From Minisyncoccota bacterium (GTDB taxonomy: Bacteria > Patescibacteriota > Minisyncoccia > Phycocordibacterales > XYD1-FULL-46-19), in the NCBI GenBank assembly GCA_018063065.1, contig JAGORB010000005.1, positions 1-35,164 of the forward strand: DNA of 35,164 bases, read 5' to 3'. The position numbers were made by a program, and so were the translations under genes. Within the stretch, counting starts at the first letter, position 1. Each line of letters begins with the position of its first letter. The notes beneath the pieces are model-generated. The model was not told the origin of the DNA and made no database searches. It saw nothing but the letters and a program-made list of their open reading frames with translations. This document shows, piece after piece, positions 1-35,164 of the stretch.

Positions 1-83
1 CGAGCGCCAGCCGGGCGCGGTGGTCGAGGACCAGCAGGGTGCGGTCGCGGGGCACGAGGTAGAGACGGGTTAGGAGGTGGCAT
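1..83. other. GC-rich terminal segment, possibly chimeric or foreign
   Basis: The first 80 bases contain about 59 G or C, while the next 50 are almost all A and T. On the minus strand one frame stays open through this stretch with nearly every third codon base G or C, as in a coding fragment from a high-GC organism. The frame does not continue into the AT-rich DNA in a way that makes a gene. I infer a contig-end artefact or a foreign scrap, not a functional feature of this genome. Confidence 0.4.
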
Positions 84-110
84 AAATTAATTTAGATTAG
101 TGATTAAATT

Positions 111-1823
111 TTAAAGATTTTTAAAGAAAGGCCAAACATACTCGGTGCTGACATACCACTTATATATTGAAGCAAAGCGATCGGCCGGCGTAACGGGCGG
201 TGGTAAGACCAAGCCCTTAATGTCTCGTGGCACCACATAAACAAATGATGGCGCATACACGAAGACGGCTGGAGCATCCTTCTTGACCTCCGCTTCGAAT
301 TCCGCGAGGCGCGAGGCGCGCGCCGAGCGATTGGTAATGCCGCGCGCATCGGATAACAATTTATCGGCGGTGATGTTGGTGTACAGGGCAATATTTAAGC
401 CTGGATCAAGACGCTGGGAAGAATGCCAGAAGGCGAAGGGGTCCGGATCCCGGCCCAAAATCTCACCGAAGAAGAGCGCCTCATACTTGCGAGGTCTAAT
501 AATGTTTTGATTTAAGTCGCCGAGCTCGTAAGCTTTAAGATCCACTTGCGCGCCGAAGGCTTGCCAATTCTTGGTAATTAATTCTGCCGCCGCTTTAAGC
601 TCGGGCGTGTTGGGGGCCGAGATTGAGAAGCTTAAGGTGTAAGTGGCGGACTTGGTCTTCTTGCTCCAGACTCCACTACTATTCTTGGTCCAGCCATTCT
701 TGGTTAATAAATTAGTGGCCGCCTCCAGGCGCTCAGTATAAGGCGCTAACTTAACCGTCTCCTCGGCGCCCAAGGTGCCGGGCGGGAGCGGACTCTCCAG
801 CGGAGTGCCGTAACCGGCCAAGACTTTATCAATAATTGTTTGCTTGTCCACGGCCAAATCTAAGGCCTCACGTACTTCTTGCTGAGTGAAGACATTGTTC
901 TCATTCTGATTGAAGAAGACGGCGAAGATGCGGGGGAAGGGGGTGGAGACAATGTGATGATTGCTGTCAGTAAGGGCCCGGGCTTGCTCAGGCGAGATGG
1001 CGCTACCACTGTGTACCTCACCACCGCGCAAGGCCGCCACCATCTCTTCTTCATTAGGATAAAAGTGCAGTAAAACATGAGTAAGCTTAGGCTTACCGAG
1101 GGCGAAGTTCTCAAATGGCTCTAAGGCATACCACAGAGGCAGGCCAGAGCGATCAAACTTGGTCTCGGCCAATTTAAACGGGCCCGAGCCAATGGGCTTC
1201 ACATTCTCCTCGGCCAAGGAGAAGGCCTCAGGCGTAATGCTCTCCCAAATGTGCTTAGGCAAAATACCGATGGTTAAATTCTCTAAGAAGGCGGCGTAAG
1301 GTTGCTTCAAGTGGAAGCTAATTTCGGTGTCACTTACCTTCTCTACGCTCACGCCCTCCCAAGCGGCGCGACGAGCACTCTTAATTAACGGATCTTGAGC
1401 TTTAAGAATGGTAAATTCAATATCGTCAGCGGTGAGAGGCACACCATCGTGGAAGGTGAGTCCCTTCTTAAGTTTGAAGGTGTAAGTGCGGGCGTCGTCG
1501 GAGATGGCATAAGACTCGGCCAAGTCGGGGATAAGCTCGCCATCCTGGCCGGGGCGCAAGAGGCCCGAGTAAAGCAGGGCTGTTAAATCGCGATCGGCAT
1601 CCGAGACGGACAGCAGTGGATTAATAAAACGCGGGGTGCCTAAAATGCCTTCCACCAGCTCGCCGCCTTCTTGTGGGACCTCAATCATCGTGCCGTTGTT
1701 GGCGTAGACCAAGAGGCCGGTCAGGCTGCTGATAAAAATAATTAATAAGGCTGCCAGCCACAATTGCTGCTTCACGGAGAAAGAATGAAAGGCCGTCACA
1801 AGCTCACGCCAGAGAGACTTCAT
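111..1823 (-). CDS. Membrane-anchored peptide ABC-transporter substrate-binding protein (SBP family 5)
   Basis: This 570-aa protein has a cytoplasmic N-terminus and one hydrophobic segment (about residues 20-41), so it is probably tethered outside the membrane. The mature part has family 5 (DppA/OppA-type) landmarks: an EGGELVEGI start, a PRFINPLL segment, and the signature FHDGVPLTADDIEFT near residue 120, followed by the usual long two-lobe fold. The family binds oligopeptides and hands them to an ABC permease. No permease or ATPase gene is in this window, so the partner must be elsewhere or the protein acts alone. It lies 48 nt downstream of secG on the same strand and may be cotranscribed with it. 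The ATG at 1823 has no Shine-Dalgarno. The family call is firm; the substrate is unknown. Confidence 0.88.
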   Translation of the reverse strand: MKSLWRELVTAFHSFSVKQQLWLAALLIIFISSLTGLLVYANNGTMIEVPQEGGELVEGILGTPRFINPLLSVSDADRDLTALLYSGLLRPGQDGELIPDLAESYAISDDARTYTFKLKKGLTFHDGVPLTADDIEFTILKAQDPLIKSARRAAWEGVSVEKVSDTEISFHLKQPYAAFLENLTIGILPKHIWESITPEAFSLAEENVKPIGSGPFKLAETKFDRSGLPLWYALEPFENFALGKPKLTHVLLHFYPNEEEMVAALRGGEVHSGSAISPEQARALTDSNHHIVSTPFPRIFAVFFNQNENNVFTQQEVREALDLAVDKQTIIDKVLAGYGTPLESPLPPGTLGAEETVKLAPYTERLEAATNLLTKNGWTKNSSGVWSKKTKSATYTLSFSISAPNTPELKAAAELITKNWQAFGAQVDLKAYELGDLNQNIIRPRKYEALFFGEILGRDPDPFAFWHSSQRLDPGLNIALYTNITADKLLSDARGITNRSARASRLAEFEAEVKKDAPAVFVYAPSFVYVVPRDIKGLVLPPPVTPADRFASIYKWYVSTEYVWPFFKNL

Positions 1824-1871
1824 ATTAGATTAAATAAGTGTAAGTAAGAGTAAATTAAAATTAAACGGGAA

Positions 1872-2099
1872 CTAGATGAACAAGGCGGCAACAGCCGAGA
1901 GGGCGAAGATAATCGCTAAGATAATGGTAACAATGAAGAGTTTCTTCTCTAGACCGCGCTTCTCGTGGAAGCCGCCGGATTGATGGGCGCCGAAGGCACT
2001 GCCAAGGCTCGCCTCACTTTGTTGGAGGAGAATCGCGGCCACTAATAGGGCCGAGACAATAATCTGAATCCAAGGCAGGAACGGGGCGAGAAAACTCAT
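1872..2099 (-). CDS. secG: Preprotein translocase subunit SecG
   Basis: A 75-aa protein with the standard SecG plan: a first membrane helix (about residues 8-26) ending in an ILLQQSEASLGSAFG-type loop, a short charged cytoplasmic turn, and a second helix to the C-terminus. SecG is the small accessory subunit of SecYEG, and its topology helps SecA-driven export. Length and loop motif match the family. The ATG at 2099 is preceded by TATACT 9 nt upstream with a TTGCCC -35 box 17 bp further, so the transcript probably starts at or next to the start codon. The SBP gene follows on the same strand. Confidence 0.93.
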   Translation of the reverse strand: MSFLAPFLPWIQIIVSALLVAAILLQQSEASLGSAFGAHQSGGFHEKRGLEKKLFIVTIILAIIFALSAVAALFI

Positions 2100-2138
2100 G
2101 TGCTAGAGAGTATATCACCCACCTTGCCCCGGGGCAAG
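2100..2138 (-). promoter_or_regulatory. secG promoter with a 16-bp palindrome over the -35 box
   Basis: On the minus strand a TTGCCC -35 (2137-2132) and a TATACT -10 (2114-2109) are separated by exactly 17 bp. The -10 ends 9 nt before the secG ATG. The -35 lies inside a perfect palindrome, CTTGCCCCGGGGCAAG (2123-2138), which could be an operator or could mirror a second -35 facing the other way. Confidence 0.65.
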
Positions 2139-2211
2139 TGGTCTTCACAGAAGTTGGTTTTAGATATATATTTGATTAAATTAGGCATTAAATCGATAAG
2201 GAGGATGAGGT

Positions 2212-2379
2212 TTGAGTAAATTACAGGAAATTGCCAAAGGACTTAGGTCTTTGCTCGAGGGTCAAAGTACATTTCTTGAAAAAGCTGATCAAGAAAAAGC
2301 GCTAGCGCTTCTTGATCAATTAGATGAAGAGATTGCCAGGCCTGATATGCACATTGCTACTTATTGGGGGGCCCCATAA
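2212..2379 (+). CDS. Small TTG-started ORF (55 aa) upstream of the pyrF/pyrE-like pair
   Basis: The frame starts at TTG 2212 behind a very strong Shine-Dalgarno, AAGGAGG at 2198-2204, 7 nt away, and ends with TAA at 2377-2379. It is missed if only ATG is considered, because the ATG at 2204-2206 reads into a stop after four codons. The product is charged and predicted helical (starts MSKLQEIAKGLRSLLEG, ends HIATYWGAP), with no membrane segment or known motif. A rho-independent terminator begins 23 nt after the stop, so it is either its own transcription unit or a leader peptide for the two genes beyond. A plausible promoter is TTGGTT (2154-2159) with TAAATT 17 bp later. I do not recognise the protein. 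Confidence 0.65.
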   Translation: MSKLQEIAKGLRSLLEGQSTFLEKADQEKALALLDQLDEEIARPDMHIATYWGAP

Positions 2380-2401
2380 TAAACAAATAGGGATTGTAGA
2401 C

Positions 2402-2432
2402 CCCCGGCGACCATGTGGTCGCCGGGGCTTTT
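2402..2432 (+). terminator. Rho-independent terminator or attenuator
   Basis: CCCCGGCGACC (2402-2412) pairs with GGTCGCCGGGG (2417-2427) around a four-base loop, followed by CTTTT. The first ten base pairs are identical to the terminator at 3788. It lies between the 55-aa ORF and the PyrF-like gene. No convincing sigma-70 promoter is visible between it and 2514, so read-through or attenuation is possible. Confidence 0.88.
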
Positions 2433-2513
2433 CATTTGTTTTTGTGGGTGCTAGGGTGGTGGTGGCAATAGCCATTTGACAGAGGAATAAACTAAAACGG
2501 AAGGAGCCTAAAA

Positions 2514-3155
2514 ATGGCTGATGTTAAATCTCGGGTGATGTTGAGGATTGATTCGACTACCAAAAAATGCCCTAACTTTAGGGAAGAGATCGCTATCTTG
2601 AAAAAACAGGTGGACATTGTGCATGTGAAATTAGACCTATTAATTTCACCTTCGTGGTCGCTCCGGCAATTAGCTTTGGAGAAAATGGAGTACAAATTTT
2701 TCTTCGACATTCATCTCAATGACGTCGGGAATACAGTGAACAAAGCACTGGCAGCTCTCAAGGAGACAAAGGCGTGGGGATTTTCGGTAACCTCCTTCTT
2801 GTCTCATCGGGATTGCCAGAATCTAATTGCCGATAAGAGTGAAATTAAGCTCTTCGTTGCTCAATCGGCGGCAAGTTTTGGCTCCAATTTTGGTCGGCAC
2901 ACTGACCTACCTATTGATGGTGTTATTTGTGCGGGATCGGAGTTGGCGGCGGCGCGGCAGGCTTGTAATAAGTTAGTAATAACGGAAGCAAGTTTGCATG
3001 ACACAGGGGATCTCTTCCCGGCGACTTTGATTGGTCGAGGGGCGGACTTCGTCTCCATTGATATGGAGGAGTTTCGTACTAGTCCATCGGGGTCATTTAA
3101 AGAAGCCGCGGCTTTGAACGGGGCGATTGAAGAAGCTTTGGAGTGTAGAGTGTAA
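2514..3155 (+). CDS. Divergent orotidine-5'-phosphate decarboxylase-like TIM-barrel protein with an altered active site
   Basis: This 213-aa protein follows the OMP decarboxylase (PyrF) layout: an opening beta strand with Asp (RVMLRID, about residue 12), a VHVKLDLL strand with the first conserved Lys (about residues 36-43), the core strand FFFDIHLNDVGNTV (about residues 70-83), an ICAGSE motif, and a late GADFVSI strand. In true family members the core reads D-x-K-x-x-D; here it reads DIHLND, so the catalytic Lys is His while both Asp remain. By family knowledge this change should abolish or strongly alter decarboxylation. AAGGAG at 2501-2506 sits 7 nt before the ATG. A PyrE-like gene follows 32 nt downstream. 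Alternatives are another member of the same suprafamily or a non-catalytic ligand-binding derivative. The fold call is moderately sure; the function is unknown. Confidence 0.6.
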   Translation: MADVKSRVMLRIDSTTKKCPNFREEIAILKKQVDIVHVKLDLLISPSWSLRQLALEKMEYKFFFDIHLNDVGNTVNKALAALKETKAWGFSVTSFLSHRDCQNLIADKSEIKLFVAQSAASFGSNFGRHTDLPIDGVICAGSELAAARQACNKLVITEASLHDTGDLFPATLIGRGADFVSIDMEEFRTSPSGSFKEAAALNGAIEEALECRV

Positions 3156-3187
3156 AAGTATAGGACTTTTGCTGAAGGGAGACTTTA

Positions 3188-3769
3188 ATGAACATTCCAA
3201 TAGTGGTAGAGGGTTATAAGACTCGAAGCTTGTTGCAGACACTCGACAATTGCGGGTGCCTCGATCGAAAAACTGGCGGGTTTTGTTTTCCTCGAGCCTG
3301 GCAAAACCCAGATATCTTACGTTACTTTGCGAAGGTGTTGTGGGAGTCTATCTGGCTTGATCGAGAGAGTGAGCCAATCCGATTTCGTTGGGCTGTACCT
3401 GACATGCTGGTGGGAATGCACGAGTGTTCAAACGGGGATGATCTGGTGCCACTTCTGTACCTAATGGGCGATCAGCTTGGCGCTCGGGCAGATGTAAGGA
3501 CGGTATTGGTGAGGCGCAGTCCATCTCGTCGGGTCATTTTGGATCCTGTGCAGTATGATTGGTCGCCAGAGAAGACGGCAGTTATTGTTCAGACTGTTTT
3601 TTGCCTCAAGGATGTTGAAGATCTGACTTTGGCTCTAATGCGTCAGGGTGTAGAGGTTATTGGGGCGGTATGTCTTGTTAATCAAGGTAAATCGATCGAC
3701 TCGGTGACCGAGAACCTACCTCTCCATTGTCTGATAGAAGGGTCCGAGGTGATCGATTTCATCAATTAG
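3188..3769 (+). CDS. Divergent orotate phosphoribosyltransferase-like protein, degenerate PRPP motif
   Basis: This 193-aa protein aligns by eye with PyrE. The N-terminal LLQTLDNCGCLDRKTGGF resembles the early helix and hood of the family. PDMLVGMHECSNGDDLVPLL replaces the conserved glycine-rich substrate segment. VRTVLVRRSPSRRV stands where a flexible Lys/His loop is expected. TAVIVQTVFCLKDVEDLTLAL then GVEVIGAVCLVNQ matches the strand-helix-strand around the PRPP loop, but the canonical acidic pair and Thr-Thr-Gly are gone (about residues 132-145). By family knowledge that makes normal PRPP catalysis unlikely. GAAGGGAGA at 3174-3182 precedes the ATG. It pairs with the PyrF-like gene and is closed by the 3788 terminator. 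The order F-E mimics a pyrimidine operon, but no other pyr gene is nearby. Confidence 0.52.
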   Translation: MNIPIVVEGYKTRSLLQTLDNCGCLDRKTGGFCFPRAWQNPDILRYFAKVLWESIWLDRESEPIRFRWAVPDMLVGMHECSNGDDLVPLLYLMGDQLGARADVRTVLVRRSPSRRVILDPVQYDWSPEKTAVIVQTVFCLKDVEDLTLALMRQGVEVIGAVCLVNQGKSIDSVTENLPLHCLIEGSEVIDFIN

Positions 3770-3787
3770 TTTGCGATTGGATATAAG

Positions 3788-3819
3788 CCCCGGCGACTGT
3801 AAAGTCGCCGGGGTATTTT
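3788..3819 (+). terminator. Rho-independent terminator of the pyrF/pyrE-like unit
   Basis: A perfect 11-bp stem, CCCCGGCGACT (3788-3798) with AGTCGCCGGGG (3803-3813), GTAA loop, then TATTTT. The stem shares its outer ten base pairs with the terminator at 2402. Confidence 0.9.
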
Positions 3820-3845
3820 GTTAGCTTGATTTTATTGACGCTTCC

Positions 3846-3860
3846 TATAAAATTCGGGCC
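3846..3860 (+). promoter_or_regulatory. groES -10 box, probable leaderless start
   Basis: TATAAA at 3846-3851 ends 9 nt before the groES ATG. No Shine-Dalgarno fits in between, so the mRNA probably starts at or next to the A of ATG. No clear -35 with 16-18 bp spacing is seen, and no CIRCE inverted repeat is present upstream. Confidence 0.55.
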
Positions 3861-4172
3861 ATGAAGAACAATCCTATTAAGCCATTGGGGGATAGAGTCG
3901 TTCTTATCCCTTTAAGCGAGTCTGAAAAAGCTGGTAAATCTAAGAGCGGAATCATTATCCCTGAGACTATTAATAAAGAGCGCCCCGAGCAAGGTAAGGT
4001 AGTGGCCGTGGGTCCAGGCCGCGTGGGCGACGATAATGAATTAATACCGATGTCGGTGAAGAAGGGTCAAACAGTCATCTTCTCTAAGTACGGTCCTGAC
4101 GAGGTAGAAGTTGAAGGGCAAAAGTATCTCATTGTTTCCGAATCTCAGATATTAGCCGTAATTGAAGATTAA
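3861..4172 (+). CDS. groS: Co-chaperonin GroES
   Basis: This 103-aa protein is the GroES heptamer subunit that caps GroEL. Family landmarks are IKPLGDRVVLIPL near the start, the mobile loop SKSGIIIPETINKERPEQGKV (described by position, about residues 29-48), KKGQTVIFSKYGPDEVE and the terminal strand ILAVIED. Length is normal. The next gene, groEL, starts 3 nt after the stop, the usual operon. Translation starts at ATG 3861 behind a close -10 box with no Shine-Dalgarno. Confidence 0.96.
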   Translation: MKNNPIKPLGDRVVLIPLSESEKAGKSKSGIIIPETINKERPEQGKVVAVGPGRVGDDNELIPMSVKKGQTVIFSKYGPDEVEVEGQKYLIVSESQILAVIED

Positions 4173-4175
4173 TTT

Positions 4176-5837
4176 ATGAGTGCTAAACAAATTTTATTTA
4201 ACGATAAGGCGCGCAAGTCTTTAAAGAAAGGCATTGATAAGTTGGCGGCGGCAGTAAAAATGACCCTGGGTCCCCGCGGCCGAGCAGTGGTAATTGAGAA
4301 GGGGTATGGTGCGCCGCAGATAACTTTAGACGGCGTAACAGTAGCTAAAGAAATTGAACTCTCGGACAAGTTTGAGAATTTGGGCGCGGACCTAATTAAA
4401 CAAGCGGCCGATAAAACTAATGACAAGGTAGGCGATGGCACCACCACCTCCATCATCCTCGCCCAAGCGTTGATTGAAGAGGGCGAGAAGGCGATTGCCG
4501 AGAAGGGCTTCAACGTTATTCATTTAGCCGATGAAATTAAAAAGGAGAGTGAAGTGGTAATTAAAGCGCTTGAAGCCCAAGCGGAAGAGGTGAAAGAGAA
4601 GAAGAAGATTGAAGAGGTGGCTACCCTCTCGGCCAAAGATGCCGCCATTGGTAAATTGATTGGTGAGGTATTTAACAAAGTGGGTAAAGAAGGAGTGATT
4701 GCCATTGAAGACTCTAATACCGTGGAGAGCTCATCGGAGGTAGTGGAGGGTCTACAGTTTGATCGCGGCTACATTGCGCCGTACATGGTAACCGAGGCCG
4801 AGAAGATGGAGGCCTCGTATGAAGAGCCGTACATTTTATTAACCGATAAAAAAATTAGCTCGATTAAAGAAATTTTACCGCTGTTAGAAAAGATGGCCGG
4901 GAGTGGTAAAAAAGATTTAGTCATTATTGCGGAAGATGTAGAGGGCGAGGCTCTGACCACTCTGGTCTTAAATAAAATCCGCGGAGTGTTTAATACACTC
5001 GCCATTAAGGCGCCCGGCTTTGGCGACAAGCGGAAGGAGATGCTGCAGGACTTGGCGATTGTTACCGGTGGGACAGTGATTACGGAAGAATTAGGTTTGA
5101 AGTTGGAGACAACGGAAGTGGCACAACTGGGCCGGGCCCGCCGCGTGATCTCGTCTAAAGATAATACGGTGATTGTGGGTGGTAAGGGTAAGAAGTCTGA
5201 AATTACCGAGCGCGTAAAAGCTCTTAAACAACAAATTGAATCGGCTTCTAATAAATATGATAAAGATCGCTTGCAAGAGCGTTTAGGAAAATTATCAGGT
5301 GGCGTGGCGGTAATTAAAGTGGGCGCTCCCACCGAGAGTGCCCAGAAAGATTTAAAACAAAGAGTAGAAGATGCGGTCTCGGCCACACGCGCCGCGATGG
5401 AGGAGGGCGTGGTGCCCGGCGGTGGCATGGCGTTGTGGAATACTATCCCTACTGACGCGGTAAAAATTAAAAAGGCGGATGCCACTGTAAATGATTATGC
5501 TAAAGAAATTATTAGACTCGTGTCGGCGGCGCCAGTGGAGGCGATTATTGATAACTCTGGCGAGCCGGTAGAAAAGGTGTTGAAGAATCTTCGCGTCGCG
5601 AAGGCCGCCGTGAAGACGGCGGCCGAGAGACGTTGGCTTGGCTTCAATGCTGGGACGAATGAAATTGTGGATCTTAAAAAGGCTGGGATTGTGGATCCAC
5701 TTAAAGTGACTAAAACCGCCTTCACCAACGCCGTCTCCGTGGCCGCCAGTTACTTAACTATTGGCGTGGCCATTACTGACATCCCTAAAAAAGACGAGCC
5801 TCACTCCCATAGCTCTGGCCCAGGTATGGAATTTTAA
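4176..5837 (+). CDS. groL: Chaperonin GroEL
   Basis: This 553-aa protein is the 60-kDa chaperonin, an ATP-driven folding chamber working with GroES. Visible ATPase motifs are VKMTLGPRGRAVVIEK (about residues 25-40), VGDGTTTSIILAQ (about 84-96) and VPGGGMALW near residue 410. The apical domain is intact around residues 190-370. The C-terminus ends in DEPHSHSSGPGMEF and lacks the Gly-Gly-Met repeat tail of many GroELs; that tail is known to be dispensable but affects the cavity. The start ATG at 4176 lies 3 nt after groES and has no Shine-Dalgarno, consistent with translational coupling. There is a long antisense open frame inside it, which I treat as a shadow. Confidence 0.97.
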   Translation: MSAKQILFNDKARKSLKKGIDKLAAAVKMTLGPRGRAVVIEKGYGAPQITLDGVTVAKEIELSDKFENLGADLIKQAADKTNDKVGDGTTTSIILAQALIEEGEKAIAEKGFNVIHLADEIKKESEVVIKALEAQAEEVKEKKKIEEVATLSAKDAAIGKLIGEVFNKVGKEGVIAIEDSNTVESSSEVVEGLQFDRGYIAPYMVTEAEKMEASYEEPYILLTDKKISSIKEILPLLEKMAGSGKKDLVIIAEDVEGEALTTLVLNKIRGVFNTLAIKAPGFGDKRKEMLQDLAIVTGGTVITEELGLKLETTEVAQLGRARRVISSKDNTVIVGGKGKKSEITERVKALKQQIESASNKYDKDRLQERLGKLSGGVAVIKVGAPTESAQKDLKQRVEDAVSATRAAMEEGVVPGGGMALWNTIPTDAVKIKKADATVNDYAKEIIRLVSAAPVEAIIDNSGEPVEKVLKNLRVAKAAVKTAAERRWLGFNAGTNEIVDLKKAGIVDPLKVTKTAFTNAVSVAASYLTIGVAITDIPKKDEPHSHSSGPGMEF

Positions 5838-5883
5838 CCCACCGCTTGCTAAAATATGGTTATATCCAAATAGCCTATTTTTT

Positions 5884-7449
5884 ATGCCTAAATTTATTCT
5901 CGGCTTGTTGTTAGTTCTCGTCGCCTTCCCTTTCATATCCTCGGCCCAAGCTCCTAATTGTGTTTCTTATTACAATGGCTTGTCAGCCAAAACGCCGCCG
6001 TGGAGTCCGGTCTATGTTAATCCACCAGCTGGTTGCACTGGGCCTCTTAAAACTCCCATCCAACAAAATCCAGATGGCCAATGCAATTGGGGCTATTATC
6101 CGGGGGCGGCTCCGCGTCCGGCTAGTGCCACCGCTTCTAAATGGATCGCGGCTGAAAATCGTTCGCAAATTTGGTTTTATGAAAAAGATGAGTTTAATAC
6201 TCCGGGCTCCTACGCTGTTAACTGGGGGACTTGTGATCTAAAGTTGGAGTGGAGTGGCCCGGGTTATGCTTGCAATAAAACTAATCCCTTAATGCCTAAA
6301 TGTGAGTATCGCACTACTGGCTATGGAAACACTTCTCAAGCTCAATGCACCGATAGTTGCAAACCAGACTCTCTATATTCTGCTACCATTACCCACCGCA
6401 AATTTGGTCAAACCGAACAAAAGAAAGCATATCAAGTTGGTGATAAGATCGAATTTAGGGGCTGGACCGACGCCGGGGGGTTAAATAATCGCTACTCGTG
6501 GAAATTTGGCGATAACATGTGGACTAGCGGTACTTCTCCTTGGCCTGATCCGGTTATTTATAAAACTCCGGGAATCAAAAAAGTTACTATGAATGTAACT
6601 AATGCTACTGGTCAATCTTACATCGCCACTTCTACAGAAGTAAAAATTAAATGTATACCACCAGATGGGGCTACAAATGACTTTCTTGTAGCGGTAGATC
6701 ATCTAGAGAATAATTTACCCGTTAAAATTGCGGCCTCAAGCTTTAGACAATGGGCCACTGATAATGATCATGTTTTTAGAAAATATTTAGTTTATAACCA
6801 AACTTGCGAGAATGTTGGGGAACTTGAGATGTCATCTTCAGCTCCACTTGTTTTAGATTACCTTAATAAATATGCTGGTAAAAATAAGGCTTCACCTTTA
6901 GTCTTTGCTTGGATAACAACAGACCTATTGAAATCAGGATACCACGCAGTTGTTGCTTTAGATTTTAAAAACACGAATGGGTTAAATGGTTCTCTTGCTG
7001 AATATAAATTAAAATTTTTAGATCCTGGTGGTCCCAAAATAACAACTTTAACTTGTCGACAAACTCAACAACAAATAGAACCTGGTAAATTTATAAAAGT
7101 TATAACTTGCATTGATCCAAAAGGAGCTGTTCTTATGTTACTCAATCCTTTAACTAGTTTAGCCCATATTCCGGATATTGACGGATTAATAAGTCAGGCA
7201 ATTAGAACAAATACTCCTTCATTTCTAACAAGTGATTATCCTTTGATTGATAATAATGATGCTATTTTTGCAGGAGGAGTTTGTGCAGCTTGGTCTGACT
7301 TCGCTCTGAGGGTAGCTTATCGGGCAGAATTTGTTGGTGAATGTAAAATTCTGCCGGCCACGGCCTCTGTAGGTCTAACTGACTTGTCTAATTTGCTCCT
7401 CAAATTGCGAGAGTTTTTGAACGGCCAACTACCTTTACTTCAGCGTTAA
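5884..7449 (+). CDS. Secreted protein with PKD-like domain, function unknown
   Basis: An open frame extends back into groEL, but the signal peptide fixes the start at ATG 5884: MPKFILGLLLVLVAFPFISS then a SAQA cleavage-like site. The 521-aa product is cysteine-rich in its N-terminal half (about residues 20-190), then has an immunoglobulin-like PKD segment (about residues 180-260, with YQVGDKIEFRGW, WKFGDNMW and GIKKVTMNVTNATG). The C-terminal half contains GYHAVVALDF followed by LKFLDPGG, which faintly recalls the His region of cysteine peptidases, and GGVCAAWSDFAL later; the Cys-His order is reversed from papain-like enzymes, so I do not call a peptidase. AT-richer and less codon-biased than groEL. 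Likely a cell-surface protein. Confidence 0.8.
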   Translation: MPKFILGLLLVLVAFPFISSAQAPNCVSYYNGLSAKTPPWSPVYVNPPAGCTGPLKTPIQQNPDGQCNWGYYPGAAPRPASATASKWIAAENRSQIWFYEKDEFNTPGSYAVNWGTCDLKLEWSGPGYACNKTNPLMPKCEYRTTGYGNTSQAQCTDSCKPDSLYSATITHRKFGQTEQKKAYQVGDKIEFRGWTDAGGLNNRYSWKFGDNMWTSGTSPWPDPVIYKTPGIKKVTMNVTNATGQSYIATSTEVKIKCIPPDGATNDFLVAVDHLENNLPVKIAASSFRQWATDNDHVFRKYLVYNQTCENVGELEMSSSAPLVLDYLNKYAGKNKASPLVFAWITTDLLKSGYHAVVALDFKNTNGLNGSLAEYKLKFLDPGGPKITTLTCRQTQQQIEPGKFIKVITCIDPKGAVLMLLNPLTSLAHIPDIDGLISQAIRTNTPSFLTSDYPLIDNNDAIFAGGVCAAWSDFALRVAYRAEFVGECKILPATASVGLTDLSNLLLKLREFLNGQLPLLQR

Positions 7450-7467
7450 AAGTAGTAAAATTTGGGT

Positions 7468-8034
7468 ATGACTATTATCTATATTCTTATAGCCGTTTTA
7501 GTGGTAATTGTGGGCTGGTTGGTGTTGGGCTACAACGCTTTTGTGCGACTTATTAACCGGACTAAAGAGGCTTGGGCTGATATTGATGTCCAGTTAAAAA
7601 GGCGCTACGACTTAATCCCTAACTTAGTAGAAACGGTTAAAGGTTATGCTACTCACGAGCGAGAGGCTTTTGAAAATGTGACCAAGGCTCGCACGGCTGC
7701 CATGGGTGCCACCAGCGTGGAAGAGCATGCTAAAGCCGAGAATATGTTAACCGGGGCGCTTAAAAGTATTTTTGCTATTGCCGAGGCCTACCCAGATTTA
7801 AAGGCCTCTGCCAATTTTGCCAAACTCCAAGATGAGTTAAGTGATACCGAAAATAAAATCCAGGCGGCTCGTCGCTTCTACAACTCTAATGTCAGAGACT
7901 TAAATACTATGACCGAGAGCTTCCCCTCCAACCTCATTGCTAATTGGTTTAAGTTTGGTAAGAAAGACTTCTTTGAATTGTCTGAAAGTGAAGCGGCGGC
8001 CAAAGAACCGGTTAAGGTCAGCTTCTCCGCCTAG
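7468..8034 (+). CDS. lemA: LemA family protein
   Basis: This 188-aa protein has an N-terminal membrane helix (about residues 3-22), then YNAFVRLINRTKEAWADIDVQLKRR and DLIPNLVETVKGYATHE, both diagnostic of LemA, and a helical body ending around RRFYNSNVRDLNTMTESFPSN. The molecular role of LemA is poorly defined; it is commonly encoded beside HtpX or TPM-domain proteins and linked to envelope quality control. An in-frame TTG lies two codons upstream, but ATG 7468 is chosen because TAAAAT (7456-7461) ends 6 nt before it. htpX follows 20 nt downstream, consistent with an operon. Confidence 0.94.
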   Translation: MTIIYILIAVLVVIVGWLVLGYNAFVRLINRTKEAWADIDVQLKRRYDLIPNLVETVKGYATHEREAFENVTKARTAAMGATSVEEHAKAENMLTGALKSIFAIAEAYPDLKASANFAKLQDELSDTENKIQAARRFYNSNVRDLNTMTESFPSNLIANWFKFGKKDFFELSESEAAAKEPVKVSFSA

Positions 8035-8054
8035 TTATCAGGCAGATAAAAATA

Positions 8055-8945
8055 ATGGCTACACTCTATACCCAACAGGATAGTAATATCCGTAAGACTT
8101 GGGCGTTGCTCCTTGGCTTCTTGTTGGTGGTTATTGGTTTGGGTTGGGTGTTTGCCCAGGTGTGGGGTGAACCTTATATTTTGTACGGGGCAGTTATCTT
8201 CTCGCTTATTATGAATTTCGCGAGCTATTGGTGGAGCGATAAAATTGCTCTTTCTATGAGTGGGGCTAAGCCCGCTTTGCGCGAGCAATATTTTGGACTT
8301 GTCACGACGGTAGAAAATTTGGCTATTACGGCCGGACTACCTACGCCTAAGGTTTATATTATTAACGATCCGGCGCCAAATGCTTTTGCGACTGGACGCG
8401 ATAAAAATCACGCCGCTGTGGCGGTAACCACCGGGCTCTTGGGGATGATGGAGAATGAAGAGTTGGAGGGCGTAATTGCTCACGAGTTGGCCCACATTGG
8501 CAACCGCGATATTTTACTTTCTACCGTGGTGGTAGTTTTAGTTGGCTTCATTGCCATTCTCTCAGATATTTTTATGCGGAGTGCGATGTTTGGCGGGGGA
8601 GACAGAGATAATAAAGCCGGAGCGATTTTAGTAGTGGTGGGCATTGTGCTCGCTATCCTCTCGCCCATTGTGGCCACCCTTATCCAACTCGCCATTTCTC
8701 GCCGACGAGAATTTTTGGCCGATGCTACCGGGGCTCTGCTTACTCGTTACCCCGAGGGCTTGGCGAGAGCGCTGGAGAAAATTAGTGGCTATCAAGTGCC
8801 CATGAAGCGAGCCAGCAACGCCACCGCGCACTTATTTATCTCCAATCCGTTTGGCGCCGGCGCTATGAAGGGCATGCATAAACTCTTTATGACTCATCCT
8901 CCTACTCCAGAACGCGTGGCCGCTTTACGCGGTTTAGAGATTTAA
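8055..8945 (+). CDS. htpX: HtpX-like membrane zinc metalloprotease
   Basis: This 296-aa M48 family protease degrades damaged membrane proteins. The zinc motif HELAH lies in EGVIAHELAHIGNRD (about residues 138-152), the third ligand Glu in SRRREFLADATGALLTR (about 216-232), and the family ending HPPTPERVAALRGL is present. Membrane helices are at about residues 14-55, 155-175 and 190-212. The length is typical. It lies directly after lemA, a frequent pairing. Its stop codon overlaps by 4 nt the 3' end of the convergent methyltransferase gene. Confidence 0.95.
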   Translation: MATLYTQQDSNIRKTWALLLGFLLVVIGLGWVFAQVWGEPYILYGAVIFSLIMNFASYWWSDKIALSMSGAKPALREQYFGLVTTVENLAITAGLPTPKVYIINDPAPNAFATGRDKNHAAVAVTTGLLGMMENEELEGVIAHELAHIGNRDILLSTVVVVLVGFIAILSDIFMRSAMFGGGDRDNKAGAILVVVGIVLAILSPIVATLIQLAISRRREFLADATGALLTRYPEGLARALEKISGYQVPMKRASNATAHLFISNPFGAGAMKGMHKLFMTHPPTPERVAALRGLEI

Positions 8946-9661
8946 GCCTTCTTCTTGGCCCAGACGCAGATGGCGGGGAATAACTTCTCTCGTTCTTCTC
9001 TCGGGATAGATTCTAAATAAGGCGAGACTTTAAATTCCCACTCAATTAATTCTTCAGCCAGCTGTTGGCGTTCTAAGGTGTCTACTTTAAAATATTTTAA
9101 GAACTTTTTATGGCCGGGCATTTGGTGATAGGTCACCTTCTCCACTTCAGCACCGTATTTAATTAATAAATCCTCCACCATTTTTACTGGTACATAAGCG
9201 GCGTATTTATGCTCGGGGATTAGCCACGGCAAATATTGGCATAAAAAAGTTTGAACACTTTCTTTAAAAGACGAGGGGTAGAGAGCATGGCCCAAGTCGT
9301 AACGATGGATAATATGCCCGCCCGGCCTGGCCGCCGCCACACTACTTTTAATAAAAGGCTCTAGATTCTTTATATGTTCCAAGACACTAAGAGAGATTAC
9401 CAAGTCGGCCTTACCTGCAGTCTCGGGCGGGAGAGAGTAGCCCAACTGGTGGAAAACTTTAGCATTGGGGAAGTTGGCTAAAACTCGTTTAGCCTCTGCC
9501 ACACTTTTGGCATCTGGTTCAAGGCCGGTGTAATTAAGAGTGGGAATCTTTTGGAGTAAGGGTAAAAAATTGAGAGACTTACCACTCCCCATATCCACTA
9601 CCCGGGAGTTGGCGTCTAAGGGGAGCAGGTCGGCAAGCTTGTGGAGGAAGTAGGCCTTCAT
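8942..9661 (-). CDS. Class I SAM-dependent methyltransferase
   Basis: This 239-aa protein has the Rossmann methyltransferase motif I, SRVVDMGSGKSLNFLPLL (about residues 18-35), an acidic motif II (YTGLEPD), and the post-I strand ADLVISLSVLEHIKNLE (about residues 84-100) followed by PGGHIIHRYD. The C-terminal third carries substrate specificity and gives no recognisable signature; small-molecule, lipid or sugar targets are possible. It is convergent with htpX (4-nt overlap of the ends) and divergent from the malic enzyme, with TAGAAT (9679-9674) 12 nt before the ATG. Confidence 0.82.
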   Translation of the reverse strand: MKAYFLHKLADLLPLDANSRVVDMGSGKSLNFLPLLQKIPTLNYTGLEPDAKSVAEAKRVLANFPNAKVFHQLGYSLPPETAGKADLVISLSVLEHIKNLEPFIKSSVAAARPGGHIIHRYDLGHALYPSSFKESVQTFLCQYLPWLIPEHKYAAYVPVKMVEDLLIKYGAEVEKVTYHQMPGHKKFLKYFKVDTLERQQLAEELIEWEFKVSPYLESIPREEREKLFPAICVWAKKKA

Positions 9662-9725
9662 TTAAGTAAGGGCATTCTAACATGAGGATTTAGGGATTTA
9701 AAGCTTTTATATTAAACTGTCTCTC
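9662..9725. promoter_or_regulatory. Divergent promoter region, methyltransferase and malic enzyme
   Basis: This 64-bp gap must hold both promoters. Minus: TAGAAT at 9679-9674. Plus: TATATT at 9708-9713, 12 nt before the malic enzyme ATG. Both -10 boxes sit very close to their start codons, as elsewhere in the window. Confidence 0.5.
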
Positions 9726-10874
9726 ATGACCGACGACGTATATCAAGCTTCTTTAAAATTGCACCGCGAACATGGCGGCAAATTAGAAGTTAAGAGCAAG
9801 GTAAAGCTTGATAGTCGGGAAGTGTTGTCTCTGGCCTACACGCCCGGCGTAGCAGAAGTGTGTAGAGAAATTGCTAAAAATCCCGCCTTGGCGCGAGAAT
9901 TTACTTTAAAGAAAAATACCATTGCCATTGTGAGTGATGGCTCGGCCATTTTAGGTTTGGGTAATTTAGGAGCACTCGCCGCCATACCGGTAATGGAGGG
10001 GAAGGCGGCGATTTTTAAAGAATTTGCTGGCGTGGACGCCTTCCCCATTTGTTTAGATACCCAAGACCCGGAAGAAATTATAAAAGCGGTGAAGCAAATT
10101 GCGCCGGTTTTTGGCGGGATTAACTTAGAAGACATTGCCGGGCCCAAGTGCTTTGAGATTGAGCAGCGCCTGCGGGCCGAGCTTAATATCCCAGTGATGC
10201 ATGACGACCAGTGGGGAGCGGCGACGGTAGTCTTGGCCGGACTCATTAACTCCCTTAAATTAACTAATAAGAAAAAGGAAGAAGTAAAAGTGGTCATTAG
10301 CGGCATTGGCGCGGCGGGCGTAGCCACGGCGCGTTTATTGTTGGCCTATAATATTAAAAACATTGTTTATATAGATAGCCAGGGGATTATTACTGATGCT
10401 CGCCCGGATTTAACACCGGAGAAAAAAGAATTATTAACAGCTAGTAATTTAAAGCCAAGTGCCGGGGATTTGGCCGAAGCGATGAAGGGGGCCGATGTAT
10501 TTATTGGTCTCTCTAAGCCGGGAGTGTTAACAGGGGAGATGGTAAAGAGTATGAATGTGAGTCCCATCATCTTTGCCCTCGCTAACCCGACGCCGGAGAT
10601 TATGCCCGATATTGCCCGCGAGGCCGGCGCCGCCGTGGTAGCGACAGGCAGGAGCGACTTCCCCAATCAGCTCAACAACTCACTCGTCTTCCCGGGCGCC
10701 TTCCGCGGTATGTTGGAGGGTAATATTGGTCAATTTAAAATTGAGATGTTTACCGGCATTGCCGAGGCCTTGGCCCACTTCGTTACCGATCTCTCACCTG
10801 ACAAAATCCTCCCCACCATGTTCGACCCCGGCGTTGCCGACCTTGTCGCGACAACAATTCAGAAATATAAATAA
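9726..10874 (+). CDS. Malic enzyme, short NAD(P)-dependent form
   Basis: This 382-aa enzyme decarboxylates malate oxidatively to pyruvate, giving reduced nicotinamide cofactor. It has the malic-enzyme N-domain: YTPGVAEVCREIA with the catalytic Tyr (about residues 38-50), VSDGSAILGLGNLGALAAIP and MEGKAAIFKEFAGVDAFP with the catalytic Lys (about 90-100), metal-site residues in GGINLEDIAGPKCFEIE, and the HDDQWGAA motif. The NAD domain starts with VVISGIGAAGVATARLLL. It is the compact bacterial form without a phosphotransacetylase domain. In a reduced metabolism it could be a main route between C4 acids and pyruvate. Cofactor preference cannot be read safely. Confidence 0.94.
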   Translation: MTDDVYQASLKLHREHGGKLEVKSKVKLDSREVLSLAYTPGVAEVCREIAKNPALAREFTLKKNTIAIVSDGSAILGLGNLGALAAIPVMEGKAAIFKEFAGVDAFPICLDTQDPEEIIKAVKQIAPVFGGINLEDIAGPKCFEIEQRLRAELNIPVMHDDQWGAATVVLAGLINSLKLTNKKKEEVKVVISGIGAAGVATARLLLAYNIKNIVYIDSQGIITDARPDLTPEKKELLTASNLKPSAGDLAEAMKGADVFIGLSKPGVLTGEMVKSMNVSPIIFALANPTPEIMPDIAREAGAAVVATGRSDFPNQLNNSLVFPGAFRGMLEGNIGQFKIEMFTGIAEALAHFVTDLSPDKILPTMFDPGVADLVATTIQKYK

Positions 10875-10879
10875 GCGTC

Positions 10880-10908
10880 TTGCGAGTTATCTAAATTTAA
10901 GGTATTTT
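10880..10908 (+). promoter_or_regulatory. tRNA-Ser(GGA) promoter
   Basis: TTGCGA (10880-10885), a 17-bp spacer and TATTTT (10903-10908) stand 12 nt before the tRNA. Confidence 0.6.
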
Positions 10909-10920
10909 GCGTGGGTAAAA

Positions 10921-11008
10921 GGAGACGTCGCATAGTGGTCTAGTGCGCTCGCTTGGAAAGCGAGTAAGGGTAAAACCTTCGAGAGTTCGAATCTCTCCGT
11001 CTCCGCCA
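10921..11008 (+). tRNA. tRNA-Ser (anticodon GGA), CCA encoded
   Basis: The acceptor stem GGAGACG pairs with CGTCTCC (10998-11004). The anticodon loop is TTGGAAA inside a CTCGC/GCGAG stem, giving anticodon GGA. A long variable arm (around AAGGGTAAAACCTT) is typical of serine tRNAs. The T arm is GAGAG-TTCGAAT-CTCTC. A CCA end is encoded at 11006-11008. It sits at the left border of the AT-rich 11-13 kb patch. Confidence 0.97.
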
Positions 11009-11069
11009 GATTGGCAACTTTGGACCAACGTAAAATAAAGGCTTTATTTACTATAATTATAAAATAACT

Positions 11070-11729
11070 ATGGAAACCAACGAAAAGAAGACATTACAAC
11101 ATTTAAACTCAAAAGTGTGGTATCGACTCTTAAAAGTAGTCTTTGGTCTGTGTGTACTGCTAGTTTTAGGTATTTACAATTTCATAATAATAAGCGATGG
11201 GGTAAAAAATATTGATAATGACAAAACCGTCATTTTTTGCACCTATGGAGATAAAAAAATTTTAACACCAAATAAGATAGGCATAGAATTATCGAATTAT
11301 GAGTTTAGGAATGGTTTTGATTATAAAAATTTCTTTGAGGGATATAATGATTACACAATCAAATCAATCTTTAAAAGTTGTTACCCGCAGTCTAATGATG
11401 ACATTGATATTTTTGCGGCACAGAGAGTTTATGAAGTTGTAGGCCATGATAACTTAATGATCAGGGAAGAGGGACGCCCTCCACTAACAGATGATCAAAA
11501 GAAATACTTGGACGAAATAATTCCAAAAATAGAAGGAAATTACATAAATATAAACAAATCAAAATACTTAGATTATAGTATTAAGCTTTTTGATATTAAG
11601 CCTTCCTATACTTACATAGAATTTATTAAGTATTTTGTTTTAGGTAATTTATTGATCTTATTTTTCTTTGAGGTGCTGCGTCGGGTTTTTTACTACATTC
11701 TAGTAGGAAGTATCAAACCAAAGAAATAA
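11070..11729 (+). CDS. Membrane protein of unknown function
   Basis: This 219-aa protein has one N-terminal membrane helix (about residues 18-42) and another near the C-terminus (about 183-210), with a Lys/Asp/Ile-rich, probably extracytoplasmic domain of about 140 residues in between and a basic tail SIKPKK. No family is recognised. The DNA is far more AT-rich than the flanking housekeeping genes. TATAAA (11058-11063) lies 6 nt before ATG 11070. It is the first gene after tRNA-Ser(GGA), followed by a 33-aa ORF and the nuclease-like gene on the same strand. Confidence 0.75.
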   Translation: METNEKKTLQHLNSKVWYRLLKVVFGLCVLLVLGIYNFIIISDGVKNIDNDKTVIFCTYGDKKILTPNKIGIELSNYEFRNGFDYKNFFEGYNDYTIKSIFKSCYPQSNDDIDIFAAQRVYEVVGHDNLMIREEGRPPLTDDQKKYLDEIIPKIEGNYININKSKYLDYSIKLFDIKPSYTYIEFIKYFVLGNLLILFFFEVLRRVFYYILVGSIKPKK

Positions 11730-11738
11730 GATTAAATT

Positions 11739-11840
11739 ATGGATGTTATGCTCAAAGGTAAAATTTGGAAGAAAACCCTAGCTGAAGATTGGCGAAAAAC
11801 AAAATCCTGGAAGCCGGGATGGGAATATGAGCTAAAGTAG
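11739..11840 (+). CDS. Small basic ORF (33 aa)
   Basis: ATG 11739 to TAG 11838-11840 encodes a Lys/Trp-rich peptide with four tryptophans (WKKTLAEDWRK, SWKPGWEYELK). TAAGAT (11730-11735 region) lies just before the ATG, in the close -10 arrangement seen at other genes here. The next gene starts 2 nt after its stop, so the two may be translationally coupled. No family is recognised; it could be a small partner of the 461-aa protein or chance coding. Confidence 0.45.
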   Translation: MDVMLKGKIWKKTLAEDWRKTKSWKPGWEYELK

Positions 11841-11842
11841 GT

Positions 11843-13228
11843 ATGGAAAAGCACATATTTACAATCGGATACACGATACCAACGTTCGATAAAAATCAAA
11901 TTGATTTTTATGAGGAGCGTTCTTTAATGGACGCCGATATTTTATTAATATCACCAGATTCACTTAAACCGAGGGGAAATTGGGTAAACTTCTCTTCAAG
12001 TGATGGCGGTTGCTACAACGTTGAAGCTTCCAGAAATTATAAACAAAAAGTTACTCATCTAAAGAAAGAAATAGAGGACCATTTAATTGAGGGTAAGAAT
12101 GTTTTTGTAGTTTTAACCAAAAAAGAACAATTTAGCTTAGCAAATAGTGTTTCGATTGAGAAAAAAGGCCAGACGCTTTACAACACCGAAAATTACAGTA
12201 ATTATAATTTCTTGCCTATTGCCATTGGCACACTGACATCTGCTTCTGGTAAACATATTGAATTCTCTGGTAACTCGGTATTCACCGATTTTTATGAGAA
12301 ATTTAAGGAAAACCTAGAGTATAGACTTTATATAGAAAATCTAAATAACGGACAAATAATTTTTACCGGCAAAGACAAGACAAAAATTCTTGGAGCAATA
12401 TATAAGGTTAAAACTGGTAATCTTATCGTCCTACCATTTATAGAATACGATGAAAAAAAATTCACTGAATATAAAGGAAAAGAAAATAAAGCCTACTGGA
12501 CAAAAGAAGCAGTAAGATTTGGAAATACTTTAGTGAAAGTACTTCTAGATATCGATAAAACCCTTCGGAAAGGAGAAGATAAAACTCCTCCTCCAGATTG
12601 GATAACTGAGGCGGGGTTTGAATTAGCCCAAGAACAGATTTTGAAAAAAGAACTCGAAGAAAAGTCGAAAAGGATTGATAAATTAACTTCGGAAAAGAGT
12701 GATTTGCTTACAAAAATAGACCAAGAAACAAGGTTAAAAGATTTAGTTTTTGAAAAAGGAAAAATACTTGAAAGTGCTATCAGTATCGCATTAGAAATTT
12801 TAGGTTATAAGACAGAAAATTATAATAACGGTAATCTTGAGCTTGATCATGTTATTACTTCACCCGAAGGTGACCGCTTGATTGGGGAAGCAGAAGGTAA
12901 AGATACTTCTGCAATTAACATTGATAAATTCAGACAACTGACAAGTAATATTCAAGAGGATTTACAAAGAACGGAAGTCGAAGTGCCAGCAATTGGGATT
13001 TTATTTGGGAATGGTTTTCGATTAAAAAAGCCATCCGAAAGAGAAGAGCAATTCACTACTAAGTGTATCAATACAGCCAAAACATCGAACTGTGTCTTGG
13101 TGAGAACCTCAGACCTTTTTCGTGTCGCTAAACATATTCAAGAATCAAAAGATGAATCTTTTGCAAGAGTATGTCGAGACGTAATTAAAGAAAGTGTAGG
13201 AAAAATTGTTGATTTCCCAACACCGTAA
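11843..13228 (+). CDS. Large protein with C-terminal PD-(D/E)XK nuclease-like domain
   Basis: This 461-aa protein has three parts. The N-terminal 230 residues look Rossmann-like (DADILLISPDSLKP, LIEGKNVFVVLTKKEQ). A linker with PPPDWITEAGF leads into a coiled coil (about residues 263-305). The C-terminal domain (about 305-450) reads FEKGKILESAISIALEILGY, then NLELDHVI, then LIGEAEGKD, then IDKFRQL, fitting an alpha-beta nuclease core with D, E-x-K and a downstream Gln, as in Mrr-like and related restriction folds. A role in DNA or RNA cleavage, perhaps defence, is inference. It is AT-rich like its neighbours and follows a 33-aa ORF by 2 nt. No methyltransferase or helicase partner is adjacent. 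Confidence 0.68.
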   Translation: MEKHIFTIGYTIPTFDKNQIDFYEERSLMDADILLISPDSLKPRGNWVNFSSSDGGCYNVEASRNYKQKVTHLKKEIEDHLIEGKNVFVVLTKKEQFSLANSVSIEKKGQTLYNTENYSNYNFLPIAIGTLTSASGKHIEFSGNSVFTDFYEKFKENLEYRLYIENLNNGQIIFTGKDKTKILGAIYKVKTGNLIVLPFIEYDEKKFTEYKGKENKAYWTKEAVRFGNTLVKVLLDIDKTLRKGEDKTPPPDWITEAGFELAQEQILKKELEEKSKRIDKLTSEKSDLLTKIDQETRLKDLVFEKGKILESAISIALEILGYKTENYNNGNLELDHVITSPEGDRLIGEAEGKDTSAINIDKFRQLTSNIQEDLQRTEVEVPAIGILFGNGFRLKKPSEREEQFTTKCINTAKTSNCVLVRTSDLFRVAKHIQESKDESFARVCRDVIKESVGKIVDFPTP

Positions 13229-13360
13229 TTATTCCATCAAATAGTTCATTATATTTTTCCCTTAGTAGAGCATGATTTAAGCCGTTCGAGCCATCCTGAG
13301 TGTTCTTTGTAGATAGCTCTTAGTTTCTGTATACTTTTATCAAAATTATCTCACCAATAG
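13229..13360. other. Intergenic stretch with a short antisense coding-like remnant
   Basis: No standard start is seen, but on the minus strand a frame open for 33 codons between two stops (about 13346 down to 13248) reads like the end of a protein (SIQKLRAIYKEHSGWLERLK). It has no start codon and may be a gene fragment left at the edge of the AT-rich patch, or chance. No duplicate of the tRNA-Ser 3' end was found here. Confidence 0.25.
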
Positions 13361-13834
13361 ATGACTAATTTACCGGATCCGCAATATGTCTATCATGGCT
13401 CGCATGAGCTATTTGAAGAGGTAGTGCCGCATCGTCAGCGACGACTTAACAAGCAAGGAGAAGTTATTTTTGACCAAGTTTCCTTCCATGCTACGCCCTA
13501 TAAGTGGATCGCGATTTCCTATATGTCTAATCGGAAGGGGCGGAAGACGGGAGTAGATTTATATAATCATCATCCAGTAGTGGCTATTTTTGATCGTGGA
13601 TCTTTAGAAGATTCTTTAAAATCCATGTATTCTGGTGGTGGTTATTTATACACCTTTGATAAAAACGATTTTCATCACACAGAAGGCCTAGGTAATTTAG
13701 AGGTAATAACTACCAGCTCGCCTAAACCGGTAAAGGTAGAAAGAATTGACGACCCGGTAGCCGAACTTAAAAAACTAGGAGTAGAATTTGATTTTATTGA
13801 TCTAAATAAAGAAGAAAATGCCAAATATCGTTGA
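13361..13834 (+). CDS. Hypothetical protein, possible ADP-ribosyltransferase-like fold
   Basis: This 157-aa soluble protein opens with VYHGSHELFEEVVPH and continues with SFHATPYKWIAISYMS, a pattern (Tyr-His-Gly-Ser then a strand with Ala-Thr-Pro and an ala/tyr helix) that recalls ART-fold proteins such as RNA 2'-phosphotransferase or bacterial ARTs. A downstream catalytic Glu cannot be placed, so the call is tentative. The end of the gene overlaps the start of tsaC by 17 nt in another frame, which implies coupled translation and a stable partnership or at least co-expression. It could also be an unrelated cytosolic protein. Confidence 0.6.
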   Translation: MTNLPDPQYVYHGSHELFEEVVPHRQRRLNKQGEVIFDQVSFHATPYKWIAISYMSNRKGRKTGVDLYNHHPVVAIFDRGSLEDSLKSMYSGGGYLYTFDKNDFHHTEGLGNLEVITTSSPKPVKVERIDDPVAELKKLGVEFDFIDLNKEENAKYR

Positions 13835-14327
13835 AATTCTAAAAAATGGCGGAGTCGGGGTGCTGCCGACGGATACTTTGTATGGGTTGGTGGGGAGTGC
13901 CTTGCGGCCGGAGGTGGGGGAGCGGATTATTGAGCTTAAAAATCGACCGGAGGATAAAAAGTTTATTGTTTTAATTGGGGAGGAAGAGGATCTAGAACTT
14001 TTTGGCGTAGAGTTAAACCGCTTTCAGCAAGAAGTGATTAAAAAGTACTGGCCTGGGCCGGTGAGTTTAATCTTGCCCACTCCAGGAGGCAATTTAGCTT
14101 TTCGCCTCCCGGCTAAAGAAAGTTTACGAGATTTGCTCCAGCAAACTGGGCCCCTCATCGCCCCCTCCGCTAACCCTAGTGGCGCCTTGCCGGCTACGAG
14201 TATTGAAGAAGCCAAAAATTATTTTGGCGATAAGGTTGATTTTTATATTGATGCCGGCAAGCTTACTGGTCAACCCTCTAGGCTCATTGATTTAACCGGC
14301 GAGGGGGAGAAGATCTTGCGGTCTTAG
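13818..14327 (+). CDS. tsaC: Threonylcarbamoyl-AMP synthase, Sua5/YrdC/YwlC family
   Basis: This 169-aa enzyme makes threonylcarbamoyl-AMP from threonine, bicarbonate and ATP, the donor for t6A37 in tRNAs reading ANN codons. Motifs are GVGVLPTDTLYGLV (about residues 12-25), IIELKNRPEDKKFIVLI with the KxRP element (about 38-54), WPGPVSLILP (about 77-86), LAFRLPA and the nucleotide-binding PLIAPSANPSGALP (about 113-126). It is the short YrdC form without the Sua5 C-terminal domain. The downstream partner TsaD is also in this window (33683-34747). The start overlaps the preceding gene by 17 nt. Confidence 0.93.
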   Translation: MPNIVEILKNGGVGVLPTDTLYGLVGSALRPEVGERIIELKNRPEDKKFIVLIGEEEDLELFGVELNRFQQEVIKKYWPGPVSLILPTPGGNLAFRLPAKESLRDLLQQTGPLIAPSANPSGALPATSIEEAKNYFGDKVDFYIDAGKLTGQPSRLIDLTGEGEKILRS

Positions 14328-14334
14328 CTCTAGG

Positions 14335-14362
14335 TTGCCTATTGCGCCCTATAGGGTATAAT
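14335..14362 (+). promoter_or_regulatory. Promoter of the SWIB gene with a palindromic spacer
   Basis: TTGCCT (14335-14340) and TATAAT (14357-14362) are 16 bp apart. The spacer contains the perfect palindrome CCCTATAGGG (14347-14356), a candidate operator. The predicted leader is about 35 nt, AT-rich and without Shine-Dalgarno, unlike the near-leaderless genes around it. Confidence 0.7.
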
Positions 14363-14402
14363 AGGGGGAATTAAGTAAGTTAATTAATTTAAAGCAAATT
14401 TT

Positions 14403-14651
14403 ATGGCCAATTCTGCATTTATGAAGCCGATGAAGATTAGCAATGAGTTAGCAGAAGTAGTAGGTGCTGGTCCTATGCCTCGCTCTGAAGTAGTTAAGGC
14501 GCTCTGGGTTTACATCAAGAAGCACGATCTGCAAGATCCTAAGAACAAGCGCAACATTGTGGCTGATGACAAGCTTAAGGCTGTATTTGATGGTAAGGAG
14601 GTTGTCTCGATGTTTGAGATGACCAAGCTTGTTTCCAAGCACCTCTCCTAA
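14403..14651 (+). CDS. SWIB/MDM2 domain protein
   Basis: This 82-aa protein is almost entirely one SWIB domain: FMKPMKISNELAEVVGAGPM, SEVVKALWVYIKKHDLQDPKN, KRNIVADDKLKAVF and a closing VSMFEMTKLVSKHL. SWIB domains are best known from eukaryotic chromatin remodellers and from chlamydiae, but single-domain bacterial versions exist, also in Patescibacteria; a nucleoid or topoisomerase-related role is often supposed but not proven. It is monocistronic-looking, with a strong promoter at 14335. Confidence 0.93.
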   Translation: MANSAFMKPMKISNELAEVVGAGPMPRSEVVKALWVYIKKHDLQDPKNKRNIVADDKLKAVFDGKEVVSMFEMTKLVSKHLS

Positions 14652-14692
14652 GGTTGGACATTTAATTTTTCTGGTTCTACACTATAACCACT

Positions 14693-15373
14693 ATGTTTAA
14701 AAACAATCAATTGTTGTGGGCCGTTTTGGGTGTTGTAATTGTTATTATTGTGGCCGCGGCCGCCTACTTCGCCAGCTTGGGTAGTACTCCTGGGGCTAAT
14801 TTGGGCAAGCTTAATCGAGAGGTAGATGCCACCGATTGGCGTTTGGGCCCCGCTACCGCCAAGGTAACCTTGGTGGAGTATGCCGACTTTGAGTGTCCGG
14901 CTTGTGCCGCTTACGCGCCAGTGGTTAAACAACTTTTAGCCGCTTATCCTAATGATGTGGCGGTGGTGTATCGCCACTTCCCGCTTGCTCAACATCGCTC
15001 GGCCAAGTTGGCCGCCAGTTATGCCGAGGCCGCCGGTCGCCAGGGCAAGTTCTGGGAGATGAATGATCGTCTCTTTGCCACTCAATCCACTTGGACCACT
15101 CAAACTCCCGCTGAGAATGAGACTTACTTCAATAACTTGGCTAAAGAGCTGGCTCTCAACTTAACCACTCTCCAGACCGATCTTAAAGATCCCGCCATTA
15201 TGGCTAAAATTACTTCCTCTTACGCCGAGGGTGAGGCCTCCGGTGTGGATTCTACTCCCACCTTCTTCTTAAATGGCGTCCAGATTAGCAATCCTCGCTC
15301 CGAGAATGACTTCAAGGCCTTGATCGATGCCTTACTCGCTTCTTCCACTGTGGCTACCACCACTGCTCTCTAA
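14693..15373 (+). CDS. DsbA-like thiol-disulfide oxidoreductase
   Basis: This 226-aa protein has an N-terminal membrane anchor (about residues 7-28) and a thioredoxin-fold domain of the DsbA/BdbD type: VTLVEYADFECPACAAYAPVV with the CPAC active site (about residues 65-68), DVAVVYRHFPL, the helical insert, and the cis-Pro strand GVDSTPTFFLNG (about residues 182-193). It introduces disulfides into exported proteins. The VKOR gene that can re-oxidise it starts 2 nt after its stop, so the two form a compact operon. TACACT (14678-14683) ends 9 nt before ATG with TTGGAC 18 bp upstream. Confidence 0.92.
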   Translation: MFKNNQLLWAVLGVVIVIIVAAAAYFASLGSTPGANLGKLNREVDATDWRLGPATAKVTLVEYADFECPACAAYAPVVKQLLAAYPNDVAVVYRHFPLAQHRSAKLAASYAEAAGRQGKFWEMNDRLFATQSTWTTQTPAENETYFNNLAKELALNLTTLQTDLKDPAIMAKITSSYAEGEASGVDSTPTFFLNGVQISNPRSENDFKALIDALLASSTVATTTAL

Positions 15374-15375
15374 TT

Positions 15376-15789
15376 ATGACTTACCGCGCTAGTGCTAAAG
15401 CCGTCTTAACTCTCGCTCTTATTGGCTTGGCCGATGCCACCTACTTGGCAGTTAAGCATTATGTGGGAGGTTCGGTGCCTTGCTCCATTACCGAGGGCTG
15501 CGACACGGTGTTACAGAGCCAATACGCTGTTTATTTAGGTATTCCTTTGGCAGTGTGGGGCGTTGCTTACTATTTAACCATCGTGCTGTTAACGGCGCTC
15601 TTCTTCCAATTCAATTCTTCTCGAGTGTTGGGACTGATCTTTGGCTTGGTCACGGGCGGGATCTTGGTCTCGGGGGTACTCATTTATGTGCAAGGGGTGG
15701 TGCTCGCGGCTTGGTGTGCTTATTGTTTGGTCTCAGCGATTATTACCCTTCTCATCTTCCTGACTTTAATTTTTTCGCGCCCTGCTTAG
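15376..15789 (+). CDS. VKOR family quinone-linked disulfide oxidase
   Basis: This 137-aa four-helix membrane protein matches bacterial vitamin K epoxide reductase homologues. It has the loop cysteine pair in VPCSITEGCDTVLQSQY (about residues 35-51), a Ser/Thr-containing helix with GIPLAVWGVAYY, and the CAYC active-site motif near residue 116. VKOR passes electrons from DsbA to quinone and replaces DsbB in many bacteria. It directly follows dsbA-like, so together they form a complete oxidative folding pathway. An out-of-frame reading of 133 codons over the same DNA is a shadow. Confidence 0.93.
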   Translation: MTYRASAKAVLTLALIGLADATYLAVKHYVGGSVPCSITEGCDTVLQSQYAVYLGIPLAVWGVAYYLTIVLLTALFFQFNSSRVLGLIFGLVTGGILVSGVLIYVQGVVLAAWCAYCLVSAIITLLIFLTLIFSRPA

Positions 15790-15855
15790 TTAAAATCGAG
15801 GTAAAACTTTACTCTCTAAAGTTTTTATTTCCTAACCGTTTTTTAGAGACTTATC

Positions 15856-15880
15856 AACAGCCCCGCTCGGGGTTGTTTTA
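15856..15880 (+). terminator. Terminator after the dsbA-VKOR operon
   Basis: AACAGCCCC (15856-15864) pairs with GGGGTTGTT (15869-15877) over a GCTC loop, followed by TTT. The hairpin ends 6 nt before the -10 box of the ribonucleotide reductase gene. Confidence 0.7.
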
Positions 15881-15883
15881 AGG

Positions 15884-15898
15884 TAGAATAGTTTAACT
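15884..15898 (+). promoter_or_regulatory. nrdJ -10 box, probable leaderless start
   Basis: TAGAAT (15884-15889) ends 9 nt before the ATG at 15899, leaving no room for a Shine-Dalgarno. Confidence 0.55.
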
Positions 15899-18250
15899 AT
15901 GACTACTAAAATTAAATCTCTTAAATCAGTTCGCAAGCGCGACGGCACAGTTGTCCCCTTCAACGAGCAGAAGATTGTTCAGGCTATCAGCAAGGCGATG
16001 AAGGCCAGCAATGAGGGCAATGAAGCAGCCGCCAAGAAGGTGGCCAAGGCCGTCTCGGCTCGGGGTGTCGCTATTTTAAAGAAGGCGCCTAAAGGTTATG
16101 TCTCCACCGTGGAAGAAATTCAAGATTTAGTGGAGAAGGAGCTCATTTTTGCCAAGTTTGCTACCACTGCCAAGTCTTATATCCTTTATCGCCAGCGCCG
16201 GGGCGAGGCTCGTCAGTCGCGCGGCGACGTGCCAGAGCAGGTAAAGAAGTTAACCGCCGAGAGTCGTCAATACTTCCGTAGTTCCATGGCCGAGTTCGTC
16301 TATTTCCGCTCCTACTCTCGCTGGAAGGAGGCAGAGGGCCGGCGCGAGACTTGGGTAGAGACAGTAGGCCGGTACATTGATTTTATGAAGGAGAATTTAG
16401 GCAACAAGCTTAAGGAGGCCGAGTACGAGGATTTGCGCCTGGCGATCTTGAAGCAAGAAGTCATGCCCTCGATGCGCTTAATGTGGGGCGCCGGTAAAGC
16501 GGCTCGCACCTCTAATGCCGTTGGCTACAATTGTTCTTATATTGCACCGATGAAGCCGCGTGACTTGGGCGAGATTATGTATCTCTCGATGAATGGTTGT
16601 GGCGTGGGATTCTCGGTGGAGACTATCACCGCTCAAGAATTCCCAATCATTAAACGCCAGAATGGTACCACTCACAAAACTTGGATTGTGGAAGATAGTA
16701 AGGAGGGTTGGTGCAACGCCTTCGTGAAGGGGATGGAAGTATGGTTTAGCGGCGGAGACATCGACTTTGATTATTCTTTGGTCCGACCTTTAGGCGCGCG
16801 CTTGATGACCATGGGTGGTCGCGCTTCGGGCCCGGGCCCCTTGAAGGAGTTGATGGCCTTTAGTAAGGCCAAGATCTTGGGTCGCCAAGGTCGTCGTCTC
16901 ACCAACTTGGACCTGCACGATATTATCTGCAAGGTGGGCGAGGTGGTGGTGGCCGGCGGCGTTCGCCGGACAGCGCTTATCTCCTTATCTGACTTGGATG
17001 ATACCGACATGCGCCACGCTAAGGATGGTCAATTCTATATGACCGAGCCGCAACGGGCGATGTCCAACAACTCGGCCGTGTATGTAGAGAAGCCAACCGC
17101 CACTCAATTTATGGAGGAGTGGTTATCGTTAGCCAAGTCCGGTTCGGGCGAGCGTGGTATCTTTAATCGCGGGACTCTCACCAGCCAGATGCCGGCCCGG
17201 CGCGTTAAACAGTGGGAACAAAGTGGTTATATTGAGAATGGGGTGGTGGTGGGTATCCCGGGCACCAATCCCTGCGGCGAAATTGTTTTAAAGTCCAAGC
17301 AATTCTGTAATCTGACGGAGGTGGTGGCCAGAGCGACTGACAATAAAGAGAGTTTGTTGCGCAAGGCGCGCTTAGCCTCGATCTTAGGGACTTATCAATC
17401 CACTTTAACCACCTTTAAATATTTATCAGAAGAGTGGAAGAAAAATTGTGAGGACGAGCGCTTGTTGGGTGTCTCGATTACCGGTCAATGGGATTCAGAA
17501 GCGGTTCGCCGGCCTGAAGTCTTGAAGGCGATGAAGGATGAAGCGGTGAAGGCCAATAAGGAGTACGCCAAGCGCTTTGGTATTAATCAATCCACTTCGG
17601 TTACTTGCGTTAAGCCCTCGGGCACAGTCTCGCAGACCGTGGATGCCGCTTCTGGTATGCATCCGCGTCATGCCAAGTATTACATCAGACGCGTACGCAT
17701 CTCGGCCACCGACCCACTCTTCCAATTAATGAAGGATCAAGGCATTCCTTATCATCCGGAAGTGGGCCAAACAGCCGAGAATGCCCACACCTTCGTCTTA
17801 GAATTCCCGATGAAGGCGCCATCCGGCTCAACCTTTAAGGATGACTTGTCGGCCGTGGATCAATTGGAATATTGGAAGATGGTTAAAGAGAACTTCACCG
17901 AGCATAATCCCTCCGTCACGATCTCGGTGGGTGATGACGAGTGGGTAGCCGCCGGTAACTGGGTGTATAAAAATTGGGAGATGGTGGGAGGTTTGTCCTT
18001 CTTACCCCGCGAGAAGCATATTTATAAATTGGCGCCGTATGAAGCGATTGACGAGAAGACTTACAAGCAACTCTCCGAGACGATGAAGGATATCGACTTC
18101 TCTAAGATTGTGACTTATGAATTTAATGACGAGACCCAAGGCTCTAAAGAATACGCTTGCGTGGGCGGGACTTGTGAGGTGGATGTATCCTTAAGCTCCT
18201 TAGAGACCATGGAAGCTACCCCCACTAAGACCAAATCTAAAAAGAAGTAG
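15899..18250 (+). CDS. nrdJ: Adenosylcobalamin-dependent (class II) ribonucleotide reductase
   Basis: This 783-aa enzyme reduces ribonucleotides to deoxyribonucleotides with a B12-generated thiyl radical. Domains are an N-terminal ATP-cone (SVRKRDGTVVPFNEQKI, about residues 10-95) and the ten-stranded catalytic barrel. Catalytic cysteines are visible in YNCSYIAP (about residue 212), NPCGEIVLKSKQFCNL (about residues 459-474, with the Cys-x-Glu pair), and the C-terminal swinging pair CVGGTC (about residues 756-761). The pattern is closest to the monomeric RTPR type. No cobalamin synthesis or transport gene is in the window, so B12 must come from elsewhere. The C-terminus is a basic SKKK tail. 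A single, strong-looking gene with its own near-leaderless start. Confidence 0.96.
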   Translation: MTTKIKSLKSVRKRDGTVVPFNEQKIVQAISKAMKASNEGNEAAAKKVAKAVSARGVAILKKAPKGYVSTVEEIQDLVEKELIFAKFATTAKSYILYRQRRGEARQSRGDVPEQVKKLTAESRQYFRSSMAEFVYFRSYSRWKEAEGRRETWVETVGRYIDFMKENLGNKLKEAEYEDLRLAILKQEVMPSMRLMWGAGKAARTSNAVGYNCSYIAPMKPRDLGEIMYLSMNGCGVGFSVETITAQEFPIIKRQNGTTHKTWIVEDSKEGWCNAFVKGMEVWFSGGDIDFDYSLVRPLGARLMTMGGRASGPGPLKELMAFSKAKILGRQGRRLTNLDLHDIICKVGEVVVAGGVRRTALISLSDLDDTDMRHAKDGQFYMTEPQRAMSNNSAVYVEKPTATQFMEEWLSLAKSGSGERGIFNRGTLTSQMPARRVKQWEQSGYIENGVVVGIPGTNPCGEIVLKSKQFCNLTEVVARATDNKESLLRKARLASILGTYQSTLTTFKYLSEEWKKNCEDERLLGVSITGQWDSEAVRRPEVLKAMKDEAVKANKEYAKRFGINQSTSVTCVKPSGTVSQTVDAASGMHPRHAKYYIRRVRISATDPLFQLMKDQGIPYHPEVGQTAENAHTFVLEFPMKAPSGSTFKDDLSAVDQLEYWKMVKENFTEHNPSVTISVGDDEWVAAGNWVYKNWEMVGGLSFLPREKHIYKLAPYEAIDEKTYKQLSETMKDIDFSKIVTYEFNDETQGSKEYACVGGTCEVDVSLSSLETMEATPTKTKSKKK

Positions 18251-18260
18251 AGTCTTGTTA

Positions 18261-18289
18261 TTGACGGTTTAAGTTTAAACAGGTAGAAT
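18261..18289 (+). promoter_or_regulatory. rnpB promoter
   Basis: TTGACG (18261-18266), a 17-bp spacer and TAGAAT (18284-18289); predicted start is 7-8 nt later, at the first base of the RNase P RNA helix. Confidence 0.8.
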
Positions 18290-18296
18290 ATAAATA

Positions 18297-18614
18297 GCTG
18301 GTAGCGGATAGTTGCTTCCGCCTTAGGCGGAGGAGGAAAGTCCGAACACTTACTTCTCCTTCGGGAGATTTAAAAGGGTAGTGGGTAACACCCACCGGGA
18401 GCAATCCTAGAGGTGCGAACAGTGACGAATCTTCGTTTTGTTTAGGGCTTGCCCTGAGCGAAGTCGAAGGGTGAAACGGCTAAATCCTTATCTAAGTGCA
18501 AGGCCGTGTCCCGCCCCCACACGTGAGTGGCGGGAAGTGCCGCTCGAGCCCGAGCGTAAGCGAGGGCCCAGATAAATAACTATCGATAACAGAATTCGGC
18601 TTATAGCTACCAGC
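18297..18614 (+). ncRNA. rnpB: RNase P RNA (bacterial)
   Basis: The catalytic RNA that matures tRNA 5' ends. The P1 helix is closed by GCTGGTAGC (18297-18305) with GCTACCAGC (18606-18614). The conserved core GGAGGAAAGTCCGAACA lies at 18330-18348, the CRI-like GAGGTGCGAACAGTGACG near 18408, the GTGAAACGGCTAAATCC region near 18471, the CCGCTCGAGCC block near 18540, and the closing ACAGAATTCGGCTTATAGC at 18590-18608. A REP-like palindrome sits in a variable helix at 18445-18471. A perfect terminator follows. Confidence 0.96.
18445..18471 (+). repeat. REP-like palindromic insert inside rnpB
   Basis: GGGCTTGCCC (18445-18454) runs into CCCTGAGCGAAGTCGAAGGG (18452-18471). The second word resembles a palindromic motif that recurs in intergenic repeats of many bacteria (from memory, unchecked). 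Here it sits in a peripheral helix of RNase P RNA, where an insertion is tolerable. Only one copy is in this window. Confidence 0.45.
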
Positions 18615-18615
18615 A

Positions 18616-18648
18616 CCAAAAATCCCGACCTTGCGTCGGGATTTTTGG
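18616..18648 (+). terminator. rnpB terminator
   Basis: CCAAAAATCCCGAC (18616-18629) pairs perfectly with GTCGGGATTTTTGG (18635-18648) over a CTTGC loop; the T tract is within the stem, so it can act in both directions. Confidence 0.9.
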
Positions 18649-18683
18649 TGGTTAACTTAGACTGTATTATAATAATAAGACCT

Positions 18684-21056
18684 ATGTTTAAAGTTGAAGG
18701 TTGGGAGAATTTAGCCTCACGTTTATTTTATGGCTTATTAATTGTGGTGCCACTCGCCTTTTGGCCCGGGAGTCTTTTTACCTTCTCCACTCTTAAGGTT
18801 TATCTTTTTTTCATCTTGCTGCTGGTAGTGGCCGCCGCTTATTTATTATTAAATACCAATAAGGGCGCTGGCAATCGCTTGTCCTCGTGGTGGGTGGTGG
18901 CACTGTGGACACCGGTGGTGGCCACCTTCTTCTCCAGCCTAACTTCCGGAGCGATGTGGCACTCTCTCATTGGTACCGGCGTGGAGCCCGACACCTTTCT
19001 GTCGGTATTTATGTTGGCCTTGTTGGCCTCGCTCATTCCGCTGGTCTGGACTTCTCGGCGAGAAATTTTTAATACCTTGTTGGTGGTCTCTAGTTTGACC
19101 TTAATTGTTGCTATCTTCCAAATTTTATTATTGCTCGGCAACTTCACCACTCTCGACATTTTCAACAATCCGGTCGTTAACTTAATTGGCAAGTGGAATG
19201 AGTTGGGCATCTTTATGGGCCTCGGGCTAATTGTCAGCTTATGTTTTATTGAATTCTTACCTTGGCGCCAGACCAAGCTGTTAACTATTCTCACCATCTC
19301 CACCTTCACCCTTTCTCTCCTTAGCGCCTTTATTATCAACTTCAATCTCGCTTGGTTATTAATAGCCCTCATCGCGGCCCTCATCTTTCTTATTAAATTA
19401 TTTACCACCACTGATTATACTCGCTTCCATCCGCGGCGCTTCCTTACCCTGTCTTCCGTAGTGGTGGTTATTGCTCTTATCCTCTTCTGGTTTGGTCAGG
19501 TGGGTAACACCACTCGCTTGTTTGGTACTCCTTTTGATCTTGGGACTACCATCACCAATCTTAATAATCGTCTCGGCATTCAGATGTTGGAGGTCTATCC
19601 GTCGTGGGAGGGGACCTGGATGATTGCCAAGTCCGCTCTCAACAGCAATCCTATCTTGGGTGTCGGGCCTAATAAATTTTCTAATGAATGGTTCCGGGCG
19701 CGACCCATTAGCGTTAATGACACTCCCTTCTGGCAAGATGACTTCCGTTATGGCTCGGGCTTGATCCCCAGCAGCGTGGTGACGGGAGGGTTAGTTACCT
19801 TAGCCACTTACATTTTATTATTAGGCACAGTTATTGTGGCCGGCTGGCGCCTATGGCGCCGCCGGCAAACACTGGAGCCACTAGTTTTTAAACTAGGGAT
19901 TATTACTTGGCTAGTTACGGTTTATCTCTGGGCCTTCTCTGTTATTTATATTCCCGGCATTACCATTGTTAGCTTAACCTTCTTCTTCACTGGTCTCCTT
20001 ATTGTGGCTTTAAATGAACGCGGTCCGGAAGTGTCTCCCGCCCGCGAGGAGAAGGCGTGGTTAATGTGGTTAAGGAAGTGGGTGGCCGTCTTTGGCACCA
20101 CCGTCGGGGTAGTGGTAGTGCTTATCTTGCTGGCCTTGGTATTGCAGAGCGTGTGGTCCAGCATTAATTATGGTCGCGCTCTCAAGGCGGCTATAAATGG
20201 CGACTTACCCAAGGCCGAGGTCTTGTTGTCTAGAGCAGTTAGTCTTAATCATAATGATCTTTATTATCGCTCTTTAGCCGATTTGGATTTGGCCTTCATG
20301 AATGAACTCTTCCAGATGAAGGACTTAAAGCCGGAAGAGGCTCAAGCTCGTTTCCAAACTATTTTAAGTGCCGCCATTGGCAACGCTCAAGACGCCAAGG
20401 ATTATAATCCCACCAACTATCTTAATTGGACATTCTTGGCTCGAGTGTATGAATCGGTAGTTCCACTTAAAGTGGAGGGAGCCTATCAAGAAGCTCTTAA
20501 GTCTTACAACGAGGCCAAGCGACTTAATCCCAGCATGCCTTCAGTTTGGCTTGATCTGGCTCGCCTGGAAGTGGCGGCCGGCAATAATACGGCAGCCCGT
20601 GAATATTTAGACCAAGCCTTAAAGTTGAAGCGCAATTATACGGAAGCCATTTTTGTCCTCGCGCAACTTGATTCAGCGACCGGCAATTTAAATCGCTCCA
20701 TCGCACTCGCTGAGCAAGGTACGCAAGTCTCGCCTGGCGATCCGGTTAGCTTCTTCGGTCTTGGCTTACTCAATTATCAGGCTGGCAACTTTACCAGAGC
20801 GAGAGATGCCTTGGAGCAAGCGGTCAGACTCAATCCTAATTATGGCAATGCTCGCTACTTCTTGGGCTTATCTTATGACGCCTTGGGAGCCAATGCCAGA
20901 GCTTTGGAGCAATTCAAAATTTTATTAACTGCCAATAACACTGCCGAGATTAAACAGATTGTCACCAACTTAGAAGCTGGCCGCCGAGCCCTCTCCAACA
21001 CTCCACCGCCCGCGCCGGAAGATCGCGACGACTTGCCGGTTAAGGATGAAGAATAA
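18684..21056 (+). CDS. Polytopic O-antigen ligase/polymerase-like protein with C-terminal TPR repeats
   Basis: The frame is open from 18645, but that would start in the rnpB terminator; ATG 18684 is chosen because TATAAT (18668-18673) lies 10 nt before it. The 790-aa product has about ten to twelve membrane helices (residues about 15-470). It carries the Wzy/WaaL-type motif NPILGVGPNKFSNEWFRARP in a large outside loop, then a final helix and four or so TPR units (for example AYQEALKSYNEAKRLNPSMP, NNTAAREYLDQALKLKRNY, NFTRARDALEQAVRLNPNYG), ending in an acidic tail. Such proteins polymerise or transfer surface glycans; the acceptor is unknown. murJ starts 5 nt after the stop, supporting an envelope operon. 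Confidence 0.85.
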   Translation: MFKVEGWENLASRLFYGLLIVVPLAFWPGSLFTFSTLKVYLFFILLLVVAAAYLLLNTNKGAGNRLSSWWVVALWTPVVATFFSSLTSGAMWHSLIGTGVEPDTFLSVFMLALLASLIPLVWTSRREIFNTLLVVSSLTLIVAIFQILLLLGNFTTLDIFNNPVVNLIGKWNELGIFMGLGLIVSLCFIEFLPWRQTKLLTILTISTFTLSLLSAFIINFNLAWLLIALIAALIFLIKLFTTTDYTRFHPRRFLTLSSVVVVIALILFWFGQVGNTTRLFGTPFDLGTTITNLNNRLGIQMLEVYPSWEGTWMIAKSALNSNPILGVGPNKFSNEWFRARPISVNDTPFWQDDFRYGSGLIPSSVVTGGLVTLATYILLLGTVIVAGWRLWRRRQTLEPLVFKLGIITWLVTVYLWAFSVIYIPGITIVSLTFFFTGLLIVALNERGPEVSPAREEKAWLMWLRKWVAVFGTTVGVVVVLILLALVLQSVWSSINYGRALKAAINGDLPKAEVLLSRAVSLNHNDLYYRSLADLDLAFMNELFQMKDLKPEEAQARFQTILSAAIGNAQDAKDYNPTNYLNWTFLARVYESVVPLKVEGAYQEALKSYNEAKRLNPSMPSVWLDLARLEVAAGNNTAAREYLDQALKLKRNYTEAIFVLAQLDSATGNLNRSIALAEQGTQVSPGDPVSFFGLGLLNYQAGNFTRARDALEQAVRLNPNYGNARYFLGLSYDALGANARALEQFKILLTANNTAEIKQIVTNLEAGRRALSNTPPPAPEDRDDLPVKDEE

Positions 21057-21061
21057 TTATT

Positions 21062-22741
21062 ATGGTGGGTAAAATATTATCCCTATTTTCTAAACAAATT
21101 GGCGGCTTACATGAGGCCGCCTTTCTCTTAGGATTATCGGCCTTCGCCTCGCAACTCTTGGGCTTGATTAGAGATCGCTTGTTGGCCGGCCAATTTGGGG
21201 CCGGGGAGTTGCTTGATGTTTATTATGGTGCCTTCCGCTTGCCGGATTTAATTTATGTCTCAATTGCCTCCTTCGTCTCCGTGACTGTTTTAATCCCGTT
21301 TATTCTAGAAGGCTTAAATCGCGATGATAAAGCGGGAGTGAAAAAAATGTTGGATCAACTCTTCACTCTTTTTACCCTGGTGATGGTTGGGGTGAGTGTT
21401 ATCGCCTTCTTCTTATTGCCGTTCTTGGTTGATTATCTTGCTCCTGGCTTTAGTGTTGAACAACAGACATTATTGGTGACCTTGTCGCGGATTATGTTGC
21501 TCTCGCCCTTCCTCTTGGGCTTGTCCAACTTGCTTGGCAGTGTCACTCAAGGTTTAAACAAATTTTTTATCTACGCTTTAAGTCCGATTTGTTATAACCT
21601 CGGCATTATCTTTGGGGTTATCTTCTTTTATCCCAACTTTGGCCTGGTGGGCTTGGCTTGGGGTGTGGTCTTGGGCGCGCTAGGTCACTTGTTAGTGCAG
21701 TGGCCGGCTTTGCGCCAAGCGGGACTCTCGCCGCATTGGCGCCTGCCGTATGATTGGAAGTTAATTCGCCGGATTATTGGCATTTCTTTACCGCGGACTA
21801 TTACCTTGGGCGCGCATCAATTCTCTCTAATGATGTTGATTGCTCTTGGTTCCACTTTGTCGGTTGGAGCGATTACTGTCTTCAACTTCGCCTGGAATTT
21901 GCAATCAGTACCCTTGGCGATTGTGGGCGTGAGTTACTCGGTGGCCGCCTTCCCGGCCTTGTCGCGCTTGTTTGTAGAAGGGGATCAAGCGGCCTTCTTG
22001 AATCATATTAGGACGGCCTTTAGGCATATTGTTTTTTGGTCGGTGCTGGCGATGGTCTTCTTTATTGTCTTGCGGGCTCAGGTGGTGCGCGTGATCTTGG
22101 GTGCGGGCAACTTCGGTTGGACAGAGACACGCTTAGTAGCGGCGGCTCTGGCCCTCTTTGCTATCTCGGTGGTGGCGCAAGGATTAGTGCTCCTCTTTGT
22201 CCGTGGTTATTACGCCGCCGGTCGGACGCTGACGCCCTTCCTCATCAACACCGGTTCGTCTTTATTAATTATTGTTCTGGCCTTCAATTTGAAACAATTG
22301 TTTTTAACCTGGCCGGTGGGGCGATACTTCTTAGAGTCTTTATTGCGAGTCAGTGATATTGAGGGGACAATGGTTCTCATTTTACCGCTCGCCTTCTCTC
22401 TGGGATTGATTGTGAACTTGCTTAGCTTAATGATCCTCTTTACCTACGACTTCGGTCGGCTGGGCCGGCCGGTCTGGCGCGCCGGGAGGCAAGTGGTAAC
22501 GGCGGCCATCTTCGGTGGCTTTGTCTCTTATCAGGCTTTAAATATTCTGGCCCGTGGCTTTGATCTCAATACTTTTAGTGGCATCTTTTTGCAAGGGTTG
22601 GGCGCCGGCGTGATTGGCTTGCTCTCGACCTTCGCCCTGCTCGCGATTATGGATAATAAAGAGCTGGGCGAGCTTTCTCGGACCTTGCGCCACAAGTTCT
22701 GGCGCTCCACCCCAATTGCCCCCGAACCGGTGGAACTTTAA
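21062..22741 (+). CDS. murJ: Lipid II flippase MurJ (MviN family)
   Basis: This 559-aa protein has the 14-helix MOP-superfamily layout. Typical features are AAFLLGLSAFASQLLGLIRDRLLA near the start (described by position, residues 17-40) with an Arg-Asp-Arg pair, FGAGELLDVYYGAFRLPD, and a repeated SRIMLLSPFLLGLSNLLGS segment mid-protein. MurJ flips lipid-linked peptidoglycan precursor across the membrane. It ends EPVEL. It follows the O-antigen-ligase-like gene by 5 nt, suggesting cotranscription for cell envelope assembly. No Shine-Dalgarno is visible before ATG 21062. Confidence 0.94.
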   Translation: MVGKILSLFSKQIGGLHEAAFLLGLSAFASQLLGLIRDRLLAGQFGAGELLDVYYGAFRLPDLIYVSIASFVSVTVLIPFILEGLNRDDKAGVKKMLDQLFTLFTLVMVGVSVIAFFLLPFLVDYLAPGFSVEQQTLLVTLSRIMLLSPFLLGLSNLLGSVTQGLNKFFIYALSPICYNLGIIFGVIFFYPNFGLVGLAWGVVLGALGHLLVQWPALRQAGLSPHWRLPYDWKLIRRIIGISLPRTITLGAHQFSLMMLIALGSTLSVGAITVFNFAWNLQSVPLAIVGVSYSVAAFPALSRLFVEGDQAAFLNHIRTAFRHIVFWSVLAMVFFIVLRAQVVRVILGAGNFGWTETRLVAAALALFAISVVAQGLVLLFVRGYYAAGRTLTPFLINTGSSLLIIVLAFNLKQLFLTWPVGRYFLESLLRVSDIEGTMVLILPLAFSLGLIVNLLSLMILFTYDFGRLGRPVWRAGRQVVTAAIFGGFVSYQALNILARGFDLNTFSGIFLQGLGAGVIGLLSTFALLAIMDNKELGELSRTLRHKFWRSTPIAPEPVEL

Positions 22742-22782
22742 CGGTTGGCAGGGCCGTCTTTTATTGCTAGAGTGCTTTAACA

Positions 22783-24597
22783 ATGACTCAAAGTCAGATC
22801 CGCAACTTCTCAATTATCGCCCACATTGACCATGGTAAAAGCACCTTGGCCGATCGGCTATTGGAAGTGACCAAGACCATTGAGAAGCGCAAGATGAAGG
22901 CCCAAGTCTTGGACTCGATGGACCTAGAGCGCGAGCGGGGTATTACCATCAAGATGCAACCGGTGCGCATTTTATATGAAGAAGCTGGCGAGAATTATCT
23001 CTTAAACTTAATTGATACGCCTGGACATATCGACTTTTCTTATGAAGTCTCGCGGGCTCTGCAGGCCGTGGAGGGAGTGCTACTCTTGGTAGATGCCACT
23101 CAAGGGGTGCAGGCGCAGACCTTCACTGTCCTCTCGATGGCGCAAGATTTGGGGCTGACTATTATCCCAGTGATTAATAAAATCGATTTACCTAATGCTC
23201 GAGTGGAGGAGACAGTCGCAGAAATTAAAAAACTTTTACCTCAATTCACGGGGGAAATTTTAAGCGTCTCGGGTAAAACGGGGGAGGGTGTGGAGCGATT
23301 GTTACAAGAAATTGTGCAGAAGATTCCGCCTCCGCAATCGCAATATCATAATCTTAATCAGAGCCGCTCACTTGTCTTCGACTTTGAATATTCCACTCAT
23401 CGCGGCGTCATTGTGTACGCTCGTGTCTTGGATGGGGAAGTGAAGATGGGTCAAGAAATGATCTTCGCCTTCTCACGCGAGAAGTTTATTGTTCAAGAAG
23501 TGGGGATGCTCACGCCAACCAAAGAGAAGACTGATAAATTATCGGCCGGCCAGATTGGTTATATTGTCACCGGCATTAAGAATGCCGAGAACGCGGCGGT
23601 GGGTGATACTATTACTACCTTTGCCGCACCGTTGCCGGCCGTGCCGGGTTATGAGCGGCCGCGGCCGGTGGTCTGGGCCTCGGTGTACCCGGAGAGCCAA
23701 GATGATTTTAATTTACTCCGTCAGGCCTTATTGCGCCTGCGCTTGTCTGACTCGTCCTTATCTTTTGAAGAAGAGTCGTCAGGCATTTTAGGCCGCGGCT
23801 TCCGCACTGGCTTCTTGGGGATGTTGCATCTAGAGATTATTACCGAGCGCCTCCGGCGCGAATTTGGCCTCAAGCTCGTGATTGCCACGCCTACCACCAG
23901 TTATGAATTAACCGATCTACAAACCGGCGAGGTGAAGGTTATTTATTCGCCCCATCTCTTCCCCCAAGATACTAAGGGTTACACTGTCCGTGAGACTTGG
24001 GTGAAGGTGAAGATTATTGTCCCGCCGGATTATTTATCGGGCTTAGTAAAACTTTTTCATGATCATGAGGTAATTTCGACCAGCACCGACAGCTGGAGCG
24101 ATAATCGCACCGCTCTAGATTTAGAAATGCCTCTGCGCGAGCTGATGCGCAACTTCTTTGATGAGGTTAAGAGCGCCACCGCCGGTTATGCCTCGCTCTC
24201 TTACGAGCTCGGCGACTTCCGCCCGGCTGATGTGGTGCGACTCGATATCTTGGTAGGTGGGGAAGTGGTGCCCGCCTTCACCCGTATCATTGCCCGCCGC
24301 CGGGCCGAGACCGAGGGCCGCAGTGCTGTTAATCGGCTTAAAGACTTGATGCCGCGGCAATTGATTGTGATTAAACTCCAAGCCGAGGCGATGGGACGGA
24401 TTATTGCTTCCGAGTCTCTCTCGGCCTTGCGTAAGGATGTGACTGGCTACTTATATGGTGGTGATGTCACGCGTAAAATGAAACTGCTGGAAAAGCAGAA
24501 GAAGGGTAAAAAGAAGATGCAACAACGCGGCCGAGTGGATATCCCGGAGGAAGTCTTCTTAAAGATGATGGTTCAGGAGAATAAGGGGAAGGCGTAG
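22783..24597 (+). CDS. lepA: Elongation factor 4 (LepA), ribosomal back-translocase
   Basis: This 604-aa translational GTPase has G1 AHIDHGKSTLADRL (about residues 13-26), the switch I ERGITIK, G3 DTPGHIDF (about 78-85), G4 NKID (about 132-135) and domain II, then the LepA-specific C-terminal domain with RVDIPEEVFLKMM at the end. The normal length is about 600. LepA acts on stalled or pre-initiation ribosomes. TAGAGT (22768-22773) ends 9 nt before the ATG, so the mRNA may be leaderless. The last 25 nt are overlapped on the other strand by a 35-aa membrane protein gene. Confidence 0.97.
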   Translation: MTQSQIRNFSIIAHIDHGKSTLADRLLEVTKTIEKRKMKAQVLDSMDLERERGITIKMQPVRILYEEAGENYLLNLIDTPGHIDFSYEVSRALQAVEGVLLLVDATQGVQAQTFTVLSMAQDLGLTIIPVINKIDLPNARVEETVAEIKKLLPQFTGEILSVSGKTGEGVERLLQEIVQKIPPPQSQYHNLNQSRSLVFDFEYSTHRGVIVYARVLDGEVKMGQEMIFAFSREKFIVQEVGMLTPTKEKTDKLSAGQIGYIVTGIKNAENAAVGDTITTFAAPLPAVPGYERPRPVVWASVYPESQDDFNLLRQALLRLRLSDSSLSFEEESSGILGRGFRTGFLGMLHLEIITERLRREFGLKLVIATPTTSYELTDLQTGEVKVIYSPHLFPQDTKGYTVRETWVKVKIIVPPDYLSGLVKLFHDHEVISTSTDSWSDNRTALDLEMPLRELMRNFFDEVKSATAGYASLSYELGDFRPADVVRLDILVGGEVVPAFTRIIARRRAETEGRSAVNRLKDLMPRQLIVIKLQAEAMGRIIASESLSALRKDVTGYLYGGDVTRKMKLLEKQKKGKKKMQQRGRVDIPEEVFLKMMVQENKGKA

Positions 24598-24680
24598 AAG
24601 ATAACCATCGAGATAATTACCAATACTCCCACAATCGCCGTGAAAACGCGGAAAATCTTGTGCTTTTTTAGGCTAAACAT
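24573..24680 (-). CDS. Small single-helix membrane protein (35 aa)
   Basis: ATG at 24680 to TGA at 24573 encodes a basic N-terminus (MFSLKKHKIF) followed by one long hydrophobic helix (about residues 12-33) ending in FYAFPLFS. Support comes from composition and from a TATACT -10 (24694-24689) 8 nt upstream that overlaps, back to back, the -10 of the divergent FtsB-like gene. Its 3' end lies antisense within the end of lepA. It is too short for most gene finders. Similar tiny membrane proteins occur in Patescibacteria by my recollection, but no family name is assigned. Confidence 0.6.
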   Translation of the reverse strand: MFSLKKHKIFRVFTAIVGVLVIISMVIFYAFPLFS

Positions 24681-24702
24681 TGTATGTTAGTATAAGGGGA
24701 CT
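24681..24702. promoter_or_regulatory. Overlapping bidirectional -10 element
   Basis: AGTATA at 24689-24694 reads TATACT on the minus strand (8 nt before ATG 24680). TAGTAT at 24688-24693 is the plus-strand -10 (9 nt before ATG 24703). The two starts are only 22 nt apart, so one element probably drives both leaderless genes. Confidence 0.55.
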
Positions 24703-25074
24703 ATGGCGATTAGGCAAGGGCGACGCAGTGATGAATATGGTCCTCTCTGGCGGCTCTTCACGGTGATTATGTTGGTGTTGGTGGCCCTACTCTCTCACTC
24801 TGTGTGGCAAGTCTGGGGCAAGAATCAAGCCAGCCGCGAGGTCAGAGCCGAGGCCGAGGCCAACTTGGCCACCGTTGCCGCGCGACATGATAAATTGAAA
24901 GTTAGAGTAGAGAGATTGGAGACCCCGCGCGGCAAGGAAGAGGAAATTAGAAACAACTTCCCCGTGGCTCGCGAAGGCGAGCAGGTGGTGATCATTTTTG
25001 ATGAAGAGGAGCGCGCCACCACGACGATGGAGAAAGAAGAGGGTTGGTGGGAGAAGTTTTGGAATAAGGATTAA
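24703..25074 (+). CDS. FtsB/DivIC-like septum formation initiator protein
   Basis: This 123-aa bitopic protein has a short basic cytoplasmic start, one membrane helix (about residues 16-37), a coiled coil (about 40-75: KNQASREVRAEAEANL) and the family ending where an IRNNFPVAREGEQVVIIFDEE stretch (described by position, about 82-102) follows. FtsB/DivIC proteins organise the divisome with FtsL and FtsQ. The acidic C-terminal tail is extended by about 20 residues with a WWEKFW element. It is the first of several plus-strand genes, but the next gene is AT-richer. Confidence 0.85.
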   Translation: MAIRQGRRSDEYGPLWRLFTVIMLVLVALLSHSVWQVWGKNQASREVRAEAEANLATVAARHDKLKVRVERLETPRGKEEEIRNNFPVAREGEQVVIIFDEEERATTTMEKEEGWWEKFWNKD

Positions 25075-25085
25075 AATTTAAAAAC

Positions 25086-25634
25086 ATGAAAAATATAAAG
25101 ATTGTTTTAATTGTAATAATAGGAGTAATAGTTTTATTTTTGGCTTATTCTTATTTAAGTAGAAATAAAGTAACCGAACTTTCTTTAGAAAATGAGTTAA
25201 TAACTGAGAGCTCGATTTCTAAGTCAGATACTTTTTCTTTTGATCTTCCGGTGGGGTGGTATTCTAAACCCTACCCCTATGCCTCGACTACTATATTTAT
25301 TAGTCCAGAGGAAATTATTTTTCCACCTGCTTGGGAAGGGCCACTAACGCCCGTTGCTATTATGAAAGGATCAAAAGCGCAAATGCAGGAATCGATTACG
25401 GCTTCACGTGCCAATGAACCTCAGTTGGAGATGACTGAGTCTATAATTAATGGATATACAACCCTGCGCATTAAAGGTATTCCTCAAAATTCGGCGTATG
25501 TAGGCGGTCGATATCTAGAGGATGTATATCTAGAGAAGGGAACAGAAGTGGTAAAGATTAGTTATATTGATAGAGATACTGTACCTGATTATTTAGCGGA
25601 GTTTGAATTTATTATTAATTCCATACGGTTTTAA
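25086..25634 (+). CDS. Anchored extracytoplasmic protein, PsbP-like
   Basis: A 182-aa protein with an N-terminal membrane helix (about residues 4-23) and an outside domain that begins FSFDLPVGWYSKP, a pattern like the PsbP/DUF-type beta-sheet fold in which a sequence 'F.. P.gW' opens the domain. A YLEDVYLEKGTEVVKISYI segment and a terminal FEFIINSIRF close it. No catalytic residues are apparent. The codon use is AT-rich. The RNHCP gene starts immediately after its stop with no spacer, so they are cotranscribed. It is similar in plan to the gene at 26182. Confidence 0.65.
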   Translation: MKNIKIVLIVIIGVIVLFLAYSYLSRNKVTELSLENELITESSISKSDTFSFDLPVGWYSKPYPYASTTIFISPEEIIFPPAWEGPLTPVAIMKGSKAQMQESITASRANEPQLEMTESIINGYTTLRIKGIPQNSAYVGGRYLEDVYLEKGTEVVKISYIDRDTVPDYLAEFEFIINSIRF

Positions 25635-25931
25635 ATGTCTCTACAATTTAAAAAGGTGGTGGAGGATTTTAAATGCGAGCATTGTGGCTTTACGGTGGAG
25701 GGTAATGGCTATACTAATCATTGCCCACAGTGCCTGTGGAGCAAGCATGTGGATGTGTACCCTGGAGATAGACTAGAGCCCTGTCAGGGGCTAATGAAGC
25801 CCACCGGGGTGCGCTTGGCGGGTGGCGAGTACATCATTACCCACAAGTGCGAGCATTGCCACCTCGAGCGGGTTAATAAAGCGGCCCCTAGTGACGACAT
25901 TTCCGGCTTCTTATCGCGTATGTTAGAATAG
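25635..25931 (+). CDS. RNHCP domain zinc-binding protein
   Basis: This 98-aa protein has two zinc-ribbon-like pairs: FKCEHCGFTVEGNG with NHCPQCLWSKHVD, and ITHKCEHCHLERVNK. Both match the RNHCP family, whose name derives from such a conserved string. The CPQCLWSKHVD segment with PGDRLEPCQGLMKP is diagnostic. Function is unproven; nucleic-acid or ribosome-related roles are only guesses. Its ATG follows the previous stop codon directly. Confidence 0.88.
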   Translation: MSLQFKKVVEDFKCEHCGFTVEGNGYTNHCPQCLWSKHVDVYPGDRLEPCQGLMKPTGVRLAGGEYIITHKCEHCHLERVNKAAPSDDISGFLSRMLE

Positions 25932-25938
25932 TCTTTAT

Positions 25939-26178
25939 ATGTCTAAAGTTACCATTTATACCACCCCCACTTGTCACTTCTGCAAGCTGGCCAAGGTCTT
26001 CTTCCAGAATAATGACGTTGATTACAATGAGCATGATGTGCAGGCCGACTTGGCGGCGCGCCAAGAGATGATGGATAAGAGCGGTCAGATGGGCGTGCCA
26101 GTGATTACCGTGGGTGACGAGCTTATTATCGGCTTCGACGAGGAGCGCTTACGAGAGCTCTTGAAGGTAACTAATTAA
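25939..26178 (+). CDS. Glutaredoxin-family thiol oxidoreductase
   Basis: This 79-aa protein is a minimal glutaredoxin/NrdH fold: VTIYTTPTCHFCKLAKVFF with a CHFC motif (about residues 12-15), VDYNEHDVQAD, the cis-Pro loop GQMGVPVITVG (about 50-60), and FDEERLRELL. It reduces disulfides in the cytosol, and could supply electrons to the class II ribonucleotide reductase, though they are not adjacent. TAGAAT (25924-25929), inside the end of the RNHCP gene, ends 9 nt before ATG 25939. Confidence 0.9.
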   Translation: MSKVTIYTTPTCHFCKLAKVFFQNNDVDYNEHDVQADLAARQEMMDKSGQMGVPVITVGDELIIGFDEERLRELLKVTN

Positions 26179-26181
26179 ATT

Positions 26182-26847
26182 ATGTCTCGCTCGGCGATTA
26201 CTCTTATTTTAGCGGCAGTGGTGATTGCGCTCTTGGGCGCGGGGGCTTACTTCGTTTTTAATGATTCTCTGCCACAATTAGGAGAAGAGCAGAAGGAGTG
26301 GCAAGTTTATAATAATCAGGCGCTTGGCTTCAGCTTAGAATATCCGCCCGAGTATGAGGTAGAGGAGGGCGCTGGCAACAACTTGGTAACACTTACTCCC
26401 AAGTATCCCTCGCAAGCCCAGTTAAGCGGCTTGCGTCCGATTAAGATTAGCGTTAGCAACTTGGCTACCAGCACCTTCAGCGCTTATACTGCCGACTTGG
26501 AGGCTAATCACATTAGCAATTTGGCCTGGGTTAATCATGAAGATGAGATTAATGTTATTAATCAAGAATTAGAGCTGGGCGCGATTACCAAGACGGAGGC
26601 CACTCAGCGCTTGGTGGCTTTAGAGCAAACTATCGCTGAAGAAGTGTTAAGTCACGAAGGTAAATACTCTTTTAAATCTGAAGTGGTGAATGGTATCAAC
26701 ACCTTCTTCCACGAGCGTAGCTTCTACAATGTGGCCGGCGAGGTTTATGAAATGTATGCCGATTGGGGCCAGCAAGTACTCATCCTCTCCAGCGAGTCCG
26801 ACCATGCCGCCCTCGAGCGCGTCTACCGCTCTCTTAAGAAGATTTAA
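26182..26847 (+). CDS. Anchored extracytoplasmic protein, PsbP-like
   Basis: A 221-aa protein with a single N-terminal membrane helix (about residues 5-26) and an outside domain starting WQVYNNQALGFSLEYPPEYEV, the typical opening of many Patescibacterial PsbP-like proteins, and ending VYRSLKKI. A helical insert (about 108-150) breaks the sheet. It starts 3 nt after the glutaredoxin gene, so the two share a transcript. It resembles the gene at 25086 in layout rather than sequence. No function is known. Confidence 0.7.
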   Translation: MSRSAITLILAAVVIALLGAGAYFVFNDSLPQLGEEQKEWQVYNNQALGFSLEYPPEYEVEEGAGNNLVTLTPKYPSQAQLSGLRPIKISVSNLATSTFSAYTADLEANHISNLAWVNHEDEINVINQELELGAITKTEATQRLVALEQTIAEEVLSHEGKYSFKSEVVNGINTFFHERSFYNVAGEVYEMYADWGQQVLILSSESDHAALERVYRSLKKI

Positions 26848-26878
26848 TTAGTGCCCTTGGCCGCCATCTTAAAGTAAA

Positions 26879-27904
26879 ATGACCACTAAAAATAATTTAA
26901 AAAGAGTGAAAATTGGCGGGAGTGTATGTTTATTATTAGTTCTGGCCTTATTGCTCTATTCCACCTATTCTTTTAAGTCAGCTCCTTGTAAAGAAATAGG
27001 CGGTATTCAAGATTTTTTCTTAGAAAATGTAGTGATAGAGGGTGGGAAGGAAAATATAGAACCTTTCTCTGTAACAGAAAGAGATATAGCAGTAGGGGAA
27101 AATGACCCTAATTATAATAAACAAATTCCAAGTTTATTGTGGAAGAGGAATGGTAAGGAGATTTTTGTATCTTATCCAGTGCGTCGAGCTATGACAATAT
27201 CATATGAATATTATGACAGGGATTATTATGCGAAGGGTATGCGTTCAAGTGGTAAAGAATTAGAAGCTGCCCTTAGAGACACAGAGATTATAGGAAAAAG
27301 AGCGAGGGCTATTTTAGCCGATGTTAAAAGTGGGTCTTTGGTTTTGGATAAAAATTTTAACTATATTCTTGAGAAGTATGGACTGGATCATGATGAGTTA
27401 AATAGTATATCGTGGACTGAAGTTCCCTTGTCGACCGGTGGGTATGAATATTATTATCGCTTAGCATTTACTGATTTAGATTTGGAAGACGGCTTAAAAG
27501 AATTATACGTTATTGATATAAATGGACATGTAACCTCTCCGATATTAAGACTCCAAGCTACTATTAAATGTGGTCTAAGAGAGGAGCGTTACGATAAATT
27601 CTATAATTCAATTGATTTAAAGTCTGTTTCAGGTTCTGATAATCCAGAAAAAAATTATCTAAAAATTTTAAGGATTAGTCCAGATAACTCCGTCTACTCA
27701 ATTATTGGTCTGGGGGGTTCTTTACTCAATCGCCATCCACTTTCTGGCCACTATTATTTAAAAAACTATTTTTCTGAATTAATTAGTGGTGATTTTCACC
27801 GGCTTCCTCAATGTTCAGTTTTGGAATCAATGAAAATAGGAATGGGTATGTTCTGTGAAGAAGAAACCGCAAAGAACAGGATTATAAGGCCAGCTAGTTA
27901 CTAG
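26879..27904 (+). CDS. Anchored hypothetical protein (341 aa)
   Basis: One N-terminal membrane helix (about residues 13-31) is followed by a soluble extracytoplasmic region with the first Cys near residue 37 and few distinctive motifs. DLDLEDGLKELYVIDINGHV (about residues 198-217) looks like a beta hairpin with acidic residues that could bind a metal. The rest is Tyr/Lys/Ile-rich. GC content is lower than in flanking housekeeping genes, like the next gene. No family is recognised. Confidence 0.65.
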   Translation: MTTKNNLKRVKIGGSVCLLLVLALLLYSTYSFKSAPCKEIGGIQDFFLENVVIEGGKENIEPFSVTERDIAVGENDPNYNKQIPSLLWKRNGKEIFVSYPVRRAMTISYEYYDRDYYAKGMRSSGKELEAALRDTEIIGKRARAILADVKSGSLVLDKNFNYILEKYGLDHDELNSISWTEVPLSTGGYEYYYRLAFTDLDLEDGLKELYVIDINGHVTSPILRLQATIKCGLREERYDKFYNSIDLKSVSGSDNPEKNYLKILRISPDNSVYSIIGLGGSLLNRHPLSGHYYLKNYFSELISGDFHRLPQCSVLESMKIGMGMFCEEETAKNRIIRPASY

Positions 27905-27932
27905 TCCCTATTTGTTGGTTTTATGGGTATAG

Positions 27933-27960
27933 TATAATCGTCCTAGAAATGTTTTAATAT
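27933..27960 (+). promoter_or_regulatory. Promoter elements before the HTH/LAGLIDADG-like gene
   Basis: TATAAT at 27933-27938 follows TTTGTT (27911-27916) with a 16-bp spacer. A second possible -10, TAATAT (27955-27960), lies 5 nt before ATG 27966. Either would give a short leader without a Shine-Dalgarno. Confidence 0.45.
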
Positions 27961-27965
27961 ACGGT

Positions 27966-28634
27966 ATGGGTAAATCAGCCATATCGAGAGAAAAAATAAA
28001 CTTAATACAATCACTTCGAAAGAAGGGTAATACTATTAGTGAAATTCAAACTATTACATTTGTGGGGAGGGCCACAATTTCTCGTTATATACAAGGAGTG
28101 GTTGTTTCAGAAAAATTTAAAAGCATTTTAAAATCAAAACAAGGAGGTAGTACCTATAGATCACAAAAACTCTGGTTAGACTCTAAGAATAAGGCTAAAA
28201 AATACTTAAAATCTATATCCAAGAGAGACAAACTCTTGATTGCCGCGTGTTTATATTGGGGAGAGGGAAATAAAAAGGAATTTAATTTATCCAACACAGA
28301 TCCAGGACTGATATTAACATTTTTATCTTGTTTGTATGATCTGGGGGTATTTAAGACTGACCTAAGGATTACTTTAAGGATTTATGAAGATATGGATAGA
28401 CAAAAGGTAGTTAATTATTGGGCTAATTTATTGGGTATAAAAAATAGTGAAATACAAAATGTCAATATTTTAAAAGGAAAGAAAAAAGGTAAATTAAAGT
28501 ATGGATTGTGTCGTCTAAGAATAAAGAAAGGAGGCAATCATTTCAAATTTATGATGAGCGTGATAGATTTAATACGTTTATCCTTTAATGCTCCTGTAGT
28601 TCAACGGATAGAACGAGGGACTCCTAAGCCCTAA
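27966..28634 (+). CDS. HTH plus LAGLIDADG-like domain protein, running into tRNA-Arg
   Basis: This 222-aa basic protein begins with a recombinase-type HTH (KINLIQSLRKKGNTISEIQ, ATISRYIQG; about residues 10-45). The second half has LLIAACLYWGEGNKKEFNLSN (described by position, about 89-109), TDPGLILTFLSCLYDLGV, LRITLRIYEDMDRQKVVNYW and LLGIKN, fitting a single LAGLIDADG-like homing-endonuclease unit where the acidic residue is in the YWGEG motif. The last 15 codons lie inside tRNA-Arg and simply translate it (NAPVVQRIERGTPKP), so the natural end is probably near residue 207 or the overlap reflects insertion next to the tRNA. It is AT-rich. The role may be DNA binding or mobility; this is inference. 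Confidence 0.65.
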   Translation: MGKSAISREKINLIQSLRKKGNTISEIQTITFVGRATISRYIQGVVVSEKFKSILKSKQGGSTYRSQKLWLDSKNKAKKYLKSISKRDKLLIAACLYWGEGNKKEFNLSNTDPGLILTFLSCLYDLGVFKTDLRITLRIYEDMDRQKVVNYWANLLGIKNSEIQNVNILKGKKKGKLKYGLCRLRIKKGGNHFKFMMSVIDLIRLSFNAPVVQRIERGTPKP

Positions 28635-28661
28635 ATGTAGGTTCGATTCCTACCTGGAGCA
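28590..28661 (+). tRNA. tRNA-Arg (anticodon CCT)
   Basis: GCTCCTG pairs with CTGGAGC (28654-28660, one T-T mismatch). The D stem is GTTC/GAAC. The anticodon loop CTCCTAA gives CCT, and the T arm is GTAGG-TTCGATT-CCTAC. There is an A-G mismatch at the base of the anticodon loop. CCA is not encoded, unlike tRNA-Ser(GGA). The first 45 nt overlap the preceding ORF. Confidence 0.92.
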
Positions 28662-28698
28662 CAGTTTAAAATATTACAAAATCTGGTAAAATGGCTCT

Positions 28699-28914
28699 AT
28701 GGATGGTGATTTAGAACGAATTGAGGCCAAGGTAGACGAGAACAGTCGGATCTTAAAGAAGCTCCTCCTACACAACCGGTGGACCAGCTTTGTGGCCCTG
28801 GTGAAGTGGTTGCTCATTCTTGGGGCCGCCTTTGGCGCTTACTACTACCTCCAGCCCTACATTGACCAAATAACGGAAGTATATAAGAATGTCTGGGGTG
28901 TATTGCCCAGATAG
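28699..28914 (+). CDS. Small bitopic membrane protein (71 aa)
   Basis: The N-terminus is amphipathic and charged (LERIEAKVDENSRILKKLL, about residues 5-23), followed by one membrane helix (about 29-50) and a short outside tail. This architecture is common in Patescibacterial small proteins of unknown role. TAAAAT (28687-28692) ends 6 nt before ATG. The last 10 nt overlap the tRNA-Phe, which suggests that the mRNA is processed by RNase P cutting at the tRNA 5' end. Confidence 0.7.
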   Translation: MDGDLERIEAKVDENSRILKKLLLHNRWTSFVALVKWLLILGAAFGAYYYLQPYIDQITEVYKNVWGVLPR

Positions 28915-28977
28915 CTCAGTTGGTAGAGCATTCCCCTGAAGAGGGAAGGGTCGTCAGTTCAAGCCTGACTCTGGGCA
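28905..28977 (+). tRNA. tRNA-Phe (anticodon GAA)
   Basis: GCCCAGA pairs with TCTGGGC (28970-28976). The anticodon loop CTGAAGA within TTCCC/GGGAA gives GAA. The T arm is GTCAG-TTCAAGC-CTGAC. The discriminator is A and the next bases are CCG, so CCA is not encoded. Confidence 0.95.
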
Positions 28978-28984
28978 CCGTAAA

Positions 28985-29017
28985 CCTAAAATCCCGCCAC
29001 AATGGCGGGATTTTAGG
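28985..29017. terminator. Bidirectional terminator
   Basis: CCTAAAATCCCGCCA (28985-28999) pairs perfectly with TGGCGGGATTTTAGG (29003-29017), with A/T tracts in the stem that serve both strands. It separates tRNA-Phe (plus) from the minus-strand group starting with the GlsB-like gene. Confidence 0.88.
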
Positions 29018-29039
29018 TAGGTGGAACTTATTAATTTTT

Positions 29040-29291
29040 CTACACCGTGCGGAGCATCCGCACAATACCAATGAGCACCACAGCGCCGATGAGCGCCACT
29101 ACAAAGCTGTAGAGGTTGAAGCCGGTGACCCCGGTTTCCCCCACAATGCTCATAATCCAGCCGCCGACCACGGCACCAATTACGCCGACGACAATGTTCA
29201 AGAAGACGCCTTGCTCGGCATCAGTCTTCATTAGCATGGAGGCGATCCAGCCCACTAAGCCGCCGAAGATGATCCATAAAATAATTCCCAT
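29040..29291 (-). CDS. GlsB/YeaQ/YmgE (transglycosylase-associated) membrane protein
   Basis: A longer frame opens upstream, but ATG 29291 gives the true family start: MGIILWIIFGGLVGWIASML followed by a loop and GVFLNIVVGVIGAVVGGWIM, then a final helix. The 83-aa product has the three glycine-rich helices of this family, commonly annotated as stress-associated. Its biochemical role is not established. The small protein gene at 29299 lies immediately upstream on the same strand. Confidence 0.9.
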   Translation of the reverse strand: MGIILWIIFGGLVGWIASMLMKTDAEQGVFLNIVVGVIGAVVGGWIMSIVGETGVTGFNLYSFVVALIGAVVLIGIVRMLRTV

Positions 29292-29298
29292 ATAATTT

Positions 29299-29514
29299 TT
29301 AATTATTGGTAGAATCCGTTGGTAAAGGGTTAGGAATATCGACCTGGATATTAGTGGTATTGGGTTGCGCCGGAGCGGGGGTCTGACTGGTCCGCAGGGC
29401 CGGCAAGCCATACACAATGAAGAGTATCGCCGCCACCACCAAGATTAGTAAACCAATTGCCAACCCAACACTCCCGTCACCTTCCCCCGAGGGGTTATTT
29501 ACGATTATCGCCAT
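29299..29514 (-). CDS. Small membrane protein with Pro/Thr-rich tail (71 aa)
   Basis: The N-terminal stretch MAIIVNNPSGEGDGSVGLA leads into one membrane helix (about residues 17-38), followed by a low-complexity tail (TPAPAQPNTTNIQVDIPNPL). It is 7 nt upstream of the GlsB-like gene on the same strand and probably forms an operon with it. No family is recognised. Confidence 0.65.
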   Translation of the reverse strand: MAIIVNNPSGEGDGSVGLAIGLLILVVAAILFIVYGLPALRTSQTPAPAQPNTTNIQVDIPNPLPTDSTNN

Positions 29515-29532
29515 AAATAATTTATTAAACTA

Positions 29533-29566
29533 ATAATACCGCTTCTAATTTTAGAGACGGTATTAT
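29533..29566 (-). terminator. Possible hairpin terminator downstream of hsp20
   Basis: ATAATACCG (29533-29541) pairs with CGGTATTAT (29558-29566), with an inner TCTAA/TTAGA stem. It lies between the hsp20 stop and the next minus-strand gene. The T tract on the minus side is weak, so the role is uncertain. Confidence 0.4.
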
Positions 29567-29589
29567 GGAGTCTTTATTACAAATTTAAA

Positions 29590-30051
29590 CTAAGCCGTTC
29601 TGATCTTCAGTTTAGAGGAGCGGCCACGGTCAATCTTGGGGATGCGCACGGTGAGGAGGCCATTCTTCTCCAGGGCCTCGGCTTCCTCGGCTTCCACTTC
29701 TACCGGGAGGAGAATCGTCCGTGAGAAGGAGCCCCAATACAATTCTTTTTGGAAGTAATTCTCGGAATTAATTTCTTTAATACTCTCGCGACGGCCCTTA
29801 ATGGTGACCATCTCGCGGGTAACATTCACGTCTAAATCTTCAGGCTTCACGCCGGCGACCATCGCTTGGACCACAATCTCGGTGGGGCGTTCGTATACAT
29901 CCACCGCCAACTCACCGTCTACCTCGGCTTCTTCTTCTGACCAATCATCTTTAATTACCGGCGGGGTCGAGAAGTTAAAGTCCTCCGTCTCATTACCCAG
30001 GGAGATGCTCCCCGTCAACTTCTCAAAAAATGATCGTCGTTCTTTAGGCAT
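29590..30051 (-). CDS. Small heat-shock protein, Hsp20/alpha-crystallin family
   Basis: This 153-aa chaperone has an alpha-crystallin domain from about residue 45: GELAVDVYERPTEIVVQAMV, GVKPEDLDVNVTREMVTIKG, and the signature ending LEKNGLLTVRIPKI (about residues 128-141). Small Hsps hold unfolding proteins in large oligomers. The N-terminal arm is short and acidic. A normal Hsp20 length. It is transcribed on its own or together with the PrsW-like gene just upstream (13-nt gap). No Shine-Dalgarno is apparent. Confidence 0.93.
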   Translation of the reverse strand: MPKERRSFFEKLTGSISLGNETEDFNFSTPPVIKDDWSEEEAEVDGELAVDVYERPTEIVVQAMVAGVKPEDLDVNVTREMVTIKGRRESIKEINSENYFQKELYWGSFSRTILLPVEVEAEEAEALEKNGLLTVRIPKIDRGRSSKLKIRTA

Positions 30052-30064
30052 AAGTAATTAATGA

Positions 30065-30835
30065 TTATGAATTAAGACTGTTGGTCCGAGTGATGGTCTT
30101 CACCTTCTCAAACAGATAAATAATGAAAATAGCTCCGAACCACAACACAATAAGCATCTGGGCGGTGGCCGCGCCGTTGTTGTTAATTATAAAGAAATTA
30201 AAGAAGGCATGCAAGGCAGTGGCTGTGGCTAAGCCAATGATAATGGCCAGCAATTTAACAGCAGTGCGCCTGTAGAAGGTGAGAGCCATGGCGGCGCCAA
30301 TAACCGCCGAGCTCACGGTGTGCACAATGGTGGCGCCGAGGAAGCGCAGGTGCCCGGTCACCATAAAGTAAATGTGCGTCTCGCCCTTAATGAGCAAGTC
30401 GAAGAGGAAGAGCGTATTCTCTACCGCGGCGAAGCCAAGCGCCACCGTAATCATGTAAATCATGGCATCAATAGGCTCGTCGAAGGCCGCTCGACCTAAG
30501 ACCGTCATCTGAGCCGCCAAGTACTTAACTGACTCTTCTATAAACGACCAAACCAGGATTAGCTTACCGTGAGTCAAGATGAGGATAACAGTGGTGAGAC
30601 TTAAGCTAATGGGGATAGTGGTGCCTACCAAGGGGCCAATAATCTCTAAGAAGGGTCGCTCGAGGAAGAAGGCGATAATCACCGAGAAGCCGCCCACCAA
30701 GAAGGCTTGGAGGATATTGCCGGTGGGCTCGGGCTTCTTTTTATCTTCTCGGAGCCAGAAGAAGAGCCAGACTATCGCCGGTACGACTCCACCCAATAAA
30801 GCTAAAACGATGAAAGAGAGGTTGGCCGATAACAC
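30065..30835 (-). CDS. PrsW-family intramembrane metalloprotease
   Basis: This 256-aa polytopic protein has about seven helices. PrsW family motifs are visible: WSFIEESVKYLAAQ (with the paired Glu and Lys, about residues 95-108), DEPIDAMIYMITVALGFAAVEN (described by position, about 118-139), and the histidine in GATIVHTVSSAVIG (about 167-180). PrsW cleaves anti-sigma factors in Bacillus; the target here is unknown. The start is GTG at 30835, which has TATAAT (30847-30842) 6 nt upstream, so a leaderless GTG start is implied. Confidence 0.88.
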   Translation of the reverse strand: MLSANLSFIVLALLGGVVPAIVWLFFWLREDKKKPEPTGNILQAFLVGGFSVIIAFFLERPFLEIIGPLVGTTIPISLSLTTVILILTHGKLILVWSFIEESVKYLAAQMTVLGRAAFDEPIDAMIYMITVALGFAAVENTLFLFDLLIKGETHIYFMVTGHLRFLGATIVHTVSSAVIGAAMALTFYRRTAVKLLAIIIGLATATALHAFFNFFIINNNGAATAQMLIVLWFGAIFIIYLFEKVKTITRTNSLNS

Positions 30836-30861
30836 TCAATTATTATAACCTAAAAGCTAGT

Positions 30862-32988
30862 TTAAATTATCCACTTTTGGACCATTAAGAGATCGTCCTC
30901 ATCCTTTTTAACCAAGCTCCAGAGCTCCTCGGTAATGAAGGGCATGAAGGGGTGGAGGGCAATTAAGATCGTTCGCAAACTCTCACGCAGAAACTTTTTA
31001 CGAGACTCTGTGAGATTAGCTTTACTCTCTTCTAAGATCTCATCCGCCAGCCGATGCCAAATGTAATGATAAAGTTCCTCGCCGGCGAGGTGGAAGCGGT
31101 AATTATCTAAGTGAGCAGTTACACTCTTCAACACTTCTTGCTGTTCGGTTATCAACTCTTGCTCGGTTTTATCTAAACTTGCTTCTTCATCCACCGGATC
31201 AGTATTTTCTAAAATAAACCGACTGATGTTCCAGAGTTTATTAGCAAAGTGCTTGTAGGCTTTAACCTTACTTTCATCAAAGCGGACATCATTACCAATA
31301 GCCGTACCTACTAAGAAGCTCATTCTTAAAGCGTCGGCTCCGTATTTACCAATAATCTCTAAGGGGTCAATACCGTTGCCTAAGGACTTGCTAAACTTCC
31401 GTCCCTGTTTATCCCTCACTAAGCCGTGGAACATCACCTTCTTGAATGGAACCGTGCCTAATAAAAAGCCACTCATCATAATCATGCGCGAGACCCATAA
31501 TTGTAAGATCTCATAAGCGGGAGACATGAAGTTGGTAGGGTGGAAAGTCTTGAGATCATTAGTATCTTCAGGCCATCCTAAAGTAGAGAAGGTCCAGAGA
31601 GCTGAAGAAAACCAAGTGTCTAAAACATCCGAGTCTTGCTCCCAACCTTCACCAGGAGAGGCTTCGGCACATTTTACTTCGTCACCTTTGTACCAAATGG
31701 GGAGACGGTGACCAAACCAAATTTGTCTCGAGATGCACCAGTCATGAAGATTATTAATCCAGTGGAGATAAATTTTCTGGAAATTTTCTTGTGGCATTTC
31801 CACGGCGCCACTTTCTACTGCTTGGCGCATAATTTCTTTCAGCGTCGTTTCTTTACCATTTTGGGAGAATGGTTTAGAGACGGCTACAAACCATTGGAGC
31901 TTGGGTAAGGGCTCTACGGTGCCACCCGTGCGCTCGGCCAAGGCCAAATTGTGAGTAATAGGTTCTTCTTTACTAATCAAGTCTTGCTCTTTCAGCCAAG
32001 CGACCACTATCTCTCTCGCTTCAGCTACCTTCTTACCTTTTAAAACATCAGACTCAACCATCATTTTGGCGTATTCATCGATAACTTGAATTTTGGGTAA
32101 ATTATGACGCTCGGCGATATCCCAATCGGTATGGCTGTGCATAGGGGTTACACCGACAGCCCCGGTGCCGAATTCTGGATCCACAGCAACATCTCCCACT
32201 ACTTTAATTTTAAGTGGGACGCCACAAAACTCCACCTCATACTCCTTACCAATATATTGTTGATAGCGACTATCGTCCGGATGTACCGCTACTGCGGTAT
32301 CACCCACTTTAGTTTCTGGTCGAGTGGTGGCAATAGCGATCGGGAAGTCAGGACTGTATTTAAAGGTATAAAGAGTGGCTGGTCTCTCCTCATAAACTAT
32401 TTCATCATCAGAGATGGTCGTCTGGCCCTTAGGGTCCCAATTTACAATCCGGAAGCCACGATAAATTAAACCGCTTTCATACATCTTATGGAAGGCGGTA
32501 AAGACGGCCTCGTTTCTTTTATCATCTAAAGTGTAAGCATAACGGGACCAGTCTAGAGAGGCGCCCATTTGTTTAATTTGGGACAATATCGTGTTCTCAC
32601 TTTGCTTGGCAAAATCGGCCACTCGCTTTACCAATTCATCCCGGCCTAAGTCGTGACGACTTTTGCTCTCTTCCTTCTGAATATCTTTTTCTACTCTGGC
32701 TTGAGTGGCAATAGCGGCCGAGTCGGTGCCGGGGACCCAGAGAGTTTTTTTACCACGTAGCCGTTCAAAACGGATAATGGCATCTTGTAAAGAATCTTCA
32801 TAAGCGTGGCCGAGGTGTAGAACACCGGTCACGTTGGGGGGAGGGAGGACAATGGTAAAAGCCTCGCTCCGCTCGCCGGGGAGATTGTCGGGGTTGAAGT
32901 AACCACTCTCCTCCCACACTTTATAAATCCGTCCCTCGGTTCCCTCAGGATCATAGGGCTTCTTCAATTTCTCCAATTTATCTGCCAT
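30862..32988 (-). CDS. valS: Valyl-tRNA synthetase, compact
   Basis: This enzyme charges tRNA-Val. A frame opens at 33006, but ATG 32988 is chosen: TATATT (33002-32997) lies 8 nt upstream and the protein then starts MADKLEKLKKPYDPEG. The 708-aa product has the class Ia HIGH motif as HLGH in PPNVTGVLHLGHA (about residues 49-61), an editing domain (CP1) with TTRPETKVGDTAVAVHP, LDTWFSSALWTFSTLGWPED, and KFSKSLGN for the KMSKS loop. It lacks the C-terminal coiled-coil arm and is shorter than typical ValRS (850-950 aa), which is a feature of reduced genomes. Confidence 0.95.
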   Translation of the reverse strand: MADKLEKLKKPYDPEGTEGRIYKVWEESGYFNPDNLPGERSEAFTIVLPPPNVTGVLHLGHAYEDSLQDAIIRFERLRGKKTLWVPGTDSAAIATQARVEKDIQKEESKSRHDLGRDELVKRVADFAKQSENTILSQIKQMGASLDWSRYAYTLDDKRNEAVFTAFHKMYESGLIYRGFRIVNWDPKGQTTISDDEIVYEERPATLYTFKYSPDFPIAIATTRPETKVGDTAVAVHPDDSRYQQYIGKEYEVEFCGVPLKIKVVGDVAVDPEFGTGAVGVTPMHSHTDWDIAERHNLPKIQVIDEYAKMMVESDVLKGKKVAEAREIVVAWLKEQDLISKEEPITHNLALAERTGGTVEPLPKLQWFVAVSKPFSQNGKETTLKEIMRQAVESGAVEMPQENFQKIYLHWINNLHDWCISRQIWFGHRLPIWYKGDEVKCAEASPGEGWEQDSDVLDTWFSSALWTFSTLGWPEDTNDLKTFHPTNFMSPAYEILQLWVSRMIMMSGFLLGTVPFKKVMFHGLVRDKQGRKFSKSLGNGIDPLEIIGKYGADALRMSFLVGTAIGNDVRFDESKVKAYKHFANKLWNISRFILENTDPVDEEASLDKTEQELITEQQEVLKSVTAHLDNYRFHLAGEELYHYIWHRLADEILEESKANLTESRKKFLRESLRTILIALHPFMPFITEELWSLVKKDEDDLLMVQKWII

Positions 32989-33031
32989 TACGGCTAAATA
33001 TAACATAAAATTTAGCCCTTTTGGCAGGTGG

Positions 33032-33060
33032 TTGACTTTTTATACTAAATATGCTATTAT
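33032..33060 (+). promoter_or_regulatory. Canonical sigma-70 promoter of cassette 1
   Basis: TTGACT (33032-33037), a 17-bp spacer and TATTAT (33055-33060). The predicted start near 33067 gives a 5' leader of about 40 nt, unlike the near-zero leaders of flanking genes. Confidence 0.8.
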
Positions 33061-33107
33061 GAAGAAAGTGAAGTAAACAACGGCTCTTTGCCAGTGGAGG
33101 ATAAAAA

Positions 33108-33293
33108 ATGTTGGAGTTCCTACGTTTTCTCTGTGCTCTTTGTTTTAGCGTGACAACATTGATTCTTGTTTTGGTTTTGACTGAACAAGTCCATCTGAGT
33201 AATTATGGGTGGGTACCTAAAATGGGTGCTTTAGCTGTGTTTTTTGGTGTCTATTCCTACATGAAATACAAGGAGATGCTGATCAAAAAGTGA
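33108..33293 (+). CDS. Small membrane protein of cassette 1 (61 aa)
   Basis: Two hydrophobic segments (about residues 5-27 and 34-52) are joined by a short polar loop (TEQVHLSNYGW), and the tail is basic (MLIKK). GGAGG at 33096-33100 lies 7 nt before ATG. The gene has its own promoter and a rho-independent terminator 18 nt after its stop. It pairs with a second cassette at 33379-33680 that has a different product and an almost identical terminator. No family is recognised. Confidence 0.7.
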   Translation: MLEFLRFLCALCFSVTTLILVLVLTEQVHLSNYGWVPKMGALAVFFGVYSYMKYKEMLIKK

Positions 33294-33311
33294 AAATGAT
33301 TGAATTAAAAC

Positions 33312-33352
33312 CGCGCTTGGGTGAGTAATCATCCCGGCGCGTTTTCTTTTTT
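33312..33352 (+). terminator. Terminator of cassette 1
   Basis: CGCGC (33312-33316) pairs with GCGCG (33337-33341) and GGGTGA (33319-33324) with TCATCC (33329-33334, one G-T pair), GTAA loop, then TTTTCTTTTTT. Near-identical to 33640-33680. Confidence 0.9.
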
Positions 33353-33378
33353 GCCATAAAATATGGCCCTTTTGAGAG

Positions 33379-33407
33379 TTGACATATTTTTAAGGTTATT
33401 ATAGTTT
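33379..33407 (+). promoter_or_regulatory. Promoter of cassette 2
   Basis: TTGACA (33379-33384) is a consensus -35; TAGTTT (33402-33407) follows after 17 bp, with an alternative TATAGT at 33400-33405. The predicted leader is about 30 nt. Confidence 0.65.
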
Positions 33408-33444
33408 GAGGTTGGAGGCATCTTAACCGTAGGAGGGTAGTTAA

Positions 33445-33630
33445 TTGGGAATAACAATCATTTTCTCTTTTTTGTTTCTGTTTCTCTACTTGGGTGTGGC
33501 GGTGATGTTCTACGAAACCTATGATGTTGCCCATGGTCGCCACTTGGTGAACGGAGAGTGGAGAAGGGTGGTAGACGCCCTGGTCTGGCCCTACACTGGT
33601 TACCAAATGATAAGAATGTTTGTGTGGTAG
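33445..33630 (+). CDS. Small membrane protein of cassette 2 (61 aa, TTG start)
   Basis: TAGGAGGG (33430-33437) precedes TTG 33445 with 7 nt between, so TTG is the start; an internal ATG in frame lacks this signal and would cut the membrane helix. The product has one N-terminal helix (about residues 2-24), then a cytosolic or outside part with YETYDVAHGRHLVNGEWRR and a semi-hydrophobic WPYTGYQMIRMFVW end. The terminator begins 9 nt after the stop. It is unlike cassette 1 in sequence. No family is recognised. Confidence 0.65.
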   Translation: MGITIIFSFLFLFLYLGVAVMFYETYDVAHGRHLVNGEWRRVVDALVWPYTGYQMIRMFVW

Positions 33631-33639
33631 AAAATAATT

Positions 33640-33680
33640 CGCGCTTGGGTGAATAATCACCCCGGCGCGTTTTTCTTTTT
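33640..33680 (+). terminator. Terminator of cassette 2
   Basis: CGCGC (33640-33644) pairs with GCGCG (33665-33669) and GGGTGA with TCACCC (all Watson-Crick), ATAA loop, then TTTTTCTTTTT. The one changed stem base relative to 33312 keeps pairing. Confidence 0.9.
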
Positions 33681-33682
33681 GT

Positions 33683-34747
33683 TTAGAAATTTAAGTTGCC
33701 GTTGGCGGAAATATTAGAGGAGGGGATAGCAGATGGGGAGATGAAATCGTTTTTGAGATAACGGATGTAGCTGGCCATCGCAATCATGGTGGCGTTGTCG
33801 GTAGCGAGGTTGAAGTTGGGGATCAGGAGATTAAAACCTTCCTCACTCTTGACCTCAAAGGCGGCACGTAATCTCTGGTTGGCAATAACGCCGCCGCCTA
33901 AGATAATGGTGTTGGCACCATATTGCTCGGCGGCCTTTAAAGTTTTGGTAAGTAACACTTCTACCACCGCCTGTTCAAATTCAAAGGCTAGCTCGGCCTT
34001 TTCTTCATCATTTAATTCTCGACTCTTCTCTTTCTCATAATTATTTTTAGCATACAGCACGGCGGTTTTAAGACCGGAGAAGGAGAAGTTATAATCTTTT
34101 GAATTGAGCATCGGTCGCGGCAAGATCCAAGTATCTTGCTTGGTTACCGTTTCAGCGAGCTTAGATAAATTGGGTCCGCCAGGGTAAGCGAGGCCAAGCA
34201 GGCGCGCCACTTTATCGAAGGCCTCGCCCGCGGCGTCGTCCTTGGTGGCGCCAACTTTCTCATATTCACCTAAGTTTTTTACCAACACCAATTCGGTATG
34301 ACCGCCACTGGCGACGAGCGCCATAGCCGGCAAACTAATCTCCTTGCCCTCCAAGAGGGGCGAGATCACATGACCTTCAAGATGATTAGTTGGGATGAGA
34401 GGTTTATTCCACTTTTGAGCCAAGTCTTTAGCAAATTCAATCCCGGTCCAGAGAGCTGGTTCGAGCCCTGGGCCCACTGTTACCGCCACAGCCTCAATTA
34501 CTTCTTGGGCCGAGCTTTCAGTTAAACCGGCTTCCGCTAAAGCTTGAGCTAAAACGACAGGCAAATTTTTAAGATGCTCGCGCTTGGCAATGTTGGGCAC
34601 CACGCCACCATAAGGGGCGTGTAAGGCCACCTGCGAGCTCACTTGATGGGCAAGGACGCTAAAACTAGGTGATTCTAAATCACCTCTACACTCGACTATA
34701 CTGACCGCTGTCTCATCACAACTGGTCTCAATCGCGAGAATTTTCAT
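33683..34747 (-). CDS. tsaD: tRNA N6-threonylcarbamoyl transferase TsaD
   Basis: A frame opens at 34768, but ATG 34747 gives the family start MKILAIETSCDETAVSIVE. The 354-aa ASKHA enzyme transfers threonylcarbamoyl to A37 of tRNA. Motifs are PYGGVVPNIAKREH, the metal-binding HLEGH (about residues 118-122), VASGGHTELVLV (about 138-149), GEAFDKVARLLGLAYPGGP (about 163-181) and the late GGGVIANQRLR. TsaC is in the same window. The C-terminal tail ISANGNLNF is slightly extended. The start shares a 21-bp divergent promoter with the mini-protein at 34769. Confidence 0.96.
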   Translation of the reverse strand: MKILAIETSCDETAVSIVECRGDLESPSFSVLAHQVSSQVALHAPYGGVVPNIAKREHLKNLPVVLAQALAEAGLTESSAQEVIEAVAVTVGPGLEPALWTGIEFAKDLAQKWNKPLIPTNHLEGHVISPLLEGKEISLPAMALVASGGHTELVLVKNLGEYEKVGATKDDAAGEAFDKVARLLGLAYPGGPNLSKLAETVTKQDTWILPRPMLNSKDYNFSFSGLKTAVLYAKNNYEKEKSRELNDEEKAELAFEFEQAVVEVLLTKTLKAAEQYGANTIILGGGVIANQRLRAAFEVKSEEGFNLLIPNFNLATDNATMIAMASYIRYLKNDFISPSAIPSSNISANGNLNF

Positions 34748-34768
34748 TACTTTGGTATAATTAAACAA
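34748..34768. promoter_or_regulatory. 21-bp bidirectional promoter, tsaD and mini-protein
   Basis: Between the two ATG codons there are only 21 bp. TATAAT (34756-34761) lies 7 nt before the plus ATG; on the minus strand TATACC (34759-34754) lies 6 nt before the tsaD ATG. Both transcripts would be leaderless. Confidence 0.6.
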
Positions 34769-34927
34769 ATGAAAGCTTCTGTCAAAAAGGTTGTTGGTAT
34801 TGTCCTCTTCGTTATCGGTATTCTATTATTAATCACCCCGTTTACGCCGGGCTCCTTCATCTTCCTGATCCTCGGCGTCGAGCTCCTCGGCTTCGACGAA
34901 AAGCTCAAAGGATGGTTTAAGAGATAA
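34769..34927 (+). CDS. PGPGW-like small transmembrane protein (52 aa)
   Basis: A frame from ATG 34769 to TAA 34925-34927. The product has a basic start (MKASVKKVVG), a helix, the motif TPFTPGSFIFLILGVELLG (about residues 22-40) and a basic amphipathic end (KLKGWFKR). This matches the plan of the PGPGW family of putative transmembrane proteins (helix, Pro-Gly turn, helix, LLG), whose role is unknown. TATAAT 7 nt upstream supports the start. Confidence 0.75.
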   Translation: MKASVKKVVGIVLFVIGILLLITPFTPGSFIFLILGVELLGFDEKLKGWFKR

Positions 34928-34935
34928 TTTTTGTG

Positions 34936-35007
34936 TGACCCTACCGGGAATCGAACCCGGATTAACGGCTTGAAAAGCCGGCGTCCTAACCGTTAGACGA
35001 TAGGGCC
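34936..35007 (-). tRNA. tRNA-Glu (anticodon TTC)
   Basis: On the minus strand GGCCCTA pairs with TAGGGTC (one G-T). The anticodon loop TTTTCAA gives TTC. The T arm is CCGGG-TTCGATT-CCCGG. CCA is not encoded. The promoter is TTGCCG (35051-35046), 17 bp, TATAGT (35028-35023). Confidence 0.95.
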
Positions 35008-35022
35008 TTTTAACACAGCGCT

Positions 35023-35065
35023 ACTATAACAGCTTTTTTACAAATCGGCAAAAAGCTGTTAGACT
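35023..35065. promoter_or_regulatory. Divergent tRNA promoters in an inverted repeat
   Basis: TAACAGCTTTTT (35027-35038) and AAAAAGCTGTTA (35050-35061) form a 12-bp inverted repeat. Within it, minus TTGCCG-17-TATAGT serves tRNA-Glu and plus TTTACA (35037-35042)-17-TAGACT (35060-35065) serves tRNA-Ser(CGA). The symmetry is largely two facing promoters. Confidence 0.6.
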
Positions 35066-35075
35066 CACTTTGCTG

Positions 35076-35164
35076 GGAGGAGTGGCTGAGTGGTCGAAGG
35101 CACCGCACTCGAAATGCGGCAAGGGGGAAACCCCTTCGAGAGTTCGAATCTCTCCTCCTCCGCC
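35076..35164 (+). tRNA. tRNA-Ser (anticodon CGA), 3' end cut by window edge
   Basis: GGAGGAG (35076-35082) pairs with CTCCTCC. The anticodon loop CTCGAAA within CCGCA/TGCGG gives CGA. A long variable arm (AAGGGGGAAACCCCTT) is typical of serine. The window ends at GCC, so a CCA end is probably encoded as in tRNA-Ser(GGA). Confidence 0.95.

Follow-up and report, generated by a model that had tools for sequence, protein, structure and literature searches.

The DNA analysed here (hereafter the window) is a 35,164-nt stretch, contig C16 of an assembly that comprises 586,525 bases and is 83.7% complete; the genomes of relatives measure 0.4-1.2 Mb. Between the divergently transcribed genes secG and groES, a PyrF-like gene (product P0001) and a PyrE-like gene (product P0002) are enclosed by two intrinsic terminators with the same stem, T1 and T2, and preceded by a 55-aa ORF (Table 1). 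This arrangement had been described in a previous reading of the sequence only, and all of its elements were found in place.

Table 1. Features of the secG-groES interval (positions within the window).
Feature	Position	Strand	Remarks
secG	1872-2099	minus	Left flank, divergently transcribed from groES
Sigma-70-like promoter match	2144-2172	+	TTCACA-17-TATATT, 5′ of the 55-aa ORF; 10/12 in a consensus scan whose count is near background, hence weak
55-aa ORF	2212-2379	+	TTG start, with AAGGAGG as Shine-Dalgarno sequence (2199-2205); may encode a short protein or be a leader ORF
Intrinsic terminator T1	2402-2427	+	Stem CCCCGGCGACC, tail CTTTTCATTT
13-mer TGGGTGCTAGGGT	2445-2457	+	Extended -10-like, TG-C-TAGGGT; putative promoter
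PyrF-like (P0001), 213 aa	2514-3155	+	OMP decarboxylase homologue; altered catalytic residues
PyrE-like (P0002), 193 aa	3188-3769	+	Orotate phosphoribosyltransferase homologue; PRPP motif altered
Intrinsic terminator T2	3788-3813	+	10-bp stem as in T1, other loop; stands between the unit and groES
groES	3861-4172	plus	Right flank

Both terminators are strong and share a 10-bp stem (CCCCGGCGAC/GTCGCCGGGG). Chance would give 0.01 matches to this stem with three mismatches or fewer in the window; the whole assembly contains only these two exact copies, for which reason a genome-wide repeat or uptake sequence was rejected. The GC content of the 55-aa ORF at the three codon positions (0.59/0.36/0.30) is coding-like, and no homologue with E < 0.01 was obtained for it. 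In shuffled sequence, frames of the lengths of PyrF-like and PyrE-like were open in 0 of 5000 trials each. No other real genes of the window are as atypical in codon usage as these two, a feature that fits recent transfer, relaxed selection or unusual evolution. At positions 1-80 of the window, the contig opens with GC-rich sequence that gives way sharply to the AT-rich end of a gene, possibly an artefact of the assembly edge.

PyrF-like matches the OMP decarboxylase (OMPDC) family models significantly though weakly (PRK00230, E 2.4e-6; TIGR01740, 8.9e-6; Pfam, 9.6e-4), with scores far below all curated cut-offs (25.5 vs 92.3 bits for TIGR01740, 19.5 vs 27 bits for PF00215). Its nearest PDB sequences are weak matches, every one an OMP decarboxylase. 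Homology to PyrF, a member of the OMPDC suprafamily, extends across the barrel: a DxHxxD motif sits in the place of DxKxxD, and the DGV(I/V)C and GAD segments come after it. When aligned with 29 homologues from the same order, the catalytic array reads H-D-H-D instead of the canonical K-D-K-D, the motif itself being DIHLND; both catalytic Lys positions are thus occupied by His and both Asp are retained, and a Lys lies two residues past the first position. The phosphate-gripper elements PG-R and DQ-R are missing, as is GR, with IDME replacing IGRP, and the gripper segment of this 213-aa protein is shortened to 40 residues, compared with 46-58 in the 29 homologues. Profile matches and alignment agree with the earlier proposal of OMPDC descent together with loss of the catalytic motifs. 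Structure models built with single-sequence AlphaFold (pLDDT 40 for PyrF-like, 39-40 over the two proteins) were uninformative and did not enter a fold search; homology would imply a TIM barrel for PyrF-like.

PyrE-like gave no match in Pfam, NCBIfam, PHROGs, PADLOC or PDB. When compared by hhalign with an orotate phosphoribosyltransferase (OPRT; PyrE, TIGR00336) alignment built from relatives, it matched over 134 columns with a probability of 85.8% (E 5e-6), far above the maximum of 13.7% reached by about 55 unrelated ORFs, and the best single OPRT scored z = 8 against shuffles. Judged by these comparisons, PyrE-like is a very divergent OPRT homologue, seen only at the profile-profile level and located directly 3′ of PyrF-like, as pyrE is in several relatives. 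By alignment, PyrE-like lacks the PRPP motif with its two acidic residues, canonically (E/D)DVxTTG or EDVxNN and VEDVLTTGGS or AEDVYNNFQN in relatives; IVQTVFCLKD stands in its position. Likewise, VGMHECSNGDD and VRRSPSRR are found where the GxxxGG PPi loop and the Lys-containing flexible loop would be, and the C-terminus is shortened. The descent, the motif loss and the pyrF-pyrE order put forward by the sequence-only reading are all upheld by these results.

That reading had also stated that no other pyrimidine gene is in view. This is true of the window, but not of the genome, where genes for CTP synthase and for a divergent dihydroorotate dehydrogenase (DHODH)-like protein are present; no other OMPDC or OPRT was found in its assembled part. 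Class 2 DHODH homologues that score slightly under the curated cut-off are present in the same genome (L161:7975-8973, contig C21) and in the relative G004 (L162:8046-9074). In both, the active-site Lys of AAGxDKxG (FDKNG) is replaced by Tyr, and both carry a class-1-like NISCPN motif; G088 keeps the Lys. No DHODH match was obtained in four family members with a full-motif or type 2 PyrF (G006, G012, G001 and G011). The co-occurrence of this DHODH-like gene with a degenerate PyrF-like gene, assessed in ten genomes, is suggestive only.

By GroES, G004 is the closest of the family members compared (72% identity; the next shows 66%). New in this analysis, its secG-groES gap contains an intact and equally degenerate PyrF-like gene together with twin same-stem terminators. 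The 223-aa product (P0005, L126:3742-4413) is an OMPDC homologue (PRK13813, 2.9e-8; hhalign, 97%) whose catalytic positions read A-L-N-D, three of the four being lost, with GEEI in place of GRPI, neither PG-R nor DQ-R, and a gripper segment of 37 residues. P0005 was missed by the first single-sequence search because of its divergence from P0001: the two share 23% identity (BLASTP E 8e-4), a score that 0 of 500 shuffles attained. A tree pairs them with support of 96/86, on two long branches whose joining is perhaps inflated; when either was removed, the remaining one had no supported placement, and their sisterhood therefore rests mainly on synteny. As the syntenic gene is itself degenerate rather than a full-motif enzyme, the earlier view that more than recent decay is involved is strengthened.

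The two loci differ in other respects. The G004 gap reads PyrF-like, 51-aa ORF, T1, 81-aa ORF, T2, with terminators at L126:4643-4671 and 5000-5030 that are identical in stem and loop and flank the 81-aa ORF. No PyrE-like gene was found in this gap, and the co-retention of both genes on which the sequence-only reading had relied is not borne out. Conservation of the 55-aa ORF is likewise unsupported: it shows no recognisable kinship to the small ORFs of the G004 locus (for the 81-aa ORF, 41 of 500 shuffles scored as high). In about 490 kb of scanned sequence, no loci but these two had twin terminators with the same stem. The other family members checked mostly have secG right next to groES; in G011 the linkage with secG is missing. 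In G007 the gap (L132:3759-4964) is occupied by a 401-aa PurM-like gene, related to AIR synthase and just under the Pfam cut-off, with CCCCGGC-stem hairpins beside it.

Single-sequence searches of genome, viral, phage and plasmid collections yielded no close relatives of P0001 or P0002, and when a profile of P0001 and P0005 was run over 397 genomes of the order, everything that it recovered apart from the two proteins themselves was an ordinary OMPDC. Weak PyrF matches in relatives were considered as degenerate kin and discarded as ordinary type 2 OMPDCs (CAYKPN...DAKRADIGNTN); a phage or defence origin of the pair is unsupported by PHROGs or PADLOC. PyrF homologues have a patchy distribution across 148 relatives; many of them neighbour a PyrE, on one side or the other, with pyrF before pyrE in several. 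Two OMPDC homologues of the same order lack the catalytic Lys, one directly 3′ of the CTP synthase gene pyrG (G097, L037:4924-5718; DIGGCD) and the other in G062 (L038:5026-5778; DVGLCE). The PyrE partners of full-motif PyrF proteins (L026, L028, L030, L033) have the unusual PRPP motif EDVxNN, DDLLNN in one of them, and fused UMP synthases with OPRT and OMPDC matches occur in G090 (L099:262-1593, 443 aa) and G147 (L100:3736-5049, 437 aa).

Free drift of the 639-bp frame was simulated. At 0.5 substitutions per site the frame was open in 0.05% of trials, and at 23% amino-acid identity in 0 of 2000, even without indels. That both degenerate frames are still open at the same syntenic site thus argues for selection on PyrF-like; the argument does not extend to PyrE-like because the latter has no known relative. 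Two genera have kept a degenerate OMPDC, PyrF-like, at a single chromosomal site, and it is probably under selection for something besides UMP synthesis. The best-supported reading, to which we give somewhat better than even chances, is that of a pseudoenzyme with a non-canonical role. The unit would be a short self-contained gene set between secG and groES, descended from a pyrF-pyrE operon, evolving fast and no longer capable of UMP synthesis by the known mechanism. The OMPDC barrel of PyrF-like would have been kept for a non-catalytic role, as a partner or regulatory protein, and PyrE-like would be its companion, retained in this genome and absent from the G004 gap. The suggestion that the pair senses or binds pyrimidine-like ligands is unsupported, because the phosphate- and PRPP-binding elements are precisely what was lost.

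It could be argued instead that the genes are pseudogenes in progress, the remains of a transferred or inherited pyrFE operon that is unused and drifting and has stayed in frame by luck. The atypical codon usage, the very long branches, the loss of PyrE-like from the G004 gap and the patchiness of pyrF and pyrE across the family all point in this direction, but the three reading frames, of 213, 193 and 223 aa, are still open in spite of the divergence between P0001 and P0005, which drift rarely allows, and start sites, Shine-Dalgarno sequences and terminators are intact. We regard this explanation as unlikely. A second alternative is that both are enzymes of altered chemistry, in which the barrel and the phosphoribosyltransferase (PRT) fold act on another substrate that carries no phosphate and might be supplied by the divergent DHODH-like enzyme. 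The pattern of two His and two conserved Asp in PyrF-like would suit such a change, as would the Lys-to-Tyr DHODH-like gene found in both genomes with a degenerate PyrF-like gene and not in the four others. Against this, P0005 retains one of the four catalytic positions and the active sites of the two proteins differ, PyrE-like is not conserved and the DHODH association comes from the ten genomes mentioned; altered chemistry appears decidedly improbable.

With respect to transcription, TGGGTGCTAGGGT, which lies 3′ of T1 in the window, is also present in G004 (L126:4437-4449), 3′ of the PyrF-like gene, and at both loci ATGGCTGAT follows 58-69 nt past it. Taken alone, the recurrence of TGGGTGCTAGGGT is not significant, as 22 of 300 shuffles did equally well; with ATGGCTGAT collinear at both loci, homology of the two sites becomes likelier. 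We doubt that the 55-aa ORF and T1 form an attenuator of the pair comparable to the pyrBI leader of E. coli, a proposal with little probability on our estimate. The layout (promoter, short ORF, terminator, pyr-type genes) speaks for it and the leader folds more stably than shuffles do (z -3.8), a difference that comes largely from the terminator itself. The stop codon of the ORF, however, lies 23 nt 5′ of the hairpin, where a ribosome would hardly reach the stem, and the order of elements in G004 is a different one. The promoter-like 13-mer lies after T1, which favours a start there over attenuation. Transcription is predicted to begin just 3′ of T1, or else to begin 5′ of the 55-aa ORF and read through T1; T2 would end it and may insulate groES.

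That the pair still makes UMP through an unusual working active site is very improbable: no canonical PyrE or PyrF was found elsewhere in the assembled part of the genome (16% of the whole is unassembled), CTP synthase and a DHODH-like protein are encoded and P0001 keeps both Asp of the OMPDC motif, but the pair lacks the catalytic Lys, the phosphate gripper, GR, the PRPP motif and the PPi loop, and the G004 protein, which departs from the motif even more, is without a PyrE partner in its gap. Returning to the pseudoenzyme reading, some parallels can be drawn. PyrR and PurR are PRT-fold regulators, in which the fold serves regulation instead of, or alongside, catalysis; as far as is known both retain the PRPP motif as a sensor, whereas PyrE-like has lost it. 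In Trypanosoma brucei, an isoform of APRT is reported to be a catalytically inactive phosphoribosyltransferase paralogue (PMC8836349), and thereby a retained inactive relative of an enzyme of nucleotide metabolism. An active sister copy exists in that genome, whereas none was found for the pair studied here.

Few enzymes are as proficient or as thoroughly studied as OMP decarboxylase. Literature searches found no paper on retained OMPDC pseudoenzymes, and nothing on degenerate PyrE or PyrF in genomes such as this one. It is conceivable, at somewhat less than even chances, that in this small-genome lineage a UMP-synthesis pair has turned into a new, fast-evolving module at the secG-groES junction, either non-catalytic or of new chemistry and possibly linked to the DHODH-like gene. 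Genes of this kind should not be counted as evidence of pyrimidine prototrophy, and the syntenic occurrence of an inactive-looking OMPDC in two genera with reduced genomes would mean that even this barrel can outlast its own chemistry.
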